From contig JAMASS010000036.1 in the NCBI GenBank assembly GCA_024761205.1, positions 1 to 45,859 on the forward strand: a stretch of DNA of 45,859 bases, read 5' to 3'. Under the pieces are notes generated by a model that ran no database searches, was not told the DNA's origin, and worked only from the letters and a program-made list of their open reading frames with translations. This DNA comes from Limisphaerales bacterium (lineage in GTDB: Bacteria > Verrucomicrobiota > Verrucomicrobiia > Limisphaerales > AAA164-E04). Below, piece after piece: positions 1 through 45,859 of this stretch. The stretch's first letter is position 1. The number at the start of each line of letters is the position of its first letter. The translations under genes were made by a program, and so were the position numbers.

Positions 1-806
1 AATCCCCAGCAGAGTTGATCAAGCTATCCTCGACCTCACCGGCTACACAGATGATTGGATCACCATAGGCTAGTTCTCCTAGAATATACTTGACACTCCC
101 TGTCTAGTAAAGTAAGTAGTCCCCAAAAGAACTATGGTTGCCAAGAGTTTCTCAGGTAGCTTTTCAAACCATTGGACTCACTCTTCATCGTTCTACACAG
201 ACGCACTCCCGATCAACAACGGACTCTCGACACTTTTCGGCGGGTACATCTGCCCTCGTCGTTTACTTCCCGCCTGATTCTCATCTTCAAAGCTAGAGAA
301 ATCAGGGATGGATTCACCCACGGTGAATATCGTCCCGGCGGCATATCCATTCTCGCTACGAGCCATTGATTCAAATGATCTCTGAGCATGCCAGTATCAA
401 GGCGCCAATTTTAAGGCTATTTTTAGGGAAGTATTTGTTCTAATCGCATTATCGCCTCCCTGTAACACGCTTGCCTCATTGGACATGAGCCCGCTGTCGA
501 ACCGGCTTAGTGGGAGCATACAAAATAGAAAGTGAAATCGAACCCATTCGCTAGGAATAGGAAATCCAAAACTGCCTCGCCACCCTAAACTTCGAACTCC
601 GCCATAAAGGCAAAACACCACCCTTCCGTTACGGTGACACCACCAAATCAGCGTCACTCCGCCACAAGTTTGCCACTGTAATTCAGTAAAAAGGTGATTT
701 CGAAAATCGATCACTGATGCCTCTCCTAAGATTCTCCTTACTCATCTGAGCTAGCTGTGCGTCTCCACCGTAGACGCAGGCCCTAGCCTCGCATCAGCAG
801 AAAACA
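1..806. other. No supported gene (left edge)
   Basis: I see no coding region here that I can support. Open frames at 172-369 (+) and 397-714 (-) have no recognisable motif, no convincing ribosome binding site and odd composition (the second is rich in Trp, Arg and Cys). This is the sequence downstream of coaX on the minus strand, so it may hold the end of that transcript, but I find no clear hairpin followed by a T tract. Confidence 0.5.
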
Positions 807-1565
807 TTAAGCCCCGCCAAAACACTCCCAACCAAGAATTCGCAACCCATCCAAAGTCAAATTTTGATCCACCAGCTGTACATGGGGCAGATCCTTCGCC
901 ATCAATTCTGCGTAGCCGCCGGTGGCGATCACCTTCAATCGCGAACCGGAGAGTTCACGGTCAAGATCATCAAGCAGACTCGCAACCAAGCCACGATAGC
1001 CCTTCACAGCACCGATTAGCATGGCTTCCCGAGTGCTCTTTCCAATGGTGCCCTGCGGATCGCGGATTCGGATCTTTGGCAGGAGCGCTGTTTTCTCATG
1101 GAGATAATCCGTCATGGCGCCCAGACCCGGAGCAATAATGCCACCGACGTAACACGACTTGGAGTCTACAACGTCAAACGTGACTGCCGTGCCAAAGTCA
1201 ACCACTACTATGGGGACTCCGAATCGCAGGGTAGCAGCCATGGCGTTAGCCAGGCGATCCGGACCAATTGTACCGGGTCTAGGATAGTCGATACCAATCC
1301 CGACGACATTTCGATGCGTCAGAGTAAGCGAACGGACCGCCAACTCTTTCTCGATCAATCGACAAGCGGTTTCGGTGACCTCAGGGACCACAGATGCCAC
1401 CGCACTTCCCAACAGCATCCGCCGACCGACCAACAAACGCAGTTTCACCCCGACTTCCCTCGACTTCCATTCGCTGGTCCGAAACTGCTTCGATTTCAAA
1501 ACCTGCGAGGCATCGCCGATTCCGACATTCGTATAGGTATTGCCGATGTCGACACTCAGTATCAC
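807..1565 (-). CDS. coaX: Type III pantothenate kinase
   Basis: Phosphorylates pantothenate with ATP, the first committed step of coenzyme A synthesis, in the cytoplasm. The 252-residue length is normal for CoaX. Visible motifs are the N-terminal phosphate-binding DIGNTYTNVG (residues 6-15), the pantothenate/dimer segment GIDYPRPGTIGPDRLANA with the conserved GPDR Asp, the second ASKHA-fold motif VVDFGTAVTFD, and the GGIIAPGLGAM and GKSTREAMLIGA segments. Translation starts with GTG at 1565, and this GTG overlaps the birA stop by 4 bases (GTGA). A GGAG ribosome site lies about 10 bases upstream inside birA. The gene is therefore probably translationally coupled, last in a nadC-birA-coaX cofactor run. 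Identification is firm. Confidence 0.95.
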   Translation of the reverse strand: MILSVDIGNTYTNVGIGDASQVLKSKQFRTSEWKSREVGVKLRLLVGRRMLLGSAVASVVPEVTETACRLIEKELAVRSLTLTHRNVVGIGIDYPRPGTIGPDRLANAMAATLRFGVPIVVVDFGTAVTFDVVDSKSCYVGGIIAPGLGAMTDYLHEKTALLPKIRIRDPQGTIGKSTREAMLIGAVKGYRGLVASLLDDLDRELSGSRLKVIATGGYAELMAKDLPHVQLVDQNLTLDGLRILGWECFGGA

Positions 1566-2575
1566 GACACAATCTCCGCTTCGGGCAGGTTTACCTTACC
1601 CAGAGAAACATCACCGCCAATAATGCGCTTCACCATGCCAGAGCTCGTTCGCAGAAGCAGTGCGCCATCGCTATCGATGGCTTCCGCTCGACCGTGGATT
1701 CTGAACCCTCCGGAGCTGACCGTAATCTGCTGCCCTAACGTCGAGCACTTGCGTTGCCACTCACCCGCCATGTCGTCAAAGCCTCCCGAAATCACCCGGC
1801 AGTAGTCGCGATCCAATTCCTCGATCAAGGCCACGGCAACCGCTGCGCGATTGAGCGCCTGTCCAATAAGCATTCGGAGTGACGTCCTCCCCAAGCCGCT
1901 CAACGCGCTCGGAAAATCAGACGGCGTTTGATTCACATTCAATCCTATGCCCAAGACAACATGCCGAACACGATCCGGCTCTGCGCTCATTTCCGTAAGG
2001 ACACCGGCAAGCTTCCCTTGTCCCATGAACACATCATTTGGCCACTTGATTGAAGGCCTTAAGTCAGTCATCCGTTCGATCGCTCGGACTGTAGCGGTTG
2101 CTCCAATGATCGTTAGCCGCGTCACTTCCGGAGGGCGTAAAGGCGGGCGCAACAATACAGACATCAGGATCCCCTTGCCAATGGGACTATCCCATTGCCG
2201 GCCGAGCCGACCGCGCCCTTGACTCTGAAACTCCGCCAGCACGACGGCACCCTCGGCAACGCCATCTCGCGCCAAACGCTCAGCCACCTCATTCGTAGAG
2301 GCCGTCTCTTTAAACACTTGAATCTGCCGACCAACAATCCCGACTGCACCCAGTCGAGCCGTCAAATCATCTCCCATCAATAGATCTGGCGATTGGTTTA
2401 GCCGATATCCATGATGAGGACTGGCCTCGATTTCAAAACCGATCCGCCTCAGCTCCTCGACCCGCGCCCACACTGCAGCACGGCTCACCCCCAACCGCTC
2501 CGCCAAGGCCGCCCCTGAAACCCCCTCGGAACCGAGGCGATAGAGCTCTCTTAGGATCCTCGCATCGCTATTCAT
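1562..2575 (-). CDS. birA: Bifunctional biotin-protein ligase / biotin operon repressor-type BirA
   Basis: Activates biotin to biotinyl-AMP and attaches it to the lysine of biotin carboxyl carrier proteins. At 337 residues it is a full-length two-domain BirA. An N-terminal winged helix-turn-helix (about residues 5-60, with AALAERLGVSRAAVWARVEE) is followed by the catalytic domain with GRGRLGRQWDSP (biotinyl-AMP loop), KWPNDVF (biotin-site Lys) and GIGLNVNQ, and a small C-terminal SH3-like domain. The HTH domain implies that it may also bind DNA, as in E. coli, although no biotin operator is recognisable here. It begins with ATG at 2575 behind a GGGGG run and overlaps nadC by 8 bases. It shares its stop region with the coaX start. 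Confidence in the enzymatic call is high; the repressor role is inferred from the domain only. Confidence 0.94.
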   Translation of the reverse strand: MNSDARILRELYRLGSEGVSGAALAERLGVSRAAVWARVEELRRIGFEIEASPHHGYRLNQSPDLLMGDDLTARLGAVGIVGRQIQVFKETASTNEVAERLARDGVAEGAVVLAEFQSQGRGRLGRQWDSPIGKGILMSVLLRPPLRPPEVTRLTIIGATATVRAIERMTDLRPSIKWPNDVFMGQGKLAGVLTEMSAEPDRVRHVVLGIGLNVNQTPSDFPSALSGLGRTSLRMLIGQALNRAAVAVALIEELDRDYCRVISGGFDDMAGEWQRKCSTLGQQITVSSGGFRIHGRAEAIDSDGALLLRTSSGMVKRIIGGDVSLGKVNLPEAEIVS

Positions 2576-3437
2576 CCCCCATCAAACCGTCAATATCCAA
2601 GGCGATATCGGCTGCTGGAGCCGAATGCGTCAGCGCGCCCACCGAAACATAATCAACTCCGGTTTCCGCGATCAACCGAAGCGTGCCAAGCGTGATCCCG
2701 CCACTCGCCTCGGTCAGGGCGCGCCCGCCAACAATGGCCACCGATTGGCGCAGCATCTCCACACTCATGTTGTCTAACAAGACGACATCCGCTCCGGCAT
2801 CCACAGCATCAGCCACCTGTTCGACAGTATCGGCTTCCACCTCCACCCGGAGGTCAGGATACTGTTCACGCACCCGAGATACAGCCGTCTTGACGCGATC
2901 CTTCATACCGCCAGTTAACACCGCCAGATGGTTATCCTTGATCATTGCCATATCAAATAACCCGACCCGATGATTCGTCGCGCCACCACAAACGACCGCA
3001 TGCTTCTCCAACAAACGCCAACCAGGCGTCGTTTTCCGCGTATCCAGTATCTTGCAAGACAAACCCTTGAGTTCATCAACAAAGGCCCGAGTCAAGGTCG
3101 CGATGCCGCAGAGTCGTTGCACGAAGTTCAGCGCCACTCGCTCGCCGGATAAGATCGACCGCGCTTTCCCTGTCACCCTCAATAACGTATCCCCCCTTTG
3201 AGCGGAGTCCCCATCCCTTGCATCCGACACCACTTCCAAACGGGCATCGACCCGACGGAACACTTCCGTGGCGACCTTCAGGCCGGCAACCACAACAGAC
3301 TGACGACAGACAACTCTGGCCGACCACAGCGTATCACAAGGAACCACGGACAGAGAGGTGACATCACCGGAGCCTATATCTTCGCTTAGAGCGAGCTCGA
3401 TCAAGTGGGTGTAGGCGTCAGCATTCAACCCGGTCAC
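2568..3437 (-). CDS. nadC: Nicotinate-nucleotide pyrophosphorylase (carboxylating)
   Basis: Converts quinolinate and PRPP to nicotinate mononucleotide, CO2 and PPi in de novo NAD synthesis. The 289 residues show the family signatures in order: EDIGSGDVTS near the N-terminus, NFVQRLCGIATLT, the quinolinate-binding DTRKTTPGWRLLEKHAV with its Arg and Lys residues, GGATNHRVGLFDMAMIKDNHL, VEVEADTVEQ, VVLLDNM and the C-terminal EASGGITLGTLRLIAETGVDYVS barrel strand. The start is GTG at 3437, with a TAGGAG-type ribosome site upstream. It lies about 190 bases downstream of the S8 peptidase gene on the same strand, so it either continues that transcript or has its own promoter in the gap. It overlaps birA by 8 bases. 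Confidence 0.95.
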   Translation of the reverse strand: MTGLNADAYTHLIELALSEDIGSGDVTSLSVVPCDTLWSARVVCRQSVVVAGLKVATEVFRRVDARLEVVSDARDGDSAQRGDTLLRVTGKARSILSGERVALNFVQRLCGIATLTRAFVDELKGLSCKILDTRKTTPGWRLLEKHAVVCGGATNHRVGLFDMAMIKDNHLAVLTGGMKDRVKTAVSRVREQYPDLRVEVEADTVEQVADAVDAGADVVLLDNMSVEMLRQSVAIVGGRALTEASGGITLGTLRLIAETGVDYVSVGALTHSAPAADIALDIDGLMGDE

Positions 3438-3595
3438 AGAAAGAACCTACTCCTAGAAACGACGAGAAAGAAAGAAAATGAACAGTAGCTAAACCGACCA
3501 GATGTGATTGAAAAGCTAAAGACCGGGCGGCTCTCCAGAGACTCGCCCTACCCTCTTGGGAAACGATCTTCTCCAACCCCAACCTCTCCCGCACC

Positions 3596-3705
3596 GAACC
3601 CCCATCAGGTACCTCTCCCTCTTTCAACGCGCCGGCGTTGCTGGTGTCGTGCGGCGCCGGAAAGAGCGCAACGAACCCCCATCAGCTACCTCTCCCTCTT
3701 TCAAC
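3596..3705. repeat. Direct duplication (33 bp, 77-bp period) across the peptidase stop
   Basis: Positions 3596-3628 and 3673-3705 carry the same 33 bases with one mismatch (G versus C in the CATCAG-TACC stretch), 77 bases apart. On the minus strand both copies can encode LKEGEV-DGGS. The second copy is in a different frame because 77 is not a multiple of three. The copy at 3673-3705 encodes the peptidase C-terminus and the copy at 3596-3628 contains its TGA stop. Confidence 0.85.
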
Positions 3706-6700
3706 TCCACCACGCGGTAGTAACGCCCGTAGGGTTTTTCCATGTCATCTTTATGGCTTTCCACGTCATCTTTATGGCTAAAATGGCCATCCGTTGACGT
3801 GAAGACTTTGGTGGTCAGCGGCTCCCAGTGGGGAGCAGCGATGTTATCATCCAAAAAATCGAGCCGAAACTGCCTGTTCGTTTCGGCAACCCATTTCACT
3901 TGGACGTGCCCTCGGGAGCTCACGATTTCCAAGACAATGGGTCGCTTATCATCCTGACCAAACTGCACACATATCTCATACTCGTTCTCCGCACTGGGAT
4001 CGGTGTTCTTGACGCCAAGATAGTATCGTTGGCCAGGGCGAAGTTGAGGAACCGGGAACGACACCAACTGATTCGTGTTTTGGTCAAACAGTGAAATGCC
4101 GCTCAGATTCAAGACCATCCCTTCACCAGCGCCTTCGCCATTGAAGTTGATCGGCGGAAAGATGTCAGGCGGCGAATCCCCCTGAGGAACCCCATCTTCA
4201 TTGAGCAGTAGCACCAAATCACCGGTACCACTCAGCCAATTCGTCGCCGTGGTCGCGATCTTTGGAACATCGACGATATAGTAATGGATATCATCACCGG
4301 AAATCGTATTGGTCACACACTCCCCGCTACTTAGGGCAACGGCGGGAAAGTTGGTCTCCGCCAAACTCATGAGTAATTGCCAAGTCCTCAACACCGGTTG
4401 TGGTTCCACCGCTCCGGCTCGGTTGTCCCAAAGCTCCAAGGTCCAGTTCCCAACCGCCGGCTGACCATCAAACTGCTCCAAGGCTTCCTCAGGCTGGAAG
4501 AACTTCACGGCCGCAGTATCCCGAATCCCAATATCATCAATCTGCATCGGGGGGCGTCCCCGAAAGAAGGACAACTCCAGAAGGGTTTCCGACCGGACAG
4601 GCGTAAACCTTACCGGTGTATTCCGCCGCCAATTGAAAGAACCATCCACAACCTGCGCCAGAATACCATCCAGGAAAATCATCCCAATGGGCGCGCCACG
4701 TCCGGCACTAGAACGCGCCGAATAAAACAGGTCCACTTTCCGGCCGGGTGCGGTCGGCAGGACGGCGCTTACTCGCGCACTCCCGAGATTCAAATAGTTC
4801 AAACCTTCGGCAGCCTGCGATGCTCCGCCGGCAATGATGGCCCGTCCCGAGAGAACTTCCCAAAGATTGCTCTGGGCGTTCGCCAGAAAGGTGTCGCCTT
4901 CGGTGAAAATCGACCCGCTTTGGACTTGCTCGAAACCACTATACTGCTCGATATTGATAATAGCGTTGGTCGTTGAGTACGGCGGTTGTGCAAACTTGAT
5001 CAGCTCTTCGGCCTCCTCCGTATCATCTGAAAACCCTCCAAACGTCGCCGTCTCGGTCGGCCCGGATCCCCAACCACCAGCATTGGGACCCCCACGATTT
5101 TCTGACAGCAATATCCGGGTGCCCAGCGGGCTCACCAAATGCATCGTCAGATCCGAGGCCCGAGGATGGTCGATACGGATCCCAACCCTGACATCCGCCA
5201 CCCCACGCGTATCCGGCACAAAGATCGTTGACCGTGTAATCGCGTCATCGGTAATGGAGATTTCCAGCTCATTCGGAAAGAACGGTTGCTCGGCGTCGAT
5301 CAGCAGGTCTCTCTCGATCTCAAAAGTTAAACGGAACTCCACGGGCTCCGAATTCGGATTGTAAACGCCAATAAAATACCGCCCCGGATTCAGCGGCGGC
5401 ACATCAGTTCGGGTTAACCGCAGCGTCAAGCCAGTGGAATCGTTCGTGCCCAAGGCTCGCTTGTCAAACTGCGCCAAGGTCGGCAGTTCCTCACGCCTCA
5501 GATAAAGATCCAATGGAAGACTGAACCCCGTCAGATTTACGGTCAAGGCGCTGGCATCAGTCGGCACCTCGATCACAAAGTAAGAGAAAGTACTCGGCTG
5601 AACGTTTCCCATCAGCTCTTCACCTTCAATCAATCGATTGGGAGAGAGGACCAAATTGAACCCATGTACCCGGCCAGTATGGGTCAACGCATTGTCTACT
5701 TGGCTCATGAGCCAAACCCCTGCCCCTCGTTCGCCGATGAAATTGATCAAACTGCCCGGTCCATCGGTGGGGATCGAGTCGGGCCGAACCTCTAAATCAT
5801 CGTAGCTCACCGCGAGATCGCCAAAGGTCCCGTCCGGGTTAAACAAGGTATGGTTATTCAGAACCAAAGAAACCCCATCGTGGCTCAGATTGCCGAGCAA
5901 ATCTCCGATATCTTCATGAAAGAGCGAGAGCTCGGCGATGATCGACTGAATCGTCACTGTATTGATCGGATTTCCGAGTGCTAAAACCAAAGCAGCGCCA
6001 GGTTCATTCGGTGATCCATCCGGGATAATTCCCTGACTCAAAGGAACGCCTCTGAGAATTCGATTCCCATCCTCATCCGTTTCGTCAAAGGGCTCCTCCT
6101 GCGAAATCCCCACCAAGGCATACTGCCCTCCTTGATGGTCTTCCGACTTCACCCCGACATAATAGACCACGTCATCGCCCAGCGGTTGGTTCTCAAGGAG
6201 AATGACTTCACTGCCTCCGGCCTCCGTTGATTGAAAGGCCTCATCGATGGCCGTGTCGTCCAAATCGAGCAGCTTGGAATCTCGGGAGACATAGAGGTCC
6301 ACATCCGCCTCCAAGTTGCGCGGTCGACCTAAATTCGGTGGCAGAAAGGTGACAAAGGCGACATTGGGGCCGTTAGTAAAGCCGACATCATCGGTAGAAG
6401 GCAACGAATTGGTAAAGACATAAAACTGCCACTGAGGCGCCAAACCATTCATGCCTCCGAGGAGAGGCGCGTTGGCGCCGACGCGATCAGCCAAGCGGGG
6501 AATGCTATTGGTAATCGAAACCAAGGCCGGGAGTTCGACATAGTCGAACTCCAACGCCTTTGGCTCCAACTTAAAGAAGGACGCTTCCACATCCGGGTTG
6601 TCTCCCGATGAGACCACCAAGGCAAAATCCTGCACGACACCATTCGGATGATCCGTTACGGCATTGACGTTGACCCGGCGCGCCACCACAGACACCACAT

Positions 6701-9497
6701 AGTTGGTGCTTAATGGCGGTGTGATGAAGACATTCTCCACATTGTTAACGTTGTCCAGCCGTGGCGGAGTATCGGAAGCCGTTGCCTGAGTGAACAAGCC
6801 GCCGGCCGGGAAGTTATTTCCGTAGAAAATCTCGCCGGAAACGGTGTTGGAGACGATGAGATCCAAGTCATTGACCAACTTGATGCCCGCATTCGGATTT
6901 CCCGGTGGATCGGTCCAAACCAATGACAAACGCAAGGGCAACGCCCGGGCTTCATTGGCGGGGTTCAAGGTAAGGTTCCAACTTTTGCTCTCGCCCGTAG
7001 CGAGCGCATTCTCCGGATTTTGATCGAAGAACTGCAACGTTGGGGTCGATTTAGAGAGACTGGAAGGCAAACTGTTCGCCAAATTGACCGCACCCCATCC
7101 TTGGAAGTTGATCACCGGATCAATCTGAAAGTCATACAACTCGCTGGCAGTCCGAGATCCATTGATCAACAAAGCCTTCAATAGGGCCGGGCTCGCATTG
7201 TAACCGTTATTTCGCAGAAACTCTTGAAAGAGCGCCAATAAGCCAGTCACCGCCGGGGCGGCCATACTAGCGCCGCTTTCAAAGCGATAGTGCGGCGCCA
7301 GACCATCATTCAATTTCTTCAGCTCATCGAAATATCCGTCACTTTCTGTCCGCACCGAGACGATCGTCTCAATATCAAACGAAACCGGATCGTCAATCGG
7401 ATTCCCGATGCCGTAAAACAGAACGCCCGGTTGAACTCGCAACGGTGATGATTCTCCTCCGGTCAACGTCACCGACGTGAATCCCACCAGATCATCGATA
7501 GTGGCAATCGTGCCGAAACGGGCATAAATGGGCAGCCGCGGCAGCACCTCAGGCGACGCCGCGTTGGGATTGACAGAAATCTTGATCTCAACCGTCCTTT
7601 CCCGAGCAAAGACGGTGTAGGAGGAGGTGAGCTCTCCGGGCGCCGCCGTTTGATTCGAAATCGTGTTCACCTGAATGTCCAGAAACTGCTCGGGATCAGT
7701 CCAATTTCCCGCTCGAGTCGAAATCGTGAACGAGCCCGGGGCCACGACATCCGGTTTGAACCGTCCAGCGTCACCCTCAATGCCAACTCCCACATTGCCT
7801 CGGCTGGAAAACGACGCGACTTGGGTCGAACTGTCCGTCGGCGGTTGAAACAAGCGTTCCATGATCGGAATCTGATTGGTGATCAGCATCTCCATATCAT
7901 TGGTCATGACCTCATCAATGAAGCCCGTGACCACTTCATTGGTGATGAAACGTAAGCTTTCGAGAGCGCCTACAGTGATGACATTTTTCGCCGTGCCTGG
8001 AGAAAATACCGAAGCCGGTTCGCCCCCTCGTCCATCTTCATTACCACTCCCTGAGTTCCCGGCCGAGAAGACATAAAGAACCGGTTGTTCCCCCTCCATC
8101 TCTGGCAAGGCATCTCGAACCGCCGCATCGTAGGAGGCCGCACTAGTGTTGTATTCACGCGCGTTCCTAAAGTTCCAGCTGTTGTTCGAGATCAAAACGT
8201 TGGTCCGATTCTGATCCACATAATTGTAATCTGCGGCTGTCTCCTGCAGAAATCCATCCGAAACCAACGGCCCAGTGACCAAATCGATCGGGAGCACAAA
8301 CAGACTAGCCTCGGGCGCCATGCCATGGAAATTCGCGTTGGTCGGCGAACCAAAAACGTTGGTAATCATCGGCGAATTGGCGCCCGAACTGGCAATGGTT
8401 CCCGCAACGTGGGTCCCGTGCCCCTCGGCATCAAGAAGATTGCGGCGATCCGGCGAAAAGACGCGATTCGCGAGATCGGGATGCCTCGCGTCTACACCCG
8501 TATCATTGATGTTGACCAAGATATCTTTGCCAGACAGCTCGTGGAGATTGGTGTTCATCAGATTCGTCAACGAATTGTCCGCTCCCAAGCGCACGCGAGT
8601 GAGGTCATTGGCGATCTGCCGAGGCGCCACCGGCTCCACCGTTAGGACCCCATCAAGCGAGGCAATGGCGCCGAGCGCCGAGCGAGGCGCCTTGACCATG
8701 ACGGTTTGACCAAAGGGAGAGGTTCCTTCCGCAACGTATTCCGCACCTATCGCCTCCAGCTCAACAAACACCGCCCCCTCAGCGCCGGCAAAGAGCGTGA
8801 GCTGCAACGGGATGATTCCCGGAATATCGGCCTGGCGTACGGCAAATTCCAGCAGCTGATCGTTGAGCTTGAAGTATGGATCAAACGGAAGAACGGATTG
8901 CGTGCCGGCGAAACCTCGCACCTTGGCCGCCATCGTTGGTTTCATCCGCACAATCCACGTGTTGTGGGGGATGTAGGCCACCTTGGTGATCTCCAGTTGG
9001 TCCAGGGACTCCTGATCAAACACGTGATTGAAGGGACCTACCGATTGCAGCAGATAGCTTTCAGTATCCTCTGCCGCCCGAAGGTGCTTCGGCACCACGA
9101 GAGGGATGTTCGAAGCCGTATCGATCAGCGCATTGTTGAGGAGAATCGCATGGTCGCTTCTCGCCAACTCATCAACCGAACGAGCCGTATTGCGCAAGCG
9201 ATAAGGAAATCTCGGATCCGGCGGCAGCGAGGCGTTGACAGTCCGAGACATCGCAGTCGGTGAGCCCGGAGCAAACGCAGCCTTTAACTTTTGATCTTGG
9301 ATCTGAGTCAGCAGCTGATATTTCGCCTTACCGAGTTTGGGCAATACCACCTGCCCATTGGTGATAACGATGTCCGAAGAAAGACCGGGAGCATTTCGCT
9401 GCGAACTCATGCGGTTGCCATATAGCCAAAAAAAGACTCCCAAGGCGAGGAGCACCAAGCTAATGAAAAACCAAGTTCCACTGGATAAACGCTTCAT
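3624..9497 (-). CDS. Giant multi-domain S8 (subtilisin-type) serine peptidase
   Basis: Predicted exported subtilase of 1957 residues; the positions below count from an alternative TTG start at 9527. An N-terminal hydrophobic segment (about 18-37) is a signal peptide or anchor. The catalytic triad lies in NDTGVDARHPDL (Asp342), GHGTHVAGT (His370) and SGASMAAP (Ser754), with an oxyanion Asn in FSAGNSGSG (Asn491). About 140 residues are inserted between KPDVVAPG and the serine motif. Downstream come three PPC-like beta domains (about 1030-1145, 1315-1405, 1735-1858), a P-domain-like unit (about 1190-1300), a second P-domain (about 1423-1515 plus 1675-1722) split by a DUF642-like jelly-roll insert, and a C-terminal module ending in YYRVVEL. 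I chose ATG 9497 over TTG 9527 because it gives a normal signal sequence. The gene follows the pseudopilin cassette by about 140 bases, which suggests cargo or partner status. The substrate is unknown. Confidence 0.9.
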   Translation of the reverse strand: MKRLSSGTWFFISLVLLALGVFFWLYGNRMSSQRNAPGLSSDIVITNGQVVLPKLGKAKYQLLTQIQDQKLKAAFAPGSPTAMSRTVNASLPPDPRFPYRLRNTARSVDELARSDHAILLNNALIDTASNIPLVVPKHLRAAEDTESYLLQSVGPFNHVFDQESLDQLEITKVAYIPHNTWIVRMKPTMAAKVRGFAGTQSVLPFDPYFKLNDQLLEFAVRQADIPGIIPLQLTLFAGAEGAVFVELEAIGAEYVAEGTSPFGQTVMVKAPRSALGAIASLDGVLTVEPVAPRQIANDLTRVRLGADNSLTNLMNTNLHELSGKDILVNINDTGVDARHPDLANRVFSPDRRNLLDAEGHGTHVAGTIASSGANSPMITNVFGSPTNANFHGMAPEASLFVLPIDLVTGPLVSDGFLQETAADYNYVDQNRTNVLISNNSWNFRNAREYNTSAASYDAAVRDALPEMEGEQPVLYVFSAGNSGSGNEDGRGGEPASVFSPGTAKNVITVGALESLRFITNEVVTGFIDEVMTNDMEMLITNQIPIMERLFQPPTDSSTQVASFSSRGNVGVGIEGDAGRFKPDVVAPGSFTISTRAGNWTDPEQFLDIQVNTISNQTAAPGELTSSYTVFARERTVEIKISVNPNAASPEVLPRLPIYARFGTIATIDDLVGFTSVTLTGGESSPLRVQPGVLFYGIGNPIDDPVSFDIETIVSVRTESDGYFDELKKLNDGLAPHYRFESGASMAAPAVTGLLALFQEFLRNNGYNASPALLKALLINGSRTASELYDFQIDPVINFQGWGAVNLANSLPSSLSKSTPTLQFFDQNPENALATGESKSWNLTLNPANEARALPLRLSLVWTDPPGNPNAGIKLVNDLDLIVSNTVSGEIFYGNNFPAGGLFTQATASDTPPRLDNVNNVENVFITPPLSTNYVVSVVARRVNVNAVTDHPNGVVQDFALVVSSGDNPDVEASFFKLEPKALEFDYVELPALVSITNSIPRLADRVGANAPLLGGMNGLAPQWQFYVFTNSLPSTDDVGFTNGPNVAFVTFLPPNLGRPRNLEADVDLYVSRDSKLLDLDDTAIDEAFQSTEAGGSEVILLENQPLGDDVVYYVGVKSEDHQGGQYALVGISQEEPFDETDEDGNRILRGVPLSQGIIPDGSPNEPGAALVLALGNPINTVTIQSIIAELSLFHEDIGDLLGNLSHDGVSLVLNNHTLFNPDGTFGDLAVSYDDLEVRPDSIPTDGPGSLINFIGERGAGVWLMSQVDNALTHTGRVHGFNLVLSPNRLIEGEELMGNVQPSTFSYFVIEVPTDASALTVNLTGFSLPLDLYLRREELPTLAQFDKRALGTNDSTGLTLRLTRTDVPPLNPGRYFIGVYNPNSEPVEFRLTFEIERDLLIDAEQPFFPNELEISITDDAITRSTIFVPDTRGVADVRVGIRIDHPRASDLTMHLVSPLGTRILLSENRGGPNAGGWGSGPTETATFGGFSDDTEEAEELIKFAQPPYSTTNAIINIEQYSGFEQVQSGSIFTEGDTFLANAQSNLWEVLSGRAIIAGGASQAAEGLNYLNLGSARVSAVLPTAPGRKVDLFYSARSSAGRGAPIGMIFLDGILAQVVDGSFNWRRNTPVRFTPVRSETLLELSFFRGRPPMQIDDIGIRDTAAVKFFQPEEALEQFDGQPAVGNWTLELWDNRAGAVEPQPVLRTWQLLMSLAETNFPAVALSSGECVTNTISGDDIHYYIVDVPKIATTATNWLSGTGDLVLLLNEDGVPQGDSPPDIFPPINFNGEGAGEGMVLNLSGISLFDQNTNQLVSFPVPQLRPGQRYYLGVKNTDPSAENEYEICVQFGQDDKRPIVLEIVSSRGHVQVKWVAETNRQFRLDFLDDNIAAPHWEPLTTKVFTSTDGHFSHKDDVESHKDDMEKPYGRYYRVVELKEGEVADGGSLRSFRRRTTPATPAR
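3738..3779. repeat. 21-bp tandem duplication in the S8 peptidase gene
   Basis: Two adjacent 21-base units (3738-3758 and 3759-3779) differ at one base. They encode SHKDDVE SHKDDME in frame, just before the C-terminal KPYGRYYRVV of the peptidase. It is an in-frame seven-residue duplication. Confidence 0.9.
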
Positions 9498-9636
9498 CAA
9501 TTCAATAATCACTCGTCCGTATTCCAATTCAAGGCCGACACCCTGCCGAATGACCCATGTGAAGGAAGCTCCCTCAAAACCATAACATCAAGATGCTCTG
9601 TCGCGCAGCCGGAATGTTCCCTCGGAAACCCGCCAA

Positions 9637-12600
9637 CTAATCGGCCGGGATGACTATTTCACTTTCAACCAAGGCCTTCAAGTTGCTCAACTCACCTTCA
9701 AAGCGAATCACTCGTTTGGCGGCAAACTCGCCTGTGATCTGATAATTCGTACAAATATTGAACAACCTCGGCGGCTCGGGTTCCCTCCGCAGAGACTGAT
9801 CCGCCGGACGCAAGGCCTGCCCGTAGGCGTAAACCGTCACTCGCGGTTCATCCGCCTTCAACAGTGACAAGACCTGCTGCGGAATCCGTTCCACAGCGAA
9901 GTCATCCAGCCCCGCCTCACTCACCGTGGCATTGCTCCATTGGAGAAACGGAGACTGCACCGTCAGAGCCGGCGTCGCCAAGATGTCCCCCAAATGTCGA
10001 AATCGGCCGTCGGCGAATCGCGCCCGGGTGGCGTTAATGCCGTTGGTCCCGTTGACAATCTGAAACAAAGGCGACCTCGCCGCCGCCCCCGGCATCCCGG
10101 CAAGCCCTGCCGGTTGAATGGTTCGCCAGCTATACTCGGCAGGCATGAGGCCGTCAAAATCGCGCCTGCTAATTAAATTGGTGTTGAAGTTCGTCTGAAC
10201 CGTCACCCCGCTGAGGACGGCAGACCAAGCTGCCAGCCCCGCTTGATTCACTGACAATAGCCCACGAGAAGCATTGTCGTTCAGCGCAGTGGTGAATTGC
10301 TCCAGGATCTTCCAATCATTCGTCGGGTGAGTGCCAAGGCTCCCCGACCAGCGGAACCAGTTCTTCAATCGGTCAATCTCCATGTTCTTGATCTTTTCAA
10401 TATCGGCAACCGTATCGACCGTCACCGCTTCGTCACCGGTATTGGCGTTCAAAGCCAACGTTTGGAACGGATAGGCCATGCCTTCTTCCGGCAGCCGGGA
10501 CTGATTCACATCAGGCAGATCATTGACTGTCAGCATCCGCCCGTTCCCATCGCTGCCAAGATAAGCCTTCAGATAAATCGTCTGCCACGGTGTCCCGCGA
10601 TGCACCCTTCCTAACCAACCGATATTGGGAAACTTAAACTTATTACTAGGATTAGTAGGAAATTGCCAGTCATCAGACCGTCGAATCAACGGATCCTTGT
10701 GCGCCATATTGTAGAGGGAGGCAGGCGTTGCTCCCTGAATTGAAGGCCAGGGACGATAGCGGCGATTAATCTGTCCCGGCGCCTCAGGGGTTCCAAGATT
10801 GTGAAGGTCCTGAGCCCTCACTTGCTGCCCCGGCGTAATGAAAAGCGTCTGCGCAGCCAACTGTTCATTATCCTGCAAATCTTCCACCATATAGTGAACC
10901 AAAGGATCGTTGGCCTGCCAGGTTTGGTAAATCGACTTGCGAACCGAAGGCGTGAACGGCACCTGCCGCCTGAAACTCTTTCGCGGATCACGCAAACGCC
11001 GCCAAGCATCCGACAGATCATTCGCCGAAAGATATCGCGGCGGAAATCCAAGAAACGCACGAAAGAGATCCTGCGCCTCTTCACGATCCCGCCCCGCACC
11101 CCGCCCGACATAAGACCTCCACATTTGACGCGACACCGGAATCTCACCCAGCGAGGCTAAAATCTGGTTGAGCACCCCTTCCGTCGGCACAAACACCGAA
11201 GCCGCCCCCCCCAACCGATTAGTGCGCCAATACTGCGCCGACTCACTGCTTTGCCCCCTCGAATTCATCTCACCGATCGTTTCCCCGGTGATGTCCACCC
11301 CGCTCACCAGACCATCCAGGTTCACGAAATCAATGATGCGATTGTAATCAGTGTCATACATGAAGCACTGCACCCGATTCGTCATTGTAATACCGATCCG
11401 GCCGACCGGAAAACCGTTATCCGAGTGAATAAAGGGATCCTCTGCATTATTCCCTTTTCTCACCGGAATCTCCCTCAATGCCATCCGCATGTGATTGTAA
11501 ACGGCGTTGGGGATCACCGTGTAGTTGGTGAACAACGGCAACTGAAACTGACGGTTCGACCAAGTGTTCGCTGGAATATTCGTCGACGTCATGATGGGTG
11601 GTGGTGGTAGATTCTCCACCTCGTTCCCGTATTTATTCGTGATGAACAACAAACCGAGCTCATTCGTGATGGACAACGAAGTCCACTCAACCCGCACATC
11701 TATCTTCAGAGGCCGAGGGTAGGGTTGGTCATAGGAGTTCCATAACTCCACCCCAATCAAGTTCGACACGCTCAACAGCATCATTTGGTTGGTTCGCCAA
11801 TTGCTAACCGGGGCATTCGGAAACCCCTTGTTGATTTCCAACTTTCGGGTGACCTCGAGACTGGTCAAGACACCGAATTCATTGAAGTTCGGCAGCCCCT
11901 TCTTGGCGGCGATCACCCAGGGAACGCCATAAACATTGTAATCGTTGGTCCTGCCGGGGATTAGGGTATTCCGATGCACGTCCAAATCGCGCCAGGGCTT
12001 TCCTATTTCATCAGAAGCATTATTAGTAACTTCGACATAATTGTTGATATAAATGACATCGGTTCCATTCACCACCCGGCGACCAAATTGAGGACGAAAC
12101 ACCAGCGGAAACGGTTGGTCGTCGGTCCCAAAAAACCGCACCGGCTGCCGATTCGCATTATCCGTATTTATTACGACATCACCGATATTGGCCGCCATCT
12201 GCAGCAACTGATGAACGTTGGCGGTGTATTCATGCCGCCCGCTCTCGTTCCTCGGCCAGACCTGAATGTTCGTGATGGAGAAATCACGATTGACATAGGT
12301 ATCGCCCACTAGAAAGAAATTCGGCCCCGGAATCTCCTTCAGTTGTCCCTCTTTGATAAGATCGGTGTTGATGATGTTGGTCTGCAACAACCGCCTCCCC
12401 GCCTCCAAGAAAAACATACTCGGATCCCACTCCTCAAATTGGGTCGGCTGCTTGATGGTCTGATTGTCATTGGTGCTCAGATTGGCATAGTTGAGATGAA
12501 GTTTTGGAATTTTGCGTTGTTTCCGCGCGGGCGGGCCATCATCCAACGATGCGAGTGTCATCAGCGTTGCTTGTTCATCCACCTCCGAGTCAACACCGAT

Positions 12601-13839
12601 CTGCGAGAGCAGCCGATAAACCGTGTATCGATCGTAAGTACTCTGACGCCTCCCGCCTTGCCTCAGACGGCTTATGAAGGCACGACGACGCGACACATTG
12701 GCGACATTGGTGAGATTAAACAATTCCTGCACATCATAGTAGGCGTGGGGCAGATCGCTTCCCCAATAAATGTTAGTTGGAGAATCGTTATCTCCGGGCA
12801 ACCAAGACTCCTTTCCCAAATAAGGGCCATCGGCGAAAAAATCGACGTAGTCCCGTCCCAAGTCCTGTTGCAAGATAGGTTCATCCTGTTGCAAGATAGG
12901 TTCACCGGCGAAAAAATCGCCAAAAGTGTTTGTATTAATGCCCCGGTGATCGAGCAGGGATCTCGCATCGGTAGAGGCATCATTTGGGTTGACCCATACA
13001 TTGAAGTTCAGATCGTTGAGGAAGGCCCCCAAATTCATCTCCCACGGTCCGACACCTTGGTTCCGAACGAACGGGCCATTACCCTTACCTCGGTTATAAA
13101 TCGCGTTGAGATCCAGCGACTTGCCTTCCGGTAAAACCAAGTAGGCATAACGGCCGATGAATCGGTTAGTCGCGGAATGCGGTTGATTGGGATACTCCAG
13201 GACTCCAATCCACTGCGGGTCCCCCACCTGCCGAGTGAATAAAGGCACATCATCGACCTTCAACCGCTGTCTGTACTCACCGATCTCAGGGAGCAAGCCA
13301 GTAGGGTCGAAGCGGGCACTACTAAAGCGTTTGCCCTTGTGCCCTCGCGAGATGATGTTCCGATTGAAATTGAGAAAGTATCGGAAATCCAGGGGCGGGT
13401 CATCCGGGTCAACATCCGTCCGCTCGATGTAGACCGGCGGCCGGGGATCAAACTGCAAATTGCCGATGTTGACGGCTTGCTGATACTGATTGAGAATGCC
13501 GCCGCTTGTCGTCCTATAGTTGACGTTACTCGCATCGAATTGCTCCCAATCATCATCGCTCGTGTCAAAGCCATCGATCTTCAAAAAATTGGTCGAAACC
13601 GCAAAGTCGTAGTTGAGCTTATTGTTAGACATCAACATCCGCGCCACTATCTCACCCTCGGCGCGGGCAAAGGCAGACTCAGCCATGAGCTTGGCGGTCA
13701 TTTGATCCGAGGTGACCGCCACTGCCGCTCGCTCTCTCCGGCTCACACCTAGGAAAATCACGGCCGTCACAGTGACCACGGACAGCATGATCAAGGTAAT
13801 AATGAGGGCCACCCCTCGCTCTGACCGTCGTATCTTCAT
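9637..13839 (-). CDS. Verru_Chthon cassette protein A-like, giant GspK-type minor pseudopilin
   Basis: A 1400-residue protein with a pilin-like N-terminus: a short basic leader MKIRRSERG, then a hydrophobic helix (VALIITLIMLSVVTVTAVIF, about residues 10-29) followed by basic residues. There is no Glu at position +5 after the Gly, a trait of GspK-type minor pseudopilins, which cap the tip of type II pseudopili. The rest is long, Asn-rich and beta-like with no enzyme motif I recognise. Length, N-terminus and neighbours match what I recall of Verru_Chthon cassette protein A. It starts at ATG 13839, 15 bases after the C-like gene, without a strong ribosome site. It is last of the D-B-C-A series and directly before the giant peptidase. 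The GspK analogy is inference; the pilin-like start is visible. It contains a perfect 21-bp tandem duplication. Confidence 0.8.
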   Translation of the reverse strand: MKIRRSERGVALIITLIMLSVVTVTAVIFLGVSRRERAAVAVTSDQMTAKLMAESAFARAEGEIVARMLMSNNKLNYDFAVSTNFLKIDGFDTSDDDWEQFDASNVNYRTTSGGILNQYQQAVNIGNLQFDPRPPVYIERTDVDPDDPPLDFRYFLNFNRNIISRGHKGKRFSSARFDPTGLLPEIGEYRQRLKVDDVPLFTRQVGDPQWIGVLEYPNQPHSATNRFIGRYAYLVLPEGKSLDLNAIYNRGKGNGPFVRNQGVGPWEMNLGAFLNDLNFNVWVNPNDASTDARSLLDHRGINTNTFGDFFAGEPILQQDEPILQQDLGRDYVDFFADGPYLGKESWLPGDNDSPTNIYWGSDLPHAYYDVQELFNLTNVANVSRRRAFISRLRQGGRRQSTYDRYTVYRLLSQIGVDSEVDEQATLMTLASLDDGPPARKQRKIPKLHLNYANLSTNDNQTIKQPTQFEEWDPSMFFLEAGRRLLQTNIINTDLIKEGQLKEIPGPNFFLVGDTYVNRDFSITNIQVWPRNESGRHEYTANVHQLLQMAANIGDVVINTDNANRQPVRFFGTDDQPFPLVFRPQFGRRVVNGTDVIYINNYVEVTNNASDEIGKPWRDLDVHRNTLIPGRTNDYNVYGVPWVIAAKKGLPNFNEFGVLTSLEVTRKLEINKGFPNAPVSNWRTNQMMLLSVSNLIGVELWNSYDQPYPRPLKIDVRVEWTSLSITNELGLLFITNKYGNEVENLPPPPIMTSTNIPANTWSNRQFQLPLFTNYTVIPNAVYNHMRMALREIPVRKGNNAEDPFIHSDNGFPVGRIGITMTNRVQCFMYDTDYNRIIDFVNLDGLVSGVDITGETIGEMNSRGQSSESAQYWRTNRLGGAASVFVPTEGVLNQILASLGEIPVSRQMWRSYVGRGAGRDREEAQDLFRAFLGFPPRYLSANDLSDAWRRLRDPRKSFRRQVPFTPSVRKSIYQTWQANDPLVHYMVEDLQDNEQLAAQTLFITPGQQVRAQDLHNLGTPEAPGQINRRYRPWPSIQGATPASLYNMAHKDPLIRRSDDWQFPTNPSNKFKFPNIGWLGRVHRGTPWQTIYLKAYLGSDGNGRMLTVNDLPDVNQSRLPEEGMAYPFQTLALNANTGDEAVTVDTVADIEKIKNMEIDRLKNWFRWSGSLGTHPTNDWKILEQFTTALNDNASRGLLSVNQAGLAAWSAVLSGVTVQTNFNTNLISRRDFDGLMPAEYSWRTIQPAGLAGMPGAAARSPLFQIVNGTNGINATRARFADGRFRHLGDILATPALTVQSPFLQWSNATVSEAGLDDFAVERIPQQVLSLLKADEPRVTVYAYGQALRPADQSLRREPEPPRLFNICTNYQITGEFAAKRVIRFEGELSNLKALVESEIVIPAD
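12863..12904. repeat. Perfect 21-bp tandem duplication in cassette A gene
   Basis: The unit starting TCCTGTTGCAAGATAGG is present twice without mismatch (12863-12883 and 12884-12904). It encodes EPILQQD twice in frame on the minus strand. The absence of mismatches points to a recent event. Confidence 0.95.
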
Positions 13840-13854
13840 TGAAGAACTTTATAC

Positions 13855-14967
13855 TTAATTCGATGTCGGTGCTATAGGCGGCTCCGGCGACGCACGTAGC
13901 GGAATCATCCGACGAAACAGATGGACACCGTCGGCTTGCTCTCTCAAAAAATTCGTCGACGAAGCCGGGTTGTTCTTAAACGGCTTCACCCGAGATAAGG
14001 TGGCCTGATCCATGACGCCGATCTCCACCTCGACATAAGCCGGCAGCGCATCCCCATAAAACGCCGCTCGAGTTTCGGGAAAATCCACGAACTGATCTTG
14101 AACCAATGCTACCCAGGGATAGCAGAAGTTGTATGGTTCCTGCGTCGGGCTGTTCGTCCAGTATCGCATGGGGCGTCCAAGCGAGTCGATCGGCTGAATC
14201 TTGAAGTGCACCACGCCGTCGATCAACGGCGCCACGCCATCGATCAACGACACCGCCACGTTGTTTGAAATCGCGAGCCTCACATCGGATTTGGCGTCTT
14301 CATACTTCTTCCACAGATCGCCCAACGACTCCCGCCGGTCCATCCGCCGCGGCGACTGAACAATATCCTGGCCTTTCGGAGACGAAAAACGATACAGCGT
14401 GCCATAGAAGATTTGGCCGGATTCAGGGTTGACGGACGGAAAAACGAAGAACCCCTTGGCGACCCAATTCAATTTGGAACGCGTCAAAAAGAACGTTTCA
14501 TGCAGGATATTGGTCCGCATTCCGCCGTCAGCAAGGCTTTGAATCACCGACATGGTGGGAACGGTTCGGGGACCAATTCGATATGTCTGAATGCCGATCA
14601 TGAAATGCGGCTCGGTCGTCCGCCGAAATAGCTCCTTCTTGTTCGTCGTAATAGCAAACGCGAACGCATTCTGTTTATCGGACTCGGACACCTTCTCCGG
14701 CGGGTCCGGCGGATGATGCAAATGCAAGCCCGGAGCGGCCGCCTGTTCGATGTCCTGCACCAAGATATCAATCGCCGCCCTTCCGGCCTCTAGGACATCC
14801 ACTTGGCTCACGTTCGCCCGCAAGGCTTTCTGCGTCTCGTTGAACATCGCGTAAAGACCGAGCACGATCACCGACATCAGTGACACCGCCACCAACAACT
14901 CAATCAAGGAAAACGCCTGAATTGTCTTCCGCGTTCCGAACATCCGGGTCTGTCGGTTGAGGGTCAT
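13855..14967 (-). CDS. Verru_Chthon cassette protein C-like, GspJ/PilW-type minor pseudopilin
   Basis: A 370-residue prepilin-like protein. After a leader of about 17 residues comes the class III signal FSLIELLVAVSLMSVIVLGLY with Glu at +5. The residue before the cleavage site is Ala rather than the usual Gly (QA|FSLIE). The sequence after the helix, with FNETQKALRANVSQVDVLEAGRAA, resembles PilW/GspJ proteins, which sit in the pseudopilus tip complex. The start at ATG 14967 overlaps the B-like gene's stop by four bases (ATGA), so translation is probably coupled. Residues after about 60 are not recognisable beyond the family. It contains an in-frame LIDGVAP/LIDGVVH duplication. The cassette assignment rests on order, length and N-terminus. 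Confidence 0.82.
   Translation of the reverse strand: MTLNRQTRMFGTRKTIQAFSLIELLVAVSLMSVIVLGLYAMFNETQKALRANVSQVDVLEAGRAAIDILVQDIEQAAAPGLHLHHPPDPPEKVSESDKQNAFAFAITTNKKELFRRTTEPHFMIGIQTYRIGPRTVPTMSVIQSLADGGMRTNILHETFFLTRSKLNWVAKGFFVFPSVNPESGQIFYGTLYRFSSPKGQDIVQSPRRMDRRESLGDLWKKYEDAKSDVRLAISNNVAVSLIDGVAPLIDGVVHFKIQPIDSLGRPMRYWTNSPTQEPYNFCYPWVALVQDQFVDFPETRAAFYGDALPAYVEVEIGVMDQATLSRVKPFKNNPASSTNFLREQADGVHLFRRMIPLRASPEPPIAPTSN
14211..14252. repeat. 21-bp tandem duplication in cassette C gene
   Basis: Units 14211-14231 and 14232-14252 share CCACGCCRTCGATCAACG and the following bases with a few mismatches. They encode LIDGVAP and LIDGVVH in frame on the minus strand. Confidence 0.8.
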
Positions 14968-15776
14968 TGAACAGGCGGGGCAAAGGTTGATGGCTGAAAG
15001 TGGAACAGGTTAACGTTGGTTTGCATCAAGCGACCGCTCACCAACGTGCGGAAGACCTTCTCTTTTTTACCGACTCGGTAGCCCCGTCCAAACTCATTTA
15101 CCGGCCAACGAAAATGCAAGCGCAGGTCATAGAGGTTGCTCATGGTATTGCGCGCGTAGCGGTAGCGGTTCATGCTGATGGGATTGTGATCGTGAATGTT
15201 GGTCACAATCGGCACATACGGCGCAATGGTCGTCGTCACCAAATAGGTGAATGAATTTTCGCGGAACCGTTCCGCTTGAGATCGTTGCGCCGCGTTGCCG
15301 CTAATCGACCGCATCAAGGCCGTCACCTCATTGGTCGCCAACTCTCCCTCCACCTCTTGGAACGTCGGGACGGACAACATGCCGATGATGAAGTGGCTGT
15401 TGTTCACCAGCGGAATTTCGTTCTTGGTCACGGGCGAACGACTGCCCACCACCAGGGAACGCTCCGGATCCGGATGAGTATTGCTGATCGTGATTCGCTC
15501 CACAAAATTCGTCAGCTCATCCAACCGCCAGCCGCCGCCTCGAATGACCTCGAGCAGATAGGCGCCGTCTTGATTGATAATCGTCTCTTCCCAATTGTCC
15601 CGCTGCACCTGAAGCCCCGTCGGCAACACCCCAATGATGGCCACCATGGCAAAGGCGACAATCGCAATGGAAAGGGCAATTTCCACCATGGTGAAGGCTC
15701 GCTCGCCCACGCGCCGAGGCGTCCCGAAGGGGTTTTCAGCCCTCACTGCGAAATGGTTCTTCAAGCCTTTCATCAT
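14964..15776 (-). CDS. Verru_Chthon cassette protein B-like, GspI/PilV-type minor pseudopilin
   Basis: A 270-residue protein with a long basic leader (about 28 residues) and the prepilin signal FTMVEIALSIAIVAFAMVAI, with Glu at +5. The residue before the predicted cleavage is Ala (GERA|FTMVE) instead of Gly. The helix sequence with AIVAFAMVAIIGVLPTGLQ resembles GspI/PilV. The remainder is soluble and unrecognised. The gene lies two bases after the D-like gene and overlaps the C-like gene by four bases, so D, B and C form one tightly coupled unit. It probably contributes to the tip of a pseudopilus in the inner membrane and periplasm. The cassette name is from memory of the family; the prepilin signal is directly visible. 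Confidence 0.82.
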   Translation of the reverse strand: MMKGLKNHFAVRAENPFGTPRRVGERAFTMVEIALSIAIVAFAMVAIIGVLPTGLQVQRDNWEETIINQDGAYLLEVIRGGGWRLDELTNFVERITISNTHPDPERSLVVGSRSPVTKNEIPLVNNSHFIIGMLSVPTFQEVEGELATNEVTALMRSISGNAAQRSQAERFRENSFTYLVTTTIAPYVPIVTNIHDHNPISMNRYRYARNTMSNLYDLRLHFRWPVNEFGRGYRVGKKEKVFRTLVSGRLMQTNVNLFHFQPSTFAPPVQ

Positions 15777-15778
15777 TC

Positions 15779-16582
15779 CTATTGAGGCTCGGGTGGTTCA
15801 ACAACACGGGCCCGGCCAGTCAGCCAATCAATCCTGACGCGATGTGGCTCACCTTGCTCAGCCTGTGGTGATGGTGGTTTATGTTTATAAATCGGTGTCA
15901 GTTTTCTGACCTTCCCATCCTGATCGCGATCGAATTCCAGAACCCCCTCGTAATAGGTCAAAACTTCGTCTCTCCCCAATTGTCCCTGAGCGTTGAAGGC
16001 GATCGTGTGCATGCGAATCGGCGGGCTGTCGGCACGAGGAAAACGAATCAGGGCACGTTTACGTTTAATCGGATCATCTCCATGGCAGCGTTCGGAGAGG
16101 TTATTGAGGTCGGGGTCGACGCCCGGCGGCAGGAATTGGTAGGGGCCGAAGAACACGCCCTGCGGCAGGAATTTCCAATCGCTGAGATATTGGGGCATGG
16201 GCTCGCCTGGTTGGCTTCCGACCCGGCGTTTGGCATAGATCGCGTAACCCGTATAAATCCCGTCCCTCAACTCCTCTACTCGTTCTTTCTCCGGAGCGGA
16301 CAAATTTTGGAGGTGGCTCGGCTTCATGATTTCCGGCGACAAGAACACGAAGTAGACAGTCGTCCGATGATTGATCGCCATCAATCGAGCCAAAGCCAAA
16401 TCGTCCAGCAGCTGACGATTGGCGGCCACCAACGCATTCGATCTTCCGATTCCCTTAAGCGCCGGCAAGGTCACCGAGGCGAGCAAGCCGATGATGGCGA
16501 TCACCACCAAAAGCTCAATCAACGAAAACCCTTTTTCGGTATTCGCCTTCCAGCTTTGTTTTGATGCGCTCATTCGCCTCAT
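15779..16582 (-). CDS. Verru_Chthon cassette protein D-like, GspH/FimT-type minor pseudopilin
   Basis: A prepilin of about 267 residues with canonical cleavage site TEKG|FSLIELLVVIAIIGLLAS (Glu at +5). It is followed by the FimT/GspH-like helix NRQLLDDLALARLMAINHRT, then a longer soluble domain than in GspH. I prefer ATG 16582, which has an AGGTGG ribosome site six bases upstream, over the GTG at 16591. It is the first gene of the D-B-C-A series and begins about 20 bases downstream of the GspG-like prepilin gene. The N-terminal similarity to GspH and the position between a GspG-like and a GspI-like gene both suggest the GspH role; this is inference. Confidence 0.82.
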   Translation of the reverse strand: MRRMSASKQSWKANTEKGFSLIELLVVIAIIGLLASVTLPALKGIGRSNALVAANRQLLDDLALARLMAINHRTTVYFVFLSPEIMKPSHLQNLSAPEKERVEELRDGIYTGYAIYAKRRVGSQPGEPMPQYLSDWKFLPQGVFFGPYQFLPPGVDPDLNNLSERCHGDDPIKRKRALIRFPRADSPPIRMHTIAFNAQGQLGRDEVLTYYEGVLEFDRDQDGKVRKLTPIYKHKPPSPQAEQGEPHRVRIDWLTGRARVVEPPEPQ

Positions 16583-16601
16583 TGGAGCCACCTTTCGAGT
16601 T

Positions 16602-17450
16602 CTACTCCCAACTCAATATATTGTCCTTATTCTCTCCGCTCAGCGCATTGTCGCCCGAATTAATCAGCCCATCCGGACCAAACGACCACACCATAACCTC
16701 CCCGCGGTACTCATACAGATAGCGGCCCTTGTGTTGTATCCTCCTCAAGCCATGATGCCCGGCATTAGCTGAGCCTGAGTCTGGATTCGTGGAAACACGG
16801 CTCTGGCTATAGAAAGCGTCCCAACATTTACCATCGTAATTAAGGTCCAGCGTTACAATGTAGGGGTTCCCCCAAACATCGCGATAGACACCGTCCGCAC
16901 CAATGCCCGGAGCCACGTTGTCGGGAGCGGACTTGGCATCAAGAAAACTGATCTTCCGAGGGTTCAGACTGTGCTTCTTGTTCTGCGTTGCTCTCCCATC
17001 GGGGAAACGCGTGAGGGCCTGCAAGATCGCGATGAGTTGGGCGTTGCTTGCATTGGGCAACTGGGAGTCAAGATTGTGATTATTAACAGCCGATCCGAGT
17101 TGCCTAAACGTCTGACCCTTTTTGTTTTTCAAGGGCCAACCACCCTCCCTATTCGGATCGTTGTCAAACGTACCGTAGGTAAAATCATACTCCTGCAGTT
17201 GCCGGCGGAAGAAGGGCGGCGTGGGCAAGCGATGATAGGTGGTGTCGTACACCGTGATTGCGGACTTGATGGCGTTGATTTCCGTGCGCGCCTTAAGCAC
17301 CTTAGCGCTCCGTCTCGCATTGGAGAGCGCCGGCAGCAACATACTGGCCAAGATGCCAATAATCGCGATAACAACCAGCAGCTCAATCAGCGTGAAGCCC
17401 CGTCGAGCGGGCTCCGCCACAACCTGTCTTGATACTTTCATTGCCTTCAT
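16602..17450 (-). CDS. GspG-like major pseudopilin candidate
   Basis: A prepilin of about 282 residues with the class III signal PARRG|FTLIELLVVIAIIGILASM and Glu at +5. It is followed by LSNARRSAKVLKARTEINAIKSAITVYD, the helix typical of GspG-type pseudopilins, and a C-terminal part with GNPYIVTLD and a DGLINSGDNA-like segment recalling the GspG calcium loop region. The protein is about twice the size of classical GspG. The ATG at 17450 has AGGTG six bases before it. An upstream ATG at 17465 and in-frame starts up to 17555 are possible, but 17555 would run 50 bases into the next gene. It lies just before the cassette D gene, in the place expected for gspG. Confidence 0.85.
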   Translation of the reverse strand: MKAMKVSRQVVAEPARRGFTLIELLVVIAIIGILASMLLPALSNARRSAKVLKARTEINAIKSAITVYDTTYHRLPTPPFFRRQLQEYDFTYGTFDNDPNREGGWPLKNKKGQTFRQLGSAVNNHNLDSQLPNASNAQLIAILQALTRFPDGRATQNKKHSLNPRKISFLDAKSAPDNVAPGIGADGVYRDVWGNPYIVTLDLNYDGKCWDAFYSQSRVSTNPDSGSANAGHHGLRRIQHKGRYLYEYRGEVMVWSFGPDGLINSGDNALSGENKDNILSWE

Positions 17451-17505
17451 TTTGGACACCTGCATGGATTCCAATCTAAATCCGCTATTTACGCCAGGTC
17501 TTAGA

Positions 17506-18315
17506 TCATTTGTCGACCCGATTAAACGCTTCCGGGTCCTTACGCCAATTGCCAACCCGATGAATGCTGCCGCGAATGGGGATGTCAGCCCAAAGGTCGA
17601 AGCTCCGGAGGTTATGACGACCCGGGCCGCTCGAACGATACTGCCAAGGATTCAGCACCCGGAAGCACTCGTTGTTCGATTTAATGGGTCGATAATCATC
17701 CAAATCTCGGCCGTTCTTGTCCACACCCTCGACCTTTGATAGAGGCCACTTTACCGGGGCGACTAAGACCCTCACTTTCGGACGGACGCTAATTAAAGCG
17801 AAGTCCTTAGCCCCTAATTCAATAAACGACTTGGTCTTGGACGATGCGGTCGTGTTCTGAATGCCGTCCACGCCGAAAAAGTTTCGACAGACCTGCCGCT
17901 TCAAGTCATCGTCGACCTTCAAGTTATCGTCGCCCTGCCTGCGGCGCTGATGAATCCAGCAATCCAAATTCAAGCCATCGCCGCCCTGCTCAGATATGAA
18001 TAGACGTTTCCGATAACTATAATGAGTTCCCGTGAGTTCATAAAACAGTTGATTCGTCACGGTGTTGCTCTTGTTGTCCGGAGGGTAAAAGCCGATTGAA
18101 GCCTTATAGTCTTCAATGCCCAACTCCAGTTCTCGGAGTTTCGCTTCGGTGACAGTGATTTTCTTCTGATAAGATGTCCCTCCCAAAAAGCCGACGATCA
18201 AACTAGCCAGCACCCCAATAATCGAGATCACCACCAGCAACTCCATCAAGGTAAATCCCCTCGCCGAGAACGGGCACTGTGGGGCCTTCCTGATCCGATT
18301 CAATCGACAACTCAT
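17506..18315 (-). CDS. Second GspG-like prepilin
   Basis: A prepilin of about 269 residues. The signal is FSARG|FTLMELLVVISIIGVLASL with Glu at +5, followed by KLRELELGIEDYKASIGFYPPD, a pseudopilin-type helix and the usual P-P-x-x turn. I chose ATG 18315, with AAGGTGAC about ten bases upstream, over earlier in-frame starts (ATG 18357, TTG 18366), because it gives a normal 20-residue basic leader. It lies between pilC and the other GspG-like gene, all on the minus strand. It carries an imperfect internal duplication (DDNLKV/DDDLKR) with a third partial copy upstream (QGGDGLNLD). Two different G-like prepilins in tandem suggest either a heteropolymer or a major plus initiator pair. Confidence 0.83.
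   Translation of the reverse strand: MSCRLNRIRKAPQCPFSARGFTLMELLVVISIIGVLASLIVGFLGGTSYQKKITVTEAKLRELELGIEDYKASIGFYPPDNKSNTVTNQLFYELTGTHYSYRKRLFISEQGGDGLNLDCWIHQRRRQGDDNLKVDDDLKRQVCRNFFGVDGIQNTTASSKTKSFIELGAKDFALISVRPKVRVLVAPVKWPLSKVEGVDKNGRDLDDYRPIKSNNECFRVLNPWQYRSSGPGRHNLRSFDLWADIPIRGSIHRVGNWRKDPEAFNRVDK
17899..17934. repeat. 18-bp tandem duplication in second prepilin gene
   Basis: Units 17899-17916 and 17917-17934 (CTTCAAGTYATCGTCGMC) repeat with two mismatches and encode DDNLKV/DDDLKR. A related block at 17969-17988 lies 51 bases from the second unit, so the segment seems to have expanded more than once. Confidence 0.75.
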
Positions 18316-18603
18316 TTTTTGTGCCGTCACCTTAAACACCCTGATATGAAGAAACATTCGTGCCAAGATTGTTACAAATCGTCGTTGGCAGTTGATTTCT
18401 GCTTGATTATCACAATTTTTAATCCGTCAACCATCGTTCCCCGGTTAAACTCGACTCCAGTCCCGTCGCATTTGCTCGCTTGCCAAATTCATGGAAATCG
18501 GCCGCTGCCCCACCTCTACGTCCAAGTCAAAGCAACAATGGCCACCGGAATCCCATCGACGGCCATGTTTTCCAGCCCACTCAAAAACACCAACCAGTCC
18601 CCG

Positions 18604-18700
18604 CCCAATTGATCAATCAGTGAAATGAGCGGCAAGAAAAGGGCGATCACGATCCCAATTGATCAATCAGTGAAATGAGCGGCAAGAAAAGGGCGATCAC
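18604..18700. repeat. 47-bp perfect direct duplication (50-bp period) across the pilC stop
   Basis: The 47 bases at 18604-18650 and 18654-18700 are identical, separated by GAT. The copy at 18654-18700 encodes the pilC C-terminus (FLPLISLIDQLG). The stop codon (18647-18649) is read out of frame inside the other copy. Because the period of 50 is not a multiple of three, the duplication itself set the present end of the protein. Confidence 0.95.
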
Positions 18701-19915
18701 AATACTCCCGACGACAACGGCCAGAAACACAATCATGATCGGCTCCAACAGCGAGGTCATGGCAGCCACCGCATTGTCCACTTCTTCATCGTAACTGTCG
18801 GCAATTCGCATCAACATCTCCGGCAACGCACCCGTTTGCTCGCCCACGTCTACCATACTGATCACCATAGGAGGGAATACTTTTGATTGGTCCAAGGGAG
18901 CGGTGATGGTCTCGCCCTCTTTGACGCTCTCATGAACCGAGGTCACCGCGTTGCCAACGATCACATTGCCCGCCGTCTCGCGAACAATCGTTAATGCCTG
19001 CAGAATCGGCACCCCACTGCTCACCAAGGTGCCCAGAGTCCGAGTGAACCGAGAAATCGCGACTTTGCTCACCACCGGTCCGAGAACAGGAAACTTCAGC
19101 TTGATCTTATCCCACACCCATCGGCCCCACTTGGTTTTAGTCAACAGTTTGAGGACGATAAAGGTGAGGATGACGATCGCGCCAGTTTGCAAAAAGTTGC
19201 TCGAAACCGTCTCACTAATGTTCAGCACGAACTGAGTAAAGGCCGGCAGCGGCTTGCCCTCCAACATATCAGTATATATCTGCTTGAACTTGGGCACTAT
19301 GATGACCATCATCAGGATTAAAATACCGATCGCAATCGTTATCACCGCAGTCGGATAAAACATGGCAGCGATGACCTTGCCCTTGATCTTCTGCGCCTTT
19401 TCCATGAACTCCGCCAATCGGTTGAGCACGACCTCGAGCACACCGCCCATCTCGCCAGCTTTCACCATATTGATGAAGAGCTTGTTGAACACTTTGGGAT
19501 GTTGCGCCAACCCTTCCGAGAACGTGCTGCCTCCCTCGATGCTATCCCCTAAATCACCGATAATCCGCTTGAGCGTCGCATTCTTCTCTTGTTTCGCCAA
19601 CACACGCAGCCCGCGCAATAACGGCAAACCGGCATCGACCAATGTTGCGAGCTGACGGGTGAAGGTCGTGAGCACCTTCGGCTTGACTTTCCCGCCCAAT
19701 CCCGGAATCTGAATATTGATGGAGCCAGCCTTCTTCTTGCCGCTCTTCTTATTCGCCGCCTTTTTGCCCTTTGCATTGGCAGCTTCGGTCACCTTGGTCG
19801 GAAAGAAGCCCATTTCCTTGAGGCGGCTGATCGCCTCATTCTGACTCCCGACGTTCAGATCCCCCTTGGTCTCCTTGCCCCGCGAATCCATCGCAACATA
19901 GTTAAACTTGGGCAT
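18647..19915 (-). CDS. Type II secretion / type IV pilus inner-membrane platform protein (GspF/PilC)
   Basis: A 422-residue polytopic platform protein that connects the assembly ATPase to pilin insertion in the inner membrane. It begins with the usual MPKFNYVAMDSRGKETKG module, then a Lys/Ala/Gly-rich linker (about residues 48-66), and two GspF domains: FTRQLATLVDAGLPLLRGLR with EGGSTFSEGLAQHPKVFNKLFI, and FTRTLGTLVSSGVPILQAL with ESVKEGETITAPL. Hydrophobic segments lie near 190-215, 245-265 and 390-415. ATG 19915 has a good AGGAAAGAG site. It lies 12 bases after the GspE-like ATPase gene. The last residues (IDQLGS) result from a 50-bp tandem duplication over the stop. The family is certain; the choice between GspF and PilC is not, since genes of both systems lie here. 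Confidence 0.93.
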   Translation of the reverse strand: MPKFNYVAMDSRGKETKGDLNVGSQNEAISRLKEMGFFPTKVTEAANAKGKKAANKKSGKKKAGSINIQIPGLGGKVKPKVLTTFTRQLATLVDAGLPLLRGLRVLAKQEKNATLKRIIGDLGDSIEGGSTFSEGLAQHPKVFNKLFINMVKAGEMGGVLEVVLNRLAEFMEKAQKIKGKVIAAMFYPTAVITIAIGILILMMVIIVPKFKQIYTDMLEGKPLPAFTQFVLNISETVSSNFLQTGAIVILTFIVLKLLTKTKWGRWVWDKIKLKFPVLGPVVSKVAISRFTRTLGTLVSSGVPILQALTIVRETAGNVIVGNAVTSVHESVKEGETITAPLDQSKVFPPMVISMVDVGEQTGALPEMLMRIADSYDEEVDNAVAAMTSLLEPIMIVFLAVVVGSIVIALFLPLISLIDQLGS

Positions 19916-19927
19916 AATTGCTCTTTC

Positions 19928-21652
19928 CTAGGTGTACTTCAGTACTTCCTCAATCGTCGTCTCGCCGGCGAAAATGCTGCGCAAACCATCATCCCGCAGG
20001 GTGACCATCCCTTCTTCAACCGCTTTCTGCCGAAGAACCAGCGACGGCGCCCGATCGTTGATCAACGACCGAATCCCATCCGTCACCCGTAATAGCTCAA
20101 AGATTCCCTTCCGCCCCCGGTACCCCGAATCGTTACATTCCCCGCAGCCTCTACCAAATTGAAACAATTTATCTCCAATATCATGAGGCGAAAGATTTAA
20201 CAAGCCTAGCTGCTTTTCCGTCGGCTCGAATGGCGACCTGCATCGGCTACAAATAGTGCGGACCAAGCGCTGGCCCATGACGCCGACCAGAGTCGAGGAA
20301 ACGAGAAATGGCTCCACGCCCATATCGGTCAAACGGGTGACGGTGCCCGGAGCATCGTTCGTATGCAGCGTGCTCAGCACCAAGTGCCCCGTCAGCGACG
20401 CTTGAATCGCAATCTGAGAGGTCTCCAAGTCACGCATTTCCCCAACCATGATGATATCGGGATCTTGCCGCAAAAAAGCACGCAACCCGGCGGCAAAAGT
20501 CATCCCTACTGACTCCCTCACCGGCACCTGCATGATTCCCTCAATGTCAAACTCGACCGGATCTTCAACCGTCAACAGCTTATGCCTGGGACGATTCACC
20601 CGCCGTAAGCAGGAGTAAAGCGTCGTCGTTTTCCCGCAACCAGTCGGCCCAGTGACCACGAAAATCCCATTCGGCTGTTCAATGGCATGCGATACATATT
20701 CGAGAATTTCCTGCGGAAAACCCAGATTCTCCAATTCCAAAGTAACCGTCGTCCGGTCCAGAACACGAAGCACCACCGACTCACCCCACGTGGTGGGTAG
20801 GGTTGAAACACGAAGATCAACCTGTCGTCCCCCGAGATTAACCGAAATGCGTCCGTCCTGAGGCAGCCGCCGCTCGGAAATATTCAGGTTTGACATAATC
20901 TTAATACGAGAAGCAATCGGTCCAGCCATCACCTGCGGCGGTGGCGACATCTCGTAGAGAGCACCATCAACGCGGTAGCGAATCTTATATTCATTCTCGA
21001 AGGGCTCGAAATGAATGTCACTGGCTCGATCTTGTACCGCCTGAGTCAGCACTAGGTTAACAAACTTCACAATCGGGGCGTCGTCAAAATCGTCACTTAA
21101 ATCAAGTGCGTCCTCGGATATGGTGACTTCCTTGTGCGCGCCGTCGCTATCCGACTCTACTCCCATCTCCTGCAGGATATCCGCAATGCCGCTTTTAATG
21201 TCAATGCCGCCTCCGGCGGCACCATAATTTGCCGCCAAGGCATTTTCGACAGCCTCCGGATCCGCAACCACCATCTGAACCGGATAGGGTATCACGAAGC
21301 CCAGCTCATCGAGCTTGGAAGGATCCAAAGGATCAGCCAAAGCGATCTGCAACACGCCATCCTCTAGGGCGACCGGAATACACTGATAGGTCTTTGCTAT
21401 TTCATCGTTGACAATTTCCTTAAGCTCAGGAGTCACGGTCACATCACTGACCTCAACAACCTCCGCACCCATGTGATTCGCGATCGCCTGGAGCAGTGAA
21501 TCCTTGTCGAGATGCCCGAAGTCCTGAATCACCCGGAACGCTGATTTGCCGCTCTTATTCACCTCATCGTTCACTTCTTCAATCTGAAGATCATCCAGGA
21601 GTGCCTGTTCCTGGAGCAGGCCGAGCAATGGATCCGAGGCAACGTCTGACAT
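19928..21652 (-). CDS. GspE/PilB-type assembly ATPase (copy next to pilC)
   Basis: A 574-residue secretion/pilus assembly ATPase. It has an N-terminal MshEN/T2SSE_N-type domain (about 1-145), then the ATPase with Walker A GPTGCGKT (335-342), Asp box [10 protein letters not shown], Walker B-region [14 protein letters not shown] and His box [13 protein letters not shown] tetracysteine zinc module follows (CSRC at 468-471, CGEC at 503-506, then [12 protein letters not shown]). These are PilB/GspE features and differ from PilT. It drives pilin extraction and polymerisation at the inner membrane through the GspF/PilC platform encoded next. It starts at ATG 21652, 20 bases after pilT, without an obvious ribosome site. 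Its position directly before gspF-gspG genes favours the GspE role. Confidence 0.93.
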
Positions 21653-21672
21653 AATTTAACTAACGATAACGG

Positions 21673-22773
21673 TTACTCCTCTTCCTCTTCGGCCGCCATC
21701 GCTTCTTGAACCTCTTGAAGCTTGCTCATGATCGTGGCGGGGTCCTGAGCTTTGGTAATCACTTCCTCCTCGGAAATTATTCCCTGAGAATACTTGTCGA
21801 GAAGGAAACTATCCAAGGTCACCATGCCGTACTTGGCGCCGGTTTGAATGTCCGAATTAATTCGGAAGGTTTTGTTGTCCCGAATCAAAGCGGCAATGGA
21901 AGGCGTGTTAATCATGATCTCAAATATAGCCACCCGACCGGGTTTATCAGATCGAGGAATCAGGAGCTGCGAAATCACCGACTGCAATACCGTCGATAAC
22001 TGAATTCGGATCATCTCCTGCTGGTTGGTCGGAAAGGCATTCACCAGACGATCTATTGTCTTGGCCGCTCCGGTCGTGTGCAGCGTACCGAACACCAAGT
22101 GACCGGTTTCAGCAGCGGTAATGGCAGCCTCGATTGTTTCCAAGTCGCGCATCTCGCCCACCAGAATCACATCAGGATCTTGACGCAGCACTCGACGCAA
22201 AGCTTCCCCAAAACTGCCCACATCCACATGCACCTCACGCTGGGTAATCACTGCCTTTTTGTGTGTATGGTAGTACTCGATCGGATCCTCGATCGTAATC
22301 AAGTGGACATCCTCGCGCTCCTCGTTGAGAATATTCAACATCGAGGCTAGCGTGGTACTCTTACCGGATCCAGTCGGCCCGGTCACGAGGACCAATCCGC
22401 GGGGCTTGTAAAGCAGTTCCTTGATTGAGGGTGGAATCCCGATCTGCTCCATGGTCAGCAACGTACTCGGGATCTGTCGCAAGACCATCCCGAAATTACC
22501 GCGCTCCTTAAACACACTCACCCGGAATCGGGCAACTTCGCCAAGCGCGAAGGCAAAGTCCGCCCCGCCATTCTCTCGAACTTGTTGGATGTGATCTTCC
22601 GACGTAATACTCCCCATCAACTCTTTGGCGTCATCTTCAGACAAGGACGGGCCCTCAACCTTATGCAAAGTGCCGTGAACGCGAATCGCCGGGGGGATCC
22701 CAACACGAATATGCAAATCGGAAGCCCCTTCAGAGACCACCAACTGCAACAAATCTGACATCTGGTAAGACAT
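21673..22773 (-). CDS. pilT: Twitching motility / pilus retraction ATPase
   Basis: A 366-residue PilT-family ATPase that depolymerises type IV pili. It has a short PAS-like N-terminal domain, Walker A GPTGSGKS (132-139), [20 protein letters not shown], Walker B-region [14 protein letters not shown] and His box [13 protein letters not shown]. The C-terminal segment [21 protein letters not shown] corresponds to the AIRNLIRE retraction motif of PilT, here in a diverged form. There is no zinc tetracysteine module, in keeping with PilT. It lies between two PilB/GspE genes, with 53 bases to the upstream one and 20 to the downstream one. Its presence argues that at least part of this run serves a retractable pilus, not only secretion. 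It ends in a Glu-rich tail. Confidence 0.93.
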
Positions 22774-22826
22774 AGGAACTAAGCTCTACCCTCTTCTTCC
22801 TCGATTCTCGGCAGTGATTGTTTCTG

Positions 22827-24539
22827 CTACTCTTCATCGGTCATTGTCACGCGAAGCACTTCCTCAGTGGTGGTCTGGCCAGCGATCACCTTGCGGGCGC
22901 CATCTTCGCGAAGCGTCCGCATCCCGATCTCACGCGCCTTGGTCCGCAACGTGGAGGCCGGCGCCTTGTCATAGATGAGCTTCCGCGCATCGTCGTCCAA
23001 GACAAAGACTTCAAATATACCAAAGCGACCGCGATAGCCAGTGCTGTTGCATTTGGCACATCCGGCGCCTTTGAGGTAGTTCGGATCCTTAATATCAGCA
23101 GGATTCAGGCCTATGCTTCGCAACTCCGCTTCCGAGGGCTCATAAGGCGCCGCACAGTTTCTGCACAGCTTACGAACCAAGCGTTGCGCCATCATCGCCC
23201 GCGTCGATGACGCCACCAAAAACGGTTTGATGCCAATATCCACCAACCGGGTCACGGCGCTCGGCGCATCATTGGTATGCAGGGTCGAAAACACCAAGTG
23301 ACCAGTCAACGAGGCATTGATCGCAATCGTCGCCGTCTCCAAGTCACGAATCTCTCCCAACATAATAATATTAGGCGACTGACGCAACATCGCGCGGAGT
23401 GCATGCGCGAAACTCAGTCCCACAGCCTCGTGAACTTGCACCTGATTGATCCCGTCCAACTGATATTCCACAGGATCTTCAACGGTAATAATCTTTCGAT
23501 CGGGACGATTGATAAAGTGCAAGCATGAATAGAGCGTCGTGGTTTTCCCTGATCCCGTTGGCCCGGTAACCAATAGAATACCATCTGGAAGAGCGATTAA
23601 CTGTTCAAAAGTCGCTTGATCATCGGAGAAAAATCCCAGCTCGGCCAAACCTAGGCGCAGCCCTGTTTTGTCCAGAATACGCATGACGATACTCTCCCCA
23701 TGCGTCGTCGGCACACAGGAAACACGCAAGTCAATGGTCTTGCCCTCACCCACCGGTGTATTGATTCGGCCGTCCTGTGGAATGCGCCGTTCGGAGATCG
23801 ACATGTTCGACATAATTTTGAGCCGTGAAATGACCGAACTTTGCAAGGCCTTCGGCGGGCTTTTGATCTCGTGCAACACGCCGTCAATTCGGTAACGCAC
23901 GCGAAAGATATTCGCCATCGGCTCCAAATGGATATCCGAGGCTCGTGAATTGTAGGCGTCAATGATGATCTGACTGACCAGATTAATAATGGGTGCATCC
24001 GCGTCGACCTCCGCACCAGTATCATCCTCGAGCGCCCCCAGAGTTCCGATCTCGACCTCACCCTCGGTGATGTCTTGGATCATCTTGCTGACCGAATCAT
24101 CCCGCTGCTGTCCGTAGTAACGTCCAATCGCGTCCTCAATCTCCGACTCACTCGCCACCCTAATCTCGACCTGCTTGCCAAGGGCGACCTGAAGACCGTC
24201 GATCGATTCCAAATCCGAAGGTTCGCTGACAGCCATGGTGACGGTGTCGTCCGACACATAGACCGGAACCGCGTTGAAACGCTTGACTATATTGCGGGGC
24301 ACTTCGGCGATGACACTGTCCTCCAATCGCATGGCTCCAAGCTCGATCACCTCTGCTCCGGCCTGGGCGGCTTTGGCTGTGGTGACGCTCTGCGCCATCA
24401 CCTCGCCTTGGGCAATCAAGGTATCCAACACCCCCTCGCCCGCAGCTTCCGCCTCCGGACGCATCTCCTCCACCTGCTCATTCGTGAGCAGTCCCATATC
24501 AACTAATGTATCGAGCAAATAATCGTCTTTAGCGGCCAC
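22827..24539 (-). CDS. PilB/GspE-type assembly ATPase (first gene of the pilus run)
   Basis: A 570-residue assembly ATPase, paralogous to the one at 19928-21652. The N-terminal MshEN-like region (about 1-145) is followed by Walker A GPTGSGKT (326-333), EDPVEYQLDGINQVQV, RQSPNIIMLGEIRD and GHLVFSTLHTND, and the zinc tetracysteine module CRNC...CAKC with NSTGYRGRFGIFE. It starts with GTG at 24539; TAGGAG lies four bases upstream. A near-consensus sigma70 promoter lies about 55 bases upstream, so it probably heads the transcript that runs through pilT, the second ATPase, pilC and the prepilins. Which of the two ATPases serves which polymer cannot be told from sequence alone. Confidence 0.93.
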   Translation of the reverse strand: MAAKDDYLLDTLVDMGLLTNEQVEEMRPEAEAAGEGVLDTLIAQGEVMAQSVTTAKAAQAGAEVIELGAMRLEDSVIAEVPRNIVKRFNAVPVYVSDDTVTMAVSEPSDLESIDGLQVALGKQVEIRVASESEIEDAIGRYYGQQRDDSVSKMIQDITEGEVEIGTLGALEDDTGAEVDADAPIINLVSQIIIDAYNSRASDIHLEPMANIFRVRYRIDGVLHEIKSPPKALQSSVISRLKIMSNMSISERRIPQDGRINTPVGEGKTIDLRVSCVPTTHGESIVMRILDKTGLRLGLAELGFFSDDQATFEQLIALPDGILLVTGPTGSGKTTTLYSCLHFINRPDRKIITVEDPVEYQLDGINQVQVHEAVGLSFAHALRAMLRQSPNIIMLGEIRDLETATIAINASLTGHLVFSTLHTNDAPSAVTRLVDIGIKPFLVASSTRAMMAQRLVRKLCRNCAAPYEPSEAELRSIGLNPADIKDPNYLKGAGCAKCNSTGYRGRFGIFEVFVLDDDARKLIYDKAPASTLRTKAREIGMRTLREDGARKVIAGQTTTEEVLRVTMTDEE

Positions 24540-24594
24540 ATTACTCCTATAATGCTAAGGATTGCCCCCGTCTCTGCAGGAGTGAGTTGGGCGG

Positions 24595-24622
24595 ATTCTA
24601 TCGGTGAACATTCGATTGTCAA
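24595..24622 (-). promoter_or_regulatory. Sigma70-type promoter for the pilus/secretion run
   Basis: On the minus strand TTGACA (24617-24622) and TAGAAT (24595-24600) are separated by 16 bases. The -35 is perfect and the -10 matches TATAAT at five of six positions. Transcription would start near 24588, giving a leader of about 50 bases that contains the TAGGAG ribosome site of the ATPase gene. Confidence 0.6.
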
Positions 24623-24786
24623 ACGCAGACATGCCAATATACGGAATCATACGAAATCTCTTCAGAAAAACTTCAGGAGGCCCTTTGCGAGGCGCCTGTA
24701 GAGCCACCTTCCGAGCAAAGGTCGGTGTCTGCATACGCCCGAGATCGACGAGCTAGCAGCCGCTCAGTCCGGAATCCGCCGAGCCG

Positions 24787-25248
24787 CTAGTCCTGCTTCT
24801 TTTTCCAGGGCATGTCAGGAAATTTCTCCGGCGTCTTGTAGGTCTTCGGTGTTGGTTTCGCTAAATTGAGATCCGAGGATTCGGCATCACCGGCAACAGC
24901 CGGCCTGTCCATGCTTCCCTTCCACGAGACGATCCGCGCTTGCAATCCATGATGCTCCGCCTTGGTCTTGTCACCCAAGCGCATGTAAAAGAGAGAGAGA
25001 TTGGTGTGGACCAATTGTTCGTTCGGTTTCAGCGCCTCGGCCTTGTGCCCCTCAACAATCGCTCGTTCAAATGCACCCATCCGACAAAAGGCCATCCCCA
25101 ACGACAACCGAGCTTCAAAGTAATTCGGATCCTCCAATAGAATCGCTTCAAGGAGTCGAGCCGCCTCGGTGTAATTCTCCTGGCTGAAAACGAACATCGC
25201 CTCATCGTATTGCTGCTGAAGTGCCTGATGCATATTGCTATGAACCAC
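24787..25248 (-). CDS. Small TPR-repeat protein
   Basis: A protein of 153 residues (148 if the ATG at 25233 is used instead of the GTG at 25248). It has three tetratricopeptide-like helical pairs at about residues 10-110 (FSQENYTEAARLLEAILLED, EARLSLGMAFCRMGAFERAI, VHTNLSLFYMRLGDKTKAEH). A Pro/Lys-rich tail follows. No signal peptide is seen, so it is probably cytoplasmic. TPR proteins mediate protein-protein contacts; some (PilF/PilW type) help pilus assembly, but those are lipoproteins and this is not. It lies upstream of the ATPase gene on the same strand, separated by about 250 bases that hold a promoter, so it may be a separate transcript. Confidence 0.75.
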   Translation of the reverse strand: MVHSNMHQALQQQYDEAMFVFSQENYTEAARLLEAILLEDPNYFEARLSLGMAFCRMGAFERAIVEGHKAEALKPNEQLVHTNLSLFYMRLGDKTKAEHHGLQARIVSWKGSMDRPAVAGDAESSDLNLAKPTPKTYKTPEKFPDMPWKKKQD

Positions 25249-25558
25249 TCGCTAGCAAGTTGCGGACCGAATGCAAGCCTGGAGTTGCGCCTGACTCGCC
25301 CGGACCCCCTCAAGCTGCCTCAACCCCGTTCCAATCCAAGCCAAAACCGACGGACTCTCCATCCACCTAATCAGAATCCTCAACTCAATCTAACCCAACC
25401 ATTAGGAACACCTTATGAACACTAGCTCCCAACGCTCAAACTCGAACCCCGATTTCAGCCTAGTCCGGGCTAGGAAACCGCCATATTTTGCCCCAAAAAG
25501 CAAATAACGGCTGGACACGATTCCCAGGAAATCCGTATGTTGGACGGCAACGTAGAAA
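25249..25558. other. Intergenic region between divergent genes
   Basis: No supported gene. It separates the minus-strand TPR gene from the plus-strand GIY-YIG gene and should contain both promoters, but I see no convincing -35/-10 pair. An open frame at 25402-25641 (-) overlaps the GIY-YIG start and has no family features. Confidence 0.5.
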
Positions 25559-26305
25559 ATGGCAGAAGTAAAAAACAAATGGGAAAAAATTACACGAAAG
25601 ACAATCACCGACCATGAGAAACCGTTGGTGTCCCTGAGCAAGGTGAATTTCCGTTACAATGCCGGCGCAGTCCGTTTGCTTCAGTTAAGTGACAGTCTGC
25701 GAGTCATTTACTATGTGAATGAATATACCAGAGAAATCAGGTTTGAATTCATTCCTGCGAAGGACGCTGATGACATCGAGAGCTTCAAAATCCAGTGGAG
25801 ACGTGGTGGCAAGGACGTCTCAAGTGATATTGCCACTGTGCGCAACAAACCTTGGATAAAGTCGGTTGCATTGCTTCCGAACGCCTACGACAGACGCTTC
25901 CCTCTACACTTGGAGGGCAAATACTGGGTTGCCCAACTATGTCCAGCATTTGAAATTAAAATTTCGCGGTCTGACGTCAGTTCAATTCCAGCCGACGCAA
26001 CCGGCATCTACCGCTATTTGAATTCTAAAACTATCGTCTACATCGGTAAAGGCAACATTCGCCCACGCTTGAGGGAATTAGGTCGTGATGAATGGCAGTT
26101 TGATACAATCGAATACTCCGTTGTGCCGAACGATAAGCAGGCACTCAAATGGGAGTCTTACTGGATCGACCGATTTAGAGAGTCTAACGATGGCAAACGG
26201 CCCGTGTACAACTTGATTGATGGACACTCCGGCAACAATACGATGCATCACACCGACATTGCGCTGCGGCCTCGCTTCGCTCAATCAAGCAACTTGGCCG
26301 CATGA
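25559..26305 (+). CDS. GIY-YIG domain protein with unrecognised N-terminal domain
   Basis: A 248-residue protein. The C-terminal part (about residues 145-225) has the GIY-YIG nuclease signatures: GIYRYLNSKTIVYIGKGN (the GIY and YIG strands), a following Arg (IRPRLREL), the metal-binding Glu in WESYWIDRF and the late Asn in YNLIDG. Such domains cut or nick DNA using one metal ion. The first 140 residues have no family that I recognise; they look like a beta-rich domain (RVIYYVNEYTREIRFEFIP). It starts at ATG 25559 with a weak ribosome site. It stands alone between the pilus run and korA and looks less GC-rich than its neighbours, so recent acquisition is possible. A role in repair, restriction or a mobile element cannot be chosen. 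Confidence 0.75.
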   Translation: MAEVKNKWEKITRKTITDHEKPLVSLSKVNFRYNAGAVRLLQLSDSLRVIYYVNEYTREIRFEFIPAKDADDIESFKIQWRRGGKDVSSDIATVRNKPWIKSVALLPNAYDRRFPLHLEGKYWVAQLCPAFEIKISRSDVSSIPADATGIYRYLNSKTIVYIGKGNIRPRLRELGRDEWQFDTIEYSVVPNDKQALKWESYWIDRFRESNDGKRPVYNLIDGHSGNNTMHHTDIALRPRFAQSSNLAA

Positions 26306-26364
26306 TGATCTTAACCTAACCGGCACTTTACATTTATATTAAAATAGTTAGGCTGTGATTTCGA

Positions 26365-28185
26365 ATGAGTGATTCCACTTTGGCTGCCAAGGCATCCGGC
26401 GACTCTTCTAATGTCTCCCACATCTCCGAGGCGGTAATCCGAATCGCAGGCAACTCCCAAGACGGTATCCAATCCATCGGTGGCTTTCTTGCCCGCCTGG
26501 CCGGACGAAGCGAACAAGACGTCATGACCTTCATGACGATTCCTTCGACAATCTCCGGCGGCCCGTCAATTTTCCAAGTGCGCATTGGTTCTGGAGAAGT
26601 GCTCACCGCCGGTGATGAAGCCGATGTGTTGCTTGCCTTTTATCAGCACTCCTACGAAAAGCATATCAAATCGCTGAAAGAAGGCGGCGTGGTGCTTTAC
26701 GATTCCGATCATGTCAAACCGAATGAAGAATATCTGGACAATTACCGCCACGTCGGTGTGGGGATCACAAGCCTAACCATTGAGGCCATCGGCGGGACAG
26801 CCCGGGATAAAGGGAAGAATATTTATGCCCTCGGACTGATCGCCAAGACCTTCGAACTGGACGTCGAAAAACTCGAAGCCCTGATTCGAGAACGCTTCAG
26901 AGGAAAACCTGAAAGCGTCACGACCAACGCGCTGAACGCATTCCACGCCGGTTATCAATACGAGTTGGGCAACGTCCTGGATACTTACCGATTCCGCGAG
27001 AGCGCCGAGCGGGATTGTGATCAGCTAGTGATGACTGGTAACGAAGCACTCGGTTACGGACTGCTCGCCGCCGGGGTACGATTCGGCGCGGGATACCCCA
27101 TCACCCCCTGGTCTGACATTATGGAACTTCTGCGCCGCGAACTGCCAAAGTACGGCGGCATCTTCATTCAATGCGAAGATGAAATTGCGTCCATTTCGGC
27201 GGCGATCGGCGCTGGTTACGCGGGAAGGGTTGCGGTCACTGGCTCCAGCGGCCCCGGTATTTCTCTAAAAACCGAAGCCCTCGGTTGGGCCATCATGGCA
27301 GAGGTACCAGTGGTGGTTATTGACGTGCAACGCGGCGGCCCTTCAACTGGGATGCCGACCAACGTCGAGCAGTCGGACCTGCTCATCGCTTGTTACGGCG
27401 GACACGGCGACGCCCCGCGAGTCGTTCTGGCCCCTCAAAATGTAGAAGATTGCTTCAACACTGCGATTGAGGCAGTCAATATTGCCCGGGCCTACAGTGT
27501 GCCGGTTATCATCGTGACCGACCAAGCCATCGCCACCCGCATCGAAGCTTTTGATGAACCGGATCTGGCCAAAGTCTGCCAGGATATCTCTCCCTCTCTC
27601 GAAGGAGTGGCCGAACACAAGCCCTACGATCTCAACCATCCCAGCGGCACCCTCCAGCATCTAGCCCCGGGAACTCGCGTGGCCAGCGGCCAGTATCCAA
27701 TCATCACCGGATTGGAGCACGACGAAGCCGGCCATCCGACTGCCTCCCCGAGGCTTCATATGGAAATGACCGCCAAGCGGCGCAACAAGCTGCGCGATCT
27801 AGCCGCAACCTTGCCCACCCCAGAAACTTATGGACCGCCAGAAGGCAATGTGCTGCTTATCGGGTGGGGATCGACCATGGGGCCCATTCGCGAAGCCGTT
27901 GACCGAACACACAAGGCCGGGGCCAGTATTTCCTCACTGCATATCCGCCATATCAGCCCCTTGCCCAATGGCCTCGAAGATATCTTCTCGGGCTTCAACC
28001 ACATCTTTGTTGTTGAGATGAATGATGAAGGACTCTACGAATATGGACAACTAGCCACGCTGCTCCGTTCCCGCTACTGCGATCCTAAGATCCGGAGCAT
28101 CACCAAAACCGACGGACTCACCTTTAAGGTGAAGGAAATCTTGGAGCGAATCGAGTCTCTTCTCCAAGAATCCACCACCAAATAA
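26365..28185 (+). CDS. korA: 2-oxoacid:ferredoxin oxidoreductase, fused gamma-alpha subunit
   Basis: A 606-residue protein joining a gamma-type domain (about 20-200) to an alpha subunit, the arrangement found in KorA-type 2-oxoglutarate:ferredoxin oxidoreductases. With KorB it converts 2-oxoglutarate, CoA and oxidised ferredoxin to succinyl-CoA, CO2 and reduced ferredoxin, or the reverse. Visible motifs are GYPITPWSDIMELL, the CoA/TPP-side QCEDEIASISAAIGAGYAG, VTGSSGPGISLKTEALG, DVQRGGPSTGMPT and a C-terminal transketolase-like domain (LIGWGSTMGPIREAV, then VVEMNDEGLYEYGQLA). The start ATG 26365 is clear. It is followed after 26 bases by korB. No ferredoxin-like delta subunit gene is next to it, as usual for the two-subunit type. 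Substrate is inferred from overall resemblance. Confidence 0.92.
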   Translation: MSDSTLAAKASGDSSNVSHISEAVIRIAGNSQDGIQSIGGFLARLAGRSEQDVMTFMTIPSTISGGPSIFQVRIGSGEVLTAGDEADVLLAFYQHSYEKHIKSLKEGGVVLYDSDHVKPNEEYLDNYRHVGVGITSLTIEAIGGTARDKGKNIYALGLIAKTFELDVEKLEALIRERFRGKPESVTTNALNAFHAGYQYELGNVLDTYRFRESAERDCDQLVMTGNEALGYGLLAAGVRFGAGYPITPWSDIMELLRRELPKYGGIFIQCEDEIASISAAIGAGYAGRVAVTGSSGPGISLKTEALGWAIMAEVPVVVIDVQRGGPSTGMPTNVEQSDLLIACYGGHGDAPRVVLAPQNVEDCFNTAIEAVNIARAYSVPVIIVTDQAIATRIEAFDEPDLAKVCQDISPSLEGVAEHKPYDLNHPSGTLQHLAPGTRVASGQYPIITGLEHDEAGHPTASPRLHMEMTAKRRNKLRDLAATLPTPETYGPPEGNVLLIGWGSTMGPIREAVDRTHKAGASISSLHIRHISPLPNGLEDIFSGFNHIFVVEMNDEGLYEYGQLATLLRSRYCDPKIRSITKTDGLTFKVKEILERIESLLQESTTK

Positions 28186-28211
28186 TCTTCAGAAACCCTG
28201 TCGACCAAAGC

Positions 28212-29156
28212 ATGAGCGAAGACTCGCCCAAAATAATCAAACGTCCTGGAAATTTGTTCACGGTTCCGCCCCTACCGGATAGCGAACGAAAACCGCTCAA
28301 GAAAAAAGACATCGCCGCCGACCATCCGACATGGTGCCCGGGATGCGGTGACTTCTCTGTCTTGGCGCTCTATTTCAAGCTCATCGAAAAGCGCGAAATT
28401 TGGCACGAGAAGGTAACCACGATTGCCGGCATCGGGTGCTCCAGTCGCTTTCCCTATTTTGTCCAAGCCCACGGTGCCCACTACATTCACGGACGCGCCT
28501 TGCCGTTTGCCACGGGAATTTCAATGTCCCGGCCCGATTTACATGTGTTTGTCTTTGGCGGGGATGGCGACGCATTTTCTATTGGCGGCAATCATGTCAA
28601 TCATACCGCCCGCAAGAACGTGAAGATGACTTACGTCATCATGGACAACTTCGTTTACGGCCTTACCAAGAAACAGACCTCGCCCACCTCGCCCATCGGG
28701 TTCAAAAGCAAGACGGACACCATGGGAGCGAAGGATCGCCCCATCAATCCCATGAAACAATTGGTCGCAGCGGGTACGAGCTTCATTGCCCGAACCACAA
28801 GCACGAACCCCAAACACGTCCTCGACATGATGGACAAGGCCATGGATCACGATGGGTTCAGCGTCATCGAATGTCTCAGTGAATGTGTAGAATTCTATCC
28901 CGGCGCCTTTGACGCCTCAAATCCACGCAAGGGAGGCGAATTCAAGGAAGTTCCTGCCGATCACAACGTCACCGATGAGGCAGCCGCTTATCGGTTGGCC
29001 GATGAACCATTTCCCGGTTATTTCGGAATCTACTATCAGGAGAACCGCCCCACGAAGAACGCCAATGAAGCTGCCATCATTGCCAAAGCCAGGGAACGGG
29101 TGGAGGGAATGGAAGATTGGGAGATCCTTCAGCAAACCTTCAATCGGATGAAATAA
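28212..29156 (+). CDS. korB: 2-oxoacid:ferredoxin oxidoreductase, beta subunit (TPP-binding)
   Basis: A 314-residue catalytic partner of KorA. It has the cluster-binding HPTWCPGCGDFSVL (Cys-x2-Cys near residue 38), GIGCSSRFP with another Cys, HGRALPFATGISMS, and the thiamine-diphosphate motif FGGDGDAFSIGGNH followed by VIMDNFVYGLTKKQTSPTSP. A later Cys (SVIECLSECVEF) completes the 4Fe-4S ligands. The C-terminal YYQENRPT region is typical. The start is ATG 28212. It is surely in an operon with korA (26-base gap), and the FmdB-type gene follows after about 130 bases. Presence of this pair suggests a ferredoxin-dependent TCA step. Confidence 0.93.
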   Translation: MSEDSPKIIKRPGNLFTVPPLPDSERKPLKKKDIAADHPTWCPGCGDFSVLALYFKLIEKREIWHEKVTTIAGIGCSSRFPYFVQAHGAHYIHGRALPFATGISMSRPDLHVFVFGGDGDAFSIGGNHVNHTARKNVKMTYVIMDNFVYGLTKKQTSPTSPIGFKSKTDTMGAKDRPINPMKQLVAAGTSFIARTTSTNPKHVLDMMDKAMDHDGFSVIECLSECVEFYPGAFDASNPRKGGEFKEVPADHNVTDEAAAYRLADEPFPGYFGIYYQENRPTKNANEAAIIAKARERVEGMEDWEILQQTFNRMK

Positions 29157-29283
29157 GCGACATCGGCTCCAAAAATCAGCCAATGATCTTGTTCGCCGGG
29201 CCCTGGGGCGGTTTGTTTTTGTCACCAGGAGGCCCTCGGAAAACAGTGATTCAAGCCCGCTTGACGACCAGACAAACACTAGC

Positions 29284-29766
29284 ATGCCGATCTACGAATA
29301 CGCTTGTCCGGGATGCCGGAAAATCTTCAGCTTCCTTTCCAAGCGGATCAATCCCAATCGCCAACCCAAGTGTCCCCAATGCGGACGATCGGGTTTAACG
29401 AAGCAACTATCTCAATTCGCCATGATCGCTGGTTCCAAAGGCGAAACAGACCTCAGCATGGAGAACCTCGACGAAGGCAAGATGATCCGAGCCATGGGAG
29501 AATTGGAACGCGACATGGGCCATATGGATGAAAACAACCCCAAACACATGGCTTATCTCATGAGAAAGATGCAACAAATCCTTCCCTTGGATTCACTCCC
29601 CAAGGAAATGGACACCGCGATCAAGCGCCTTGAAGCAGGCGAGGATCCGGAAAAAATCGAGGAAGACATGGGAGATCTTTTTAGCGATCTCATGGATCAG
29701 ACCATCGCTGGCGCCGCAGACAGTCCTAGCGGATTCAGCCGAGATCCGGGGCTCTACGATCTCTAG
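29284..29766 (+). CDS. FmdB-family zinc-ribbon protein
   Basis: A 160-residue protein with an N-terminal FmdB/CxxC_CxxC_SSSS-type zinc ribbon: MPIYEYACPGCRKIFS and a second CPQCG pair about 25 residues later. The rest is acidic and Met-rich (ENLDEGKMIRAMGELERDMGHMDENNPKHM and a repeat of E-D-P/E-x-M segments), probably helical. FmdB proteins are small putative regulatory proteins whose exact role is unsettled. The start ATG 29284 is fixed by the MPIYEY motif. It lies downstream of korB on the same strand and may be cotranscribed. Confidence in the domain is high, in the function low. Confidence 0.85.
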   Translation: MPIYEYACPGCRKIFSFLSKRINPNRQPKCPQCGRSGLTKQLSQFAMIAGSKGETDLSMENLDEGKMIRAMGELERDMGHMDENNPKHMAYLMRKMQQILPLDSLPKEMDTAIKRLEAGEDPEKIEEDMGDLFSDLMDQTIAGAADSPSGFSRDPGLYDL

Positions 29767-29801
29767 TCTAAACCCTGAACCGACTGCAAGGAACCCACCA
29801 A

Positions 29802-30061
29802 ATGGCGCACCTCCATGAAAAATCGATTTCACCGTCTGCGGTCTATGCACCAACAGCGCGTCCTCCTGCTCCATTACCGCAATCTCGAAAAATGGTTGCC
29901 CCTGAGAGAGGCCATATCGAACTCGACGAAGCGGAAGTAACAGCAATCCGTGAACTAGAGGAAGAGAGCGATCTAAAGATAACCCTGGTCGGCAAACGCC
30001 CACCGACCAGCAGGCCCAGAGACCGGGTCCCTAGCTCGGATAGAGGTGAACATCACGAGGT
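29802..30061 (+). pseudogene. Frameshifted, truncated Nudix hydrolase gene
   Basis: Pieces of one Nudix protein appear in alternating frames. MAHLHEKSISPSAVYAPT is in the first frame, QQRVLLLHYRNLEKWLPL in the second, then GHIELDEAEVTAIRELEEE SDLKI with the Nudix box back in the first. The box is one residue short of the G-x5-E-x7-RE-U-x-EE-x-G-U pattern and has Asp for its last Gly. The coding resemblance stops around GKRPPTS, close to the left edge of the dispersed repeat at 30062. At least two frameshifts plus truncation mean no active Nudix enzyme is made. Confidence 0.75.
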
Positions 30062-30250
30062 GGCCGAGATTTTGAGGGTTTCTCGAGGATGGGGCACCAC
30101 CGAGTGCCGGCCTTTCTTCACTCCCCCTGGCGTGGCTGGCCAAACCGTCCGCAAAATCGGCAACGGCGGGTTGGCGTGACCATGGGGGCAAAACCACATG
30201 CTTCCCCAACCTCCCTGCTGTTGGACAACCTTTATTGGCGAGAAATCCGG
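30062..30250. repeat. Dispersed repeat, copy 1
   Basis: Shares its left end (GGCCGAGATTTTGAGGGYTT and CTCGAG) and its right end (CTTTCCCCAACCTCCCTGC-like, then TTGGACAACCTTTATTGGCG and AGAAATCCGG) with 34070-34360. The centre is shorter and only loosely similar. No open frame of known type is inside. It abuts the broken Nudix gene. Confidence 0.8.
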
Positions 30251-30404
30251 GCTTAGGTGCCCTGTAACCATATCTCTGGAAAATCATGACAATCCCTTTA
30301 GTAGGTTAAAAGAATGCATCTGGGATTTTAGTCCCATGCTCTGGACCAGTGACTGAAGTCCCTACCACTTTCTCACGGAGGTGCGGAACCTCACCGGAAA
30401 GGGC

Positions 30405-31517
30405 TTAACGCACAGCACTCATCAGACGTTTGAGGGATTGATTAAACGCACTTTCCGGATCACCCGGAACAAATTTCCCCCAATTCCCGTAAGCGTTAAC
30501 AAGCACCAAGTTGAGGCTTGGGATGATCACTGAATGATTTCCCCTCACACCAATCGACATCACCGTGTCCGCTGGTGCGTCGGGCCACGTCATTGAGTTG
30601 GGGTGAAGCCGACCGGTGAGGTTGAACCACCAATTGAAGCCGTAGATTCCCGCGCCGTATTCTGTAAAGTGATCCGATTCACCACCAAAGGTGCCGATAT
30701 GAAAGTAGTCATCCGTTGCCGCGGGCTGCGTCGAGGGAAGATCCTTTGGCGTTTGCGGTTTCATAAAGCGATCGAAGTAGTGTTTCGGCAGAAGTTGGTG
30801 ATCGCCCCACTTGCCCTTGCGACACCAGAACCAAGCAATGCGGGCAAAATCTCTGGCGGAAGCCACAAACCGACGGTTCCTTTCCCGAAACGCGGGGTTG
30901 TCCTGGAATTGTAATGGTCCTAGACGATTGGTTTCCAAGAATACATAAGCCGCCGGAGCATTGAAGACGCGATCGAACAACGTCATTTGATAGAGTTGAA
31001 TCCCATAATCATTATACGCCCAAGCATCCCCCGGTCTTTCCGGTCTAGCATAACCGCTGATCATATTGGCCAAGTGGAAGAACTCGATCCCTTGATCTTT
31101 GGGCTGAAAATCCCAACAATACTTGGAAATCTTCTCGTGCACACTCTGAACTCTGCCCTCTTCAATCGCAAAGAAGAGCAACGTGCTGAAAACCGGTTTG
31201 GCCGAAGAAAACCAATCACCCCGCCTTTGCGTCGTGCCCCAACTCTTCACTAGGTAGCCATTGCGAATCACACAACCCCTTCCCCCTAGATCGGCCGCCA
31301 AAGCGTCCAACACTCCAGAGGCCATCCCGACACTTTCCGGCGCGATTTCCGCCCACTCCTCTCCCGGGTAAACAATCTTGCCTTCTGCGGCCAACAAAAG
31401 CATTCCGAGCAGCAAGAAAACCAACCCAAACCCCAACCATCGATCTTTCAATAGACGCAATCTCATATCCTTTGCCACATGGATCATGCCTCCGATTATT
31501 CTCTCGGAGTCTGTCAT
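30405..31517 (-). CDS. Beta-lactamase-family serine hydrolase (class C / esterase type)
   Basis: A 370-residue exported or anchored serine hydrolase. A hydrophobic segment (about residues 28-43, GFGLVFLLLGMLLLAA) is a signal peptide or anchor. The active-site S-x-x-K appears as SSAKP (about residue 103), followed by LLFFAIEEGRVQSVHEKISKY typical of the family. A Tyr motif is seen as AYNDYG in place of the usual Y-x-N. Late segments (GVRGNHSVIIPSLNLVLVNAYG) give the C-terminal strand where the K/H-x-G triad is expected. The substrate could be peptidoglycan peptides or esters; context does not tell. The start at ATG 31517 could instead be ATG 31466. It is divergent from the coiled-coil gene, with a 128-base shared upstream region. 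Confidence 0.85.
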   Translation of the reverse strand: MTDSERIIGGMIHVAKDMRLRLLKDRWLGFGLVFLLLGMLLLAAEGKIVYPGEEWAEIAPESVGMASGVLDALAADLGGRGCVIRNGYLVKSWGTTQRRGDWFSSAKPVFSTLLFFAIEEGRVQSVHEKISKYCWDFQPKDQGIEFFHLANMISGYARPERPGDAWAYNDYGIQLYQMTLFDRVFNAPAAYVFLETNRLGPLQFQDNPAFRERNRRFVASARDFARIAWFWCRKGKWGDHQLLPKHYFDRFMKPQTPKDLPSTQPAATDDYFHIGTFGGESDHFTEYGAGIYGFNWWFNLTGRLHPNSMTWPDAPADTVMSIGVRGNHSVIIPSLNLVLVNAYGNWGKFVPGDPESAFNQSLKRLMSAVR

Positions 31518-31645
31518 TCGAAGTCCAGATAAAACCCGTCACCCCCTCCGACTCGCCGAAAAACAGAGCAAAAACCACTCGAATCTTGAACTCCCTTTGC
31601 GCTATGATTATTCCAAAACACAGCTGCTCAACGAAAGTCGAACCA

Positions 31646-32695
31646 ATGAGAGTATTCAGGACCGTCCGGCATATAGTGCTTGGAGCACTCGCATCTGCCT
31701 GCGGGGCGCTGCTTGTGGGAGTAACGGACACCGCCCGAGCAGAATCGCCCCCCGAGGGTGTCGTGACGGCAACCTACGAAACCAGAGCCGAACTGGTCAG
31801 CCAGTTAAGGGAAATGGTCGCCTCGGAAAACGGTCGGCTCGGGGAGTTACAAACAAAATACAAGGCGCGTCATCCCAAAATCGTCGAATCACAAGGGCGT
31901 CTCAACGCCCTCAAAGCGGAAATGTCGAATGCTTTTGAGTCGTTGCAGGAATTGGCGAGCAGAATGACCGCCAAGGAGCATCAGATTGTCAAGGAACGAT
32001 TTCGCAATCAAATCAAACTCACGCTAAGTCAAAAGCGAGCCGAGCTTGCCGGCATGAAAACTCGCTATCGCTCAAAACACCCGGCCATCATTAAAGCAAC
32101 TCGAGAGGTGGCTTCGCTCGAGAATTCCCTCGATACCTTCCCGCTTGATTTGGATAAGGGAACCTCGCCGGTCCTCCTTCACCTGGAACGAATTCGATTA
32201 CAAGCCGCCATCGACAAAGCGCAGGTGGCACTCGCAGAACTCAAAATGCGCTACCGGGACAAGCATCCGAAAGTGATCGAGGTCAAAGCAGCTCTGAATC
32301 AGCGAAAATCCATCCTCGCAGACATTGAAAACAAGATTCGCCCCAGGGAAGCAGCTAACAACACCAAAAGCTCGGAAATCGAGCTTCTGCGCGAAGAAAT
32401 CGCCCTGGTTGAAGATCATCTTAACTTGCTGCAAGAACAGGTGAATAGCGGACGAAAACGTCCGATGGAGCTTGCGCTGGAGAGAATCGAACTCCTCAAA
32501 CTACTACAACACCTGGCCGTCCGTGAAAACCGTCCGGAGGATCAACTGCAACTGCTCGAACAGCAGAAACATCTGCTCAAAGACCTCCTCAAGTCTGCCG
32601 ACCTCCAAAGTTCCGTCATTCTGATCCAGCGCCAACTCATTGATGTCCGGCGCGCGATCCTCCAACTTCAACAATCCAATCCGCAGCTTGAATAA
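31646..32695 (+). CDS. Exported coiled-coil protein with three Wzz-like Y-x4-HP modules
   Basis: A 349-residue protein with a signal peptide (MRVFRTVRHIVLGALASACG then a small-residue stretch to TARA|E, about residue 32). The mature part is almost all helix. Three copies of a module L-x2-(L/M)-(Q/K)-x-(K/R)-Y-(K/R)-x-(R/K)-HP-x-(I/V) occur at about residues 66-94, 134-160 and 197-225: LQTKYKARHP, MKTRYRSKHP, LKMRYRDKHP. This module resembles the periplasmic tip segment of Wzz/GumC-type polysaccharide copolymerases, but the two membrane helices of those proteins are absent. The start ATG 31646 is preferred because it produces a proper signal peptide. It stands alone between the serine hydrolase and tgt. 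Function unknown; a periplasmic spacer or polysaccharide-associated role is a guess. Confidence 0.8.
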   Translation: MRVFRTVRHIVLGALASACGALLVGVTDTARAESPPEGVVTATYETRAELVSQLREMVASENGRLGELQTKYKARHPKIVESQGRLNALKAEMSNAFESLQELASRMTAKEHQIVKERFRNQIKLTLSQKRAELAGMKTRYRSKHPAIIKATREVASLENSLDTFPLDLDKGTSPVLLHLERIRLQAAIDKAQVALAELKMRYRDKHPKVIEVKAALNQRKSILADIENKIRPREAANNTKSSEIELLREEIALVEDHLNLLQEQVNSGRKRPMELALERIELLKLLQHLAVRENRPEDQLQLLEQQKHLLKDLLKSADLQSSVILIQRQLIDVRRAILQLQQSNPQLE

Positions 32696-32813
32696 ACTCA
32701 CTGCCCCTGCAATCCAGATGAGAAGCGGCATCCGGCGGATGCCTGCATTGACCCCGCCATTCGGAGATCTTCACCGCAGGTCCGGCCGCCTCCGGCAACC
32801 AAGGGTCCACTAG

Positions 32814-34016
<1,203 letters not shown>

Positions 34017-34069
34017 AAGTGTGGGAGCTCGCCCGGATATCTCACCAATAGAGTTAACCGCCATGTGGC

Positions 34070-34360
34070 GGCCGAGATTTTGAGGGCTTCTCGAGAATGG
34101 AGCAGCCATCAGCTTGAGCCCCCCTGCTCGCCCGCTGGAACTGCAAGGCTCATCTCTTGGCCGCACGTTCAAAGCCCCCCCATCCGGCAGCCTTGCGGCC
34201 CACCCCGCTAGCCGCCCAAGGGCGGCACTTACCCCGGAAGGCGCTTTTTTTGCCGGCGGGAGGCACAGTGGCGAAGAGGTTGGGGCGGCCATGAGGTGCA
34301 ATTCTCATACTTTCCCCAACCTCCCTGCCGTTGGACAACCTTTATTGGCGAGAAATCCGG
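34070..34360. repeat. Dispersed repeat, copy 2
   Basis: The longer copy of the element also present at 30062-30250. The two outer blocks (about 35 and 50 bases) are nearly identical between copies. The central part here includes a GC-rich stretch with CGCCCAAGGGCGGC. The right edge abuts the sulfatase relic. No transposase is encoded, so if mobile it would be a non-autonomous element. Confidence 0.8.
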
Positions 34361-34790
34361 ACTAAACTTCGGCCGGTCATCATCTCGGGAGGACGCAATA
34401 CGGCAGCTTCCAGGAAGGTTGGCATCAAATCGCTCAGGTTGACGAACGAATGGATTTCGCGGACGGGATATTTGATCCCCTGAAGTCACCGGATCGCTAA
34501 GGGCACGCGCGAGTTCGTACCATACAAACTTGGCTTTGACTCGGGGAAAGGGCATTCCGTGATCGCTGATGACGTCCACCATTGTGCTGCGGGAAGGCCC
34601 ACAAGTGGGGGTATCAAAAACGCATGAACGAAGCGCAGACCCTCTCGAGCCATGTGATCAAATGCGGGTATCTCCACTACCGGATCGTCATTGGCGCCGG
34701 TGTGCGAGCAACTTCGATCATCGAATATACAGAACAAAATGTTGGACCTGTCGGCACTGGAAGCGGTATTATTGAGAAAGAGTGCCGTAC
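34361..34790 (-). pseudogene. Sulfatase relic with internal deletion and frameshifts
   Basis: On the minus strand the sulfatase N-terminus is visible (signal-like residues, then ILFCIFDDRS and DPVVEIPAFDHMAREGLRF). A frame change follows and then TPTCGPSRSTM, which contains the C-x-P-S-R formylglycine motif (34589-34603). Immediately after it comes SDHGMPFPR (about 34550-34570), which in intact sulfatases lies some 200 residues later. A further frame change gives RVPLAIR and a degraded tail up to the dispersed repeat at 34360. The middle of the gene is deleted, so this cannot be active. Confidence 0.75.
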
Positions 34791-35051
34791 TCCAAAACCT
34801 GCCGGCATTTTGAATGCCGAACCTATTCGCGAAAGCGTCCTGGAGTGCGGTGATCCTTCACCGCTTTACCTTCTGTACACCATCTCAAACGGTGAAATCT
34901 GAACTACGATGTCGACCCTGGTTCCGACAAAATGCACATGCTAACAACCCCTCCCAACACCTACTACAACACACCGCCGTCAGAAACTGTCGCGATAAGG
35001 ACAATATTTGCGTTAGGATTTTCGGCAAACGGCAGTCTAATAATAACTGCG

Positions 35052-35606
35052 ATGCCAACAATGCAAAACAGCCCGGCCTCCGAAGACCAACGTTACGAGC
35101 AATTCGTCACCTTCTTCGCTCGTCACGAAGCCGACCTACGCCGATTCATCAGTTCTTTTCTACCCCCATGGGGAGATGACGACGAAATCCTGCAACAAAC
35201 GGCGATTGCCATCTGGCGAAAATTCGATCAATTCGATCCGTCATCCGATTTCATGAAATGGGCTTGTGTCATCGCACGTTTCGAAGCCCTGGCCTATCGT
35301 CGGAAAAAAGCGAGAGATCGACTAGTTTTTCACGAAGACCTCCTCGAACTCATGGCGGAGGAAGCAGCCAGTGAGATCAATATCCGACAAGCGGAGCGGG
35401 ACGCCCTCGCCAGTTGTCTCCAGCAATTGCCGGAACGGCAACGACAATTCGTTCTCCTCTCTTACACACCGGGGGTCAAAATTACGGAGTTGGCCAAACA
35501 AGCCGGATCGACAGCCGCTGCGTTCTACATGCGACTCAAACGACTGAGGCGACAATTGATGCAGTGTGTTGAAGGCAAGACTCTGAACGCGAATTCAATA
35601 TCATGA
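35052..35606 (+). CDS. ECF-type RNA polymerase sigma factor, Rhodopirellula/Verrucomicrobium type
   Basis: A 184-residue sigma factor. Region 2 (about residues 18-95) has LRRFISSFLPPWGDDDEILQ and the -10 recognition helix IWRKFDQFDPSSDFMKWAC followed by AYRRKKARDRLVF. Region 4 (about 117-175) has CLQQLPERQRQFVLLSY and the helix-turn-helix ITELAKQAGSTAAAFYMRL. The long WRKF...WAC signature is the one I associate with the planctomycete/verrucomicrobial subfamily. I chose ATG 35052 (ATG 35061 is close) because the earlier in-frame start at 34932 adds a segment without family resemblance. Its stop overlaps the FecR gene by four bases (ATGA), a typical sigma/anti-sigma pairing. Confidence 0.9.
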   Translation: MPTMQNSPASEDQRYEQFVTFFARHEADLRRFISSFLPPWGDDDEILQQTAIAIWRKFDQFDPSSDFMKWACVIARFEALAYRRKKARDRLVFHEDLLELMAEEAASEINIRQAERDALASCLQQLPERQRQFVLLSYTPGVKITELAKQAGSTAAAFYMRLKRLRRQLMQCVEGKTLNANSIS

Positions 35607-37000
35607 GTGCGGTCCACTTCGAGGATCTCCATCCCGAAGAGCAAGCCTGGATTGAGGCTTACCTCGACAGAACGATCGCGGATAGCGCCCTCGACGAATT
35701 GCAAGCAGGCATGCGGCACTCTCCAAAACTCAGACGAGTGATGCGCCGTAGCCTTGCCCTCGCCAATGAACTGCGTCAGGAGGCTTCAGCGGCCGAGTCT
35801 TCTGCGGAAGCCTGGGGCAATACGACGCCCTTGAAGCCGACCACAACGGCCATCCAAAACCCCGCTCCGCTCCGCTGGTCGATATATCTAGCCGCTGCCG
35901 TCGTGACCTTGGCCACCATCATCAGCGCGATGTTTCTCAATTCGCGTGCTGAAGCCAGTATTGCCACGATCACCGGGATTGACGGGGTGGTGACCTATAC
36001 CGGAAACGGAGGCCGAGTAGCCGATCAAATTGAAGAAGGACAGAAACTGCCGATCGGCACCCTGGAATTGCTTTCAGCCGATTCATGGGTTGAGTTGGCT
36101 TTCCGCGATGGATCCAAGGTTTCCCTTTCATCATTGTCCGCCGCCACCCTTTTTGAAGGCAACCAAAAGGAAGTCCATTTGCACCACGGCACACTTGCCG
36201 CTCATATCACCCCTCAACCCACCGTCCGCCCCATGCTGATCCATACCCCTACGGCAGATATGGAGGTCATTAGCACCCGGTTCAACGTCGATGCTCGCCC
36301 GGCGAAAACAAAGCTCACCGTCACCGAAGGCCGAGTCCGACTAAAGCGCCTCTCAGATGGCCAAGAAGTCAGTGTGCCCGAACGCCATAAAGCAGTGGCC
36401 TCCATCGAGGATGACCAAGGTTTGGTCCTGACCCCTAGAGGAGCACACACTACCCAGTGGAAGAGTGATCTGAAAGCTGATGCCATACATGGAAAATGGA
36501 GCCCCGACTTTGGCGCTTTGAGCCAAGAATTGGAGCAGGCCGTCGCCTCCGGCACAATGGAACACAAGGAAGCCTTCGTCGCCATTAAAAAAGCCGCCCA
36601 AGACGGCCGCGGTCCCGGAACCGTTCGGGCACAACCAACTTCCCTCGGATCCCTCGTCCTTCTTAAAGTTGCGACCAAGACGGCCGCACCGGTCGCCATC
36701 GCGCTCAACTCGAGACTTCGCATTCAAGGACGGCTTCATCACCCGGCAGACCTAGTCTTTGGGATCACGACCACAAACGACCTGGGCGACTATGCCGGCA
36801 AATACAGCTTGCCGGTCGCCCAGTCACGACTCTCCGAAACCGCACCCGCTTTTGACCTAGAATTGCCGCTGAGCGAGTTTCAACAAAAGGATCCGCGGTT
36901 TAGCGCTTTCCCGTTGGGAGCGCAACTCGATTCATGGTGGTGCGTCACCGATGGAAAATCGACGAAGCTGGAAATCACAGGTGTCGAATTGCTAGACTAG
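35603..37000 (+). CDS. FecR-domain membrane protein, probable anti-sigma or signal partner
   Basis: A 465-residue protein. The cytoplasmic N-terminus (1-90) is helical (HPEEQAWIEAYLDRTIAD, SPKLRRVMRRSLALANEL) as in anti-sigma regulators. One membrane helix lies at about 92-112 (WSIYLAAAVVTLATIISAMF). The FecR domain follows (about 120-265, ITGIDGVVTYTGNGG, LPIGTLELLSADSWVELAF, DGSKVSLSSLSAATLF, VISTRFNVDARP). The last 200 residues form a domain that I do not recognise, with a beta-rich end. It is translationally coupled to the sigma gene. In related gene pairs the FecR protein controls the sigma factor; I infer the same here. The downstream genes are possible targets. Confidence 0.88.
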   Translation: MSAVHFEDLHPEEQAWIEAYLDRTIADSALDELQAGMRHSPKLRRVMRRSLALANELRQEASAAESSAEAWGNTTPLKPTTTAIQNPAPLRWSIYLAAAVVTLATIISAMFLNSRAEASIATITGIDGVVTYTGNGGRVADQIEEGQKLPIGTLELLSADSWVELAFRDGSKVSLSSLSAATLFEGNQKEVHLHHGTLAAHITPQPTVRPMLIHTPTADMEVISTRFNVDARPAKTKLTVTEGRVRLKRLSDGQEVSVPERHKAVASIEDDQGLVLTPRGAHTTQWKSDLKADAIHGKWSPDFGALSQELEQAVASGTMEHKEAFVAIKKAAQDGRGPGTVRAQPTSLGSLVLLKVATKTAAPVAIALNSRLRIQGRLHHPADLVFGITTTNDLGDYAGKYSLPVAQSRLSETAPAFDLELPLSEFQQKDPRFSAFPLGAQLDSWWCVTDGKSTKLEITGVELLD

Positions 37001-37065
37001 CGGTTTGAACCAGGCGGTAAACTATACGCAGACAATGCCGCCAGTGGTACATCGCCCCCAGTTAA

Positions 37066-37986
37066 ATGTTGAAAACTGATGAAAAGAAATCATCTCGACT
37101 GCTACTGACGCTTGCTTTGGCAGCACAAGCAGCAGAGCATTGGAACCAATTCCGTGGTCCTCAAAGCAACGACGTGTCCTCAGCCCCACAGATCACGGCG
37201 CAGTCCAGTGAGACACAAAACATTCGTTGGTTAACCGAGATTCATGCCCAAGTTTGGTCCTCGCCCGTAGTGTGGGACAATCTGATCTGGCTCACGGCCA
37301 CAAAAGAAAACGGCGCCGCTTGTCTCAATACCTGGACCGGAGAAACACTCTGGGAGAATCATGACTTGAAGTATGATCACCACGTGCGGCCTGCTTCCTC
37401 GCCAATTATCGACGGCAATCTTTTCTTCCTCATCTTCAATGAAGGCAACCGGCAATTCATCGCCACTCTAGACAAACCGACCGGCAAAATGCGCTGGCGC
37501 CAAAACCGCAAAGTAAATTCGGATTCTGGCAAAGTACTGCAGGCTGGAGGCATCAAGGATGCCAACCAAGTACAGAAACAACAAGCCAATGATAATCGAA
37601 AGTCCTACGCCACCCCCGCCGTCATCGAACACGAAGGGCGACGTCAGTTGATCAGCCCGGCAGCGGAGGTCACCATTGCTTACGATCCGACAACGGGCAA
37701 AGAACTCTGGCGCAAGCGGCTGGGCAGCCGACAAAGCCATTGGTCCTTGCCCGTCCATGCCGACGGCAGAATCTACTTTTTGAGACGTGAAGGCACTGTC
37801 GCGGTCATTGCCGTATCCAGCGATTCCACCCTGGCCATCAACCAACTCGACTCCAACTTCATGGCAGGCCCGGCAATCGTAGACAGATTTGGAAGCCCCG
37901 GAAGCAAAACTGCACGAAGCTGTGCAGGCCGAGGTGTTAACTGCCGAGGAAGTGAAGGAGAAATACACCCAAGCAGCCAAGCATAA
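37066..37986 (+). pseudogene. PQQ-type beta-propeller protein gene, 3' part lost by frame change
   Basis: A 306-residue open frame starting MLKTDEKKSSRLLLTLALAA (short signal-like stretch) and then HWNQFRGPQSNDVSS, the standard opening of the PQQ-like quinoprotein propeller family. Blades continue: VWSSPVVWDNLIWLTA, NTWTGETLWENHDL, SSPIIDGNLFFLIF, ATLDKPTGKMRWRQN, ATPAVIEHEGRRQLIS and YDPTTGKELWRKRLG. From about residue 285 the reading becomes Ser/Arg/Gly-rich nonsense. Intact relatives carry on for about another 100 residues, so the last blades are missing. I therefore regard it as a truncated or composite gene, although a shortened protein may be made. It follows FecR after about 65 bases. 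Confidence 0.7.
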
Positions 37987-38008
37987 ACACCTCAAAGATT
38001 CCCCATAA
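37892..38008 (+). pseudogene. Out-of-frame helical tail fused behind the propeller
   Basis: One base out of the propeller frame, 37892-38005 reads as a coherent charged helix-hairpin: EAPEAKLHEAVQAEVLTAEE, then VKEKYTQAAKHKHLKDSP and TAA (38006-38008). It resembles the G-E-L-T-x-E hairpins of the small putative lipoprotein encoded next. It seems to be the 3' end of another gene joined to the propeller by deletion. Confidence 0.55.
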
Positions 38009-38132
38009 AGAACCATTGCAAATGAAGAGTTGTCGTTCCACAATCAATCGCCAGAGTCAAACATCACGGGGTGGCCCTAGACCTACTCACTCAGGGCATG
38101 CCAATCGACCAAGCAGACACCGATCTACCATC

Positions 38133-38537
38133 ATGAAAGATTCATCTGGAATTTTGTCGTCAACTCTTTGCCTTGGATTGGCCCTCATCACTGGAGGATG
38201 CACCAAAAACTCGGACATCACAGATGCCGCCGATATCGAATCGCTTCGAGCCCAGCTACGGGACCAAGTAGCCAGCGGTGAACTAACGAAGGAACAAGCC
38301 ATTGTGAAATTGGCCGAGGCGACCAAGGACATCAAGTTCGGTCGCAAAGACAAAAAAGGAGACAAAACCAAACTCCCCCCCGAACTCGAAGCACTGGGCA
38401 AACAATTGAAGGAGCAAATGGCTAAGGGCGAACTGACCGAAGCGGAAGTCAAGGCCAAGTGGAAGGAGTCCGCTGCGAAGGCCAAAAGAAAATCGGGCGA
38501 CAAAGGCGCAGGAAAGGAGATGCCAGAAAAGAAATGA
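38133..38537 (+). CDS. Small putative lipoprotein with helical-hairpin repeats
   Basis: A 134-residue protein starting at ATG 38133 (an earlier in-frame start at 38016 lacks features). A signal sequence, LSSTLCLGLALITGGC, ends in a Cys about residue 23; the lipobox is weak (T-G-G-C). The mature part has two copies of a helical hairpin, LRDQVASGELTKEQAIVKLAE and LKEQMAKGELTEAEVKAKWK, separated by a Lys-rich linker, with a Lys-rich end. Such hairpins occur in small proteins of this phylum; no function is known to me. Its stop overlaps the prepilin start (ATGA), so the two are coupled. Confidence 0.72.
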   Translation: MKDSSGILSSTLCLGLALITGGCTKNSDITDAADIESLRAQLRDQVASGELTKEQAIVKLAEATKDIKFGRKDKKGDKTKLPPELEALGKQLKEQMAKGELTEAEVKAKWKESAAKAKRKSGDKGAGKEMPEKK

Positions 38538-39256
38538 GAACACCGCATCAATCGCCAATTCGAGGAAGCCAACAAGGGTTTACACTGATCGAATTGTTGG
38601 TTGTCATCACAATTATTGGCGTGCTTGCTGGCATGCTCATGCCTGCGCTCTCCAACGCCAAAGCCAAGACCAAACGAACCCAGTGTCTCGGCAATGTGCG
38701 CCAAATTCAGATGGCACTTCAAATGTATGCTGACGACTTCGACGACCGACTGCCTCCCCGCAACTACGAAGCCGGTGCAGTCTGGGGCGACCGACTGGAA
38801 ACTTACTACAGCGACCGAAAGGTTTTGCGTTGCCCCGTCGACAAAAGAAAGGTCGAGAATTCCTATCTGCTCAATGGATTTGTCGACTTCTTCGTCTTCA
38901 ATCTCTTCGATGGCAATTGGGACGAGTTCTTCGGTGAGTATAAAACCGGTGGCTTTTCGGGTATCAAACTCACCAGCATTCCCGAACCAGCCCAAACTAT
39001 CACCGTCGGTGAAAAGAAAGCGGACTCGGACAACGACACCTACATGGACATCTGGCCGCCCGAATACGGCAGCGATCATCTGGCCGAGGTCGCCCACGGC
39101 AAACACCGCTCGGCCAACAACGAACGCGCCGGCGGATCCAACTACAGCTTCGCGGACGGCAGCGCAAGATTTTTGAAATTCGGCGCCACCTTCAGCCCCA
39201 AAAATCTATGGGCCGTCACCGAGCAATTTCGGAACGCCCCCCTTCCGGAGCTGTAG
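38534..39256 (+). CDS. Prepilin with H-X9-DG-type C-terminus (DUF1559-like group)
   Basis: A 240-residue prepilin. The leader MRTPHQSPIRGSQQG precedes FTLIELLVVITIIGVLAGML with Glu at +5. It is followed by LSNAKAKTKRTQCLGNVRQI and ALQMYADDFDDRLPPRN, which identify the group with the H-X9-DG processing-associated end. That end appears as GKHRSANNERAG then NYSFADGSARFLKF. Such prepilins are multiplied in Planctomycetes and Verrucomicrobia; their assembly partners are unclear. It starts at ATG 38534, inside the preceding gene's stop. It is the last intact gene of the sigma-FecR cluster and could use the assembly machinery encoded at 18-24 kb. Confidence 0.9.
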   Translation: MRTPHQSPIRGSQQGFTLIELLVVITIIGVLAGMLMPALSNAKAKTKRTQCLGNVRQIQMALQMYADDFDDRLPPRNYEAGAVWGDRLETYYSDRKVLRCPVDKRKVENSYLLNGFVDFFVFNLFDGNWDEFFGEYKTGGFSGIKLTSIPEPAQTITVGEKKADSDNDTYMDIWPPEYGSDHLAEVAHGKHRSANNERAGGSNYSFADGSARFLKFGATFSPKNLWAVTEQFRNAPLPEL

Positions 39257-39264
39257 GCAACAGC

Positions 39265-39294
39265 GTGGCAGAGACTAAACAAAGTCCCTGCCAC
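39265..39294 (+). terminator. Hairpin after the prepilin gene
   Basis: Arms 39265-39276 (GTGGCAGAGACT) and 39283-39294 (AGTCCCTGCCAC) pair at 11 of 12 positions around a six-base loop. It is eight bases after the prepilin stop. Only a weak T run follows, so it may be a terminator or a transcript-stabilising palindrome. A similar AAGTCCCTRCCACTT stretch occurs at 30356-30370. Confidence 0.55.
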
Positions 39295-40810
39295 TTAAGT
39301 CCATCTTACAGACTTGTTGAAAAATATTTTCAAATTCTTCGTCTGACGAACGGATGCTAAGTCTGTGGCTTTGATATCCTCAACCGCCAGATCCGTTCCC
39401 AAAATCTTGGTTTTTCGCCACTATCACTCCTCCGCATCCAATGGCCTGAACAGCTTGATCCCCGGCACCGCATAATAAACGGCTGAAGTTGAACCGTGCA
39501 TTGGTTCGATGGTCGCAATAAATCGTCGCCCCCTGGTAAATACACCCCTCGCAAATCTCCCCGGAAAAATTTTTCGTTAATTATTTCGCTCGCCACTCCT
39601 CGTGCTGTCGATCGAAATGCCAATTACCTCCCTTGGCGGCAATGCTCAATTCCCCTTCCGGATCCTCGTCTCAATTGACCGGATGAAAGTTATGTGATTG
39701 ACGCAGGAAATTACTGATGACGTCGGCGTGCCATTCATCGCGAGGATTGGCCGGCTTCGTGTATTCCAAGAGCATCAAACCGCATCCTCGTCATTCACAT
39801 TGCCTCAGCCTCGCAGCAGCTCAACGACCCACTTAAACTCATCGTTCTCACCCTTCACCCAGTGCATACGATGCATAATACAACTTCACCGGAGTCCAGA
39901 TCTGCATCCGATCAGCAGGTGGAATCCCCCGACGACATACTATGGATAAACGGTCCCGCCGTTTCCCTCAGCAAGATCGAAGCGTGAACGACTCGCCAGA
40001 GCTCCGCCCACAATCGGGCACCTCTCATTTCGCTTGCCGGTGAAACGCCTCGTCTTGGAATGGTGGCTGTTCGACCACAGATCACGGAGATACCACGAAT
40101 AATCTGGTCATCCGTGTCATTCCAAAGCCCCGTGGTCCAAATTTCCGAAAAAATCATAAGAATCCGGCTTGGCAAGTGAAGCCCACTCCTAACTTGTTGA
40201 TCCCGCCCGGACAACAAAGACCCAGGTCCAGTCACCGCGATTGGAGTTGGACGCCCCGGCCTCGCCACTATCACGGGCCTCCATCAATCAATCCCCCAGC
40301 CTCCGCAATCGTCGAGGAAGGCGGCCGGACCGAGGGCGAGACCGTGGCCCAGCCAACGAACGCGCCGACTTGATCGCCGGGCGGTGGCAGACGATCGCCG
40401 GATGAGGGGCTTGATGTTTCCTAGCTTCCATCCACTCTTCCCGGAGCGGAATCGCCCGGGCGAATGCTTCCCACGCGCCCCCGGCCCGGGCCTTCAAACA
40501 AACGACGAGCCCTGACATCGGCTGCAATGCGACCAGTGCCAAGGGGAACGGACTCGCGGCCTTATCCGCCGTTATTGTCTAAACGGCTCTTGATCCCCCC
40601 TCGGGCTTTTCCTGATCGAGACGAGACCAGCGAAACCCAAATCTTGTCTCCCACGGCCGAGGGAAGGGCATCCAAACTCCTGAACGACGTGCAGACACCT
40701 TGCTAGGTCTGCACGTAGCGCTCCAATAAACCCCGCCAATACAGCAAAAAACACACCGGAGCAACCAAATCTGACGTCGATACGGGCATCTTCGACCAAA
40801 AATCTCCAGA
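39295..40810. other. Decayed region without intact genes
   Basis: No open frame here has family features or a ribosome site. On the minus strand there are short coherent stretches in changing frames (for example KGENDEFKWVVELL near 39.8 kb, and DHRTNARFNFSRLLCGAGDQ near 39.5 kb) that look like degraded protein genes, but I cannot name the families. Composition is still like the left part of the window; the AT-rich block begins near 40.8 kb. Confidence 0.45.
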
Positions 40811-40839
40811 GGCGGATAAAAGAGCCACCACCTAAGAGA

Positions 40840-41530
40840 ATACCTTTAATCTACCTAAAGCCCACAGAATACAACGGCAGCAAGGCAGTACCCTATATCA
40901 GAGTGCTTGCGGAGGAGTTTCTTAAGAGCATTAAACCCATTTCAGATAATTTTTGAGGAAAAGGAATTATTACCTGCGGTGGAAAAAACTGTTGGCCTTT
41001 ATAGTTAGGTGCTCGCCAATTAACTGCGACGTTTGAATGTAAGTGTTTCAGTTAAATTATGGCACTTCAAGGGTGGGGTACCGGAAAAGGTGAGAATTAA
41101 GTTAAAAGGTCTGAGTGTCAACTGCGTCAACTTACTTGCAAGTATTCCAAAGAAATGGAAAAAATCATTCATTCCCTGAGGTTTAAAGTCTTTCGCAATA
41201 CTTAAAACACAGTTCGAGAATGTGCTATGGCTCGACGCGGACAATATTCCAGTTCGCGATTCAACGTATGCATTTAAGACTCCTGATTACAAAACGAGAA
41301 ATGCAATTTTTTAGCGAGACTATAAATATCTGTATATGGCCCCAAAAATGAGCATTTGGAAGTTCGTAAGGATTAAGTATGATTGTACCCCCCCTTTTTT
41401 TCATGCGAGAGCGAACAAATGTTGGTCAACAAAAGTAAATGTTGGAAAGCATAAAACTTTTTCTACAAGTTCATTTGCAGAGATAAAAAGGCATTTCAAA
41501 AATGTGGAAAAACATATACTATGCCCATAA
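40840..41530 (+). pseudogene. Relic glycosyltransferase gene (mannosyltransferase-like, L-D-A-D-N motif)
   Basis: A coherent protein reads through stop codons on the plus strand. FLKSIKPISDNF, a stop, then GKGIITCGGKN come first. After one frame change near 40990 there follow LRRLNVSVSVKLWHFKGG, GLSVNCVNLLASIPKKWKK, GLKSFAILKTQFENVLWLDA DNIPVRD and, after a stop, RDYKYLYMAPKMSIWKFVRI and KCWSTKVNVGKHKTF. L-D-A-D-N (41231-41245) is the nucleotide-sugar DxD-type motif; the set fits Mannosyl_trans3/GT71-like bacterial enzymes. Four stops interrupt the main frame (41006 TAG, 41021 TAA, 41177 TGA, 41312 TAG) without indels in about 500 bases. At 41177 and 41312 Trp is the expected residue. The gene is dead. 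Confidence 0.65.
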
Positions 41531-42710
41531 CTGCAATATTTCCCATATCGTCTACAATGATTCATTACAATTTTGATCGAAAGATACTATTCCAGCATCA
41601 AAATCTAAATAAATGAAGACTAGCTGGGAAAACCAAAAATCGTTGATTTTCATTTGAAAAAGAATGTTTTCATTATTTATAAACCTTGTGAAGGATTTTA
41701 GGAAGTTAGTATCTTGTCTATAATTCAGTAAGTGACATTTTCATCAGAAATATATCAACGAGAGGTTAGCTTAGAATACTTCCGGATGGCTGGAGTATCG
41801 TTGATAAACTAAAATTGGCAAAACGTTTTCATTTGAGGCCTATTGACAACTCGTCAACTTTGTATCAGAGATTCTCTGTTTGCTTCAGAAAACCAGTCGG
41901 GTGAATGATTTTGGGACATGCGGTCCTACGGTATTGGTGAAATTAAAAGACAAAGCAGTGAACGCTTTGACGAAAAATGAGTTTATACTGACACAAAAAT
42001 CAGAAGTGGCTTTTCGGCCTTTGCCAACTCAGTAGTAAACCGATGAATAAGATTTAGTGAGACAGAACAGGAGCAGCAAAAGGACATTTTGTGTCGGTTT
42101 AAGCAGCCTTTGCGATATTGGGTTCAGAACGGAACGCCCATTGTCGATCAAAGCTTCTACAGTAAACGGTTGTCGCATTGTTACAATATCAATTCTATAA
42201 AACCTTTCGTCGTAAATATTGGGGTCTTTGGCTTTTTTGGCTTCCGCTCATAACATGGATCAGATGATTATTTGGTATCGTAATCCTAAATCTAGAGGAG
42301 AACTGCTTCATAAAGCTCGATTCCAAAGCAAATTGGACACTATTCCATCAGAGTAAACGGATAAAGTTCTTTGAACTCATGACACGCTTTTATGGTTACG
42401 GTGTTATTTTCTGGTTCTGCATTGTTGCCATTACCAATATAAATAATACACTATAAAATACAGATCAGTTTAATATAGGTTGAATCAATATTGGAATAAT
42501 TATCATTCATAATGTCTTCATTTGTGATTGTCTCTGATATCGCATTAACTCTACTGACATTTGGTTTCCTCCAAAACTCAATACAACAGGCATAGCACTT
42601 TAAATTGACAATGATAAGCATGCGTATCCGAACACATAAACTGTTCTCGAGGAACAGGTTGCTATTCAACTGGATGATATCACCGTATAAATATGTAGAT
42701 CTCAGTTGAT
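41531..42710. other. AT-rich stretch without recognisable genes
   Basis: Clearly richer in A and T than the rest of the window, with no open frame over about 75 codons. The first 100 bases may be the eroded 3' end of the glycosyltransferase relic (MIHYNFDRKILFQH). Fragments such as WVQNGTPIVDQSFYSKRL at about 42.1 kb look protein-like but are not identified. I see no RNA gene, array or inverted repeat. Confidence 0.5.
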
Positions 42711-43308
42711 TGATTCAATCCAAATTCGGACTTTTCCTTGGTATTGGGATTGGTGTCACGCTAGATTTGTCCAACAGTGCGCAAAAGTCCGGCTCTGATC
42801 GTGGATCAAGTGTTTGTAACCCAACAGAATTCCGTCCTCATAATCCAACAAATTTCAGCCCATCTAAATGCCGGCTTCTTTCAAAATACGAGTAATCGTC
42901 GATCTCCCAATGTCGTGCCCCAAGTTCCTGACTGTCTCCTCGATTGATCCGTAACTCTAGCCAGAGTTTTTTTTGCTAGCTTTATGACAAGGTATGCCAG
43001 GCAAATATGTGTTCGGGGCCTGCCCATCCGTTTTTCACTCGAATCTTGCTTTCTCGCAACGAGCCTACGGTGCCACGCAAACAAAGTATGGGTGTTACGA
43101 TGCTCGCCATCTCTTTGGGCTTTTCTAGCTTAAACTTCCGGGCCTTTGTCGCAAACCGACGACACTGTGCATTGGTGAACTTCAACTGTTTGGTCCCACC
43201 TGTTCCCTCAGCACCACACCTCCTCTCTGAGATATACGCAATCGCGTCCTGTTGCTGTTGGTTGATCCACCCGGCCACGCAAAGCAATATAAATCGCAAC
43301 AGGTCCAT
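42711..43308 (-). pseudogene. Relic DDE integrase/transposase gene
   Basis: On the minus strand, pieces of an rve-type transposase appear in order but in shifting frames: FILLCVAGWINQQQQDAIAY, GTKQLKFTNAQCRRFATKA with KPKEMASIVTP, then WHRRLVARKQDSSEKRMGRP, ETVRNLGHDIGRSTITRILK EAGI (around 42863-42930), a stop, and DGILLGYKHLIHDQSRTFA. The catalytic core between RILKEAGI and the IHD segment is deleted. The order and wording match the IS481-like integrases common in Planctomycetes and Verrucomicrobia. At least two frameshifts plus the deletion make it inactive. Terminal inverted repeats were not found. It lies on the 3' side of tRNA-Glu. Confidence 0.7.
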
Positions 43309-43504
43309 GGAAAATAGCTTGTTAGATATGCAGGAACTGTCACCCCGGCACTCGAAGGCTACCGTCACCACAAGAAATTTGATATCCAACAAGTTATGAA
43401 ACCGATTCGATTTTTGGGATATTACGTGACTTGGGGTCAAAGGTTTATGAAGACATAGAAATTCTGTGCGATTTTCTAACACAGATATCAAGGAGAGTTA
43501 TGGA

Positions 43505-43582
43505 TGGCGACCCGTACGGGAATCGAACCCGTGTTACCGCCGTGAAAGGGCGGTGTCCTGGACCGCTAGACGAACGGGTCGC
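43505..43582 (-). tRNA. tRNA-Glu (anticodon TTC)
   Basis: Read on the minus strand, the 7-base acceptor arms GCGACCC and GGGTCGC pair. The anticodon loop CTTTCAC holds TTC within the stem CCGCC/GGCGG. The T arm has GGTTCGATTCC, and CCA is encoded (43505-43507). This gives 75 bases plus CCA. It is the only intact gene in the last 6 kb of the window. Confidence 0.96.
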
Positions 43583-43601
43583 TCAACGCTCAAGGACGGC
43601 G

Positions 43602-43629
43602 ATTATGCGGCTTACTGGCGGGCTGTCAC
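43602..43629 (-). promoter_or_regulatory. Promoter of tRNA-Glu
   Basis: Minus strand: GTGACA (43624-43629) and CATAAT (43602-43607) with a 16-base spacer, each one mismatch from the sigma70 consensus. The predicted start near 43595 lies about 13 bases before the tRNA. Confidence 0.55.
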
Positions 43630-43682
43630 GTATAAAATCCGGTAAATTTGGACGAGTGGTTCGGACAGGATCAACTTGATTT

Positions 43683-44744
43683 GCAGGACCGTTTTTATCC
43701 TGTTCATCCTACCTCAACAAATTGCTAGGTAGTTGGTTCGAAGGGAAACCGGCTCGAGAGGACTCTCCCCATTTCTATTGGCCTACTCGGGCAAAAGTTG
43801 CCGGAGTTTTATGGTCGGTCCACGGGAGAGGTCTCGATTCGGACTAGTTGCACTGCTTGGTGACGAGGGCGGGTTGAATGATTACCGATGAATATCTTCA
43901 GGCGGTTCAGAGGTAACTGTGCCAATGACGACGATCAAATCGTAGATCGATACGGCTAGAGATGATATCACAGTTAAGATATGGGGAGGTTCTTAAAGAA
44001 GGCTATCGACTGAAAAACCGAACCGCGAAGTCCAGGGAGGATAATTTGAATCAAAAGTTGAATCCCCAGTGACCCATTCGGAGTTTAGCAAAGGTGGGAC
44101 ATTGGTTTCATCCCTTCGCCACGGAGTTTATAGCAGCCGGGATAGATTGGCGCGTAAAGTTCTCCACCTGCCGAGATCGTGGTTTGATCTTCGTCCCCCA
44201 GTGTTGGTCTAGGATTCTCTGAGGCCGTTCGTTCCCATTGGTGACCGGGCCAGGCGAAAGGCAACTCCAGTGACTTTACCTAGGAGGCCGGCTTGGGACC
44301 GAGGAAAGCTATGAGTTGCTTGAGGGCCATTGGTTTTTGCATCGCCCCAGTTGTTGTCTTTCCCGGTCGGGATCAGTGATCGGCGCTTGCGCTAATTCCC
44401 AGCCTCCGAGCCGCTCAGGGCAACTCCCCGAATCAATCGCTAGCTCGCCCCCTTGGGGAAACGATCTCTCGGAAGAGCAAGAGGCTTCCGGTTTCGGAAT
44501 TCTCCCGCCGTTAGACAAAGCCGGGAACTGAACTTCTGTTGAAAAGGCCTAGAGTTTCACCTTTAACGCAGATAGAAGCATCAATTAAAAGTATCGATCC
44601 GCCTTTAGGGACAGCGACTCCGCCACGCGGATGGCCGCGGGTCGCAAACAAAAGCATTCCCGGAAAACGATCTCGGAAATTGATCCCCCCGATGATAGAG
44701 GAATACAAGACGAGGCAAATACGCGAGAGTGTCCTTCTTCGTTG
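43683..44744. other. Region without supported genes
   Basis: Short open frames only (44309-44518 minus, 44316-44531 plus, 44539-44745 plus), none with a recognisable motif. The minus frame at 44585-44899 begins inside the relic described at 44745-45180 and loses its protein-like character below about 44745. Confidence 0.45.
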
Positions 44745-45180
44745 AATGCCTCGGGCAGAAGATACCCGTGATTCACCGTGGTATTCATTCGGATGATGAA
44801 CACGCGTTGATTGGTGGCCATATATAGCATGAGCTCAGCTGTGGTCTCATAGTTTGGATTGCGGCCCATGTAGTTCGGTGGAGTGAAATCACCTAGCAAC
44901 TAGGAGTTATTGATGTTGTAGAACAAGCAGCCGTAATTGTCTTGCGTCATGTCCCATTAACTACGCATCTCAGTTTCTTGTCACAGTCGCCACTAGTCGA
45001 TGAGCCGATATCGGGACCGAGCATTGTTAATCCAATTATCCATGGCCAACATCAGCCCGTTGGTCGCATGTTCCACATTGCCACAATCGTAGTTGGAGAC
45101 TAATAAGGTGACCTGATCGGCCGTCTCGGTTGGCATCACGCGCAAAATGAAGCTGATGGTCGGCCACAAATAAAAACGCC
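44745..45180 (-). pseudogene. Relic of an unidentified protein gene
   Basis: One minus-strand frame reads as ordinary protein over about 145 codons: RFYLWPTISFILRVMPTETA, DQVTLLVSNYDCGNVEHATN, GLMLAMDNWINNARSRYRLI, then MTQDNYGCLFYNINNS and DFTPPNYMGRNPNYETTAEL MLYMATNQRVFIIRMN. It contains four in-frame stops (44994-44996 TAG, 44982-44984 TGA, 44958-44960 TAA, 44900-44902 TAG) and no visible indel. I do not recognise the family. It is a decayed gene broken by substitutions, like the glycosyltransferase relic. Confidence 0.55.
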
Positions 45181-45859
45181 TCCCCTGATGGCCAAGACGG
45201 AGCAGGGCAACACCAAGCCCTTAAGAAAACAAGCTGGAGTGATTTCGACCGGAGAGCTTTGTCGCATTCAAAATTTGCTTGAAACGGTTCAAGAACTCGC
45301 TCTGGGAGATGCGATCAGCAGAAACATGGTCCATTGATTAAACCGCTTTCGCAGCATATCGACAATGTCTCTTAACCTCACAGACGCCTTAGGGCCCACT
45401 GAAAATTGCCGCCAAAGACCTTCACCCAAGGAAATGCGCCGAGAGGAACGTCTTGTCCGACGTGATTCGTCGGCTGATTGTGCAAGTCCGTGCGCTATGC
45501 TGATATGAACCCAAGCACAACGGAGAGATGGCAAAAGAGTCGATGTCGATTCACAAATGCCATGCCTTCACAAGGTTTAACCTAATGGCTGCCAAAGATG
45601 AGATTCAGCCACGTGGGTAAAGATCGCTTTGCCCGGCAGAGATTGGAGGAAGTGAAGGGACCTTCAGTCCTTTTCTCGAAGAACGCAGTAGGCCGCCGCA
45701 GTCAGGGACGTTCCTTAAGTCCAAGCACTGGACTTGCATTCTCTTCCTATTGTGTTTGGCGGGTTCAAGGTTTTTTTTGCGGTGATGGGGGTCGTTGACG
45801 ATCCAAGGGGCAAAAGGCGATTGGGCTTTCAACGGTCATGCCGCAGACCTTGATCGGCC
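45181..45859. other. Region without supported genes (right edge)
   Basis: Open frames at 45289-45534 (-), 45598-45798 (+) and 45605-45832 (-) have no motifs and overlap each other. The minus-strand stretch FLNRFKQILNATKLSGRNHS near 45.25 kb may belong to the same relic as 44745-45180. Confidence 0.4.

Follow-up and report, generated by a model that had tools for sequence, protein, structure and literature searches.

What kind of DNA is the AT-rich stretch near the end of this contig, and how was the gene that it appears to hold broken? The window analysed here, 45,859 bases in length, corresponds to the whole of C30, one of 92 contigs that make up the 4.9-Mb draft genome of an environmental bacterium. 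An earlier note had described positions 40840-41530, from the letters alone, as a glycosyltransferase remnant interrupted by stops and not by insertions or deletions, which had either decayed through transition mutations or come from a very AT-rich donor. We examined this region by direct reading, translation in all frames and a composition profile. The strong AT enrichment that had been reported was readily seen, as GC content drops near 40.85 kb, from values of about 0.56-0.67 to values of 0.30-0.42. The AT-rich sequence forms a block at 40850-43500, with two relics inside it and host-type sequence on both sides, in which GC content is 0.36 at 40850-41700, 0.37 at 41700-42780 and 0.47 at 42780-43500.

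A Mannosyl_trans3 pseudogene in three reading frames

A profile search of the genome with the family Mannosyl_trans3 (PF11051) gave a match at one place, 41114-41332 (E 4e-11), with a score of 43.6 bits against a curated cut-off of 22, and this match contains one TGA and one TAG. The proposed glycosyltransferase similarity thus withstood a homology search that could have overturned it. When the pieces of the relic were searched separately against Pfam, with X in place of stops, the middle piece alone scored 44.9 bits against the same family. The relic is therefore a Mannosyl_trans3 glycosyltransferase pseudogene, the sole copy in the genome; the family name predicts a mannosyltransferase-like activity for its ancestor.

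Intact homologues were gathered from order-level genomes and a scan of a genome collection, leaving 77 after the removal of duplicates, which were aligned; the named records amongst the closest of them are mostly from Verrucomicrobia. The profile of these 77 proteins finds homology in three pieces that lie in differing frames (40900-40986, 41009-41398 and 41398-41700), with E-values for the middle and last pieces (7e-28 and 8e-19) that exclude chance as the source of the similarity. The first piece, at 40891-40986 on the forward strand, carries the start of the domain (...GKGIITCGG...) and a TGA at 40954, with profile positions 7-35 matched at an iE of 1e-4 and tblastn following the same frame. 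The second, 41000-41401 on the forward strand, is in another frame, the one previously taken as the main frame; it contains the LWLDADN motif as well as the PF11051 match and covers profile positions 44-172. The third, 41407-41700 on the forward strand, is again in a different frame, covers profile positions 170-285 and is short of about 14 codons, as seen when many of the homologues are aligned to it by tblastn, which leaves one gap of 10 residues and one of 4.

The main frame holds exactly four stop codons, the number first counted (TAG at 41006, TAA at 41021, TGA at 41177 and TAG at 41312), and the third piece adds stops at 41452, 41614, 41644, 41680 and 41689. Over 40891-41715 there are up to eleven in-frame stops, the last of which, at 41707, falls slightly beyond the end of the profile match. 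Those at 41177 and 41312 do stand at Trp positions, as the earlier note had supposed, Trp being present in 58 and 77 of the 77 homologues, respectively. Two further stops fall in Trp columns, at 41006 (69/77) and 41614 (71/77), and four of the seven Trp-column codons of the relic are stops (two TAG and two TGA). However, the view that the gene was broken by stops and not by indels has to be given up, since the homology undergoes two net frame changes, detected with both tblastn and the profile, and codons are missing from the third piece. No single frame is retained through the homologous region: the main frame persists for about 400 bases only, not the 500 or so once ascribed to it, and the relic as a whole is about 800 bp long, reaching to about 41,700 and thus beyond its formerly assigned end. 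With some ten stops and two frame changes, the relic has no open reading frame from which the enzyme could be made. The same frame changes, together with the missing codons, refute the idea of a functional gene that is read under a different genetic code. The two TAG and two TGA codons in Trp columns would suit such a code, with stops read as Trp, but the other stops occupy non-Trp columns, the relic has lost many conserved residues, and standard stops terminate long open frames of the same window; we give this reading next to no chance of being correct.

Intact relatives occur in two forms, either as a fusion of about 880 aa that combines a GT9 domain, Mannosyl_trans3 and a C-terminal part (L069 in Verrucomicrobia, for example) or as separate neighbouring genes (for example the verrucomicrobial L091, of about 400 aa). 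The GKGIITCGG and LWLDADN motifs and the ESGQ...K.CW-like region of the verrucomicrobial proteins are recognisable in the relic, which is unlike them in its stops, frame changes and missing codons, and unlike the fused form in having neither a flanking GT9 domain nor the C-terminal part. Profiles made from the N-terminal (GT9) and C-terminal parts of the fused form gave no significant match near the relic, which therefore probably derives from the separate-gene form. Its first homologous residues lie near the drop in GC content at about 40.85 kb, as would be expected had the gene formerly begun close to that point.

Mutation spectrum and base composition

Because identity between the relic and its homologues is only about 30-37%, ancestral codons can be deduced at conserved columns only. 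We took the columns in which at least 80% of the homologues share a residue and compared the codon bases fixed by that residue with those of the relic. Changes were found at 31 of 129 conserved bases, compared with a median of 4 at the same bases in intact homologues, and the locus unites the features expected of a bacterial pseudogene, namely a recognisable homologue, disabling lesions and lost conserved residues. The changes comprise 19 G>A, 2 C>T, 2 A>G, 1 T>C and 7 transversions, a transition-to-transversion ratio of 24:7 (p 6e-7 in a binomial test against 1/3) that also exceeds the 218:248 of the intact homologues (p 0.001), with the caveat that 129 sites are few and that the alignment is loose around some of the changed columns. 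Mutation is biased in direction as well, with GC>AT changes at 22 of 70 sites and AT>GC changes at 4 of 59 (p 7e-4). This tabulation against intact homologues bears out the predicted transition bias and hence the first half of the claim that the gene decayed by transitions rather than deletion; the second half fails on the two frame changes and missing codons. The G-to-A changes that had been read from the stops at 41177 and 41312 are indeed the only one-step route to them, but since any single-step stop from a Trp codon must arise in this way, two such stops alone prove little, and the weight of the argument is carried by the four of seven conserved Trp codons that are stops together with the wider spectrum.

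On the coding strand, G>A affects 19 of 56 sites and C>T 2 of 14, small counts that do not differ significantly (p 0.20, and 0.15-0.49 at other thresholds), and nothing distinctive was seen in the neighbour-base context of the G>A changes. We consider it highly improbable that the relic carries a strand-specific burst of G-to-A mutation, missing from the neighbouring relic, in place of ordinary two-strand deamination. AT-biased mutation, mainly through C/G-to-T/A transitions, has been reported in several clades of bacteria (Hershberg and Petrov, 2010; PMC2936535). Compared with neutrally decaying DNA under such a bias, the relic has in common an excess of G/C-to-A/T transitions, and its GC content has drifted at all codon positions; we see no essential difference, other than that its relatives are remote and its spectrum rests on conserved columns.

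The relic has lost the codon-position signature in GC content, which is flat over the three positions (GC1/2/3 of 0.351/0.351/0.354), whereas GC1 remains the highest of the three in the most AT-rich intact homologues (0.379/0.263/0.260 in L132 and 0.460/0.331/0.293 in L094, with a smaller step of 0.391/0.310/0.361 in L128). The existence of such homologues, with GC contents of 0.30-0.39 and mostly from Bacteroidetes, is in keeping with the suggested alternative of a very AT-rich donor, according to which the gene arrived at low GC and acquired only its stops and frameshifts later, as is the clearly lower GC content of 40.85-43.5 kb relative to neighbouring dead DNA (0.54 upstream and 0.51 in the DUF7133 relic described below). 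However, these AT-rich homologues change 4-14 of about 130 conserved bases compared with 31 in the relic, and they are not the best-scoring ones, the top four of which have GC contents of 0.49-0.58 and the top fifteen 0.45-0.70. We regard an AT-rich donor as unlikely. Drift after loss of function is favoured, since the GC content of the relic is flat over codon positions and that of the best homologues is 0.45 or more; some contribution from the donor is possible, given that low GC content persists throughout the block up to 42.8 kb.

Neighbouring relics and the edges of the block

The other relic of the AT-rich block, at 42780-43302 on the reverse strand, lies in several frames and is putatively transposase/integrase-like. 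Its 43090-43302 portion resembles, at 39-58% identity, open frames as long as 379 aa from genomes of the same order, the remainder was assigned by eye, and no Pfam family matched it at cut-off. Just outside the block is an intact tRNA-Glu (TTC) at 43505-43580 on the reverse strand, identified with ARAGORN and Rfam and conserved in the genus (96-100% identity in three congeners); no other hit came from an RNA-family search that spanned 39.2-45.9 kb. Past the tRNA, the reverse strand of 44016-45334 holds a DUF7133/cytochrome-c pseudogene, broken into several frames with stops and lacking about 225 residues, which was recognised by tblastn with the intact gene of a congener (L174:7588-11124) and the Pfam assignment of that intact copy. 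In the congener, this gene encodes 1178 aa and lies beside the same tRNA-Glu.

These neighbours bear on whether the contig is chimeric, with an AT-rich piece from another organism joined near 40.8 kb. The compositional edge at 40.85 kb is sharp, and the assembly graph does branch at the end of the contig, where 123 bases (45737-45859) are identical to the ends of two other contigs (C14 and C88). However, host-type sequence flanks the block on both sides, such that two false joins would be required: to the left, 40151-40668 holds repeats present on other contigs of the same genome, and to the right are the tRNA-Glu, near-identical to those of the congeners, and the DUF7133 relic in the congener's gene order. 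A chimeric join is for this reason very unlikely. The repeats at 40151-40668 consist of pieces of 60-260 bases that share 72-83% identity with contigs C49, C7, C18, C31, C39 and C87; they show no consistent open frame and possibly represent a dispersed repeat family.

The spectrum of the DUF7133 relic, obtained at the same threshold of 0.8, differs from that of the glycosyltransferase relic. Fifteen of 93 bases are changed, nine by transition, with five GC>AT and six AT>GC changes (5:6 against 22:4, p 0.04), and its GC3 is still 0.59. Since this spectrum is balanced between GC and AT, the glycosyltransferase relic is probably the older of the two; a purely shared process would need them to differ in age, which counts against neutral decay under a general bias as the main explanation.

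The possibility of a genome-wide graveyard was raised by a second contig of the same genome (C28), which is poor in open reading frames over 20 kb, and was dropped when this stretch proved to be a very long CRISPR array. The array, at 241-20650 (L055 241-20000, continuing into L164), is built on a 37-base repeat that is present 266 times (260 copies identical) and has 265 spacers, mostly of 37-42 bases and 263 of them distinct, the cores of which had no match amongst the other loci compared. Copies of a further dispersed repeat, about 45-130 bases long, lie in the window at 34250-34364 and 30197-30253; this repeat occurs at about 30 places in the genome with 71-93% identity, and likewise at the CRISPR contig's edge.

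Origin and decay of the gene

We estimate a probability of about 0.84 that the relic is a formerly single-domain Mannosyl_trans3 gene, probably gained horizontally, which then decayed neutrally through AT-ward transitions, frameshifts and small deletions. Glycosyltransferase genes of this type occur in Verrucomicrobia and also in other phyla, and one of them would once have resided at this place in a verrucomicrobial genome. Its horizontal gain, perhaps along with the transposase-like gene, is probable because a PF11051 search of ten other genomes of the family gave no match; a search for copies of the relic in congeners at the DNA level matched the tRNA only, and no intact copy came to light that was related closely enough to date the event. 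Selection on the gene would later have ceased, and ordinary decay would have followed, with G/C-to-A/T transitions that may stem from cytosine deamination under the general bacterial bias, accompanied by frameshifts and small deletions.

The relic is a real but ordinary pseudogene and matters little by itself. It provides a clean example of how reading one frame for stops alone conceals frameshifts, and of how the conserved columns of remote homologues can still yield a mutation spectrum. Moreover, two relics with different spectra that flank one tRNA-Glu could help to order gene losses in the genus.
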